A stretch of 39,916 nucleotides of DNA from Candidatus Omnitrophica bacterium CG11_big_fil_rev_8_21_14_0_20_41_12 (GTDB lineage: Bacteria > Omnitrophota > Gorgyraeia > Gygaellales > Profunditerraquicolaceae): positions 1 to 39,916 of the forward strand of contig PCWB01000006.1 in NCBI GenBank assembly GCA_002796135.1, read 5' to 3'. A model generated the notes under the pieces. It was not told the origin of the DNA and made no database searches. It saw nothing but the letters and a program-made list of their open reading frames with translations. Of the stretch, positions 1-39,916 are shown in pieces. How positions within the stretch are numbered: position 1 is the first letter of the stretch; each line of letters opens with the position of its first letter. The translations under genes and the position numbers were made by a program.

Positions 1-465
1 GTGCGTTATGTTGCGGATTTTGTAATGGATACCTCGACTAAAAATGTTTTCAGCAGGTCGGCTGAACCGAATAACCCTGCTTTACAGGTTGAATTAAAAG
101 ATCCCAAAGGCAAGGTTAAAAGCGCCTGGTTATTTGCGCGTTTTCCGGATATGCACCAGGAAATAAGCGCGGATCTTCAGATCAAGTATAATTGGGCGCC
201 GCGCCGGCCAAAAGATTTCATCAGCAAGGTCACTATTTTAAAAGACGGTAAAGAAATATTAAGCCGGGATATTCAGGTAAATGAGCCGCTTAATTTTGCC
301 GGCTATAACTTCTTCCAGTCCAGTTATGATACTCAGGACCTTAGTTGGAGCGGGCTGCAGATAGTTAAGGATCCGGGAGTACCGCTGATCTATGCGGGGT
401 TTATCCTGCTGATTGTTGGTTTAGTGATGATATTTTATGTCGGCCCTTTAATGGAGAATAAATAA
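1..465 (+). CDS. resB: ResB-like cytochrome c biogenesis protein, C-terminal part (cut by window start)
   Basis: Only the last 154 residues are visible; the reading frame is open to base 1, so the GTG there is probably internal. The segment is a periplasmic-type beta-rich stretch (motifs such as NEPLNFAGYNFFQSSYD and a VKDPGVPLIYAG turn) followed by one membrane helix at about residues 128-148 and a short cytoplasmic tail. That is the C-terminal layout of ResB/Ccs1, which works with CcsA in System II cytochrome c maturation to deliver and attach heme outside the cytoplasmic membrane. The ccsA gene begins directly after the stop codon, which supports the assignment. The N-terminal half, with the other membrane helices, lies outside the window. 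Confidence 0.85.
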   Translation: MRYVADFVMDTSTKNVFSRSAEPNNPALQVELKDPKGKVKSAWLFARFPDMHQEISADLQIKYNWAPRRPKDFISKVTILKDGKEILSRDIQVNEPLNFAGYNFFQSSYDTQDLSWSGLQIVKDPGVPLIYAGFILLIVGLVMIFYVGPLMENK

Positions 466-1239
466 ATGTCTTCCACGTATCTTAATCTTAGTTTCGGAGC
501 GTATTTTCTGGCTATGGTTTTTTATGCGGGAAATCTGTTTTTTAAAAATAAGATTCTGCCTTTAGCGGCAAGATTTTTTATTGCCTGCAGTATTTTTGGC
601 CTTTCTATCTATGTGGGGCTGCGTTGGCAGATTGCCCTGCGTCCGCCGTTAAGCAATATGTTTGAGTCATTGGTTGTGTTTGCCTGGGCGATCGCTATTT
701 TTCTTATTTTTGTCGATCTAAAATATAAAATTAAAGTGATCAACGCCTTAACGGCATTGCTGGGTTTATTGGCATTAGGATATGCTTCGTTGCTGGATAA
801 AGAGATTGCTCCGCTTATGCCTGCCTTAAGAAGCAATTGGCTGACCCTGCACGTCTTGACCTGCTTTATCGGATACGCGGCTTTAACCGTTGCTTTTGTT
901 TCCAGCCTGATTACGCTATTTAAAAAAGGACAGGATCATAATTTAGATGAGATGAGTCATAAAATCATTGCCTTTGGTTTTTTGTTTTTAACTTTAGGTA
1001 TTATCAGCGGATCAGTTTGGGCAAATTCCGCCTGGGGTTCCTATTGGGGCTGGGACCCTAAGGAAACCTGGTCATTGATTACCTGGGTTATTTATGCCAT
1101 TTACCTGCATGCCCGCTTAAAGCGGGGATGGAAAGGGAAAAAGGCAGCCTGGCTATCGGTTATCGGGTTTATGGCGATGATCTTTACTTATTTCGGAGTA
1201 AGTTTTTTATTGTCGGGCTTGCATAGCTATACCCAGTAA
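466..1239 (+). CDS. ccsA: Cytochrome c biogenesis protein CcsA/ResC
   Basis: This 257-residue polytopic membrane protein carries the tryptophan-rich heme-handling signature WGWDPKE at residues 194-200, followed by ETWSLITW, and several hydrophobic helices. Histidines before and after the motif (for example in the LTLHVLTC segment) fit the axial heme ligands of the CcsA/CcmC family. With ResB it forms the System II synthase that exports heme and joins it to CxxCH motifs of c-type cytochromes. It starts immediately after the resB stop codon, so the two are co-transcribed. Its length is near that of short CcsA proteins. The presence of this pair implies that the organism makes c-type cytochromes, although none is encoded here. 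Confidence 0.92.
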   Translation: MSSTYLNLSFGAYFLAMVFYAGNLFFKNKILPLAARFFIACSIFGLSIYVGLRWQIALRPPLSNMFESLVVFAWAIAIFLIFVDLKYKIKVINALTALLGLLALGYASLLDKEIAPLMPALRSNWLTLHVLTCFIGYAALTVAFVSSLITLFKKGQDHNLDEMSHKIIAFGFLFLTLGIISGSVWANSAWGSYWGWDPKETWSLITWVIYAIYLHARLKRGWKGKKAAWLSVIGFMAMIFTYFGVSFLLSGLHSYTQ

Positions 1240-1269
1240 TATTTTACAAATTTTTTATTTATTTTTGTG

Positions 1270-1298
1270 TTGTTTTACACACTCCCCCTTGTTATAAT
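1270..1298 (+). promoter_or_regulatory. Putative sigma70-type promoter of the hydrogenase operon
   Basis: A TTGTTT element (1270-1275) lies 17 bases upstream of a perfect TATAAT (1293-1298). Transcription would begin near 1305, about 19 bases before the HypA-like start codon. The 84-base gap after ccsA has no terminator-like hairpin, so readthrough from ccsA is also possible. Confidence 0.5.
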
Positions 1299-1323
1299 TA
1301 AATGAATCTTTATTCGTTTATCC

Positions 1324-1587
1324 ATGCATGATATCCATATTTTAAAAAATATTTTTAAATATCTTCAGGAACAGGAAGATCAAGCTTGCCGTAAGCTCAA
1401 AAAAGTACATTTTTCTATTTCTGAATTCGGCAACTTTAATCAAGAGCATTTCCTGGAGCATTATAGACATGCGGTAAGGGCAACAAGGTTTCAGGGCTTA
1501 GAGATTGCAGTTAAGACCATACCTTTTGGCCCGGAGCTGGAGATTACCGGATTAGAGTTTGCAGGCCAAACCAGTAAAGAAGAATGA
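1324..1587 (+). CDS. HypA-like protein lacking the zinc-binding domain
   Basis: The 87-residue product starts MHDIHILKNI and continues with a helix-strand pattern (KKVHFSISEFGNF) like the nickel-binding domain of HypA, where the N-terminal Met-His pair binds nickel for insertion into [NiFe] hydrogenase. Normal HypA proteins are about 115 residues and have a zinc ribbon with two CxxC pairs. This one has a single cysteine and no CxxC, so that domain is absent rather than damaged. It is the first gene of the hydrogenase operon, and its stop overlaps the next start as ATGA. No Shine-Dalgarno sequence is seen upstream; the start was chosen because it gives the diagnostic His2. The assignment rests on the N-terminal motif, size, predicted fold pattern and context, so it is moderately secure. 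Confidence 0.65.
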   Translation: MHDIHILKNIFKYLQEQEDQACRKLKKVHFSISEFGNFNQEHFLEHYRHAVRATRFQGLEIAVKTIPFGPELEITGLEFAGQTSKEE

Positions 1588-2618
1588 AATACGCAATCTT
1601 AAAAAAATCAGATCTTAATCATTGGCTCAAGCATTTAAAAGATAGGGCCAAGCTTTATGCGGTGCGCAAAAAGGAGAACCTTTTTGTTTTCCGTCCGGTA
1701 AAAGAGGTGCAGGATGTCTGCCTTGATTATATACCTACGATCTTACCGCCTAAGAAATATTATTTTCCGCAAAAAGAAAAATTGATCAAATTCAGTGTTC
1801 AGCCGTTTAAAACAGCCAAGGCGATTGATAAGTTTGAAGATTTTATTCTCTTCGGAGTCCATACCTGTGATATTGCCGGTATGCAGTGTATGGATGTGGT
1901 TTTTAGAGAGGTTCCCGAGGATCCCAATTATCTTAACCGCAAAGATAAGATGACCATTATCGGCATAGAATGTTTAAAATACTGTGATCAATATGCGAAT
2001 TGTACTTCGATGGGAAATCACGTTCCCCGCGGAGGTTATGATCTGATGATGGTGGATCTTGGTGATAAATTAATTATTCATATTAATTCCGAAAAAGGGG
2101 AAAAGCTGGTTACCGGATTGGATTATATTAAAGAGGCTACCCAGGGCCAAATGGATTTGCTTGAGAGCACCCGGGAAGAAAAAAAGAAAATATTTAAAGA
2201 GGAGTTCACCGGCCCGCTTACTAAAGTTTATGATACATTTGATAAGTCCTTTGTTTCTAGTGTCTGGAAGGATGTCGGCAGAAAATGCGTTGCTTGCGGT
2301 AACTGTACTGCAGTGTGTCCGACCTGTTATTGTTTTGATACCCAGGATGAGCTGGATTTATCATTAAATGAGGGGATAAGGTACCGCATTTGGAATTCCT
2401 GCCAGATGGATGACTTTGCCAAGGTTGCCGGAAGAGAGGACTTCCGTAAAGGAAGGGATAACCGCCAGAAACACAGGTATTACCGTAAATTTAAATATCC
2501 GGTTGATAAATTCAACCGTTATTTTTGTACCGGCTGCGGTAGATGCACCCGGGCATGTATGGCTGAAATCAGTTTAGTTGAAACCGTAAATTCCCTGCTT
2601 AGGGAGGAAAAAAAATAG
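1584..2618 (+). CDS. shyB: Group 3b-type [NiFe] hydrogenase (sulfhydrogenase) beta subunit, iron-sulfur protein
   Basis: This 344-residue protein matches the beta subunit of cytosolic sulfhydrogenases (HydB/ShyB) and its relative AsrA. Two ferredoxin-like cysteine sets are visible: C235, C238, C241 and C245 (followed by C248 and C250), and C315, C318, C321 and C325. These would bind two [4Fe-4S] clusters that pass electrons between the flavin subunit and the small subunit. The N-terminal 220 residues hold further conserved cysteines (HTCDIAGMQCMD, ECLKYCDQYANC). The gene overlaps the HypA-like gene by four bases and is followed two bases later by the gamma subunit gene. A GGGAGG ribosome-binding site for that next gene lies inside its 3' end. 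No signal peptide is seen, so it is cytoplasmic. Confidence 0.9.
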   Translation: MKYAILKKSDLNHWLKHLKDRAKLYAVRKKENLFVFRPVKEVQDVCLDYIPTILPPKKYYFPQKEKLIKFSVQPFKTAKAIDKFEDFILFGVHTCDIAGMQCMDVVFREVPEDPNYLNRKDKMTIIGIECLKYCDQYANCTSMGNHVPRGGYDLMMVDLGDKLIIHINSEKGEKLVTGLDYIKEATQGQMDLLESTREEKKKIFKEEFTGPLTKVYDTFDKSFVSSVWKDVGRKCVACGNCTAVCPTCYCFDTQDELDLSLNEGIRYRIWNSCQMDDFAKVAGREDFRKGRDNRQKHRYYRKFKYPVDKFNRYFCTGCGRCTRACMAEISLVETVNSLLREEKK

Positions 2619-2619
2619 A

Positions 2620-3486
2620 ATGTTAGATCGTGAAATACTTTTAGAAAAAATGAGGACTACTCCTTATTTGCCGATGAAGGCTAAAATCATCGAGGCGCAG
2701 ATGGTTACGAGTAAGGAAAAATTCTTCCGTATTCAGCTGGAAAACAAGATTAATTTGGGGCATACTCCGGGACAGTTTGTTATGGTTTCGATCTTCGGCT
2801 TTGAAGAGGCTCCGATCTCAGTATGTTCTTCTCCAAGTGATAAAGGTTATTTTGAACTTACCGTAAGAAGTGTCGGCGTATTTACCGATCGGCTGCATAA
2901 ATTGGAAAAAGGGGACCTGGTCGGTATCCGCGGGCCTTTTGGCAGAGGATTTCCGATTGATAATATGTTCGGTTATGACGTAATGATCGTTGCCGGAGGA
3001 TTAGGTATCGTTCCGCTGCGCTCTTTAATCAGGTATATTATGAGCAATCGTAATGATTTCGGCAATGTGCAGATTTTGCTTGGCTTCAAGAGCTCCAAAG
3101 AGCTTTTGTTTGAAGAGGAAAATAAAGAGTGGATGAAAAGGGCGGAGATTAAATTTAACTGTACCATTGACCGGGCAGACTCGGAATGGAAAGGCAATGT
3201 CGGCCTGATCACGACTCTAATCCCCGGAGTGGATATTAACCCCGCGCGTACCTACGCAGTTGTCGTCGGCCCGCCGATTATGTATAAGTTTGTTATCCGG
3301 GAATTATTAAAGAAAAATATACCCGACCATCAGATTATTGTTTCTCTGGAGAGGCGGATGCGTTGCGGCTTGGGTAAATGCGGGCACTGCCAGGTTGAAG
3401 GGGTTTATGTCTGTCAGTCAGGCCCGGTATTTACTTTTAATGATCTAAGAAAATTTAAAGGAGAGTGCCATGAAAAGGCAGTCTAA
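2620..3486 (+). CDS. shyC: Group 3b-type [NiFe] hydrogenase gamma subunit, FAD/NAD(P)-binding
   Basis: The 288-residue product is a ferredoxin-NADP reductase-family subunit (HydG-gamma/ShyC, related to AsrB). It has an FAD-binding beta barrel with PGQFVMV and a following APISVCSSP segment, and an NAD(P)-binding half with VAGGLGIVPLRSL. It ends in a [2Fe-2S] site formed by C249, C254, C257 and C265. In group 3b enzymes this subunit exchanges electrons with NADP(H) or NAD(H). It should not be confused with the radical SAM maturase HydG encoded further downstream. The gene overlaps the delta subunit gene by 17 bases, which points to coupled translation. Confidence 0.9.
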   Translation: MLDREILLEKMRTTPYLPMKAKIIEAQMVTSKEKFFRIQLENKINLGHTPGQFVMVSIFGFEEAPISVCSSPSDKGYFELTVRSVGVFTDRLHKLEKGDLVGIRGPFGRGFPIDNMFGYDVMIVAGGLGIVPLRSLIRYIMSNRNDFGNVQILLGFKSSKELLFEEENKEWMKRAEIKFNCTIDRADSEWKGNVGLITTLIPGVDINPARTYAVVVGPPIMYKFVIRELLKKNIPDHQIIVSLERRMRCGLGKCGHCQVEGVYVCQSGPVFTFNDLRKFKGECHEKAV

Positions 3487-4234
3487 GCCCAAAGTGGCAT
3501 TTTTTGATTTTACGGATTGCGAAGGCTGCCAGCTGCAGTTTGCCAACATGGGTACAGCTTTACTTGAATTGACTGAGCTTATTGAGATAGTTAATTTCCG
3601 GGAGATTATGTCAGAAGCCGGAGAGGACTATGATATTGCTATTGTTGAAGGCAGTATTACCACTGATAATGATATTGCACGCATCAAAGCTATCAGGGAA
3701 AAGGCCAAAATCTTAGTTGCGCTGGGCGCTTGCGCAGCTACCGGCGGAATAAACGGAATTAAAAACCGCAGTTCTTTAGATTTAGCAAAGCAAAGAGTTT
3801 ATGGCGACAAAGCTGGCCAGATTAATACGATCAAGGTTATGCCGCTTGATGCGGTAGTTAAAGTAGATTACTATATTCTTAATTGTCCGGCTTATATTCC
3901 GGAGATTATCGCGGTTTTAAAAGCAATGCTCTTAGGTAAACCATATCCATTGCCTAACTATCCGGTTTGTGCAGAATGCAAGATGAATGAAAATGTCTGC
4001 CGGTATGAAAAAGACCAGGAATGTATGGGGCCGGTTACCCGCGGCGGATGTAATTCCTGGTGTATTAATAAAGGCAATCGCTGCTACGGCTGCCGCGGAT
4101 TAGTGGATAATCCGGCTGTTGATGCCGCTAAAGATATTTTGCAAAAATACGGTTTAAAAACAGAAGATATCCTCAATAGTTTTACTTTGTACAATGATTC
4201 CCAGGGAGCCAAATATGACCAAGAGTTCAAATAA
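3470..4234 (+). CDS. shyD: Group 3b-type [NiFe] hydrogenase small (delta) subunit
   Basis: This 254-residue protein is the small subunit that carries the electron-transfer clusters next to the active site. The proximal cluster motif DCEGCQLQF (C17 and C20) is intact, followed by EGSITTDND, GACAATGG and NCPAYIPE, the usual order in group 3 and 4 small subunits. The C-terminal quarter is rich in cysteine (CAECKMNENVC and GGCNSWCINKGNRCYGC), providing ligands for the medial and distal clusters. There is no twin-arginine signal, so the enzyme stays in the cytoplasm. The reading frame runs 20 bases into the large subunit gene. Confidence 0.93.
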   Translation: MKRQSKPKVAFFDFTDCEGCQLQFANMGTALLELTELIEIVNFREIMSEAGEDYDIAIVEGSITTDNDIARIKAIREKAKILVALGACAATGGINGIKNRSSLDLAKQRVYGDKAGQINTIKVMPLDAVVKVDYYILNCPAYIPEIIAVLKAMLLGKPYPLPNYPVCAECKMNENVCRYEKDQECMGPVTRGGCNSWCINKGNRCYGCRGLVDNPAVDAAKDILQKYGLKTEDILNSFTLYNDSQGAKYDQEFK

Positions 4235-6026
4235 GATAGATTCGCAAAATTTAAATGTTGATGTGCATTATTTGACCAGGGTCGAAGGCCATGGCAATAT
4301 TGTTGTCGATGTAGCCGCAGGTAAACTTACTAAATGCGAGTTTCAGGTAATTGAATCCCCGCGTTTTTTTGAGTCGATGCTTGTTGGCAGGTCGATCTGG
4401 GAGGCCCAACATATAACCAGCCGGATTTGCGGAATTTGCGCTTGCGGCCATTCTCTGGCCAGCATTAAAGCAGCCGAGGATGCCTTAGGCGTTAGCCCTT
4501 CGGATGAAGTGGTGATGCTCAGAAAACTTCTGTTGCACGCTGAAATGCTGGATAGCCATATTTTACATATTTATGTTCTGGTTGCTCCGGATCTATTAGG
4601 GGTAAAAAGCATCGTGCCCTTAATCAAAACGCACCGGCCGGTAATTGAAATGGCTTTACGCATGAAGCGGATGAGTGATTATGCCGGGGAGGTGCTTGCC
4701 GGCAGGCATATTCATCCGATTAGTTATGTTATCGGTGGGCTTACTCAGCTTCCTTCAAAAGAGAGTTTAGAGAAGCTCCATGGGCTGATGTTGGAATCAC
4801 GCCAAGACGGTGAAGCAACGGTAAAAATAATTAAAACACTAAAATTTCCGCAGTTTGATCGTCCGACGCAATATATGTCGCTTACAAATGATGATGAATA
4901 TGCTATGTATGACGGAGATTTAGTGGTAAACGGAGAAAAGAGCAAGGTGCATGATTACCGCAAGCTTTTTATCGAATCAGTCGTAGATTATTCAAAAGCC
5001 AAGCTATCTAAAATTAACGGCAAATCTTATGCTGTTGGAGCTTTATCGCGTTTTAATAATAATTTTAATAAATTGCACAAAAAAGCTAAGGCCGTAGCAG
5101 CTGAATTAGGGCTAAAATCTCCGTGCCATAATCCTTATCTTAATACCGCGGCCCAGCTTGTGGAGTGGGTGCATTGTCTGGAAGAGTCAATTACGATTCT
5201 GGAGAAGATTCTAAAAAATGGATTAAATAAAGAGAAAATAGTTGTAGCCTCATGGCCGAAAAGAAGCCAAATCGGTAAAATCAAATATGCACCCAATACC
5301 GGAATAGGGTGCGTTGAAGTTCCGCGCGGTTCTTTATTTCATGAATATACAATAGATGATTCTGCTCACCTAACTGCTGCTAATTGCGTAATTCCGACAA
5401 ATCAAAATATGGGTAATTTAGAGGATGATATGCGAAAAATCGTGCCGGAGCTATTAGGTAAAAAGACTCAAGAAGAAATCACCCTTGATCTTGAGATGTT
5501 GGCCCGAGCTTATGATCCCTGCATATCATGCGCTACACATCTGTTGGATGTAAAATTTGTCAATAAAATTGCGGTAATCGGTTTAGGTAACAGTTTAAGG
5601 AGAGACGACGGAATAGGGGTAGTAATTCTGGAATCTCTCCTTAAACATTATAAGCAACCCGGCGTAGATTATCTTAATTTCGGTAGCTGCAGTTTTGACC
5701 TTATCCACCGCCTGCAGGATTACGATCTAGTTTTACTTATCGATGGAATTGCCGCTAATCTAGCGGTTGGAGAATTAAAGATATTTTCTTTGGAGGAGAT
5801 TTCTTTCATAGATAACCAGGAGCCGATCTCATCCCACGAATTAAATCTTAAAGATATCTTTCGATTAGTCCGGCAGCTCAAATTAAAAACTAAGATCTAT
5901 GTGGCCGGCATACAGGTAGGCGATGTTGGTTTTGGTGAATCTCTAAGTGATAGATTAAAAGAAAAATTACAGGATAATATTGCTCAAATCGACAGATTTA
6001 TTCAGAAAAGGAAAGTCCTAGCTTAA
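4215..6026 (+). CDS. shyA: [NiFe] hydrogenase large (alpha) subunit fused to its maturation endopeptidase
   Basis: The first 442 residues form a group 3b-like catalytic subunit. All four active-site cysteines are present: C72 and C75 in RICGICACGH, and C436 and C439 in DPCISCATH. In ordinary enzymes a short tail after that histidine is removed by a separate protease of the HycI/HyaD/HybD family. Here a complete protease follows directly. GLGNSLRRDDGIG (residues 456-468), D510 in LLIDG and H541 in SSHEL match the family's three metal-binding positions. I see no stop or frameshift at the junction (5541-5575). A start at 4194 is possible, but 4215 has AGGGAG seven to twelve bases upstream and lies nearer the usual N-terminus. 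The length of 603 residues equals the sum of the two families. Self-processing is inferred. Confidence 0.93.
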   Translation: MTKSSNKIDSQNLNVDVHYLTRVEGHGNIVVDVAAGKLTKCEFQVIESPRFFESMLVGRSIWEAQHITSRICGICACGHSLASIKAAEDALGVSPSDEVVMLRKLLLHAEMLDSHILHIYVLVAPDLLGVKSIVPLIKTHRPVIEMALRMKRMSDYAGEVLAGRHIHPISYVIGGLTQLPSKESLEKLHGLMLESRQDGEATVKIIKTLKFPQFDRPTQYMSLTNDDEYAMYDGDLVVNGEKSKVHDYRKLFIESVVDYSKAKLSKINGKSYAVGALSRFNNNFNKLHKKAKAVAAELGLKSPCHNPYLNTAAQLVEWVHCLEESITILEKILKNGLNKEKIVVASWPKRSQIGKIKYAPNTGIGCVEVPRGSLFHEYTIDDSAHLTAANCVIPTNQNMGNLEDDMRKIVPELLGKKTQEEITLDLEMLARAYDPCISCATHLLDVKFVNKIAVIGLGNSLRRDDGIGVVILESLLKHYKQPGVDYLNFGSCSFDLIHRLQDYDLVLLIDGIAANLAVGELKIFSLEEISFIDNQEPISSHELNLKDIFRLVRQLKLKTKIYVAGIQVGDVGFGESLSDRLKEKLQDNIAQIDRFIQKRKVLA

Positions 6027-6027
6027 G

Positions 6028-7329
6028 ATGTGTTATGCCATACCGGGAAAAGTTGAAAAAATAGAAGACGGAACGGTTGTCGTAGATTATTTTGGCGAAA
6101 AAAGAAAAGCGCATAATGAGCTGGCTGAAATTAGCGTCGGCGACTACATCTATGCGCAGGGCGGGTTGGTGGTCAATAAAATCTCAAGCGCTGAGGCTCA
6201 AAGCATTCTTGCGGTGTGGAAAGAGACTTTTTTTCAATTGCAGGAAGTGGATTTAAAGCTTTCCCGCTTGAATCTTGGGAATCAAGATGCAGATCAAAAA
6301 CTACTTGAGGTATTAGATAAAGCCAGTCAATCTCAGAAGCTGTCCACCGAAGAGCTTTTGTATCTGCTGGATTTAAAAGATAAGAAGAAGGTCGAGCTAC
6401 TTTTTAAAACCGCTAATTTTCTGCGCCAGAAGTACTTTAAAAATTCCTGCTGTGTACACGGGATAATCGAGATATCCAACTATTGCCGCAGGAGCTGTCA
6501 GTATTGCGGGATAGCATCTTATAATCAAGAGCTAAAGCGCTATCGTATGACTAAGGATGAAATTTTGCAGGCGGCCAAAGAGGCAATTCAGATCCATGGT
6601 TTTAAATCTTTAGTTTTACAGAGCGGCGAAGATTGCGGATATAGTATTGATGAATTAGCCGATATCATTAAACAGATTAAAGAAAAAACCCCCGCGTTAA
6701 TTTTGATTAGTTTCGGAGAGATCGGCATCGAGGGTTTAGAAAAACTCTATCAAGCAGGGGCGCGCGGATTATTGCTGCGTTTTGAGAGCTCCAATCCCGT
6801 ACTTTACAAAAAAATACATCCTGGTATGGATTTAACAAGTAGGCTTGATCATCTGCGTAAGGCCTATGAGATGGGGTATTTAATTCTCACCGGAGGATTA
6901 GTCGGTTTACCCGGACAAAGCAAGGAAGATATTTTAAATGATATATTTTTAAGCAAAGAGCAGCATGCCCAGATGTTTAGTTTCGGGCCTTTTATCCCGC
7001 ATCCGCATACGCCTTTGGCTAAGGAAGATCCTGTAGCGGCCCAGGAGATAATCAAAGTTTTGGCGGTTGCCCGGATTATCGATAATACCCATGCTAAAAT
7101 TCTGGTAACTACGGCACTGGAAACTTTAAATCAGGAGGCGTTAAGGGGCGGGTTGCTTGCCGGGGCAAATTCACTGATGCTTAATGTCACTCCTCTAGAT
7201 TACCGGATGCTTTATTCTATTTATCCTGACCGTGCACATCAGTCTGAAGGTAGCATTGAGCAGATTGAATCCACAGTTGCACTCCTGCGTTCTTTGGGCC
7301 GGGCTCCGACTGATTTGGAGGCGTTTTAA
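6028..7329 (+). CDS. HypC-HydE fusion: [NiFe] maturation chaperone joined to radical SAM [FeFe] maturase
   Basis: Residues 1 to about 75 are a HypC/HupF chaperone. It starts MCYAIPGKV, with the essential Cys2 that binds the iron unit and contacts the hydrogenase precursor. After a helical linker, residues from about 95 to 433 match HydE. The radical SAM motif is C153, C157, C160 in SNYCRRSCQYCGI, followed by LQSGED, a GLVGLPGQS strand and FGPFIPHPHTPL, all typical of HydE. The three cysteines of HydE's optional second cluster are absent, as in many members. HydE acts on the Fe(CO)2(CN) cysteine complex made by HydG during [FeFe] hydrogenase maturation; HypC belongs to the [NiFe] pathway. The gene starts one base after the hydrogenase large subunit stop, and hydG follows five bases later. 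Confidence 0.9.
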   Translation: MCYAIPGKVEKIEDGTVVVDYFGEKRKAHNELAEISVGDYIYAQGGLVVNKISSAEAQSILAVWKETFFQLQEVDLKLSRLNLGNQDADQKLLEVLDKASQSQKLSTEELLYLLDLKDKKKVELLFKTANFLRQKYFKNSCCVHGIIEISNYCRRSCQYCGIASYNQELKRYRMTKDEILQAAKEAIQIHGFKSLVLQSGEDCGYSIDELADIIKQIKEKTPALILISFGEIGIEGLEKLYQAGARGLLLRFESSNPVLYKKIHPGMDLTSRLDHLRKAYEMGYLILTGGLVGLPGQSKEDILNDIFLSKEQHAQMFSFGPFIPHPHTPLAKEDPVAAQEIIKVLAVARIIDNTHAKILVTTALETLNQEALRGGLLAGANSLMLNVTPLDYRMLYSIYPDRAHQSEGSIEQIESTVALLRSLGRAPTDLEAF

Positions 7330-7334
7330 GTTTT

Positions 7335-8726
7335 ATGAAACATATTGATGAGAATAAAATAAATAATTTATTAGCTGATATGGCTAAATTTGACAGGGGC
7401 AGGCTCGATATTATTCTGGATAAAGCCCGCTTGCTTAAAGGCCTTTCTTTAGAGGAGGTTGCCCGTCTTCTGGCTATTGATGATCCGGATTATCTTCAAA
7501 AAATATTTAGCGCGGCTAATTTTGTTAAAGAACAGATCTATGGACAGCGCGTAGTTTTATTCGCTCCTCTTTATATAAATAATTTCTGTTCCAATAATTG
7601 TCTATATTGTGCTTTTCGTTCGGATAACCGGTCACTGCAGCGTAAGGCTCTAAATACCATAGAGATCAAACAGCAGACTGAATGGTTGCTGGAGCGCGGC
7701 CATAAAAGGATACTGATGGTTTCCGGAGAGGCTGTTGTGCAGGGTAAAAACAAGATTGATTATTATGTTGAAAGTATTGCTTCAATTTATGCGGCTGATT
7801 TTAAGGGCAATAGGATTAAACGGGTTAATGTAAATTGTGCTCCGCTTGAAGTTGCGGAATTTAAGAGGCTTAAAGGTGCCGGCATCGGAACTTATCAGCT
7901 TTTTCAGGAAACTTATCATGAAAAAACTTATTCTCAAGTGCATCCTAGCGGCGCCAAGAGCGATCCTGATAACCGGATTGACGCAATTGACCGGGCTTTT
8001 ATTGCCGGGATCGATGATATCGGTATCGGTGTTCTTTACGGCCTGTATAATTATAAGTTTGAGACACTGGCAATGCTTGCGCATGTCCAATATTTAGAAG
8101 CTAAATTTAAAGTGGGGCCGCATACTATATCGGTACCCCGGATTGAGCCGGCATTCGGAACAGATTTTTCGCAGAACATTCCCTATCCATTAAGTGATAC
8201 GGAGTTTAAGAAGCTAGTTGCTGTATTAAGGCTGGCTGTCCCCTATACGGGAATAATTATGTCTACCCGCGAGTCAGCAGCTTTGCGTGACGAGCTTTTA
8301 TCTTTAGGGGTTTCGCAGATAAGCGCAGAATCCCGGACTTCGCCCGGAGGCTACTCTTTTAGTGGTGATAATAAGGATAGTGCTGCGCAATTTTTTACCG
8401 GCGACCAAAGGAGTTTAGATGAAATTGTTTTAACGTTGATTGAAAAAGGATTTATCCCTAGTTTTTGTGCCGCTTGTTACCGTAAAGAGAGGACCGGGGA
8501 GGCTTTTATGAAATTAGCCAAGCCCGGCACGATTAAGGGAAAGTGCAGTTTAAATGCTTTGGTTACTTTGCGGGAGTATATCATTGATTTTGCTTCGCCT
8601 AAAGTAAAAGGATGCGGTGAAAAACTTATTGAAGATCTAAGCAGAGAGTTAAACCTTGATGATCGGGGCTTACTGCAGGATATTTTTGAACACGTTGAAA
8701 ACGGCGCCAGAGATGAATTTGTTTAA
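7335..8726 (+). CDS. hydG: HydG, radical SAM tyrosine lyase making CO and cyanide
   Basis: The 463-residue protein has the radical SAM motif C85, C89, C92 (FCSNNCLYCAF). Its C-terminal motif CX2CX22C (C378, C381, C404) has exactly the spacing of the second, dangler-iron cluster of HydG; this motif is absent from the related thiamine enzyme ThiH. HydG splits tyrosine into p-cresol, CO and cyanide and assembles an organometallic iron-cysteine complex for [FeFe] hydrogenase. Here it is the last gene of a [NiFe] hydrogenase operon, five bases after the HypC-HydE fusion. Neither HydF nor an [FeFe] catalytic subunit is in the window. Identification as HydG is firm; its role in [NiFe] maturation is inferred from context. 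Confidence 0.93.
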   Translation: MKHIDENKINNLLADMAKFDRGRLDIILDKARLLKGLSLEEVARLLAIDDPDYLQKIFSAANFVKEQIYGQRVVLFAPLYINNFCSNNCLYCAFRSDNRSLQRKALNTIEIKQQTEWLLERGHKRILMVSGEAVVQGKNKIDYYVESIASIYAADFKGNRIKRVNVNCAPLEVAEFKRLKGAGIGTYQLFQETYHEKTYSQVHPSGAKSDPDNRIDAIDRAFIAGIDDIGIGVLYGLYNYKFETLAMLAHVQYLEAKFKVGPHTISVPRIEPAFGTDFSQNIPYPLSDTEFKKLVAVLRLAVPYTGIIMSTRESAALRDELLSLGVSQISAESRTSPGGYSFSGDNKDSAAQFFTGDQRSLDEIVLTLIEKGFIPSFCAACYRKERTGEAFMKLAKPGTIKGKCSLNALVTLREYIIDFASPKVKGCGEKLIEDLSRELNLDDRGLLQDIFEHVENGARDEFV

Positions 8727-8749
8727 TAATTTAGCGGTTTTTAAGAAAA

Positions 8750-8778
8750 TTGACAAGGTAGAATTATAGTAGTATATT
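8750..8778 (+). promoter_or_regulatory. Strong sigma70-type promoter upstream of nfnA
   Basis: A perfect TTGACA (8750-8755) is separated by 17 bases from TATATT (8773-8778). Transcription would begin near 8785, giving a leader of about 39 bases before nfnA. This separates the flavoprotein genes from the hydrogenase operon. Confidence 0.75.
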
Positions 8779-8823
8779 CAATTAAGTTGTTAAGTTAGCA
8801 GCTAAGTAACCAGAATAAAAGAT

Positions 8824-9648
8824 ATGAAAATTATAGCTAAAGAGGTTATCGCAGATTGTCCCGGAGCAAAGATTGTCAAGCTTGTCCTTGCTTCTGCACA
8901 GATCAGCCAGAAAGCTCAAGCCGGCCAGTTTGTTGTGGTCATGGTCGATGAAAAAGGAGAGCGAATTCCGCTTACTATTGTTGATGCGGATAGCCAGGCT
9001 AATACCATAACGCTTATTTTTCAAGTGGTAGGGCTGACGACAAAACTTTTAGGTGCTCTTGATGTAGGGGATACTTTGTATGCGTTGGTCGGCCCGCTGG
9101 GCCAGGCTACAAAGATAAAAAAATACGGGGAAATTATTTTAGTCGGCGGAGGAGTCGGGATTGCTGAAATTTATCCTGTAGCCAAAGGCCTAAAAGCTGC
9201 GGGAAATAAAGTGACGGTTATTCTAGGAGCCAGAACCAAAGAAGCATTGATTTTAGAAAAAGAATTAAAAAGTCTAGCAGATAAAATATATTTACTAACC
9301 GATGATGGCTCATCCGGAGAACAAGGGTTCACTACGGTTGTTTTAGAAAAGTTGCTTAAGAAGGATAAGCATGATTTAGTGTATGCGGTAGGGCCGATTC
9401 CGATGATGAAAAAAGTATCGGAATTGGGGCTTGCTTCTAAGATTAAAACAATTGTTTCATTGAATGCTTTGATGGTTGATGCAACCGGGATGTGCGGCTG
9501 CTGCCGGGTTAGGGTGAATGGTGAGGTAAAATTCAGCTGCGTTGACGGCCCGGAATTTCTGGCTGATCAAGTTGATTGGGAAGAACTGGAAAAAAGAAAT
9601 TCCATGTATAGGGTTAAAGAAAAACATATCTGTAAATTAAAATTTTAG
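8824..9648 (+). CDS. nfnA: NfnA/SudB-type FAD and [2Fe-2S] subunit
   Basis: This 274-residue protein belongs to the ferredoxin-NADP reductase subunit alpha family (NfnA, also called sulfide dehydrogenase beta). It has an FAD barrel (AGQFVVVMVDEKGERIPLT), a nucleotide-binding half (ILVGGGVGIAEIYPVAKG, YAVGPIPMMK) and a C-terminal [2Fe-2S] site using C224, C226 or C227, and C239. In NfnAB the pair performs flavin-based electron bifurcation between NADH, ferredoxin and NADPH; relatives also serve as electron-input modules. The NfnB partner follows within 20 bases. It resembles the hydrogenase gamma subunit in fold but lies under its own promoter. Confidence 0.88.
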   Translation: MKIIAKEVIADCPGAKIVKLVLASAQISQKAQAGQFVVVMVDEKGERIPLTIVDADSQANTITLIFQVVGLTTKLLGALDVGDTLYALVGPLGQATKIKKYGEIILVGGGVGIAEIYPVAKGLKAAGNKVTVILGARTKEALILEKELKSLADKIYLLTDDGSSGEQGFTTVVLEKLLKKDKHDLVYAVGPIPMMKKVSELGLASKIKTIVSLNALMVDATGMCGCCRVRVNGEVKFSCVDGPEFLADQVDWEELEKRNSMYRVKEKHICKLKF

Positions 9649-9667
9649 ACCCCCTTTCCCGTTTAGC

Positions 9668-11101
9668 TTGGAAACAGTTTCCGGGCTAAAGGGGAAACGG
9701 TTTCCGACTATGAGAGAATTGGTTGCGGATAAAAGAACAGAAGGTTTTAATGAAGTAGTATCCGGGTATTTAGAGCAGGAGGCCCTATCTGAGGCCGGCC
9801 GCTGTATACAATGCAAAAATCCTACCTGTATCTTAGGTTGTCCGGTAAAGATAGATATTAAAAAATTTATCCTGCAGATCACTAAAAAAGATTATCCCGG
9901 CGCCTACTCTACTATTCGCCAAACGAATAATTTTCCTTCTATCTGCGGAAGGGTTTGTCCGGCAGAATATCAATGTCGTAGATCCTGTGTATTGAACAAA
10001 GGTAAATTAGCATATTGCAGTCCGGAGGCAGTTAACATCCATTTTCTGGAAAGGTTTATCGGCGACTACGGAATGCAAAATAATTTGGAGGTACCGATGC
10101 AGCCGGATGGCCGGTTCTCTGAAGTCAAGATGGCGGTTGTTGGCAGCGGCCCGGCGGGTTTATGTTGCGCTGGTGAATTAGCCAGAAAAGGAGTAAAGGT
10201 GACGGTTTTTGAGGGGCTGCAGAGTTGCGGCGGTGTCTTAAGATATGGCATCCCGGGGTTTCGTCTTCCGCGTGAAGTTCTGGATTATGAGATCAATTGC
10301 TTAACGAAATTAGGGGTAAAGTTTATTACCAATACCATTGCCGGCAAGGTGGTTCTTTTAGAGGAATTATTTCAACAGGGATTTAACAGGATTTTCTTAG
10401 GCCTTGGCGCAGGGGTGCCGTCATTTTTGGGGATCAAAGGAGAAAATCTTTGCAATGTTTATTCGGCTAATGAATTCCTGACCCGGGTTAACCTGATGTC
10501 TGCCTATAAATTTCCCGAATATCATACGCCGGTAAATATTGGTAAACATGTTTTGGTAATTGGAGGGGGTAATACTGCCATGGATGCAGCGCGCTGTGCT
10601 TTACGTCTGCAGAAGATGAGCAGCATAGAACCGCACGTTACGGTTGTTTATCGCCGGACATTAACTGAGATGCCGGCGCGCAGGCTTGAGATTCAACATG
10701 CCCAAGAGGAGGGGATCAAGTTTAAATTTCTTACTCAACCCAAGGAATTTGATTCTGATGATCAGGGTTTTGTGCGCCAATTAAATTGCCTGATCTGTGA
10801 ACTCCAAGATGCGGATGAATCCGGTAGAAGAAAGCCTGTTGTTCTGCAAGGCAGTGATTTTAGTATTCCCTGTGATCTGGCGATCATTGCTGTGGGCCTG
10901 GGAGCAAATCAGGTTTTAACCGGTGCCACTCCCGGATTAAAAACCGATAAATACAAAGATATTATAATTAATTCTGCGACGATGGAGACTTCGATTAAGC
11001 ATGTTTTTGCCGGCGGAGATATTGCCGGCGGAGAAGGAACGGTTATTGAGGCGCTCGGTATGGCCAAAAAAGCGGCAATAAGTATCCTGCAAAATTCTTG
11101 A
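9668..11101 (+). CDS. nfnB: NfnB / GltA-type glutamate synthase small subunit, NADPH-dependent FAD protein
   Basis: The 477-residue product has two N-terminal [4Fe-4S] cysteine sets (C46, C49, C54, C58, and the later CGRVCPAEYQCRRSC). These are followed by two dinucleotide folds: VVGSGPAGLCCAGELA for FAD and VIGGGNTAMDAARCA for NADPH, with a C-terminal FAGGDIAGGEGTVIEA. This is the layout shared by NfnB and the glutamate synthase small subunit. The start is uncertain. The upstream segment KGKRFPT resembles the conserved region before the first cysteine of this family, favouring the TTG at 9668; ATG at 9710 is the alternative. Neither has a clear ribosome-binding site. With nfnA before it and a glutamate-synthase-like gene after it, it may serve NADPH-ferredoxin transhydrogenation, glutamate synthesis, or both. 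Confidence 0.87.
   Translation: METVSGLKGKRFPTMRELVADKRTEGFNEVVSGYLEQEALSEAGRCIQCKNPTCILGCPVKIDIKKFILQITKKDYPGAYSTIRQTNNFPSICGRVCPAEYQCRRSCVLNKGKLAYCSPEAVNIHFLERFIGDYGMQNNLEVPMQPDGRFSEVKMAVVGSGPAGLCCAGELARKGVKVTVFEGLQSCGGVLRYGIPGFRLPREVLDYEINCLTKLGVKFITNTIAGKVVLLEELFQQGFNRIFLGLGAGVPSFLGIKGENLCNVYSANEFLTRVNLMSAYKFPEYHTPVNIGKHVLVIGGGNTAMDAARCALRLQKMSSIEPHVTVVYRRTLTEMPARRLEIQHAQEEGIKFKFLTQPKEFDSDDQGFVRQLNCLICELQDADESGRRKPVVLQGSDFSIPCDLAIIAVGLGANQVLTGATPGLKTDKYKDIIINSATMETSIKHVFAGGDIAGGEGTVIEALGMAKKAAISILQNS
9671..9705. repeat. Tandem palindromes GGAAACnGTTTCC at the 5' end of nfnB
   Basis: GGAAACAGTTTCC (about 9670-9682) and GGAAACGGTTTCC (about 9693-9705) are two near-identical 13-base palindromes, 23 bases apart centre to centre. 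They lie in the region around the two possible nfnB start codons. A weaker outer pairing joins GTTTAGC (9661-9667) to GCTAAA (9685-9690). The arrangement could be a protein-binding site or an RNA hairpin affecting nfnB translation. Confidence 0.5.
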
Positions 11102-11126
11102 CAAAGAAATTTAATGTATTATTATA
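11098..11126 (+). promoter_or_regulatory. Putative promoter for the glutamate-synthase-like gene
   Basis: A perfect TTGACA (11098-11103) overlaps the nfnB stop codon. An AT-rich ATTATAT (11121-11127) lies 17 bases downstream and serves as a plausible -10 element. The transcript would carry a leader of about 170 bases before the next start codon. Confidence 0.55.
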
Positions 11127-11146
11127 TACCTTAAATATCATGCCTT

Positions 11147-11237
11147 GGTTTTGCAGTGTTGCAAAGCCTTAAAAAATTTTTAAGCTAGATTTAAATGACA
11201 AAGACGTCTATTAAATCTAAAATAGGCGTCTTTTTAT
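11147..11237 (+). promoter_or_regulatory. Attenuator-like leader with terminator and alternative hairpin
   Basis: Three structures can be drawn. A hairpin pairs GGTTTTGCA (11147-11155) with TGCAAAGCC (11160-11168). A 13-base terminator-like stem pairs AAAGACGTCTATT (11200-11212) with AATAGGCGTCTTT (11221-11233), with only one G-U pair, and runs into a T-rich tract. An alternative stem pairs TAGATTTAA (11186-11194) with TTAAATCTA (11211-11219), enclosing and competing with the left arm of the terminator. The last two cannot both form, which is the usual design of a transcription attenuator or riboswitch expression platform. No known riboswitch family was recognised. Confidence 0.6.
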
Positions 11238-11307
11238 TTAAGCTCAACTGCCTTATTTTTAGGCAAAATCTGATTAAGATTTAAGACTAAAGAAGGAGGA
11301 AGTATCC

Positions 11308-12948
11308 ATGATCCAGTGGCCGAAAACAAATGATGCTTTAGGTACGGTCAACAGAGGCAATCCCTGCGAGAGCGGATTATGTACTCTTTGCCGCGTAGAC
11401 TGTATGGGAAAATGCGAGACCTGGCTTTCCAGTTTAAAGGGAAGGAAGCTTTTATATCCCAGAGACTATAGTTTTACTACCGCAGGAAGTGCAAATACAA
11501 CTCACCTAGGAGTTGCGTATAATTCTTTGCGCATCAATGGTTATAATTACGGTGCAACCGGGCTTCCCAAAGGGCTCTCTAATTCCGAGGATGATTGTAT
11601 TTTCCCTAATGTAAATATTGAGGGAGAATTTGGACAGCAAGTTAAAACTAAATTCAGAGCTCCTTTAATGACTGGGGCACTGGGTTCAACTTTTGTCGCC
11701 GCTAAGTACTGGGAATCTTTTGCTACCGGTGCAGCTTTAGTCGGTGTGCCGATTGTTGTCGGAGAGAATGTTGTCGGTATTGATAAGCAGGCTGAAATTA
11801 AAAACGGTAAAATTATTAAAGCTCCGGAATTAGACCGTAGGATTGAAATATTCCTGCGCTATTACGACGGATATGGTGCAATTATCGTGCAGATGAATGT
11901 TGAGGATACACGTAATGGAGTTGCCGAGTACGTCATTGAAAAATACGGTGATAAGGTTATCATCGAATTAAAGTGGGGACAAGGCGCCAAATGTATCGGT
12001 GGAGAGATCCAGGTTACCAGCCTTGAATATGCACAGTTCTTGAAGAAGCGCGGTTATGTGGTTGATCCTGATCCGACCCTGCCTGAAGTGCAGAATGCTT
12101 TTAAGGCCGGCGCGATTAAATCCATTGCCCGTCACAGCCGTCTAGGCTATACCAGCCTTTCTTCGGAAAAACAAGTCGAAGAAAATTTTATGAAGGCAGT
12201 TAAATATTTGCGTAAAATCGGTTATAAGAGAATATCTTTGAAAACCGGTTCCTACGGCATGGAAGCATTAGCCATGTCGATAAAATATTCATCCGAAGCC
12301 AAGCTTGACCTACTTACCATTGATGGCTCAGGCGGCGGCACAGGGATGAGCCCGTGGAATATGATGGAGACCTGGGGCGTTCCGTCGCTATTATTACACG
12401 CTAAGGCTTATGAGTATGCCGAGATCTTACGTAAAAAAGGTACTAAAATTGTGGATATGGCTTTTGCCGGCGGACTTGCCCGCGAAGACCATATTTTCAA
12501 AGCCTTGGCATTAGGTGCTCCTTATACAAAATTAGTTTGTATGGGCCGTGCTTTAATGATCCCGGCGTATTTAGGCTCCAATATTGAAGGGGTATTGAAT
12601 CCTTCCGTAAAAGCCAAAGTAAGCGGCAGCTGGGATAAGCTTCCGGTATCTGTAGCTGAATTAGGTGCAACTGCAGATGAGCTCTTTGCCGGTTACTATG
12701 ATCTTCAGAAGAGGGTTGGCAAAGACGAGATGAAAAACGTGCCTTTAGGTGCGGTTGCTTTCTGGACGCTGGCGGATAAATTGGCAGCTGGTATCCAGCA
12801 GTTAATGGCCGGCGCAAGAAGATTCACGCTTAAGTCAATTACCCGCGATGATATTTTCTCGGCAAACCGTGAAACAGAGAAAGAAACCAATATACCTTTT
12901 ATTACAGATGCAGCTGATGACAAGGCTAAGAAAATAATGAAGGGTTAA
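11308..12948 (+). CDS. FMN-dependent glutamate-synthase-family protein, no glutaminase domain
   Basis: The 546-residue protein is built around the FMN-binding barrel of the glutamate synthase large subunit. The segments DGSGGGTGMSPW and MAFAGGLAREDHIFKALALGA correspond to conserved FMN and substrate regions. The N-terminal glutaminase domain is missing, as in archaeal-type split synthases. The usual CHTNTCP-type [3Fe-4S] motif near the C-terminus is not seen. Instead a compact cysteine cluster (C20, C25, C28, C32, C36) opens the protein and could hold an iron-sulfur cluster. A strong AAGGAGG ribosome-binding site (11293-11299) precedes the ATG. NfnB upstream is a plausible electron donor. Glutamate synthesis is likely but not certain; members of this family with unknown substrates exist. 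Confidence 0.8.
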   Translation: MIQWPKTNDALGTVNRGNPCESGLCTLCRVDCMGKCETWLSSLKGRKLLYPRDYSFTTAGSANTTHLGVAYNSLRINGYNYGATGLPKGLSNSEDDCIFPNVNIEGEFGQQVKTKFRAPLMTGALGSTFVAAKYWESFATGAALVGVPIVVGENVVGIDKQAEIKNGKIIKAPELDRRIEIFLRYYDGYGAIIVQMNVEDTRNGVAEYVIEKYGDKVIIELKWGQGAKCIGGEIQVTSLEYAQFLKKRGYVVDPDPTLPEVQNAFKAGAIKSIARHSRLGYTSLSSEKQVEENFMKAVKYLRKIGYKRISLKTGSYGMEALAMSIKYSSEAKLDLLTIDGSGGGTGMSPWNMMETWGVPSLLLHAKAYEYAEILRKKGTKIVDMAFAGGLAREDHIFKALALGAPYTKLVCMGRALMIPAYLGSNIEGVLNPSVKAKVSGSWDKLPVSVAELGATADELFAGYYDLQKRVGKDEMKNVPLGAVAFWTLADKLAAGIQQLMAGARRFTLKSITRDDIFSANRETEKETNIPFITDAADDKAKKIMKG

Positions 12949-12951
12949 GTT

Positions 12952-13019
12952 TTAAGAAAAACAGGGGGACGCTTCTATAGTTTTTAAAAATCATAGAAGC
13001 GTCCCCCTGTTTTTCTTAA
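12952..13019. repeat. Perfect 27-base inverted repeat with 14-base loop
   Basis: The left arm (12952-12978) is exactly complementary to the right arm (12993-13019); the arm contains ACAGGGGGACGCTTCTAT. The loop (12979-12992) holds a small tttttaaaaa palindrome. The arms end in A/T runs, so the element could act as a terminator in both directions after the glutamate-synthase-like gene. Its length and perfection are also typical of a REP or MITE-type mobile palindrome. Confidence 0.9.
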
Positions 13020-13025
13020 TTCTAG

Positions 13026-13054
13026 TTGCAGGAGGGGTTATTTAGTTGTAAAAT
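13026..13054 (+). promoter_or_regulatory. Promoter just before the 13061 gene, suggesting a leaderless mRNA
   Basis: TTGCAG (13026-13031) and TAAAAT (13049-13054) are 17 bases apart. The predicted transcription start falls at or next to the GTG start codon at 13061. A GGAGGGG sequence at 13031-13037 lies too far upstream to be a ribosome-binding site. Confidence 0.55.
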
Positions 13055-13060
13055 AGTTTT

Positions 13061-14980
13061 GTGAACAATGAAAAAATATTAGAAGATTTCTTCCGTGCTT
13101 TAAGAATTTCCCTTACCACTGCGTCTTCTTATTCCAAAGATCACCCCTATTTTATTAAATCCGTTGAAAATTTTAAAGAGCAGCTTGATAATACCCTGGC
13201 TGTTTTGGATCCGCTTAAAATCGGAATAACCACTACAGGCATTGTGGTGGAAGGCCAGAATTTGACCAAGGGCGGTTTTTATGATGAGCTGGCCGGCCAA
13301 CTGCATCAGCGTAAACTCAAGAGTATCGAAATTAGAAGTGGGGTTACCCTGCAGGAATTAATCCAGTTTCTTTCCGCAATCTCTTTACCCAAAAAGGATG
13401 TTTTTAAAAGTGGCGGGATTAACGCCATTCTTAAGAGTAAACCGCTTGCTCATTTTACGGTAGATGAGCTGGATTATTCGGCGTTTTTACATGTTCAGGG
13501 CCAGGAGTGCGGTGATATTTGGGCTTATATGCTTAAGGAAGCAACGCAGAGTAATGATAGTGCTAAATTGGATATCCTGGCTGACAACTTTGGCCCGCTC
13601 TTAAAACGCAGTAGCCAAAAGGATATTTTTGAGGCTGAAGATGTGCCCTCTAGTATCGGAGAATTCCTGGTTTCTTTAAAGGAAAAAAATAAAGAAAAAT
13701 TTGACAAATGCTCTAGAGATGTTTTTCTCTGGATTTTAAATAATAAAAAATCTCTGAAAGAAGAAGAATTAGGGAGACTCAAGCCTGTTTTTAAAAGTCT
13801 GGATCAGGAAGATTTCAGTAATCTTCTTTGGGAGGGAATTGTCCAGGAGGAAAATTTTGATGATTTAAGTCTGAGGTTTTTTTCTAAAATTTCTGAGCAG
13901 AAGGATCTGCGTCAGATCGCCGAAAAATTTCAGAACAAGACAAATCAAGGGCTGCACTTAGAAAACAATCCCAACGCGGTAAAAAGAGTTCAGAATTTGT
14001 TAACCGGATCCGAAAGCGACAAATTATCCCCGGTCTACCGCAATATTTTGGAATCTTTAATGAAAGGTATCTCTTCTTCCGGAGTAGGATCTTTTGATCA
14101 AAAATCACTCCGCCAGAATTACCGTTATATAGTTTTGAATCTTTTGGCGATCAATGCGGATAATGATAATTTAAAATCTGCTGCAGAAATTTTAATTAAA
14201 GAACTATCCGGTATATTTGAAGATAATGATTTTGATTTTCTAAAAGACCTTCACAGCCTCTTAACCAAGCGAAAAAATGAGGCCATAGCGGCATGTATTG
14301 AGCTTGAAAAACAGCTCTCAATGTCTATTGAAAATGCAGTTTTAAATCAAACCTTACTTGTGGGGCAGGAATTTCTTTTAGATATGATCTTGATATCAGC
14401 TCAAGGGGCCGACGCTTATCTGAATAAAATATTTATTGCTGAAAAAGCAGACCAGCAAATTTTAAGTTTATTTTTTAGATTATTTCCGGCCCAGGCGGAT
14501 ATTTTTTGCCGCCGCTTGGAAAAGAAGCTTCAGGATATGGATTATATCTTTGGTTTAGTTGATTCTTTGAGCCAGCTTCAAGGCTTTTCAGTTTTACCCG
14601 TAATGGAATATATTTATTCTTCGGCTAATGAATTGATAAAATGCGAAACACTAAAAGGCATGCGTAAATTTAAAGAAATAGACGCAGATTTTTTGATCCG
14701 CCAGCTAGGTACGGATTCAGTCTCACTTAGAAAAAATTTGCTTTCGGTTTTAATGAAAGATACCCAGGGAATAAATACGGCGTTGGATTTATTGTTTAGG
14801 ATCTCCAGTCCCTGGGGAAGCAAGAATAAGCTATTTATTGAAAATATACAGATAGTTTTTGATTTGAGGATCCCTGAAGCAGTTGAAAGGGTTCGTGATC
14901 TATCCGCCAGGAAATTTTTCTGGAATAGGGGATTACGTAATAAAGCCAAGCAGGTTTTAGGAGAGTGGAATGAGCGCTAA
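13061..14980 (+). CDS. Large helical protein of unknown function, partner of an HD-GYP protein
   Basis: I do not recognise a named family for most of this 639-residue soluble protein. The first 130 residues (SKDHPYFIKSVENFKEQLD, then a beta segment GITTTGIVVEGQNL and ELIQFLSAIS) look like the N-terminal region of the next gene product (GGVHPMFTRSLDSAY, IGIIGEELAFEKE, ELGIFINFISRP). The rest is mainly helical, possibly HEAT-like, ending with PEAVERVRDLSARKFFWNRGLRNKAKQVLGEW. There is no signal peptide or catalytic motif that I can name. The GTG start is the first start in the frame and sits right at a predicted transcription start. It overlaps the HD-GYP gene by 11 bases. A structural or regulatory role in the same signalling unit is likely. 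Confidence 0.75.
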   Translation: MNNEKILEDFFRALRISLTTASSYSKDHPYFIKSVENFKEQLDNTLAVLDPLKIGITTTGIVVEGQNLTKGGFYDELAGQLHQRKLKSIEIRSGVTLQELIQFLSAISLPKKDVFKSGGINAILKSKPLAHFTVDELDYSAFLHVQGQECGDIWAYMLKEATQSNDSAKLDILADNFGPLLKRSSQKDIFEAEDVPSSIGEFLVSLKEKNKEKFDKCSRDVFLWILNNKKSLKEEELGRLKPVFKSLDQEDFSNLLWEGIVQEENFDDLSLRFFSKISEQKDLRQIAEKFQNKTNQGLHLENNPNAVKRVQNLLTGSESDKLSPVYRNILESLMKGISSSGVGSFDQKSLRQNYRYIVLNLLAINADNDNLKSAAEILIKELSGIFEDNDFDFLKDLHSLLTKRKNEAIAACIELEKQLSMSIENAVLNQTLLVGQEFLLDMILISAQGADAYLNKIFIAEKADQQILSLFFRLFPAQADIFCRRLEKKLQDMDYIFGLVDSLSQLQGFSVLPVMEYIYSSANELIKCETLKGMRKFKEIDADFLIRQLGTDSVSLRKNLLSVLMKDTQGINTALDLLFRISSPWGSKNKLFIENIQIVFDLRIPEAVERVRDLSARKFFWNRGLRNKAKQVLGEWNER

Positions 14981-16301
14981 TATTGAAATAGCTTTTAAGG
15001 ATCTGCTCAATTGCCTTCAGGCGCTTAAGATGTATGGAGGGGTGCATCCGATGTTTACCAGGTCTTTGGATAGCGCCTATACGGCTTTTAAAGATGTTTT
15101 GTCCATGCGTCAGGAGGTAGTCATCGGTATAATCGGTGAAGAGCTGGCTTTTGAAAAAGAAATTCTCTTTGACTTGGGTAAGTTTTTACGTCCCTCAATT
15201 TTATATTTAAAAGAGAGGAATATTGAAAGGCTTGCTTTTTTCTTCGGTTTAAGCAAAGAGGAGCTCGGTATTTTTATAAATTTTATCAGTCGGCCTAAAG
15301 AAGATTTTAAAGGTGATCCCCAAGAGATGCTTAGGCTTACCGGCGTAGAGCATATTAATATCGGCAAGCTTAAAGTTGATGATAGGATGCAAGAGGGGGA
15401 TAGGGGTGCGGCCAATATCGATCTTTATGTTTCTTCCGTAGATAAAGTTAGTCAGGCTTTAAGCGGTGTGCTTAATTCCGAAAAAATTGACCATCTTGCC
15501 CTTAGATTTTCATTGAATAATATTATGGAGAATTTAAGCACGCAGCGCAATGAGTTGCTCAAGCTGGCTACGCTCAAAAGATACGATGTCCAAACCTATA
15601 CGCACATGCTTAATGTTTCTATTTTTTCCATGTATTTTGCCTCTCGGTTAGGTTTTGACAAAAATGATGTTTTAAATATCGGGGTTGCGGCGATGTTTCA
15701 TGATATCGGTAAGCTTTCTATTTCACGTAAAATACTGCAAAAACCCGGCAAACTGACTGAGCAGGAATTCGGGAGCGTTAAAAGCCACACTATATTAGGT
15801 GCAGAGATTATGCTTCAATATGTCGATAGTTTGGGGATATTGCCGGTGGTGGTCAGTTTTGAGCACCATTTAAAATATGATGCTTCAGGTTATCCGCGCT
15901 TGCCTAATTTAAGAAAACAGCATATTGCCTCTTCGATTGTTTCGATTTGCGATGTCTACGATGCCCTTTCGCAAAGGCGCAGCTATAAACAGGATTATGC
16001 TCCGGATCTAGTTTATAATATAATGAATAGTACCGATGGAGTTTCATTTGATCCGCAGCTGCTGGATAAATTTTTTAAATTTGTCGGGCTTTGGCCGGTG
16101 GGTTCGGTAGTTGCGCTAAATGACGCAAGCATTGCCTTGGTTAGAGATGAAAATGAATCCGATATCCGCAGGCCGAAAGTTGAGGTAGTTTCTCCTGTTG
16201 AAAAGAGGCGCAGTATCGACCTGGCGCAAGATAATAGCTTGAGTATCGAGCGCTTCCTTAATCCTTGGAAGGAAGGCAAAGAATTCTTGCATTTAGCCTA
16301 G
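14970..16301 (+). CDS. HD-GYP domain protein, probable cyclic di-GMP phosphodiesterase
   Basis: This 443-residue protein has an N-terminal domain shared with the upstream protein (about residues 1-130) and a C-terminal HD-GYP domain. The domain shows H244-D245 in FHDIGK, a downstream SHTILGAEIM histidine, the pair H299-H300 in EHHLKYDASGYP, and G307-Y308-P309. These are the metal-binding and GYP signature residues of enzymes that hydrolyse cyclic di-GMP. No membrane helix or response regulator domain is visible, so the N-terminal domain probably senses a signal or binds its partner. The last 60 residues are a variable tail. Activity is inferred from intact motifs. Confidence 0.88.
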   Translation: MSANIEIAFKDLLNCLQALKMYGGVHPMFTRSLDSAYTAFKDVLSMRQEVVIGIIGEELAFEKEILFDLGKFLRPSILYLKERNIERLAFFFGLSKEELGIFINFISRPKEDFKGDPQEMLRLTGVEHINIGKLKVDDRMQEGDRGAANIDLYVSSVDKVSQALSGVLNSEKIDHLALRFSLNNIMENLSTQRNELLKLATLKRYDVQTYTHMLNVSIFSMYFASRLGFDKNDVLNIGVAAMFHDIGKLSISRKILQKPGKLTEQEFGSVKSHTILGAEIMLQYVDSLGILPVVVSFEHHLKYDASGYPRLPNLRKQHIASSIVSICDVYDALSQRRSYKQDYAPDLVYNIMNSTDGVSFDPQLLDKFFKFVGLWPVGSVVALNDASIALVRDENESDIRRPKVEVVSPVEKRRSIDLAQDNSLSIERFLNPWKEGKEFLHLA

Positions 16302-16312
16302 AAAATTTCTAT

Positions 16313-16341
16313 TTGACATTACTGATTGCTTTTGTTATAGT
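16313..16341 (+). promoter_or_regulatory. Promoter of the pyrG-carA-carB operon
   Basis: TTGACA (16313-16318) and TATAGT (16336-16341) are spaced by 17 bases. Transcription would start near 16348, only a few bases before the 5' arm of the leader hairpin. Confidence 0.75.
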
Positions 16342-16351
16342 TAATAAAACA

Positions 16352-16390
16352 AAGGCGTTTAGCGGCCGGATAGTCGGCACTAAACGCCTT
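16352..16390 (+). promoter_or_regulatory. pyrG: 5'-terminal hairpin in the pyrG leader
   Basis: AAGGCGTTTAG (16352-16362) pairs perfectly with CTAAACGCCTT (16380-16390). A second stem inside the loop pairs GCCG (16365-16368) with CGGC (16375-16378). The hairpin occupies almost the whole predicted leader and ends 13 bases before the pyrG start. No T-run follows, so it is not a standard terminator. No Shine-Dalgarno sequence is visible between it and the ATG. Confidence 0.7.
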
Positions 16391-16403
16391 CTTCATGTAA
16401 ATT

Positions 16404-18005
16404 ATGACTAAATTTATCTTTATAACCGGCGGTGTAATCTCAAGCTTAGGCAAGGGAATAGCTTCTGCTTCCATCGGTAAAATCCTGGAATCCCGCGGCC
16501 TAAAAGTTACGTTAATGAAACTGGATCCTTATATCAATGTTGATCCGGGGACAATGAATCCTTATCAACACGGGGAGGTCTATGTTACCGATGATGGCGC
16601 TGAAACCGATCTAGACCTGGGCCATTACGAGAGATTTACCAAAGCGGCAATGACCAAATTTAACAATGCTACCACCGGTCAGGTTTATAACGCGGTAATT
16701 TCGCGTGAGCGCCGGGGTGATTATCTAGGTAAAACTATTCAGGTTATCCCGCATATTACCAATGAAATCAAGGATCGGATTAAAAAGGTTGCCCAGGTTA
16801 GCCGGGCGGACATCGTTTTGATTGAAGTGGGCGGGACTGTCGGAGATATCGAAAGCCTGCCTTTTTTAGAGGCTGCGCGGCAATTTGAATTAGATGCCGG
16901 TGAAAAAAATGTCCTTTATATTCATCTTACTTTGATCCCTTACATAAAAGTTGCGGATGAGATTAAAACTAAGCCTACGCAGCATAGCGTGCAAACCTTA
17001 CGCGAGATCGGAATCCAGCCGGATATTCTAATTTGCCGGACGGAAAGACCACTTTCTGATGAGGTTAAAGAAAAAATTTCTTTGTTTTGCAATGTAAGAA
17101 AAGAAGCGGTTATTGAATCGCGCGATGTGGAATCTATCTATCAGGTTCCTTTGGTTTTTAAGGGACAGATCTTAGATGAGATAATTTTAGGCCATTTTGG
17201 ATTAATCTCTAAGCCCTCTGATTTAAAGGATTGGGAAAAGAATGTAGTTGAGCGGCAGCTTAGCCCTAAAAAAACTGTTCAGGTGGCAGTGGTAGGTAAA
17301 TATATCGGATTGCAGGATGCCTATAAGTCTATTTATGAGGCGATTACTCACGGTGGAATTAGCAATCAGGTAAAAGTAGAGATTAAAAAGATTGATTCCG
17401 AAGATATTGAAAAACATGGAGCTTTGAAATTGCTTGGCGGGGTAGATGCGATTTTGGTGCCCGGAGGGTTTGGGTCCAGAGGTATAGAGGGAAAGATCCA
17501 GGCAGTTGGTTTTGCGCGGAAAAATAAAGTTCCTTTTTTAGGGATTTGCCTGGGGATGCAGTGTGCGGTAATGGAATTTGCTCGTTTTGTTTGCGGTTTA
17601 AAGGATGCAAATTCTACCGAATTTAAACCTAAAGCTAAGAATCATGTAATCAGCCTTTTGAGCGAACAAAAAAATATTAAGGATATGGGCGGCACGATGC
17701 GCCTGGGTGCCTACCCTTGTAAAATAAAAAAGAGCACCCTGGCCGCAAGAGTTTATAAGAAAAATATCATTTCCGAGCGTCACAGGCATAGATTTGAATT
17801 TAATAATAAATTCCGTAAAAAACTTGAGTCTAAGGGGCTGGTTTTTTCCGGAGTTTATCCGAAGAAAAACTTAGTTGAGATTTTAGAATTAAAAAATCAC
17901 CCGTATTTTATTGCCGTACAATTTCATCCTGAGTTTAAATCTAAACCTGACGCAGCGCATCCGTTGTTCGCTGAATTTATCCGCGCAGCTGTAGAAAAAA
18001 AATAA
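16404..18005 (+). CDS. pyrG: CTP synthase
   Basis: The 533-residue enzyme converts UTP, ATP and glutamine to CTP, the last step of pyrimidine nucleotide synthesis. The N-terminal synthetase domain begins [17 protein letters not shown] and contains [19 protein letters not shown]. The C-terminal class I amidotransferase domain shows the nucleophile cysteine in GICLGMQCA and the FHPEF catalytic histidine-glutamate pair. The length is normal. It is the first gene of a pyrimidine operon with carA two bases downstream, and its leader is a strong hairpin that may be regulatory. Confidence 0.97.
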
Positions 18006-18007
18006 TT

Positions 18008-19117
18008 ATGCAGGCTTATCTCGTTTTAGAAGATGGTACAATATTTAAAGGTCGCTCCTTCGGCGCAAGCGGGGAGGCTCTGGGCGAGGTTGTGTTTAAT
18101 ACCAGCATGGCCGGATATCAGGAGATCATTACCGATCCTTCCTATAGCGGCCAGATTGTGGCAATGACCTATCCTTTGATCGGAAATTATGGTATTAACC
18201 ATGAGGATGCGGAGAGCCGTAAACCATTTTTAGAAGGTTTTGTAGTTAAGGAGTACAGTAAATTAGCCAGTAACTGGAGAAAAGATCAGGATCTGGGCGA
18301 TTATCTAAAAGAGAATAATATTTTAGCCATTGAAGGAATCGATACACGCGCACTTACTTTGCATATCAGAGAGAAAGGCGCGATGAAAGCAATTTTATCT
18401 ACGCTTGATTCCAGCGAACAGAGCCTGGTGACTAAAGCAAAAAAAAGCCGCGGCTTGATGGGTTTGGATTTAGTCAAAGAAGTTACTATCCCGAAGAAAT
18501 ATGTTTATTGGCAGTCTAAGGAAAACAAATACAAAGTTGTAGTCCTGGATTGTGGCGTGAAGTTAAATATATTAAGAGAATTAAAACGCCTTAAATGCAA
18601 TGTCACGGTTGTACCTGCCTGGACAACTTATCAGGAGATCCTCAAGGAGAATCCTGACGGGGTCTTACTTTCTAACGGGCCGGGGGATCCGGCAGCAGTT
18701 GGTTATGTGATTAAAACAGTGGCTAATTTAATCGGCCGGCTGCCGATTTTTGGAATTTGTCTGGGGCATCAGATGCTTGGGCTGGCTTTCGGGGGTAAAA
18801 CTTATAAACTTAAATTCGGCCATCATGGGGCAAATCATCCGGTAAAAGATTTAAGAACCGGTAAAATTTCTATAACCAGCCAGAATCATGGATTCTGCGT
18901 GAGTATAGATTCTTTAAATAAAAAAAATATTGAGTTGACTCATCTGAACTTGAATGATGAAACTTCAGAGGGCTTGCGCCATAAAAAGCTGCCTGTATTT
19001 TCCGTACAGTTTCATCCTGAAGCTTCTCCCGGGCCGCATGACGCACAGTATTTATTTGCTGAGTTTTTGAAATTAATGCAGAAATCAAAAAAAATAAAAT
19101 ATGCCAAAACGCACTGA
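18008..19117 (+). CDS. carA: Carbamoyl-phosphate synthase small subunit (glutaminase)
   Basis: This 369-residue subunit releases ammonia from glutamine and channels it to CarB. The N-terminal domain carries [21 protein letters not shown]. The amidotransferase domain has the nucleophile in [10 protein letters not shown] and the [11 protein letters not shown] histidine-glutamate pair. Length and start match the family. The gene follows pyrG by two bases and overlaps the carB start by 17 bases, so the two subunits are probably translated together. Confidence 0.97.
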
Positions 19118-20762
19118 TCTAAAAAAGATCTTAATTATTGGAAGCGGGCCGATTGTTATCGGTCAGGCCTGTGAATTTGATTATTCCGGCACTCAGGCTT
19201 GTAAGGTTTTAAAGCAGGAGGGGTATAAGGTAATTTTAGTCAATTCTAACCCGGCTACAATTATGACCGATCCGGAGGTTGCCGATAGAACTTATATTGA
19301 GCCGATTACCGCAGAGATGGTTGAAAAAATTATCGCTAAAGAAAGGCCGGATGCGCTCTTGCCTACTCTTGGCGGCCAGACTGCTCTGAATACGACTGTG
19401 GAATTAGATAAAAAAGGAGTCTTAAAAAAATATAAGGTCGAGACTATCGGAGCCAATATCAAAGCGATAAAAAAAGGAGAAGACCGTAAGTTGTTTAAGG
19501 CGGCAATGAAAAAAATCGGTTTAGACCTGCCTAAAAGTGACCAGGCCGATAATTTAAACGAAGCGATCTCTATCGCTAAAAAAATAGGCTTTCCTTTGAT
19601 TATCCGTCCCAGTTTTACTATGGGAGGAGCAGGTGGATCAATTGCTTATAATCTGGATGAGTTCAAGCTTTTGGCTAAACGCGGATTAGAATCCAGCATG
19701 ATCAGCGAGATCCTGGTTGAGGAGTCTGTGATCGGTTGGAAGGAATTTGAGTTAGAGGTTATGCGTGATTTAAAAGATAATGTAGTGATTATTTGTTCTA
19801 TTGAGAATTTTGATCCTATGGGCATACATACCGGAGACAGCATTACCGTTGCCCCGATCCAAACATTAACGGACAAAGAGTACCAATTAATGCGCGATGC
19901 AGCTTTGGCTTGTATCCGGGAGATCGGCGTTGAAACCGGAGGTTCCAATATTCAGTTTGCCATTAATCCTGAAACCGGCAGGATGGTGGTTATTGAAATG
20001 AATCCTCGTGTTTCGCGCAGTTCAGCGTTGGCTTCAAAGGCTACGGGATTTCCTATTGCTAAAATTGCCGCTAAGCTTGCGGTGGGCTATACCCTTGATG
20101 AAATTCCTAATGATATTACTAAATCAACGCCTGCCTGTTTTGAGCCGGCGATTGATTATTGCGTGGTTAAAGTACCGCGGTTTACTTTTGAAAAATTTGC
20201 TTTGGCAGATAATACCTTAGGAATATCGATGAAGTCGGTAGGGGAGGCCATGGCTATCGGCCGCACATTTAAAGAAGCCCTGCAAAAGGGATTACGTTCT
20301 TTAGAAATTAAAAAGTTCGGCTTGGAGAGCATTGTTTTTAATAATCTGGAAGATATGCGAATAGAAAAAGAGATTTTAGATAAGATCTATCAGAAGCTGA
20401 AGCAGCCTAATGCCGAGAGGATTTTTTATATCGGGGATGCTTTTCGCGCTAAATTAGATATTGAAGCAATCCATGATTTAACTAAAATTGACCGCTGGTT
20501 TTTGCATAATATTAAAGAGATCATTGATTGTGAAAGAGAGTTGATTGAGAACAAAAATAATATAACTCATGAATTACTCAGGCGCGCCAAGGAATATGGT
20601 TTTAGTGACAGGCAATTGGCTAAAATTTTATCTTTAGATGAGACAGTGGTTTATGATCTAAGGAAGTCCATGAATATAACGGTGGATTTTAAGCTGGTTG
20701 ATACCTGCGCTGCAGAGTTTAAGGCACACACCCCTTATTTTTATTCTACCTACGAAAAATGA
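19101..20762 (+). CDS. carB: Carbamoyl-phosphate synthase large subunit, N-terminal half only (split CarB)
   Basis: The 553-residue product covers the carboxyphosphate-forming ATP-grasp half ([60 protein letters not shown]) and the oligomerisation domain, ending [21 protein letters not shown]. Full-length CarB is about 1070 residues. The stop falls at the boundary before the second ATP-grasp half, which makes carbamoyl phosphate from carbamate. The next gene has its own promoter 32 bases later, and none of the reading frames downstream encodes the missing half. This matches a clean gene split rather than a frameshift. Split carB genes are known in some archaea and deep-branching bacteria; the second half should lie elsewhere in the genome. 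Confidence 0.95.
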
Positions 20763-20773
20763 ACTTTGTATTC

Positions 20774-20809
20774 TTTACAAATAAATAAGCATATAATATA
20801 ATATGCTTA
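20774..20809 (+). promoter_or_regulatory. Promoter with overlapping palindrome upstream of the DUF1846 gene
   Basis: TTTACA (20774-20779) and TATAAT (20797-20802) are 17 bases apart. An inverted repeat, TAAGCATAT (20786-20794) and ATATGCTTA (20801-20809), surrounds the -10 element, a position suited to repressor binding. It could alternatively be a small terminator-like hairpin after carB, but no T-run follows. Confidence 0.55.
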
Positions 20810-20824
20810 ATAAATAGGCACAAG

Positions 20825-22351
20825 ATGACTAAAAAAACAGGTTTTGATAACGAGAAGTATCTTAAAGACCAGACCCTGGCCATTGTCGAGAGGGTGAAAA
20901 AATTTGATAATAAGCTTTACCTTGAGTTTGGAGGAAAGCTTTGTTTTGATTTTCATGCCGCCCGCGTTTTACCCGGTTATGATCCTAATGTAAAGATAAG
21001 ATTATTACAGTGTCTAAAAGATAAAATTGATATTGTGCTTTCTATTTATGCGGCGGATATTGAGAAGGGAAGAGTACGCGGAGATTTCGGAATTACTTAT
21101 GATGCAGCAACTTTTAAATTAATCGATGATTTAAGGAAGTGGGGCTTGGATATCTTAGCGGTTGTGATTACGCGTTTTGCCAATCAGCCTTCGGCAGTTA
21201 TATTTAAAAATAAATTAGAGCGCCGCGGAGTTAAAGTTTATTTGCATTATCCTATTTCCGATTATCCTGCCGATGTCGATGCAATTGCCAGCGAAAATGG
21301 TTTTGGAAAGAATGATTATATCCAGACTAAGAATCCCATTGTTGTGGTTACGGCACCCGGGCCCAATAGCGGGAAGCTGTCAACTTGTCTTTCTCAGCTA
21401 TTCCATGAGCATAAACGCGGAATAAATGCCGGATATGCAAAATTTGAAACATTTCCCATTTGGAATCTGCCGCTGAAGCATCCGGTGAATATTGCCTATG
21501 AGGCTGCTACCGCCGATATCCAGGATTTTAATCTGGTAGACCCGTTTCATCTGAATAAATACAATAAAACCGCAATTAATTATAATCGCGACGTAGAAAG
21601 CTTTCCGATCCTCAAGCTTATCTTAAGTAAAATCTATACGCAGAATTTTAAATTTCCTACATATAATTCTCCTACTGATATGGGGGTCAACTGTGCGGGC
21701 TTGGGAATAGTTAATGATCAAGTAGTGCAGGAGGCGGCTAGACAGGAACTTATCCGCAGGTATTTCAGGTATAATAGTGAATATCTTTTAGGTATTGAGA
21801 AAAAAGAGACCGTGGATAGAGTAGTTTTACTTATGGAGGAGCTAGGGATTAAGGTTACTGACCGGTTAGTTGTGGAAAAAGCAAGAGCGGCGGCAGAGCA
21901 GTCAGAAAAATTAGAAAAAGGGCACGAAGGAATATATTGTGCAGCAGCGATTCAATTAAATAACGGCAAGATTATTACCGGAAAAAATTCTAAGCTTATG
22001 CATGCGGCATCCAGCTTAGTGATGAATGCGGTTAAGGTTTTAGCAGGCATTCCGGATGAGATACTTCTGCTTAGTCCGCATATTATCAATCAAATCGCCC
22101 AGCTTAAAGAAGATATTCTGAAAGCAGATTCAGAAAGCCTGGATTTAGAGGAGTGTTTGATCGCTCTTTCCATAAGTGCAGCTACAAATCATACCGCAGA
22201 ACTGGCAATGAAAAAGCTTGGAGAATTAAGAAATTGTGAAATGCACATGACGCATATTCCTACCCCGGGAGATGAGGTGGGCCTGAAGCGGCTGGGAGTA
22301 AATCTTACTACTGATGGAAAATTTTCCTCACGTAATCTTTTCATAACCTAA
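20825..22351 (+). CDS. DUF1846 (UPF0371) family protein
   Basis: The 508-residue soluble protein matches the DUF1846/UPF0371 family. It has an N-terminal GGKLCFDFHAARVLPGYDPN segment and a nucleotide-binding-like VVVTAPGPNSGKLSTCLSQLFHEHKRG segment around residue 175, followed by YAKFETFPIWNLPLKHPVN. The family is widespread in anaerobes, and structures of members are known, but I know of no established biochemical function. Length is normal for the family. It has its own promoter and is followed 14 bases later by the beta-CASP nuclease gene, so the two are probably co-transcribed. Confidence 0.85.
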   Translation: MTKKTGFDNEKYLKDQTLAIVERVKKFDNKLYLEFGGKLCFDFHAARVLPGYDPNVKIRLLQCLKDKIDIVLSIYAADIEKGRVRGDFGITYDAATFKLIDDLRKWGLDILAVVITRFANQPSAVIFKNKLERRGVKVYLHYPISDYPADVDAIASENGFGKNDYIQTKNPIVVVTAPGPNSGKLSTCLSQLFHEHKRGINAGYAKFETFPIWNLPLKHPVNIAYEAATADIQDFNLVDPFHLNKYNKTAINYNRDVESFPILKLILSKIYTQNFKFPTYNSPTDMGVNCAGLGIVNDQVVQEAARQELIRRYFRYNSEYLLGIEKKETVDRVVLLMEELGIKVTDRLVVEKARAAAEQSEKLEKGHEGIYCAAAIQLNNGKIITGKNSKLMHAASSLVMNAVKVLAGIPDEILLLSPHIINQIAQLKEDILKADSESLDLEECLIALSISAATNHTAELAMKKLGELRNCEMHMTHIPTPGDEVGLKRLGVNLTTDGKFSSRNLFIT

Positions 22352-22365
22352 AATCCGTATTATCT

Positions 22366-23760
22366 ATGTCCATTACCGTAAAATTTCTCGGTGGCGCAAA
22401 GACAGTTACCGGTTCAAGCCACTTAATCTCCGCCGGTAGAACAGAGGTTCTTCTTGATGCCGGCCTATTTCAGGGGCGTCGTGACGCCTTTTATGAAATT
22501 AATACAACTTTTCATTATAACCCGCGCACGATCAATGCTATGGTTTTATCTCACGCCCATATCGATCATTGCGGTAATATTCCTAATTTAATTAAGCATG
22601 GCCTACGTTGTAAGATCTACACCACCTCGGCAACTAAGGATTTAGCTAATCTCATGCTGATTGATTCGGGAAAGATCCAGGAAGAAGATGTGCGCTATGT
22701 GAATAAAATCAACCGGCGCATTAATCTGCCAATGCGTAAGCCTTTATATACGGTAAAGGAAGCAGCGCGTGCCACTAAAATTTTTCGCTCGATCTCTTAT
22801 AACCAGAAGTTTTGTATTGCTAAAGATGTTAGCGCAACTATTTTGGATGCCGGGCATATCTTAGGCTCAGGGACAGTGGTTTTGGATATTAAAGTCGGAG
22901 AAAAATCTTTACGCCTGGGTTATGCGGTGGATTTAGGAAGAAAAAATCTTCCTCTTCTGGGAGATCCAGTGATCCCTAAAGGGCTTGATTATCTGATCAT
23001 GGAGACCACTTATGGTAATCGCCTGCACCGGCCTATTGAGGAAGCGCAGTCAAAATTAAGAGAAGCGATCTCTCGGGCCGTAAGAAGAGGAGGCAAGGTG
23101 CTCATTCCTTCTTTTACCCTTGAACGTACGCAGGAGGTGATTTATTTCCTGAACGAATTACTTAAGGATAAGCTTATTCCTACGGTGCCTATTTATGTAG
23201 ATAGTCCTTTGGCGACAAATATTACTGATCTTTTCGAATATCACATCGATTTTCTAAATGATAAGACCCGCCATGCATTCGGCAAAGGAGATAATCCTTT
23301 TGAATTATTAAATCTGCGTTTTATCCGCGAGCAAAAAGAATCCAAGGCTTTAAATGCCGACCGGCGGCCGATGATTATTATTGCCGGTAGCGGTATGTGT
23401 GAATCCGGAAGGATCCTGCATCATCTGCAGAATAATATTGAGGATACGCGCAATATGGTTTTGGTTGTCGGATACATGGCCCGGGATACTTTAGGCAGAA
23501 GAATAGTTGAAAAAAATCCTTTTGTGAAAATATTCGGAGTAGAGTATGAGCTTAATGCCGAGGTTGTAGTAATTAACGCTTTCTCCGGACATGCCGACCA
23601 AACGGAGTTAATGGATTTTGTTTCAAAATGTCTGCCACTGAAACGTATTTTTCTGGTGCATGGAGAGCTCGAACAATCTCAGGCCCTTGCCGATATATTG
23701 ATCCAAAAAGGTCTGGATGTGCATATCCCGGATAAAGATGAAGAGGTATTGCTTAATTAA
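22366..23760 (+). CDS. Beta-CASP metallo-beta-lactamase-fold ribonuclease
   Basis: This 464-residue protein has the metallo-beta-lactamase zinc motif H63-A-H65-I-D67-H68, the DAGHILGSG motif, the DLGRKNLPLLGDP aspartate and the beta-CASP insert. It ends with an RMMBL domain (FSGHADQTELMDF, KRIFLVHGE). Proteins with this layout resemble the CPSF-73/Ysh1 and TTHA0252 group of RNA endo- and exonucleases. A role in RNA processing or decay is likely. Its length is typical. Confidence 0.92.
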   Translation: MSITVKFLGGAKTVTGSSHLISAGRTEVLLDAGLFQGRRDAFYEINTTFHYNPRTINAMVLSHAHIDHCGNIPNLIKHGLRCKIYTTSATKDLANLMLIDSGKIQEEDVRYVNKINRRINLPMRKPLYTVKEAARATKIFRSISYNQKFCIAKDVSATILDAGHILGSGTVVLDIKVGEKSLRLGYAVDLGRKNLPLLGDPVIPKGLDYLIMETTYGNRLHRPIEEAQSKLREAISRAVRRGGKVLIPSFTLERTQEVIYFLNELLKDKLIPTVPIYVDSPLATNITDLFEYHIDFLNDKTRHAFGKGDNPFELLNLRFIREQKESKALNADRRPMIIIAGSGMCESGRILHHLQNNIEDTRNMVLVVGYMARDTLGRRIVEKNPFVKIFGVEYELNAEVVVINAFSGHADQTELMDFVSKCLPLKRIFLVHGELEQSQALADILIQKGLDVHIPDKDEEVLLN

Positions 23761-23799
23761 GGATTATGTGGTAATATTATTTTCATATAAAATAATAAA

Positions 23800-23835
23800 C
23801 CTGCTTCCGGGCAGGTAGGACTGCCGTGGGCAGTC
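23800..23835 (+). promoter_or_regulatory. Two tandem hairpins in the leader of the bL27 gene
   Basis: CCTGC (23800-23804) pairs with GCAGG (23811-23815), and GACTGCC (23819-23825) pairs with GGCAGTC (23829-23835). The ribosome-binding site GGGAAGGA (23836-23843) starts immediately after the second stem. The pair may regulate the ribosomal protein gene or may be a dispersed hairpin repeat. Confidence 0.6.
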
Positions 23836-23848
23836 GGGAAGGATTAAA

Positions 23849-24106
23849 ATGATCGGTGGTTTTTCTACTCCTAAAAAAGACAAGGCGTTAAAAACAAGCG
23901 GTGGAAAGCTGGTTAAGACCGGAGAAATTCTGGTGCGCGGTGTGGATACCTATAAAGCAGGGGTGAATGTGCGCGGCCCGGGTACTTTGTTTGCCCGCTG
24001 TGCAGGCAAAGTTTATTTTACCCGCAAAAAAACCAGCCATGGTAAGGTGCGCACATTTGTTAATGTGGCGCCAATTGCAAAAACAGCTAAGACACCCCGC
24101 GCTTAG
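23849..24106 (+). CDS. rpmA: Divergent ribosomal protein bL27
   Basis: The 85-residue protein aligns with the bL27 core: GGKLVKTGEILVR, then YKAGVNV, GTLFA and GKVYFTRKK. The N-terminal arm differs strongly from normal bL27. In place of the usual Gly-rich, SSRNGRDSNPKRLGVK-type arm that reaches the peptidyl transferase centre, it has MIGGFSTPKKDKALKTS. The gene also stands alone, whereas rpmA usually follows rplU and precedes obg. Its last codons (TPRA, stop) lie in a hairpin repeat. It is either the only bL27 in the lineage with an altered arm, or a second paralogue. A good ribosome-binding site supports expression. Confidence 0.8.
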   Translation: MIGGFSTPKKDKALKTSGGKLVKTGEILVRGVDTYKAGVNVRGPGTLFARCAGKVYFTRKKTSHGKVRTFVNVAPIAKTAKTPRA

Positions 24107-24180
24107 TGGCGCCCGACGCAATAGGTATGCGTCGGCATGCGCTTGTGCGCTAATTGCGCGGGTGTTGTCTTCGTAGACAA
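24095..24180. repeat. Dispersed two-hairpin repeat, copy A (double or composite)
   Basis: The sequence CCCCGCGCTTAGTGGCGC is followed by a hairpin CGACGCA (24114-24120) / TGCGTCG (24128-24134). A second unit follows, GCGCTAATTGCGCGGGTG, with hairpin TTGTC (24165-24169) / GACAA (24176-24180) around a TTCGTA loop. It shares the CGC-TTAATGG-A-TTGCGCGGGTG core with copies at 27417-27463 and 32583-32625. Confidence 0.7.
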
Positions 24181-24181
24181 A

Positions 24182-25270
24182 ATGGCTGATTTAGCCAGAA
24201 GTTATTCGCATCGTAAATACGCATTAAGCATTATTGATTTAGCCTACAGCCTAACCCTGATCCTGATTTTTTTAGGATCAGGGTTTTCTTTGTCGCTGGA
24301 GTCTTGGGTGAACAATTTTGGACTGGTGAATTATCTGCGTTCTGCCCTATTCCTGTTAGTCGCTTTGTTGCTGTATTATTTATTGAGTTTACCGTTAAAT
24401 TTTTACTCCAGCTTCATTCTTGAGCATCGATTCAACTTGACTAAACAGAGAGTGTCGGCCTGGTGGATGGATCAGTTAAAATCCGCCGGGTTGGCGTATA
24501 TAATTTTATTAATACTGGTTTTATCTTTTTATTGGATCCTGGGAAATTTTAGCCGATGGTGGCTGGCAGCGTCTGTTTTCTGGATATTTTTTAGCGTGGT
24601 CTTAGCCAAATTAACTCCGGTTTTAATTATTCCTTTATTTTTTAAATATAAAAAAATCGATGATGAAATTCTGCGCCAGAAGATTTTTGATTTAGCGGCG
24701 AAGATGCGGATCAAGCTACTGGATGTTTTCCAAATAGATTTTAGCAAGAAAACGCTTAAGGCCAACGCTGCTTTTACCGGAATGGGTAAGACTAAACGTG
24801 TACTTTTGGCAGATACCTTAAAAGATAAGTATACTCATGATGAGATCGAGGTGATCCTGGCACATGAATTCGCGCATTATCGGCTTGGGCATATGTTGAA
24901 GCTGGTTATCGTAAACTCCCTGGTAATTTTAGCCACATTTTATTTGATCTTTAGGACTAGTTCCTATGTTTTAGGGATATTTAATCTAGATTATCTCACG
25001 AGATTGGCTAGTTTACCGCTGATTTTTCTGTATTTTATATTTTTTGGGATGATTACGCAGCCGCTTGAGGCATTCATCAGCCGTTGTTTTGAAAGACAAG
25101 CAGATAGCTTAGCGCTGAAAGTTACCGCAAATAAAACAGCATTTATCTCGTTGATGGAGAAGTTAGCTGCTCAAAATCTTGCTGATAGATCCCCTCATCC
25201 GGTCATCAAGTTTTTCTTTTTTACCCATCCACCGATTGATGAACGGATAGAGTTAGCTAAGGATAAATAA
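24182..25270 (+). CDS. M48-family membrane zinc metalloprotease (Ste24/CAAX protease-like)
   Basis: The product has several N-terminal membrane helices and the zinc motif H228-E-F-A-H232 with a downstream ERQADSLAL glutamate. It ends with THPPIDERI, the usual C-terminal signature of M48 peptidases. The helix layout is like Ste24/CAAX prenyl protease 1, and it probably cleaves or monitors membrane proteins. An upstream in-frame ATG at 24137 exists, but that extension is entirely repeat sequence, so ATG at 24182 is preferred; neither has a clear ribosome-binding site. The gene converges on lpxB and overlaps its 3' end by 14 bases, leaving no room for a terminator. Confidence 0.87.
   Translation: MADLARSYSHRKYALSIIDLAYSLTLILIFLGSGFSLSLESWVNNFGLVNYLRSALFLLVALLLYYLLSLPLNFYSSFILEHRFNLTKQRVSAWWMDQLKSAGLAYIILLILVLSFYWILGNFSRWWLAASVFWIFFSVVLAKLTPVLIIPLFFKYKKIDDEILRQKIFDLAAKMRIKLLDVFQIDFSKKTLKANAAFTGMGKTKRVLLADTLKDKYTHDEIEVILAHEFAHYRLGHMLKLVIVNSLVILATFYLIFRTSSYVLGIFNLDYLTRLASLPLIFLYFIFFGMITQPLEAFISRCFERQADSLALKVTANKTAFISLMEKLAAQNLADRSPHPVIKFFFFTHPPIDERIELAKDK
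24253..24285 (+). other. Terminator-like hairpin inside the M48 protease gene
   Basis: AACCCTGATCCT (24253-24264) pairs perfectly with AGGATCAGGGTT (24274-24285) around a nine-base T-rich loop. The right arm is followed by a T-rich stretch. It lies about 24 codons into the protease coding sequence, in the first membrane helix region. Confidence 0.65.
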
Positions 25271-26396
25271 AATCAAGAATAAGTTTTGCGGCCCGTCCTG
25301 CTGCACCGGCAGAGCCAAGGTCATCTTTTATGGTTTTCAGGCTTTGACTTAGGCAGTCAGCAGCAAGAGGTTCTTGCAGGAATTTTAGAATCGATGCGGA
25401 GATTTTCCTCGGGGTAGCTGCGAATTGAATAAATTCGGGAACGATCTTTTTGCCGGCTACGATGTTGACCATACCGATATAAGGAATTTTTATTTGCGGT
25501 CGGTAGAGTAGGTAGTTTAAGAGGTTAGTTTTGTAGATGATTACAAAAGGTTTTTGTGTAATTGCTGCTTCCAGAGTAGCTGTTCCTGAGCAGACCAGGC
25601 TTGCCTCGGCAATGCTCAGGCAGTCGTAGGTCCTGCCGTCAATAATCTTTATATCTAAAGAAAATTTTCTACGTTCATTTTGATAAATCTGAGTATCTAA
25701 GTTAGGGGATTTAGCGATAATAAATTGAGTTTGCGGGATTACTTGATTTATCAGATAAGCGGCTTTGAGCATTATTGGTAAGATCAGTTTCACCTCCTGC
25801 TTACGTGAACCGGGAAGCAGGGCAATGATCTTCTTTTCAGGAGAGATCCTGAAATTCTCTAAGAATTCCTGTTCCGGTAAGGAGGGTTTCACTAAATCCA
25901 ATAAAGGATGCCCGACGCAAGTTGATTGTATTCCATTTCTCCTGTAAAATTCCTCTTCGAATTTAAATAGTACAACCATCATTGAGATAAACTTTTTAAT
26001 ATAGTTTATCCGCCCTTTTCTTGAAGCCCAGACCTGCGGGCTGACATAATAGATGACTGGTATATCTTTATTGACTGCTTTTGCCAGGCGCAGGTTGAAA
26101 CCTGAAAAATCAACTAAGATTATGGCATCGGGTTTATCGGTATTAATTTTCTCTAAAATTATTTTTTTTAATTTGAGAAATTTAGGCAGTTTTTTCAAGA
26201 CATCAAAAAACCCCATCACTGAGAGTTCTTTAATATCATAAAAAATCTCGCATCCGGATTTGGCTAAGTTTTCTCCGCCAACCCCGGATATCTTTATGCC
26301 TGGATCAAGGTTTTTAATTACTTGGCTGAGATCTCCCGCCAAAAGATCTCCGGAAGGTTCGCCGCAGATAATGAATATTTTTCTTATTTGTGCCAT
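25257..26396 (-). CDS. lpxB: Lipid-A-disaccharide synthase
   Basis: The 379-residue glycosyltransferase (family GT19) joins UDP-2,3-diacylglucosamine and lipid X to make the lipid A disaccharide. It opens with IFIICGEPSGDLLAGDL and shows VDFSGFNLRLAK, YYVSPQVWASRKGR, LPGSRKQEV and SGTATLEAA, all conserved in LpxB. Length is normal. Its start overlaps the end of the oxidoreductase gene by 13 bases on the same strand, so the two form an operon. It indicates a lipopolysaccharide-bearing outer membrane. Confidence 0.96.
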   Translation of the reverse strand: MAQIRKIFIICGEPSGDLLAGDLSQVIKNLDPGIKISGVGGENLAKSGCEIFYDIKELSVMGFFDVLKKLPKFLKLKKIILEKINTDKPDAIILVDFSGFNLRLAKAVNKDIPVIYYVSPQVWASRKGRINYIKKFISMMVVLFKFEEEFYRRNGIQSTCVGHPLLDLVKPSLPEQEFLENFRISPEKKIIALLPGSRKQEVKLILPIMLKAAYLINQVIPQTQFIIAKSPNLDTQIYQNERRKFSLDIKIIDGRTYDCLSIAEASLVCSGTATLEAAITQKPFVIIYKTNLLNYLLYRPQIKIPYIGMVNIVAGKKIVPEFIQFAATPRKISASILKFLQEPLAADCLSQSLKTIKDDLGSAGAAGRAAKLILDFIYP

Positions 26397-27301
26397 ATTT
26401 GGTTTTGAATTTGCAGGGCAACTGCCAGAGCTTCCCGGGCGACCTCTCCGGATACAAGAGGAGTAGTTTTATTAGTCACACAGGAGATGAATGATTCTAA
26501 TTCCCTCTGTAGGGGCTGCTCTTTTTCGATGGGCAGTTTTTCTTTAGTTATCTTTTGGTCAATTTTCCGGTAAACTGATGCTTCGGCATTTTTATAATCT
26601 AAAGATATGTAGGTATTTTCCTGAAAGATGCGGATTTTACGCATTACTTCATCCGATATGCGCGAGGCAGTAAGGTTAGCTACGCAGCCGTTTTTAAAGG
26701 TCAAGCGGGCATTGGCAATATCTTCAAATTTAGTCAGGACGTTTATTCCTACAGAGTCAATTTTTTCCAGCGGAGAATTCACCAGACCCAAAACAATATC
26801 AATATCATGAATCATAATATCCAGCACAGCTCCTACATCAAGGGAGCGATTGGGAAAATTCGAGAGGCGGTGGCATTCGATGAATTTAGGTACTGTAATA
26901 ATTTTAAGAGTAGCTGCGAATGCAGAGTTAAATCTTTCGATGTGGCCGACCTGCAGAATAAGCTTATTTTTATGAGCCAGATCAATTAGGTCATCGGCTT
27001 CTTTTAGGGTGAGGGTAAAAGGTTTTTCAACCAGGGTATGGATGCTCGCCTTAAGAAATTCTGCGGCGATATTATGATGCAAGACGGTTGGTACGGCAAT
27101 ACTGACTGCATCAGCTTTGCCAAAAAGTTCTTGATGGTCAGTATACCCGGGTACCCGAAGATGACTAGAGACGCGCTTTAAATTATTCGGATTAGTGTCG
27201 CATACGCCGACTAGCTGGCAATTCCGGCTTTCCTTATATATTTTGGCATGGATACTGCCCAAATGCCCTACCCCGATTACTGCCACTTTCAATTTATTCA
27301 T
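26384..27301 (-). CDS. Gfo/Idh/MocA-family NAD(P)-dependent oxidoreductase
   Basis: The 305-residue protein begins MNKLKVAVIGVGHLGSIHA, a clear nucleotide-binding fold, and has the family signature VEKPFTLTLKEADDL with a substrate-binding C-terminal half (GAVLDIMIHDIDIVLGL). Members oxidise or reduce sugars, often UDP-sugars. Next to lpxB, and in a lineage-type lipid A cluster, it may act on a UDP-amino sugar used for lipid A or LPS. The frame remains open upstream to 27415, but that extension is not family-like, so ATG at 27301 is chosen. Confidence 0.85.
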   Translation of the reverse strand: MNKLKVAVIGVGHLGSIHAKIYKESRNCQLVGVCDTNPNNLKRVSSHLRVPGYTDHQELFGKADAVSIAVPTVLHHNIAAEFLKASIHTLVEKPFTLTLKEADDLIDLAHKNKLILQVGHIERFNSAFAATLKIITVPKFIECHRLSNFPNRSLDVGAVLDIMIHDIDIVLGLVNSPLEKIDSVGINVLTKFEDIANARLTFKNGCVANLTASRISDEVMRKIRIFQENTYISLDYKNAEASVYRKIDQKITKEKLPIEKEQPLQRELESFISCVTNKTTPLVSGEVAREALAVALQIQNQIWHK

Positions 27302-27416
27302 TCCATAATCATAGCAAAGTGCACATCTGGTTGCAATTAATATTTTCTTAACGCGTTTGGCTTGTCTGTGTTTTCTCGGGAATGCTAGTTTTTCCTCTGT
27401 GGCTGGGGTAAACATT

Positions 27417-27463
27417 ACACCCGGCGCCTAATGGAATTGCGCCGGTGTTACGTTCGTACGTAA
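27417..27463. repeat. Dispersed two-hairpin repeat, copy B
   Basis: ACACCCGGCGC pairs, with one bulged base, with GCGCCGGTGT around CTAATGGAATT. It is followed by TTACG (27448-27452) / CGTAA (27459-27463) closing a TTCGTA loop. It lies in the 220-base gap between the divergent oxidoreductase and msbA genes; apart from this repeat and the msbA promoter that gap shows nothing else. Confidence 0.7.
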
Positions 27464-27472
27464 TAAAAAGGT

Positions 27473-27500
27473 TTGCCAGCCTCAAATTATGTGTTAAAAT
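27473..27500 (+). promoter_or_regulatory. msbA: Promoter of msbA
   Basis: TTGCCA (27473-27478) and TAAAAT (27495-27500) are 16 bases apart. Transcription would begin near 27507, with AGGAA at 27516-27520 serving as the ribosome-binding site for ATG at 27525. Confidence 0.6.
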
Positions 27501-27524
27501 AAACATTCCAAAGAAAGGAAATTG

Positions 27525-29315
27525 ATGCGGGATTACCTGAAATTACTAAAATTTGTCGGGCCTTATAAAGGGCTTTTTATTATCGCCATCGTCTGCATGG
27601 GGTTTTCTGCCATCTTTGACGGGGTGTCTTTGGCAATGATGGTGCCTCTGGCAGATAAGGTCTTGACGAATAAAAAGATCATTGTCCCCACTAAATTGCC
27701 GGATTTCTTGGCCGGTTTTGTGGATAAGATCAATAATACCCCTCCGGATGTTCTGCTTAACTATATGGTTTTTGCGGTTCTTCTGCTTTTTCTCTTAAAA
27801 GGGATATTTGGTTTCTTCCAAAGCTATTTTATGTCAGATATCGGCCAGTGCGTAGTCAGGGATATTAAGTCTAAGCTTTACGCCAAGATCCAGTCGTTAT
27901 CACTTAGTTATTTTACACATAAGCGCGGCGGCGAGCTGATGTCGAGGATTACCAATGACGTTAAGATCGTGGAAAACGCCGTATCTTACGGTTCAACTGA
28001 TCTGATTTATCAAAGCTTACAGATCGCTATCTTTGCCACAGTGATTTTTTTTATCTACTTTAAGATGGCCCTGATCGCATTCGTATTTTTACCTTTAATA
28101 ACTTTACCGATTGTAAAAGTTGGTAAAGCTTTGAGAAAGCTCTCTAAGCGTTCTCAGGAAAAAATCGCCGACACTAATTCCCTGCTTTATGAGACGATCA
28201 TGGGCGCTAGGATCGTTAAGGCTTTTAATATGGAGGAGCATGAGGTTAATAAATTTAATAAAGTGAATTCGGATTATTATAAAATCTCCATGAAATCAAT
28301 CAAGCGTACCCTGTTGCTTAATCCTTCTACTGAATTCTTAGGTGTAATAGCTGGAGTTCTTGTTTTCTTTTGGGGCGGCCGCGAGGTTATTGCCGGGAGA
28401 TTGTCCTTTGGCGTGTTCGGGCTTTTCCTGGGTTCTTTATTATCTTTGATCCGGCCATTTAAAAAATTAAGCCAGGTTAATGCTTTGAATCAACAGGCCA
28501 TGGCAGCCAGTGAGCGCATACATGAAGTACTGGAAACAAAATCCAGCGTAGAAGAGGCTATAGAACCAAAGGTTTTGAGGGGTTTCAAGAAAAATATCAA
28601 GTTTAGCGATATTTGGTTTAGTTATGCCGACAATCAGATTTTAAAAGAAATTAACTTAGATATAGAATATGGCCAGATGTTGGCAATTGTCGGCCCTAGT
28701 GGTTCAGGGAAAAGTACTTTAGTGGATTTGATTCCGCGATTTTATGATCCACAAAAAGGAAACATATCTATTGACGGAGTTAATATCCGTGAATTTAGCT
28801 TGAAATCGTTACGCGATCAAATCGGTATTGTTAATCAGGAAACTATGCTTTTTAATGATACGGTTCGCGCCAATATCGCTTATGGACGGCCGAGCGCTTC
28901 TTTAGGCGAAATTGAAGAAGTAGCTAAAAAAGCCCATGCCCATGATTTTATACTTAACTGCCCGCAAGGCTATGATACGGTTATCGGTGATAGAGGGGTA
29001 AAAATCTCAGGAGGAGAGCGTCAGCGTATTGCGATTGCCCGCGCCCTTTTGAAGAACGCTCCGATATTAATCTTGGATGAGGCTACCTCGCAGTTAGATT
29101 CTACTTCTGAGCGTATAGTTCAGGAGGCCTTGGATCAGTTAGTTTACGGAAGAACGGTATTTATGATCGCGCACCGGCTTTCCACAGTAAGAAATGCCAA
29201 CAGGATTGTAGTCATAGATAAAGGGATGATTGTCGAGCAGGGCACGCATAGCCAACTGCTAGAAAAGGGTGGTTTATACAAGCGGTTATATGAGGCCCAA
29301 GAGCTACAAAAATAG
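27525..29315 (+). CDS. msbA: MsbA-type lipid A exporting ABC transporter
   Basis: The 596-residue half-transporter has an N-terminal membrane domain of about six helices (residues 1-330) and a C-terminal ATPase. The ATPase shows Walker A GPSGSGKSTLVD, the signature SGGERQRIAIARAL and Walker B ILILDEATSQLD, then the AHRLSTV switch histidine. As a homodimer such proteins flip lipid A core or other lipids across the inner membrane. Its place beside lpxB and the sugar oxidoreductase favours MsbA over a drug exporter. The ATG at 27525 is preferred to the TTG at 27522. Confidence 0.88.
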   Translation: MRDYLKLLKFVGPYKGLFIIAIVCMGFSAIFDGVSLAMMVPLADKVLTNKKIIVPTKLPDFLAGFVDKINNTPPDVLLNYMVFAVLLLFLLKGIFGFFQSYFMSDIGQCVVRDIKSKLYAKIQSLSLSYFTHKRGGELMSRITNDVKIVENAVSYGSTDLIYQSLQIAIFATVIFFIYFKMALIAFVFLPLITLPIVKVGKALRKLSKRSQEKIADTNSLLYETIMGARIVKAFNMEEHEVNKFNKVNSDYYKISMKSIKRTLLLNPSTEFLGVIAGVLVFFWGGREVIAGRLSFGVFGLFLGSLLSLIRPFKKLSQVNALNQQAMAASERIHEVLETKSSVEEAIEPKVLRGFKKNIKFSDIWFSYADNQILKEINLDIEYGQMLAIVGPSGSGKSTLVDLIPRFYDPQKGNISIDGVNIREFSLKSLRDQIGIVNQETMLFNDTVRANIAYGRPSASLGEIEEVAKKAHAHDFILNCPQGYDTVIGDRGVKISGGERQRIAIARALLKNAPILILDEATSQLDSTSERIVQEALDQLVYGRTVFMIAHRLSTVRNANRIVVIDKGMIVEQGTHSQLLEKGGLYKRLYEAQELQK

Positions 29316-29343
29316 TTGCAAATAAGTAAAATTTTGCTATAAT
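29316..29343 (+). promoter_or_regulatory. Promoter of the rpsB-tsf-pyrH-frr operon
   Basis: TTGCAA (29316-29321) and a perfect TATAAT (29338-29343) are 16 bases apart, starting at the msbA stop codon. The transcript would have a leader of about 105 bases. In it AGCTTA and TAAGCT form a small hairpin, and ACCCG (about 29345) can pair with CGGGT (about 29392). Such a leader could mediate feedback by protein S2, but no known leader family was recognised. Confidence 0.7.
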
Positions 29344-29455
29344 TACCCGATTAACTTCCTACCCTAACATCCAGCTTATTTTAAGCTCCGGGTGCTTTGC
29401 TTTCTGCAATGGGCAAGGAATACATATTAACCGATAAAGAAGGGGGAGTAAAAAC

Positions 29456-30349
29456 GTGCCATCAGAATTAATTAAGCAACTTTTAGAAGCGGGTGTACAT
29501 TTCGGACATCAGACTAAACGCTGGAATCCGAAGATGAAAAAATTTATTTTTGGTTCTCGAAGCGGTATTTACATTATCGATCTGGAAAAGACCGAAGAAT
29601 GTATTAACGCTGCCCGGGATTTTTTAAATGAGATAACCGCAAAAGGTGAATTTGTGCTTTTTGTAGGAACAAAAAAACAGGCTCAGGATGTAATTAAGCA
29701 GGAGGCTATCCGCAGCGGGATGTATTATGTTACTGAGCGTTGGCCGGGAGGAATGCTCACAAATTTCGCTACCATTAAGAAGAGTATTAATCGCCTCAAA
29801 GATATTGAAAAGATGCGCACAGATGGGACATTCGAGAAATTGACTAAAAAAGAGGTCGCGCTTTTAGAAAAAGAGCTGGTTAAGCTGAATAAGAATTTTT
29901 CAGGAATTGTCCCGATGGAGCGGATGCCTAAGGCAGTATTTGTTGTGGATACTAAAAAAGAAGATACAGCAGTGCGTGAGGCGCGCCGGCTGAATATTCC
30001 GATCATCGGATTAATTGATACTAATTCTAATCCGTCTTTGGTAGATTATCCTATCCCCGGAAATGATGATGCTACTAAATCGATTCGCACGGTTGCCTCA
30101 ATTATCGCCGATACGATTATCGAAGGAAGGAAAAAATTCTTGTCTTATCTTACTCAAGAAGGAGTTAAGGTGGAAGAGGCTTCCCCAGATATAATACCTG
30201 AAGTGCTTCCGGAAGAGGAGCTTAAGATTAAAGAGATTGAAGAGATTGTTGAAGAAAGCCAGCCGCTTACTGATGATAGTGTAACGGGGAAAAAGGCGCA
30301 TTTAAAATCAGCGGCGGAAATTAAACCAAAATTAAGAAAAAAGGGGTAG
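29456..30349 (+). CDS. rpsB: 30S ribosomal protein uS2
   Basis: The 297-residue protein begins [33 protein letters not shown], diagnostic for uS2, and contains the [22 protein letters not shown] segment. It starts with GTG after a GGGGGAG ribosome-binding site (29442-29448). The C-terminal 65 residues extend beyond the usual core and are rich in glutamate, then lysine. It heads the canonical rpsB-tsf-pyrH-frr cluster. Confidence 0.97.
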
Positions 30350-30356
30350 TCTTAAA

Positions 30357-30881
30357 ATGAAAAGTTCAGTTAATGCAATTAAAGAATTAAGAGAGCTGAC
30401 CTGCTCAAGCGTTGGGCATTGTAAAAAAGCTTTAGAGGATGCTAAGGGAGATATAAAACAGGCGGCGATATTATTACGTAAACAAGGGTTAGAGATTGCT
30501 GCTAAGAAGCAGAGTCGTGCGGCTAAAGAAGGTCGTGTCGATTGCTATATACATCATGGTAATAAGATCGGAGTTTTATTAGAGATTAACTGTGAGTCGG
30601 ATTTTGTGGCCAGAAATGACGAGTTCATTAAATTCACCAAGGATCTGGCGATGCATATTGCCGCGACCAGCCCGGAGTATATCAAAAAAGAAGATGTTCC
30701 GGAGGAGCTCTTAAAGCATGAAAAAAGTAAAGAAGATTACTATAAGACGAATTGTTTATTAGAGCAGGTTTTTGTAAAAGACCCCAGTTTAACGATTAAA
30801 GATTATTTAGGAAGTATCGTAGCAAAAATCGGCGAAAATGTGGTTATCCGCAGGTTTACCCGCTACAAAATCGGCGAATAA
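30357..30881 (+). CDS. tsf: Elongation factor Ts (short form)
   Basis: EF-Ts recycles EF-Tu by releasing GDP. The N-terminal domain (IKELRELTCSSVGHCKKALEDAKGDIKQAAILLRKQG) and the CESDFVARNDEF motif are intact. At 174 residues it is one of the short EF-Ts forms, lacking much of the second core subdomain found in the 283-residue E. coli protein. It lies between rpsB and pyrH, with the pyrH start immediately after its stop. Confidence 0.95.
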   Translation: MKSSVNAIKELRELTCSSVGHCKKALEDAKGDIKQAAILLRKQGLEIAAKKQSRAAKEGRVDCYIHHGNKIGVLLEINCESDFVARNDEFIKFTKDLAMHIAATSPEYIKKEDVPEELLKHEKSKEDYYKTNCLLEQVFVKDPSLTIKDYLGSIVAKIGENVVIRRFTRYKIGE

Positions 30882-31604
30882 ATGGCCAAATCGGTTTATA
30901 AAAGAATCGTCCTTAAAATAAGCGGGGAAGCGCTTCAAGGGAATAAGACCCACGGTATAGACCCGCAGGTGCTGCTTACGATATCTCGGCAGATTAAAGA
31001 GATCAGGGATCTGGCGGTGGATGTGGCGGTTGTTTTGGGTGCAGGTAATATTTGGCGGGGTCAGGAAAATACCGCTTGTCGCGGTCTGGATATGGATCGC
31101 TCCGTTGCAGATTATATGGGAATGTTGGCTACGGTAATCAACGGTCTTTCTTTACAGGATGTATTGGAGAAAACCGGCGTCCCAACTCGCGTGATGACGG
31201 CAATTGAAATGCAAAAGATAGCTGAGCCCTACATCAAGAGAAGAGCAATACGACATTTAGAAAAAGGAAGAGTGGTAATTTTTGTCGCCGGTACGGGCAA
31301 TCCTTATTTTACTACTGACACTGCGGCCGCGCTTCGCGCGATGGAGATCAATGCCGATGCGATTTTAAAAGCTACTAAAGTTGATGGAGTATATTCGGCT
31401 GATCCGATGAAGGTAAAAGATGCTAAAAAATTCAGCCACTTGAAATATATTGATGTGCTTAAAAAAGGATTAAAAGTAATGGATGCAACGGCAGTCAGCT
31501 TATGCATGGATAACAAATTGCCCATTGTTGTTTTTAACCTTAATCGTTTGGGTAATATTAAGCGTGTAGTTTTAGGTGAAAATATTGGTACAGTCGTCAG
31601 CTAG
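30882..31604 (+). CDS. pyrH: Uridylate kinase
   Basis: The 240-residue enzyme phosphorylates UMP to UDP. Conserved parts include [27 protein letters not shown], the [17 protein letters not shown] nucleotide site and [10 protein letters not shown]. Length is normal. It directly follows tsf without a gap. Confidence 0.97.
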
Positions 31605-31620
31605 TTGGAGGTAACTAAGT

Positions 31621-32181
31621 ATGGCTATTAAAGAGGTATTGTTTAATACGGAAGAAAAGATGAAAAAATCTTATGAGTCGATGAACCGTCAGTTCCACGA
31701 GGTCAGGACCGGTAGGGCATCTCCGAGTTTGGTTGAAGGCCTGCACATTGATTATTACGGGACTCCGACTATGCTCAAGCAGCTGGCGGCAATATCTGCT
31801 CCGGATGCACATTTAATTGTTATTCAGCCTTGGGATGTTTCGGTTATTGTTGAGATTGAAAAAACAATCCTGAAATCTAATCTTGGGGTTAATCCTTCAA
31901 ATGACGGTAAAATTATCAGGATTGCTGTTCCGCAACTATCCAAAGAAAGACGACAGGAGATGGCTAAGCTTGTCCATAAAATGTCTGAAGATGGCCGAGT
32001 TTCAATGCGCACGATCAGAAGGGATGCTAAAGAGGCCATGGAAAAAATGGAAAAGGATAAAATCGTCTCCGAAGATGCAAAATTCCGCGGAGTGGATGAA
32101 TTACAAAAAATAGTCGATAAATATATTGCTAAGATTGACGAGCTCTTAAAGAGCAAAGAAAAAGAAATTTTGGAATTTTAG
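31621..32181 (+). CDS. frr: Ribosome recycling factor
   Basis: The 186-residue factor splits post-termination ribosomes together with EF-G. Signature stretches are EVRTGRASPSLVEGLHIDYYG, PWD, and VPQLSKERRQEMAKLVHKMSEDGRVSMRTIRRDA. A GGAGG ribosome-binding site lies just upstream. It closes the rpsB operon. Confidence 0.97.
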   Translation: MAIKEVLFNTEEKMKKSYESMNRQFHEVRTGRASPSLVEGLHIDYYGTPTMLKQLAAISAPDAHLIVIQPWDVSVIVEIEKTILKSNLGVNPSNDGKIIRIAVPQLSKERRQEMAKLVHKMSEDGRVSMRTIRRDAKEAMEKMEKDKIVSEDAKFRGVDELQKIVDKYIAKIDELLKSKEKEILEF

Positions 32182-32183
32182 GT

Positions 32184-32220
32184 TCCTTCGTTCGCCACAA
32201 AGCTTTGGCGGACTCAGGAT
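32184..32220. repeat. Dispersed hairpin repeat, CCTTCG...CTCAGGAT type, copy 1
   Basis: TCCTTC is followed by GTTCGCCA pairing with TGGCGGAC, then TCAGGAT. The flanking TCCT and AGGA extend the pairing. A second copy with the same plan but different loop lies at 39774-39812. It sits just after frr, where it could also serve as a 3' end hairpin. Confidence 0.65.
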
Positions 32221-32253
32221 AATTTCGAGTCAAGATGGTAGGGAAATTAATTT

Positions 32254-32326
32254 GGGCCTCTAGCTCATCCGGTAGAGCACCACACTTTTAATGTGGTTGT
32301 GCCGCGTTCGAGTCGCGGGAGGCTCA
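32254..32326 (+). tRNA. tRNA-Lys (anticodon TTT)
   Basis: The acceptor GGGCCTC pairs with GAGGCTC. The D arm is GCTC/GAGC, and the anticodon stem CCACA/TGTGG holds the loop CTTTTAA with TTT at 32287-32289. The T arm is CCGCG/CGCGG with loop TTCGAGT. CCA is not encoded. The last 17 bases and the bases after them recur 118 bases downstream. Confidence 0.95.
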
Positions 32327-32452
32327 ATAAATTTGATTCCGCGACGAGGTGGAAGCGTTCTTGAGCCGCCATTACGTTAGTAATGGCGGCGAAACCCCGC
32401 CTGAGATACTGTAAAGTTAGAGCGGGGGAGTCGCGGGAGGCTCAATAAATTT
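32310..32452. mobile_element. tRNA-Lys 3' end duplication flanking a small hairpin-rich insert
   Basis: A 25-base exact direct repeat occurs at 32310-32334 (the tRNA-Lys 3' end) and at 32428-32452. The 93 bases between contain an 11-base perfect stem GCCGCCATTAC (32365-32375) / GTAATGGCGGC (32380-32390) with loop GTTA, and CCCCGC (32395-32400) / GCGGGG (32422-32427). Duplication of a tRNA 3' end is the mark of integrase-mediated insertion, so this may be an excision scar or a tiny mobile element. Confidence 0.6.
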
Positions 32453-32477
32453 TGTTTTAGAGGGCAAGGGGATTAAA

Positions 32478-32559
32478 GGGCGGGTGGCGAAATTGGAAGA
32501 CGCGATAGCCTTAGGAGCTATTGGGGCAACCCTTGGAGGTTCAAATCCTCTTCCGCCCA
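32478..32559 (+). tRNA. tRNA-Leu (anticodon TAG)
   Basis: The acceptor GGGCGGG pairs with TCCGCCC with one G-U pair. The anticodon stem ATAGC/GCTAT encloses CTTAGGA with anticodon TAG at 32512-32514. A short variable arm (TGGGGCAACCCTTG region) and the T loop TTCAAAT follow. CCA is not encoded. Confidence 0.95.
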
Positions 32560-32582
32560 AAAAAAGAGATAACTTGCAGCAT

Positions 32583-32622
32583 CCCGTGCTTAATGGAGTT
32601 GCGCGGGTGCGCACTAGGTAGT

Positions 32623-32625
<3 letters not shown>
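32583..32625. repeat. Dispersed two-hairpin repeat, copy C, overlapping the tRNA-Gly 5' end
   Basis: CCCGTGC and GCGCGGG flank TTAATGGAGTT. They are followed by CGCACTA (32610-32616) / TAGTGCG (32619-32625). The last three bases of the second hairpin are the first bases of tRNA-Gly, so the repeat abuts a tRNA processing site. Confidence 0.7.
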
Positions 32626-32696
<71 letters not shown>

Positions 32697-32742
32697 TTAA
32701 TTTGTTCTATTAATGATAGGCTCATCTAAAAAGGAGAAATAA

Positions 32743-33213
32743 ATGCAGATCATGGATTTTCTTTCCAAAAAAGCTATTCTCACCGATATAAAAGCTACCA
32801 AAAAAGAAGATGTAATCAAAGAAATGGTCGATCTTTTGATCGAATCCGGGGATGTTGAAAAACGCAATCGTAATAAATTAATTAATGCTCTTATGTCCAG
32901 AGAAGTTCTTGGGTCTACTGCCATTGGTCAAGGAATTGCCATACCGCACGCTAAGTGCGATTGTGTAGATAAGTTAGTTGCGGCTTTTGGCCTTTCCAAA
33001 AAAGGAGTAGATTTTGATTCTTTAGACGGAGAATTAGCCTACATTTTCTTTTTACTGGTTGCCTCGCAGGATTCCGCCGGCCCGCACCTTAAGGCCTTGG
33101 CCAGAATTTCGCGCCTCCTAAAAGATAAATATTTCCGGGATACCCTACGCACCTGTATGGATGATAAAGCCGTAATTAAAATCATTACGCAAGAAGACGA
33201 AAAAAAGATTTAG
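32743..33213 (+). CDS. ptsN: PTS IIA-domain regulatory protein (EIIA-Ntr/PtsN-like)
   Basis: This 156-residue single-domain protein carries the phospho-accepting H69 in GIAIPHAKC, in the fructose/nitrogen-type IIA fold. It begins with a PtsN-like DFLSKKAILTDIKATKKEDVIKEM. There are no sugar-specific IIB or IIC genes nearby. An AAGGAG ribosome-binding site precedes the ATG. In this setting it is likely the end point of a regulatory phosphorelay from PtsI and HPr rather than a sugar transporter part. Confidence 0.88.
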   Translation: MQIMDFLSKKAILTDIKATKKEDVIKEMVDLLIESGDVEKRNRNKLINALMSREVLGSTAIGQGIAIPHAKCDCVDKLVAAFGLSKKGVDFDSLDGELAYIFFLLVASQDSAGPHLKALARISRLLKDKYFRDTLRTCMDDKAVIKIITQEDEKKI

Positions 33214-33241
33214 TTTTAATATGCGCAACTGATTTCATAAA

Positions 33242-34483
33242 ATGAAAACCAATTCTATCGGTATTCTAAAATGGTTTTATCCGGGCATAGGTATTAAGCG
33301 CTGGGTGGGTTTGAGCGCCCTAGGAGTAGCGCTTTTGATTTTAGGAACAGCTAATCTGCGCAGTGAAGGATTTTGGCTGCTTCAGTTTTTAGATGCTTTA
33401 ATTGTAATTTCGGGCATTATAATTTTAATTTTAGGGATCAAGCGGATGATGCGCTCATTTATTGCCGTATTCGTCCCGGCATCACGAGGGCATGAATTAA
33501 TTGATATTTTGTATCAGAAGAAGCAATTAAGCCGCGGGCCGCGTATTGTTGCCATAGGTGGCGGAACAGGCTTATCCGTTCTTTTAAGCGGTTTAAAAAA
33601 TTATTCTTCAAATATTTCAGCTGTAGTTACCGTAGCTGATAACGGAGGCTCAAGCGGACGTCTGAGGCAGCAGTTTGATGTTTTGCCTCCCGGGGATATT
33701 CGTAACTGTCTGGTGGCTCTGGCTGATGCCCCGACATTGATGCGTGATCTTTTTCAATTCCGTTTTGATAAAAATTCTGAATTTTCCGGGCATTCCTTTG
33801 GGAATCTTTTTCTTACGGTGATGACCCGCTTGACCGGGGATTTTGAAAAGGCGATCAAGGAAACCAGTAAAGTTTTAGCTTTGCGAGGACAGGTTATTCC
33901 TTCTACGCTTGGTGATATATCTCTGGTGGCCCATTTCCATGATGGCTCAACTGTAGTCGGAGAGGATCAAATTCCTAAAATCAGGAAGCCTATCAGCAAG
34001 GTCACACTTACTCCTGAATTACCATTGGCTACTCCGGATGCGCTTAAGGCAATCAGAGAAGCTCAGATTATTGTTTTAGGTCCGGGTTCTCTATATACAA
34101 GCATTATTCCTAATTTGATAATTAAGGGAATATCTAAGGCGATTACCGAATCTGAGGCAATAAAAGTGTATGTTTGTAATGTCATGACCCAGCCGGGAGA
34201 AACCGACGGCTATACTGTTTCAGATCATATTAAAGCTCTGGTAAGACACAGTTCTGCGCGTGTTTTGGATTATTGCCTGGTCAATACCGGAGAAGTGCCT
34301 AAGGAAGTTTTAGAACGTTATTCTAAGGATAATTCCACCTTTGTAATCAATGACCGTAAAAAAGTTGAGAGCCTTGGTTACCGGCTGGTAGAAGAAGATT
34401 TTAGCATGATTGTTGACGGAGTGATCCGGCACGATACGGAAAGACTGGCAAAAATTATTTTGAGTTTTATTGAAGAAATATAA
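33242..34483 (+). CDS. yvcK: YvcK/GlmR-like UDP-GlcNAc-binding regulator with membrane anchor
   Basis: The CofD-like domain begins near residue 98 with RIVAIGGGTGLSVLLSGLKNY and continues with VADNGGSSGRLRQQFDVLPPGDIRNCL and VLGPGSLYTSIIPNL, all typical of YvcK/GlmR. This regulator controls carbon flow into cell-wall amino sugars. Two hydrophobic helices at about residues 20-70 tether the protein to the membrane; this N-terminal extension is not present in B. subtilis YvcK. In firmicutes yvcK lies with the HPr-like crh. Here it lies between ptsN and ptsH, suggesting PTS-linked control of cell envelope synthesis. Confidence 0.9.
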   Translation: MKTNSIGILKWFYPGIGIKRWVGLSALGVALLILGTANLRSEGFWLLQFLDALIVISGIIILILGIKRMMRSFIAVFVPASRGHELIDILYQKKQLSRGPRIVAIGGGTGLSVLLSGLKNYSSNISAVVTVADNGGSSGRLRQQFDVLPPGDIRNCLVALADAPTLMRDLFQFRFDKNSEFSGHSFGNLFLTVMTRLTGDFEKAIKETSKVLALRGQVIPSTLGDISLVAHFHDGSTVVGEDQIPKIRKPISKVTLTPELPLATPDALKAIREAQIIVLGPGSLYTSIIPNLIIKGISKAITESEAIKVYVCNVMTQPGETDGYTVSDHIKALVRHSSARVLDYCLVNTGEVPKEVLERYSKDNSTFVINDRKKVESLGYRLVEEDFSMIVDGVIRHDTERLAKIILSFIEEI

Positions 34484-34485
34484 AA

Positions 34486-34755
34486 ATGAGCCTCATTAAG
34501 AAAGAATTAATCGTAAAAAATAAACAAGGGTTGCATGCCCGGCCTGCGGCTATATTCGTACAGATCGCTAATAAGTTCGATGCTCGCATTACCGTGCGCC
34601 GGGATGATGAAGAGGTTAATGGTAAATCGATCATGGGCATTCTTATGCTTGGGGCTGAAAAGGGTAGTTTAATTATTATTGAAGCAGATGGTTCCGATGC
34701 GGATCAAGCATTGGAGGAGCTGGAAAAAATAATTATCAGCGAGGAAGAATTATGA
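34486..34755 (+). CDS. ptsH: Phosphocarrier protein HPr
   Basis: The 89-residue protein has the active histidine H17 in KQGLHARPA and the regulatory serine S48 in NGKSIMG, the site used by HPr kinase in other bacteria. HPr relays phosphate from enzyme I to IIA proteins. It starts two bases after yvcK and overlaps ptsI as ATGA. Confidence 0.96.
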   Translation: MSLIKKELIVKNKQGLHARPAAIFVQIANKFDARITVRRDDEEVNGKSIMGILMLGAEKGSLIIIEADGSDADQALEELEKIIISEEEL

Positions 34756-36482
34756 TTCAGTTAAAGGGAATAGCCGCAGCCGGGGGCATAAGTATCGGGC
34801 CGGTTTATAAGCTTGGTAGCGAGGAGTTTATTGTCGTGCGTGATGCGATTAGGCCGGAGGATATTCCTGCCCAAATTCAGCTTTTTGAGGAAGCGCTGAT
34901 TAAGACCCGCCGGGAAATAATCGAACTCCAAAAAAGAATCAGCTCGGATATGGGCCAGGAAGAGGCCCAGATTTTTGACGCGCATCTTTTAGTTTTAGAA
35001 GACCGCATGCTCATCGAGGATGTGATCTCGCGCATTAAGAAGGATCAACTCAACGTTGCTTATATTTTCTCAGAGGTTTTGAAGAAATATATCAGTGTGT
35101 TTTTAAAGATCGAAGATGAATATCTTAAGGAGCGCGCCGCTGATATTAATGACGTCGGTAAGCGTATATTACGCAACCTCCTAGGTAAAGAGAAAAAATC
35201 TTTGGATGATATGAAGGAGAAAGCTATTATCGTCGCTCATGACCTTTCTCCTTCGGATATTGCGGCAATGCATACTAAAAATGTCGCGGGATTCATTACT
35301 GATATTGGGGGAAAGACTTCGCATACGGCGATTATGGCCAAATCCCTGGAGATACCTGCGGTAGTTGGTTTAGAGTCTGCCACTGTCAAGGTTAAAGCCG
35401 GGGATATCCTCATCGTTGATGGCAGTACCGGCGTAGTCATTATTAACCCTGATGAGGAGACGCTACATGACTATCGGCAAAGGCTTGAAAAGCTAAAAGG
35501 TATTGCCGAAAGATTTTTATCGGTTAAAGATCTCCCGGTTACGACTACCGATGGCAGGGTAATTATGATCTATGCTAATATTGAATTTCCTGATGAGGTT
35601 TCTTCGGTAAAACTGCATGGTAGCGAAGGGATAGGTTTGTATCGGACGGAATTTTTCTATATGAACCGCAAAGATTCCCCCAGTGAAGATGAGCATTATC
35701 AGGCTTATAAATATGTTGCCGAGGCATTAAATCCGCATCCGGTAGTGATCCGTACGCTGGATATCGGAGGGGATAAATTCTTATCTCAATTTAAGATACC
35801 GTATGAGATGCAGCCGTTTTTAGGATGGAGGGCGATCAGATTTTGTCTGGCGCGTCCGGATATATTTAAATTGCAGTTGCGCGCAATTCTACGAGCCTCA
35901 GTGCACGGTAACCTTAAGCTGATGTATCCCATGATTTCCGGGATTGAAGAGTTTAGGCAGGCAAATCAGCTGCTTAGTGAAGCTAAAGAAGAATTAAGGC
36001 AGAAGGGTCTTGGTTTTAACGATCAGATCAAGGTTGGGGTAATGATCGAAGTCCCGTCAGCGGCAATGACTGCCGATATTTTGGCTAAGGAGTCAGATTT
36101 TTTTAGTATCGGAACCAATGACCTGATTCAATATTCTTTGGCAGTTGACCGGGCTAATGAAAAGGTTGCCTATCTCTATGAACCAGCGCATCCGGCAATT
36201 TTAAGATTACTTAAGGTAATTATCGATGCTGCGCATAAGGCTAACATAAAAGTAGCGATGTGTGGAGAAATGGCGGGTGATCCGTCGTTGGCACTGATTC
36301 TTTTGGGCCTGGGTCTGGATGAGTTCAGTATGCCGCCGCAAATAATCCCGGAACTAAAATATATAATTCGCGCTATAGGATATGGGGCGGCGCAGAAATT
36401 TGCCGAGGAAGCGATGAAACTTTCAACCGGTACCCAGATAGAGGAATTTGCTCAAAATAAACTGGCGGAGATCTTAAAATAG
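34752..36482 (+). CDS. ptsI: PTS enzyme I (phosphoenolpyruvate-protein phosphotransferase)
   Basis: The 576-residue enzyme takes phosphate from PEP on H191 in GGKTSHTAIMA and passes it to HPr. The C-terminal PEP-binding barrel shows GSEGIGLYRTEFFYM, KVGVMIEVPSAA, DFFSIGTNDLIQYSLAVDR and CGEMAGDPS. Length is normal. It completes the ptsN-yvcK-ptsH-ptsI operon. Confidence 0.97.
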   Translation: MIQLKGIAAAGGISIGPVYKLGSEEFIVVRDAIRPEDIPAQIQLFEEALIKTRREIIELQKRISSDMGQEEAQIFDAHLLVLEDRMLIEDVISRIKKDQLNVAYIFSEVLKKYISVFLKIEDEYLKERAADINDVGKRILRNLLGKEKKSLDDMKEKAIIVAHDLSPSDIAAMHTKNVAGFITDIGGKTSHTAIMAKSLEIPAVVGLESATVKVKAGDILIVDGSTGVVIINPDEETLHDYRQRLEKLKGIAERFLSVKDLPVTTTDGRVIMIYANIEFPDEVSSVKLHGSEGIGLYRTEFFYMNRKDSPSEDEHYQAYKYVAEALNPHPVVIRTLDIGGDKFLSQFKIPYEMQPFLGWRAIRFCLARPDIFKLQLRAILRASVHGNLKLMYPMISGIEEFRQANQLLSEAKEELRQKGLGFNDQIKVGVMIEVPSAAMTADILAKESDFFSIGTNDLIQYSLAVDRANEKVAYLYEPAHPAILRLLKVIIDAAHKANIKVAMCGEMAGDPSLALILLGLGLDEFSMPPQIIPELKYIIRAIGYGAAQKFAEEAMKLSTGTQIEEFAQNKLAEILK

Positions 36483-36488
36483 GATGAA

Positions 36489-36561
36489 CCTCGCACCTTC
36501 TAAATATTTAACTATTAAAGCTATCTGGTTTGATGAATTAAATAGGAAAGAAGGTGCGGGG
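36489..36561 (+). promoter_or_regulatory. Hairpin that would hide the ribosome-binding site and start codon of the nucleotidyltransferase
   Basis: CCTCGCACCTTCT (36489-36501) is complementary over 13 bases, with one G-U pair, to AGAAGGTGCGGGG (36549-36561). The right arm contains the AAGAAGG Shine-Dalgarno sequence and runs to the G of the GTG start. The 47-base loop is AT-rich. Pairing should block initiation unless a ligand, temperature change or an alternative fold opens it. Confidence 0.7.
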
Positions 36562-37298
36562 TGAAAGCCTTAATTTTAGCTGCCGGATATGCAACCCGGC
36601 TTTATCCATTAACTAAAGAATATCCTAAGCCGCTTTTAGAGGTAAAGGGCAGACCGATTATAGATTATATCGTTGATAAATTAGAAGCGGTTTCAGGGAT
36701 CGATGAAATTTATATCGTAACTAACAATAAATTTATCAGTGTTTTTCGTAAATGGGCAAAATCAGTTAAGACATCTAAAAAAGTTACTTTAGTAAATGAT
36801 CTGACTAAAAGTAATCAGGATAGGCTGGGGGCTATCGGTGATATAGCTTTTGTAATTAAGAAGTTAAAGCTCCAGAATGATCTTTTGGTCGTGGGAGGGG
36901 ATAATTTATTCAGCGGGTCCCTGAAAGGTTTCTTAAAGTTTTCCGTAAAAAATTGTCACGATGCAAGTATCGGCCTATATCGGCTTAAAAATCAAAAGGA
37001 TGCCAGCCATTATGGCGTAGTCAAGCTTGATGTTCGTAAAGCAGTAATCAGTTTTGAAGAGAAACCGGCGAAGCCTCAAAGCCGGATTGTCGCAATGTGC
37101 CTGTATTATATACCAAAAGGCCGGTTAGCTTTAGTTAGGCAATATATGCAAAATAAAAAAATCAAAACAGATGCAACCGGAAGCTATATCGCCTGGCTTA
37201 AAGATAAAGTAGATGTTTACGGGTATGTATTTAAGGGTAGTTGGTTTGATATCGGTGATTACAAGTATTTAAATGCGGCAAAGAAAAACTTTGCCTAA
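36561..37298 (+). CDS. Sugar-1-phosphate nucleotidyltransferase family protein
   Basis: The 245-residue protein starts [37 protein letters not shown], the nucleotide-binding signature of the family. It then has [12 protein letters not shown] for metal and substrate binding, SFEEKP, and a closing [19 protein letters not shown]. Members couple sugar phosphates (glucose, mannose, GlcNAc) or phosphocholine-like groups to nucleotides; the substrate cannot be read from the sequence. It has no C-terminal acyltransferase repeats, so it is not full-length GlmU. It starts with GTG within a hairpin and is followed by metK. Confidence 0.85.
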
Positions 37299-37315
37299 TA
37301 ACTAAGGGGGGGAAC

Positions 37316-38485
37316 ATGTCAGCTGCAAAGTATTATTTTAGTTCAGAGTCGGTAACCGAAGGCCATCCGGATAAGCTGTGTGATCAGATTTCAGACGGAA
37401 TTTTAGATGCCTGCTTAACTAGTGATCCTTATTCCCGCGTAGCATGTGAGACTTTCGTAACGATGGGGCTTTTAATCATAGGGGGAGAGATCACGACCCG
37501 CGGTTTTATTCATGTTCATGATATCAGCAGGAAGATTATCGATGAAATAGGTTACAATCATCCTAAATACGGTTTTGATTTTCATACTTGTGCTATCCTT
37601 AACGCTATTCATTCTCAGTCACCGGATATATCCCAAGGAGTGGATGTCGGTGGGGCAGGCGATCAAGGGATCATGTTTGGTTATGCTTGTAATGAAACTA
37701 AAGAGTTAATGCCGCTGGCCTTGACGTTAGCGCAGAAACTCTCTATGCGCCTGACTGAGGTTCGTAAAAAGAATATCTTAAAATATCTTGGCCCTGACGG
37801 AAAAACTCAAGTCACCGTTGAATATGATGGTGACAAACCTGTACGCGTGGATTCAGTAGTATTGGCTTCGCAGCACACTGAAAGCATCCTGGATAGAAGC
37901 GGTAAGCGCATTACTGAAAAAGCCCGTCAGGAGATTATTCGTCAAGTTGCCGGTCCGATCCTCAAAGGGTGGGTAGATAAGAATACTAAATATTATGTTA
38001 ATCAGACGGGTAAGTTTGTAGTCGGCGGGCCGCAATCCGATACGGGTATGACCGGCAGAAAAATAATCGTGGATACTTACGGTGGCTCAGTTGCTCATGG
38101 AGGGGGTGCATTTTCCGGCAAAGACCCGACTAAAGTTGACCGCTCCGCAGCATATATGTGTCGCTATATCGCTAAAAATATTGTGGCTGCCGGATTAGCT
38201 GAGAAATGCCTTGTTCAGCTTGCTTATGTTATCGGCCACGCTGAACCCTTATCGGTAATGATTAAAACCGAAGGCACATCCGTTATTTCCGAGGAGATTT
38301 TAGTAAAGCTGGTAAGAAAGAATTTTCAGTTAACGCCAAAAGGAATTATCGAATCGTTGAAATTACGCCGGCCTATATATAGGATGACCGCCGCTTATGG
38401 GCATTTTGGCAGGCCGGAACCGGAGTTTCTTTGGGAGAAAACGGATAAGGCGCAGGATTTAAAAAAACAGGCGAGCCGTTTATAA
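37316..38485 (+). CDS. metK: S-adenosylmethionine synthetase
   Basis: The 389-residue enzyme makes SAM from methionine and ATP. It begins [27 protein letters not shown] and includes [33 protein letters not shown] and [20 protein letters not shown] run of G residues before the ATG serves as ribosome-binding site. It precedes ahcY, so the two form a methyl-cycle pair. SAM made here would also feed the radical SAM enzymes HydE and HydG. Confidence 0.97.
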
Positions 38486-38511
38486 ACTAATATTAAATAG
38501 AGGATTTGATA

Positions 38512-39768
38512 ATGAAATATGACATTAAAGATATAAAATTAGCAAAAAAAGGTGCTTTCAGGATTGAATGGGCAGCTAAAAACATGCCTGTGCTCAGTTT
38601 GATCAAACAGAGATTCTCTAAAGAGAAGCCGTTGAAGGGATTAAAGATCGCTTGTTGTCTGCATGTCACCACGGAGACCGCAGTCTTAGCAGATGTTTTA
38701 AAATCAGGAGGGGCGGATACTTATATTTGCGCATCCAATCCTCTTTCTACTCAGGATGATGTAGCGGCTTCTTTAGTTAAAGATTTAAAGGTCGGTGTTT
38801 TTGCAATCAAAGGAGAGGATACTAAAACTTATTATTCACATTTGAAATTCGCATTAGCGATTAAGCCGGATATTACCATGGATGACGGTGCAGATTTAGT
38901 CAGCACTATTCATCAGCGTCCGGTAAAAGACCATGCCAATATTATCGGTGGGACAGAAGAGACAACTACCGGAGTAATTCGCCTGAGAGCTTTAGCTAAA
39001 GAAGGAAAGTTGCGCTATCCGATTATCGCAGTTAATGATGCTTTAACCAAGCATCTTTTTGATAATCGATATGGCACAGGGCAATCTACTCTCGACGGAG
39101 TTATTCGCTCGACGAATAAATTAATTGCCGGAGCCAACTTTGTCGTTTGTGGTTATGGTTGGTGCGGCAAAGGTACGGCGATGCGGGCTAAAGGCATGGG
39201 TGCAAAAGTGATTGTTATCGAAGTTGATCCGTTGCGTGCTCTAGAGGCAACAATGGATGGTTTTGATGTTATGCCGATCCGTCAGGCAGTAAAAAAAGGA
39301 GATATTTTTGTTACGGTTACCGGAGATATCAATGTTATCCGCCGTGAACATTTTAGTTTAATGAAGGACGGGGCAATTGTTGCTAATTCCGGGCATTTTA
39401 ATGTTGAGATTGACATTCCGGGATTAAGAAAAATAGCAAAATCCAAAAGGGCTACCCGTGATTTTGTCGATGAATACACTTTAAAAAATAATCACAAAGT
39501 TTATGTTTTAGGAGAAGGCCGTCTGATTAATCTGGCGGCAGCTGAGGGGCACCCGGCAAGCGTTATGGATATGTCTTTTGCTAATCAGGCTCTTTCTGCT
39601 GAATATATGGCCAAGAACTACCGTAAATTAAAGAAACAGGTTTATACGGTTCCGGAAGATATTGATAAAAATATTGCCAGGCTTAAACTTAAATCCATGG
39701 GGATTAAAATTGATGTTTTAACTGCGGAGCAGAAGAAGTATTTGGCGAGTTGGGAAATGGGAACTTGA
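38512..39768 (+). CDS. ahcY: Adenosylhomocysteinase
   Basis: The 418-residue enzyme splits S-adenosylhomocysteine into adenosine and homocysteine, relieving inhibition of methyltransferases. Conserved parts are [85 protein letters not shown] for NAD, and [21 protein letters not shown] at 38512 is preferred over TTG at 38506, since AGAGGA (38499-38504) is suitably placed. The length fits shorter bacterial and archaeal forms. Confidence 0.97.
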
Positions 39769-39773
39769 AATAG

Positions 39774-39812
39774 ATCCTTCGCCCGCCAGTAAATTAGTAG
39801 CGGGCTCAGGAT
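39774..39812. repeat. Dispersed hairpin repeat, CCTTCG...CTCAGGAT type, copy 2
   Basis: ATCCT-TC-GCCCGC pairs with GCGGGC-TC-AGGAT around an AT-rich loop. The plan matches the copy at 32184-32220. It lies six bases after the ahcY stop codon. Confidence 0.65.
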
Positions 39813-39863
39813 GCCTCCCTTGATAAAAGAAATACGGGGAGTCAGCTGGGAGATGGGGACCTG

Positions 39864-39916
39864 ATGAAAAGAATTGCGGTTTTAACTACAGGCGGTGATG
39901 CTCCGGGTATGAATCC
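39864..39916 (+). CDS. pfkA: 6-phosphofructokinase, first codons only (cut by window end)
   Basis: The visible residues MKRIAVLTTGGDAPGMN are the N-terminus of ATP- or PPi-dependent 6-phosphofructokinase, including the GGDAPGMN nucleotide-binding turn. GGGAG and GGGG stretches upstream may act as ribosome-binding site. The rest lies beyond the window, so the phosphate donor cannot be determined. Confidence 0.85.
   Translation, partial: MKRIAVLTTGGDAPGMN

Follow-up and report, generated by a model that had tools for sequence, protein, structure and literature searches.

The HypABCDEF proteins mature [NiFe] hydrogenases and the HydEFG proteins mature [FeFe] hydrogenases. To our knowledge, HydE is known only from [FeFe] hydrogenase assembly. 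A 2025 review describes six Hyp proteins as necessary for the anaerobic synthesis of the NiFe cofactor, with cyanide derived from carbamoyl phosphate and the anaerobic source of CO unresolved, and it mentions neither HydG nor tyrosine (PMC12134894). HypC proteins bind to the NiFe large subunit, to which they deliver the iron unit via Cys2; for E. coli, the proposed ligands of the iron are Cys2 and possibly His51 of HypC and Cys41 of HypD (PMC12134894). In the [FeFe] system, HydG splits tyrosine, yielding CO and cyanide, and the [Fe(CN)(CO)2(Cys)] that it builds is passed directly to HydE (PMC12752695). Here, we analysed a protein in which HypC and HydE are joined, encoded by a 433-aa ORF (6028-7329, + strand) in a 39,916-nucleotide stretch of DNA from Candidatus Omnitrophica bacterium CG11_big_fil_rev_8_21_14_0_20_41_12 (contig PCWB01000006.1), hereafter called the window. 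This fusion is very probably the core of a hybrid [NiFe] maturation route that operates without HypD, HypE and HypF. The route rests on gene content, linkage, conservation and the exclusion of HypD, while its substrate, hand-over and delivery steps would follow the chemistry of HydG, HydE and HypC. Searches of open-licence PMC full text returned no paper on a HypC-HydE fusion or on HydG-based NiFe maturation.

The fusion system belongs to neither of the known maturation systems, although its components come from both, and the NiFe hydrogenases that it would serve look ordinary. In Omnitrophota it takes the place of the usual NiFe assembly proteins, which suggests an as yet undescribed route to the NiFe metal centre. 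With HypABCDEF it shares a HypC carrier with Cys2, the same kinds of client and the HycI protease, but it has no HypD, HypE or HypF, its HypC is fused to HydE and lacks the conserved His, and HydG is present. With HydEFG it has in common HydG and a HydE domain of the same fold with most of the conserved residues; here the difference is that HydE bears HypC and a Cys-Cys-x-His motif, and that HydF and HydA are absent from 39 of the 59 genomes with the fusion. The HypX pathway of C. necator also has an extra enzyme to provide a diatomic ligand of the NiFe site. However, HypX supplements HypCDEF under oxygen, whereas the fusion system is without HypDEF and uses radical SAM enzymes. HupF and HoxL, which are extended HypC paralogues, likewise have an added C-terminal part, but theirs is short and works with HypCD, whereas the extension of the fusion is an entire radical SAM enzyme. 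The features of the locus are as follows.

1584..2618, + strand: [NiFe] hydrogenase beta subunit (NF040829, 239 bits)
2620..3486, + strand: [NiFe] hydrogenase gamma subunit (PRK08345, 281 bits)
3470..4234, + strand: [NiFe] hydrogenase delta (small) subunit (NF040836, 173 bits)
4194..5561, + strand: [NiFe] hydrogenase large (alpha) subunit, group 3b (top match P. furiosus sulfhydrogenase I alpha, 229 bits)
5562..6026, + strand: HycI-type maturation protease (TIGR00072, 102.5 bits, cut-off 47)
6028..6252, + strand: HypC domain of the fusion, residues 1-75 (Pfam HupF_HypC; Cys2 kept, Gln44 at the place of the canonical His)
6253..6312, + strand: linker, residues 76-95 (gap between the HypC and HydE matches)
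6313..7326, + strand: HydE radical SAM domain, residues 96-433 (TIGR03956; top structural match T. maritima HydE)
6448..6459, + strand: fusion-specific Cys141-Cys142-x-His144 (invariant in 53 fusions)
6484..6507, + strand: radical SAM motif CX3CX2C with C153, C157 and C160 (from the sequence; invariant in 53 fusions)
7335..8726, + strand: HydG (TIGR03955, 487.7 bits, cut-off 312)
8824..11101, + strand: NfnAB-like pair, downstream on the same strand (PRK06222, 348 bits; gltA, 492 bits)

The hydrogenase of the window belongs to group 3b (sulfhydrogenase-type). Its alpha, beta, gamma and delta subunits are all present and the four active-site cysteines are kept, with RICGIC and DPCISC intact in the large subunit. 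The alpha subunit is the likely client of the fusion. The NfnAB-like pair is found at the same place in close relatives (L099, L100, L103-L105). Further along the window, a CarB-like ORF (19101-20762) encodes just 553 aa, presumably about half the usual length of CarB, and the next gene is unrelated.

The original prediction, which had assigned residues 1-75 to HypC, with the start MCYAIPGKV and Cys2, and the remainder to HydE, was borne out for both parts. Pfam HupF_HypC (PF01455) covers residues 1-64 with 52.1 bits against a cut-off of 28.5, and Cys2 is invariant in an alignment of 53 fusions. Pfam Radical_SAM covers residues 147-305, and the NCBIfam profile of HydE (TIGR03956) covers residues 96-417 with 249.3 bits, just below its curated cut-off of 254.6. 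The other radical SAM profiles score lower (PylB 156, BioB 101 and HmdB 92 bits), which rules out an assignment of the domain to any of these families, including the BioB or PylB that the prediction had named as what would overturn it. The HydE profile scores 304.5 bits, above the cut-off, on a homologue in which HydG is fused as well (L109, genome G077). In a phmmer search against solved structures, the nearest were T. maritima HydE, over residues 94-427, and HypC, over residues 1-67. The AlphaFold model, computed from 53 homologues, has a pLDDT of 92.7 and a pTM of 0.92, and its top structural match is again T. maritima HydE, with a target TM of 0.96 and an rmsd of 1.5 Å. C153, C157, C160, LQSGED and PHPHTPL are all found at the positions that had been claimed for them. 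Furthermore, the phmmer alignment shows that the positions of Q107, S108, R159, T268, T269, M291, Y303 and Y306 of T. maritima HydE, which we take to line its active site, are kept in the fusion.

The fusion was found in 59 of the 384 Omnitrophota genomes sampled, which are mostly metagenome-assembled genomes (MAGs), so that all results given here are comparative genomics. An artificial assembly join of two unrelated genes, for which the oddity of the architecture alone would speak, can be practically dismissed, since full-length homologues with 45-77% identity recur across dozens of genomes that are independent of one another, span many families and include separately deposited MAGs. This also disposes of misassembly as the other way in which the prediction could have failed. 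A few of the copies are truncated at a contig end; the one in G285 breaks off within the HydE part, and HypC is not visible there. Some matches are limited to residues 124-430 and might be taken for HydE without HypC, but these ORFs begin with MCYAIPGK and have a shorter linker, as is found in one sub-lineage of the fusions (L079-L094). In G077, a single 915-residue ORF (L109:8651-11398, G077:C1) is a triple fusion of HypC, HydE and HydG, with a HydG score (515.5 bits) that, like its HydE score, is above the cut-off. It lies downstream of subunits of an Mbh-type membrane hydrogenase and a HycI protease. One scan of a genome collection with short exact patterns returned fusions in Omnitrophota only, and a scan of viral contigs using the fusion alignment returned no relative. 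The N terminus of a HydE in G191 (L097:8053-9336) is extended differently, by about 80 residues that at first sight are unrelated to HypC.

The fused HydE appears as a sister lineage to known HydE. In a tree of HydE domains, a long branch with full support (100/100, length 0.93) separates all 58 fusions from the stand-alone HydEs, including those from the same genus. All 53 aligned fusions have Cys2, Gln44 and the radical SAM cysteines. Cys141, Cys142 and His144 are likewise invariant in this set, and they are missing from all 15 stand-alone HydE proteins compared. The His of HypC (H51 in E. coli) is Gln in all aligned fusions, and it is His in all stand-alone HypC proteins of HypD-bearing relatives. 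Since both this His and HypD are missing, Cys-Cys-x-His is a candidate stand-in for the two.

The strongest evidence for a hand-over from the HydE domain to HypC, as the original prediction had suggested, is found outside the gene: HypD, HypE and HypF are lacking, most of the fusion genomes also lack HydF and HydA, HydG is kept, and no genome has the fusion together with HypD. A NiFe large subunit is present in 59/59 fusion genomes and in 0/6 relatives that have only an [FeFe] hydrogenase. In a profile search of these 65 genomes, HypD was above the cut-off in 0/59 and 0/6, and neither HypE nor HypF was above its curated cut-off in any (0/65 each). Across the 384 genomes, 137 have HypD above the cut-off and none of these carries the fusion. 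When the comparison is limited to the 203 NiFe-bearing genomes, defined by a large subunit at E <= 1e-10, 128 have HypD, 58 have the fusion, 17 have neither and none has both (Fisher p ~ 9e-36, a statistic that ignores shared ancestry). Genomes with HypD and genomes with the fusion are interleaved within families, and the window's own family contains both. The 17 genomes with neither mean that absence of HypD is by itself no proof of replacement. They are mostly incomplete MAGs; G023 (99% complete) and the single-contig G073 are near complete, so these genomes may have a further route or a missed sequence.

Diverged or unassembled HypD, HypE and HypF could in principle carry out the maturation and leave another role to the fusion. 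The genomes are mostly incomplete, and some of them encode HypE-like proteins that score 80-91 bits. Even so, this is a very slim chance, given that HypD is found in 0/59 fusion genomes but was readily detected in 137 other Omnitrophota genomes. The HypE-like protein that was inspected, in G141, was rejected as HypE: it lacks the C-terminal Cys and adjoins a cysteine-desulfurase-like gene, and a similar match occurs in G051, which has no NiFe hydrogenase. HypB was found in 1/59 fusion genomes and in 1/8 of the HypD genomes tested and is thus not diagnostic in Omnitrophota. It is absent from nearly all NiFe-bearing Omnitrophota tested, the HypD-bearing ones included, and nickel insertion in this phylum may therefore use another GTPase or none.

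HydE and HydG are [FeFe] maturases by family, and an [FeFe] hydrogenase could be the client of the fusion, in which case HypC would serve for docking or be vestigial. HydA and HydF do occur, together, in 20 of the 59 fusion genomes. However, both are absent from the other 39, among them the window's own genome (95.8% complete), where neither was found, so that service to an overlooked [FeFe] hydrogenase is ruled out for most genomes. Moreover, the relatives with only an [FeFe] hydrogenase have a stand-alone HydE and no fusion, and where HydA and HydF accompany the fusion, a second, stand-alone HydE is usually located beside HydF. We consider this explanation very unlikely.

HydG was above the cut-off in 57 of the 59 fusion genomes; it was not detected in G029 (96% complete) and G285. 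At 29/56 fusion loci it is encoded on the same strand no more than 1.5 kb away, and the triple fusion and the window are to be added to these. The HydG of the window has both cluster motifs intact and aligns to the solved HydG structure 4wcx with 456 bits, including the auxiliary-cluster cysteines. In fusion genomes that have an [FeFe] hydrogenase, HydG is usually located with HydF and the stand-alone HydE, and it is apparently shared by both systems. One subtype of HydG has CTAGYRC in place of the auxiliary-site CX2C (L060, L097, L106-L109, L112, L114, L115, L117, L118). This subtype also adjoins a stand-alone HydE (L097) and is thus not specific to the fusion.

The simplest reading of the locus is a relay from HydG to the HydE domain, to Cys2 of HypC and to the large subunit. 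HydG would convert tyrosine to CO and cyanide and build an Fe-CO-CN-cysteine unit, which the HydE domain would receive and process. Instead of combining with a second one to give the 2Fe precursor that HydF receives, the iron unit would be transferred to Cys2 of the attached HypC, which would dock on the NiFe large subunit and insert it; nickel insertion and then C-terminal cleavage would follow. The proposed transfer of a HydE-side product to Cys2 of HypC, in this form, fits all findings. The unit would have to be adjusted on the way, perhaps on the HydE domain, because the HydG product carries two CO and one CN, against one CO and two CN at the NiFe site. In a more specific version, which we regard as somewhat better than an even proposition, all diatomic ligands would come from tyrosine via HydG, and the fused HydE would remodel Fe(CO)2(CN) to Fe(CN)2(CO) and park it on Cys2 of HypC and Cys141, Cys142 and His144 instead of on HypD. 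The points against the route are this mismatch in ligand ratio, the absence of the HypC His51, the two genomes in which HydG went undetected and the 17 NiFe genomes with neither HypD nor the fusion. The mismatch (PMC12752695) would also fit an arrangement in which HydG supplies part of the ligands, for example CO, and some unrecognised source, distinct from HypE and HypF, provides the cyanide. Cyanide is, however, also made by HydG, and HypE and HypF were not found in the 59 fusion genomes; to this arrangement we give only a small chance. If the relay from HydG through the fusion is true, two maturation systems that are treated as separate become linked, anaerobic CO for the NiFe site has an enzymatic source that can be tested by labelling, and a smaller gene set could be used to make NiFe hydrogenases in other hosts. 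The sharp question would then be how Fe(CO)2(CN) turns into Fe(CN)2(CO).

The client hydrogenases bear on this question. In NiFe structures, the cyanides are held by residues of the E(A/V)PRG and PT motifs. Group 3b large subunits from fusion genomes and from HypD genomes were compared, and the E(A/V)PRG motif, the PT motif and the four cysteines are present in all of them; an altered cyanide pocket, as a mark of inverted ligands, was looked for in these subunits and is absent. The large subunit of the window shares 83.3% identity with its counterpart in G037, a HypD genome. As the cyanide pocket is the same in both sets, the product in fusion genomes is most likely, judged from these residues, the usual NiFe(CN)2CO, and a variant in which the NiFe site itself retains two CO and one CN is unlikely. 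The fusion accompanies group 3b and group 4 Mbh-like hydrogenases and a Tat-associated uptake hydrogenase. The operon of the last, in G163, holds the small subunit, the large subunit, the protease, TatC, HypA, HypB, HydG and HypC-HydE, and it reads as a maturation operon in which HypDEF has been replaced. In the window, the alpha subunit and the HycI protease form a single in-frame ORF (4194-6026). In relatives at 90% identity, the two are separate genes that overlap by a few bases, and the length of the junction differs by one base. Either the substrate is naturally fused to its own protease here, or the single ORF results from an error in the sequence.
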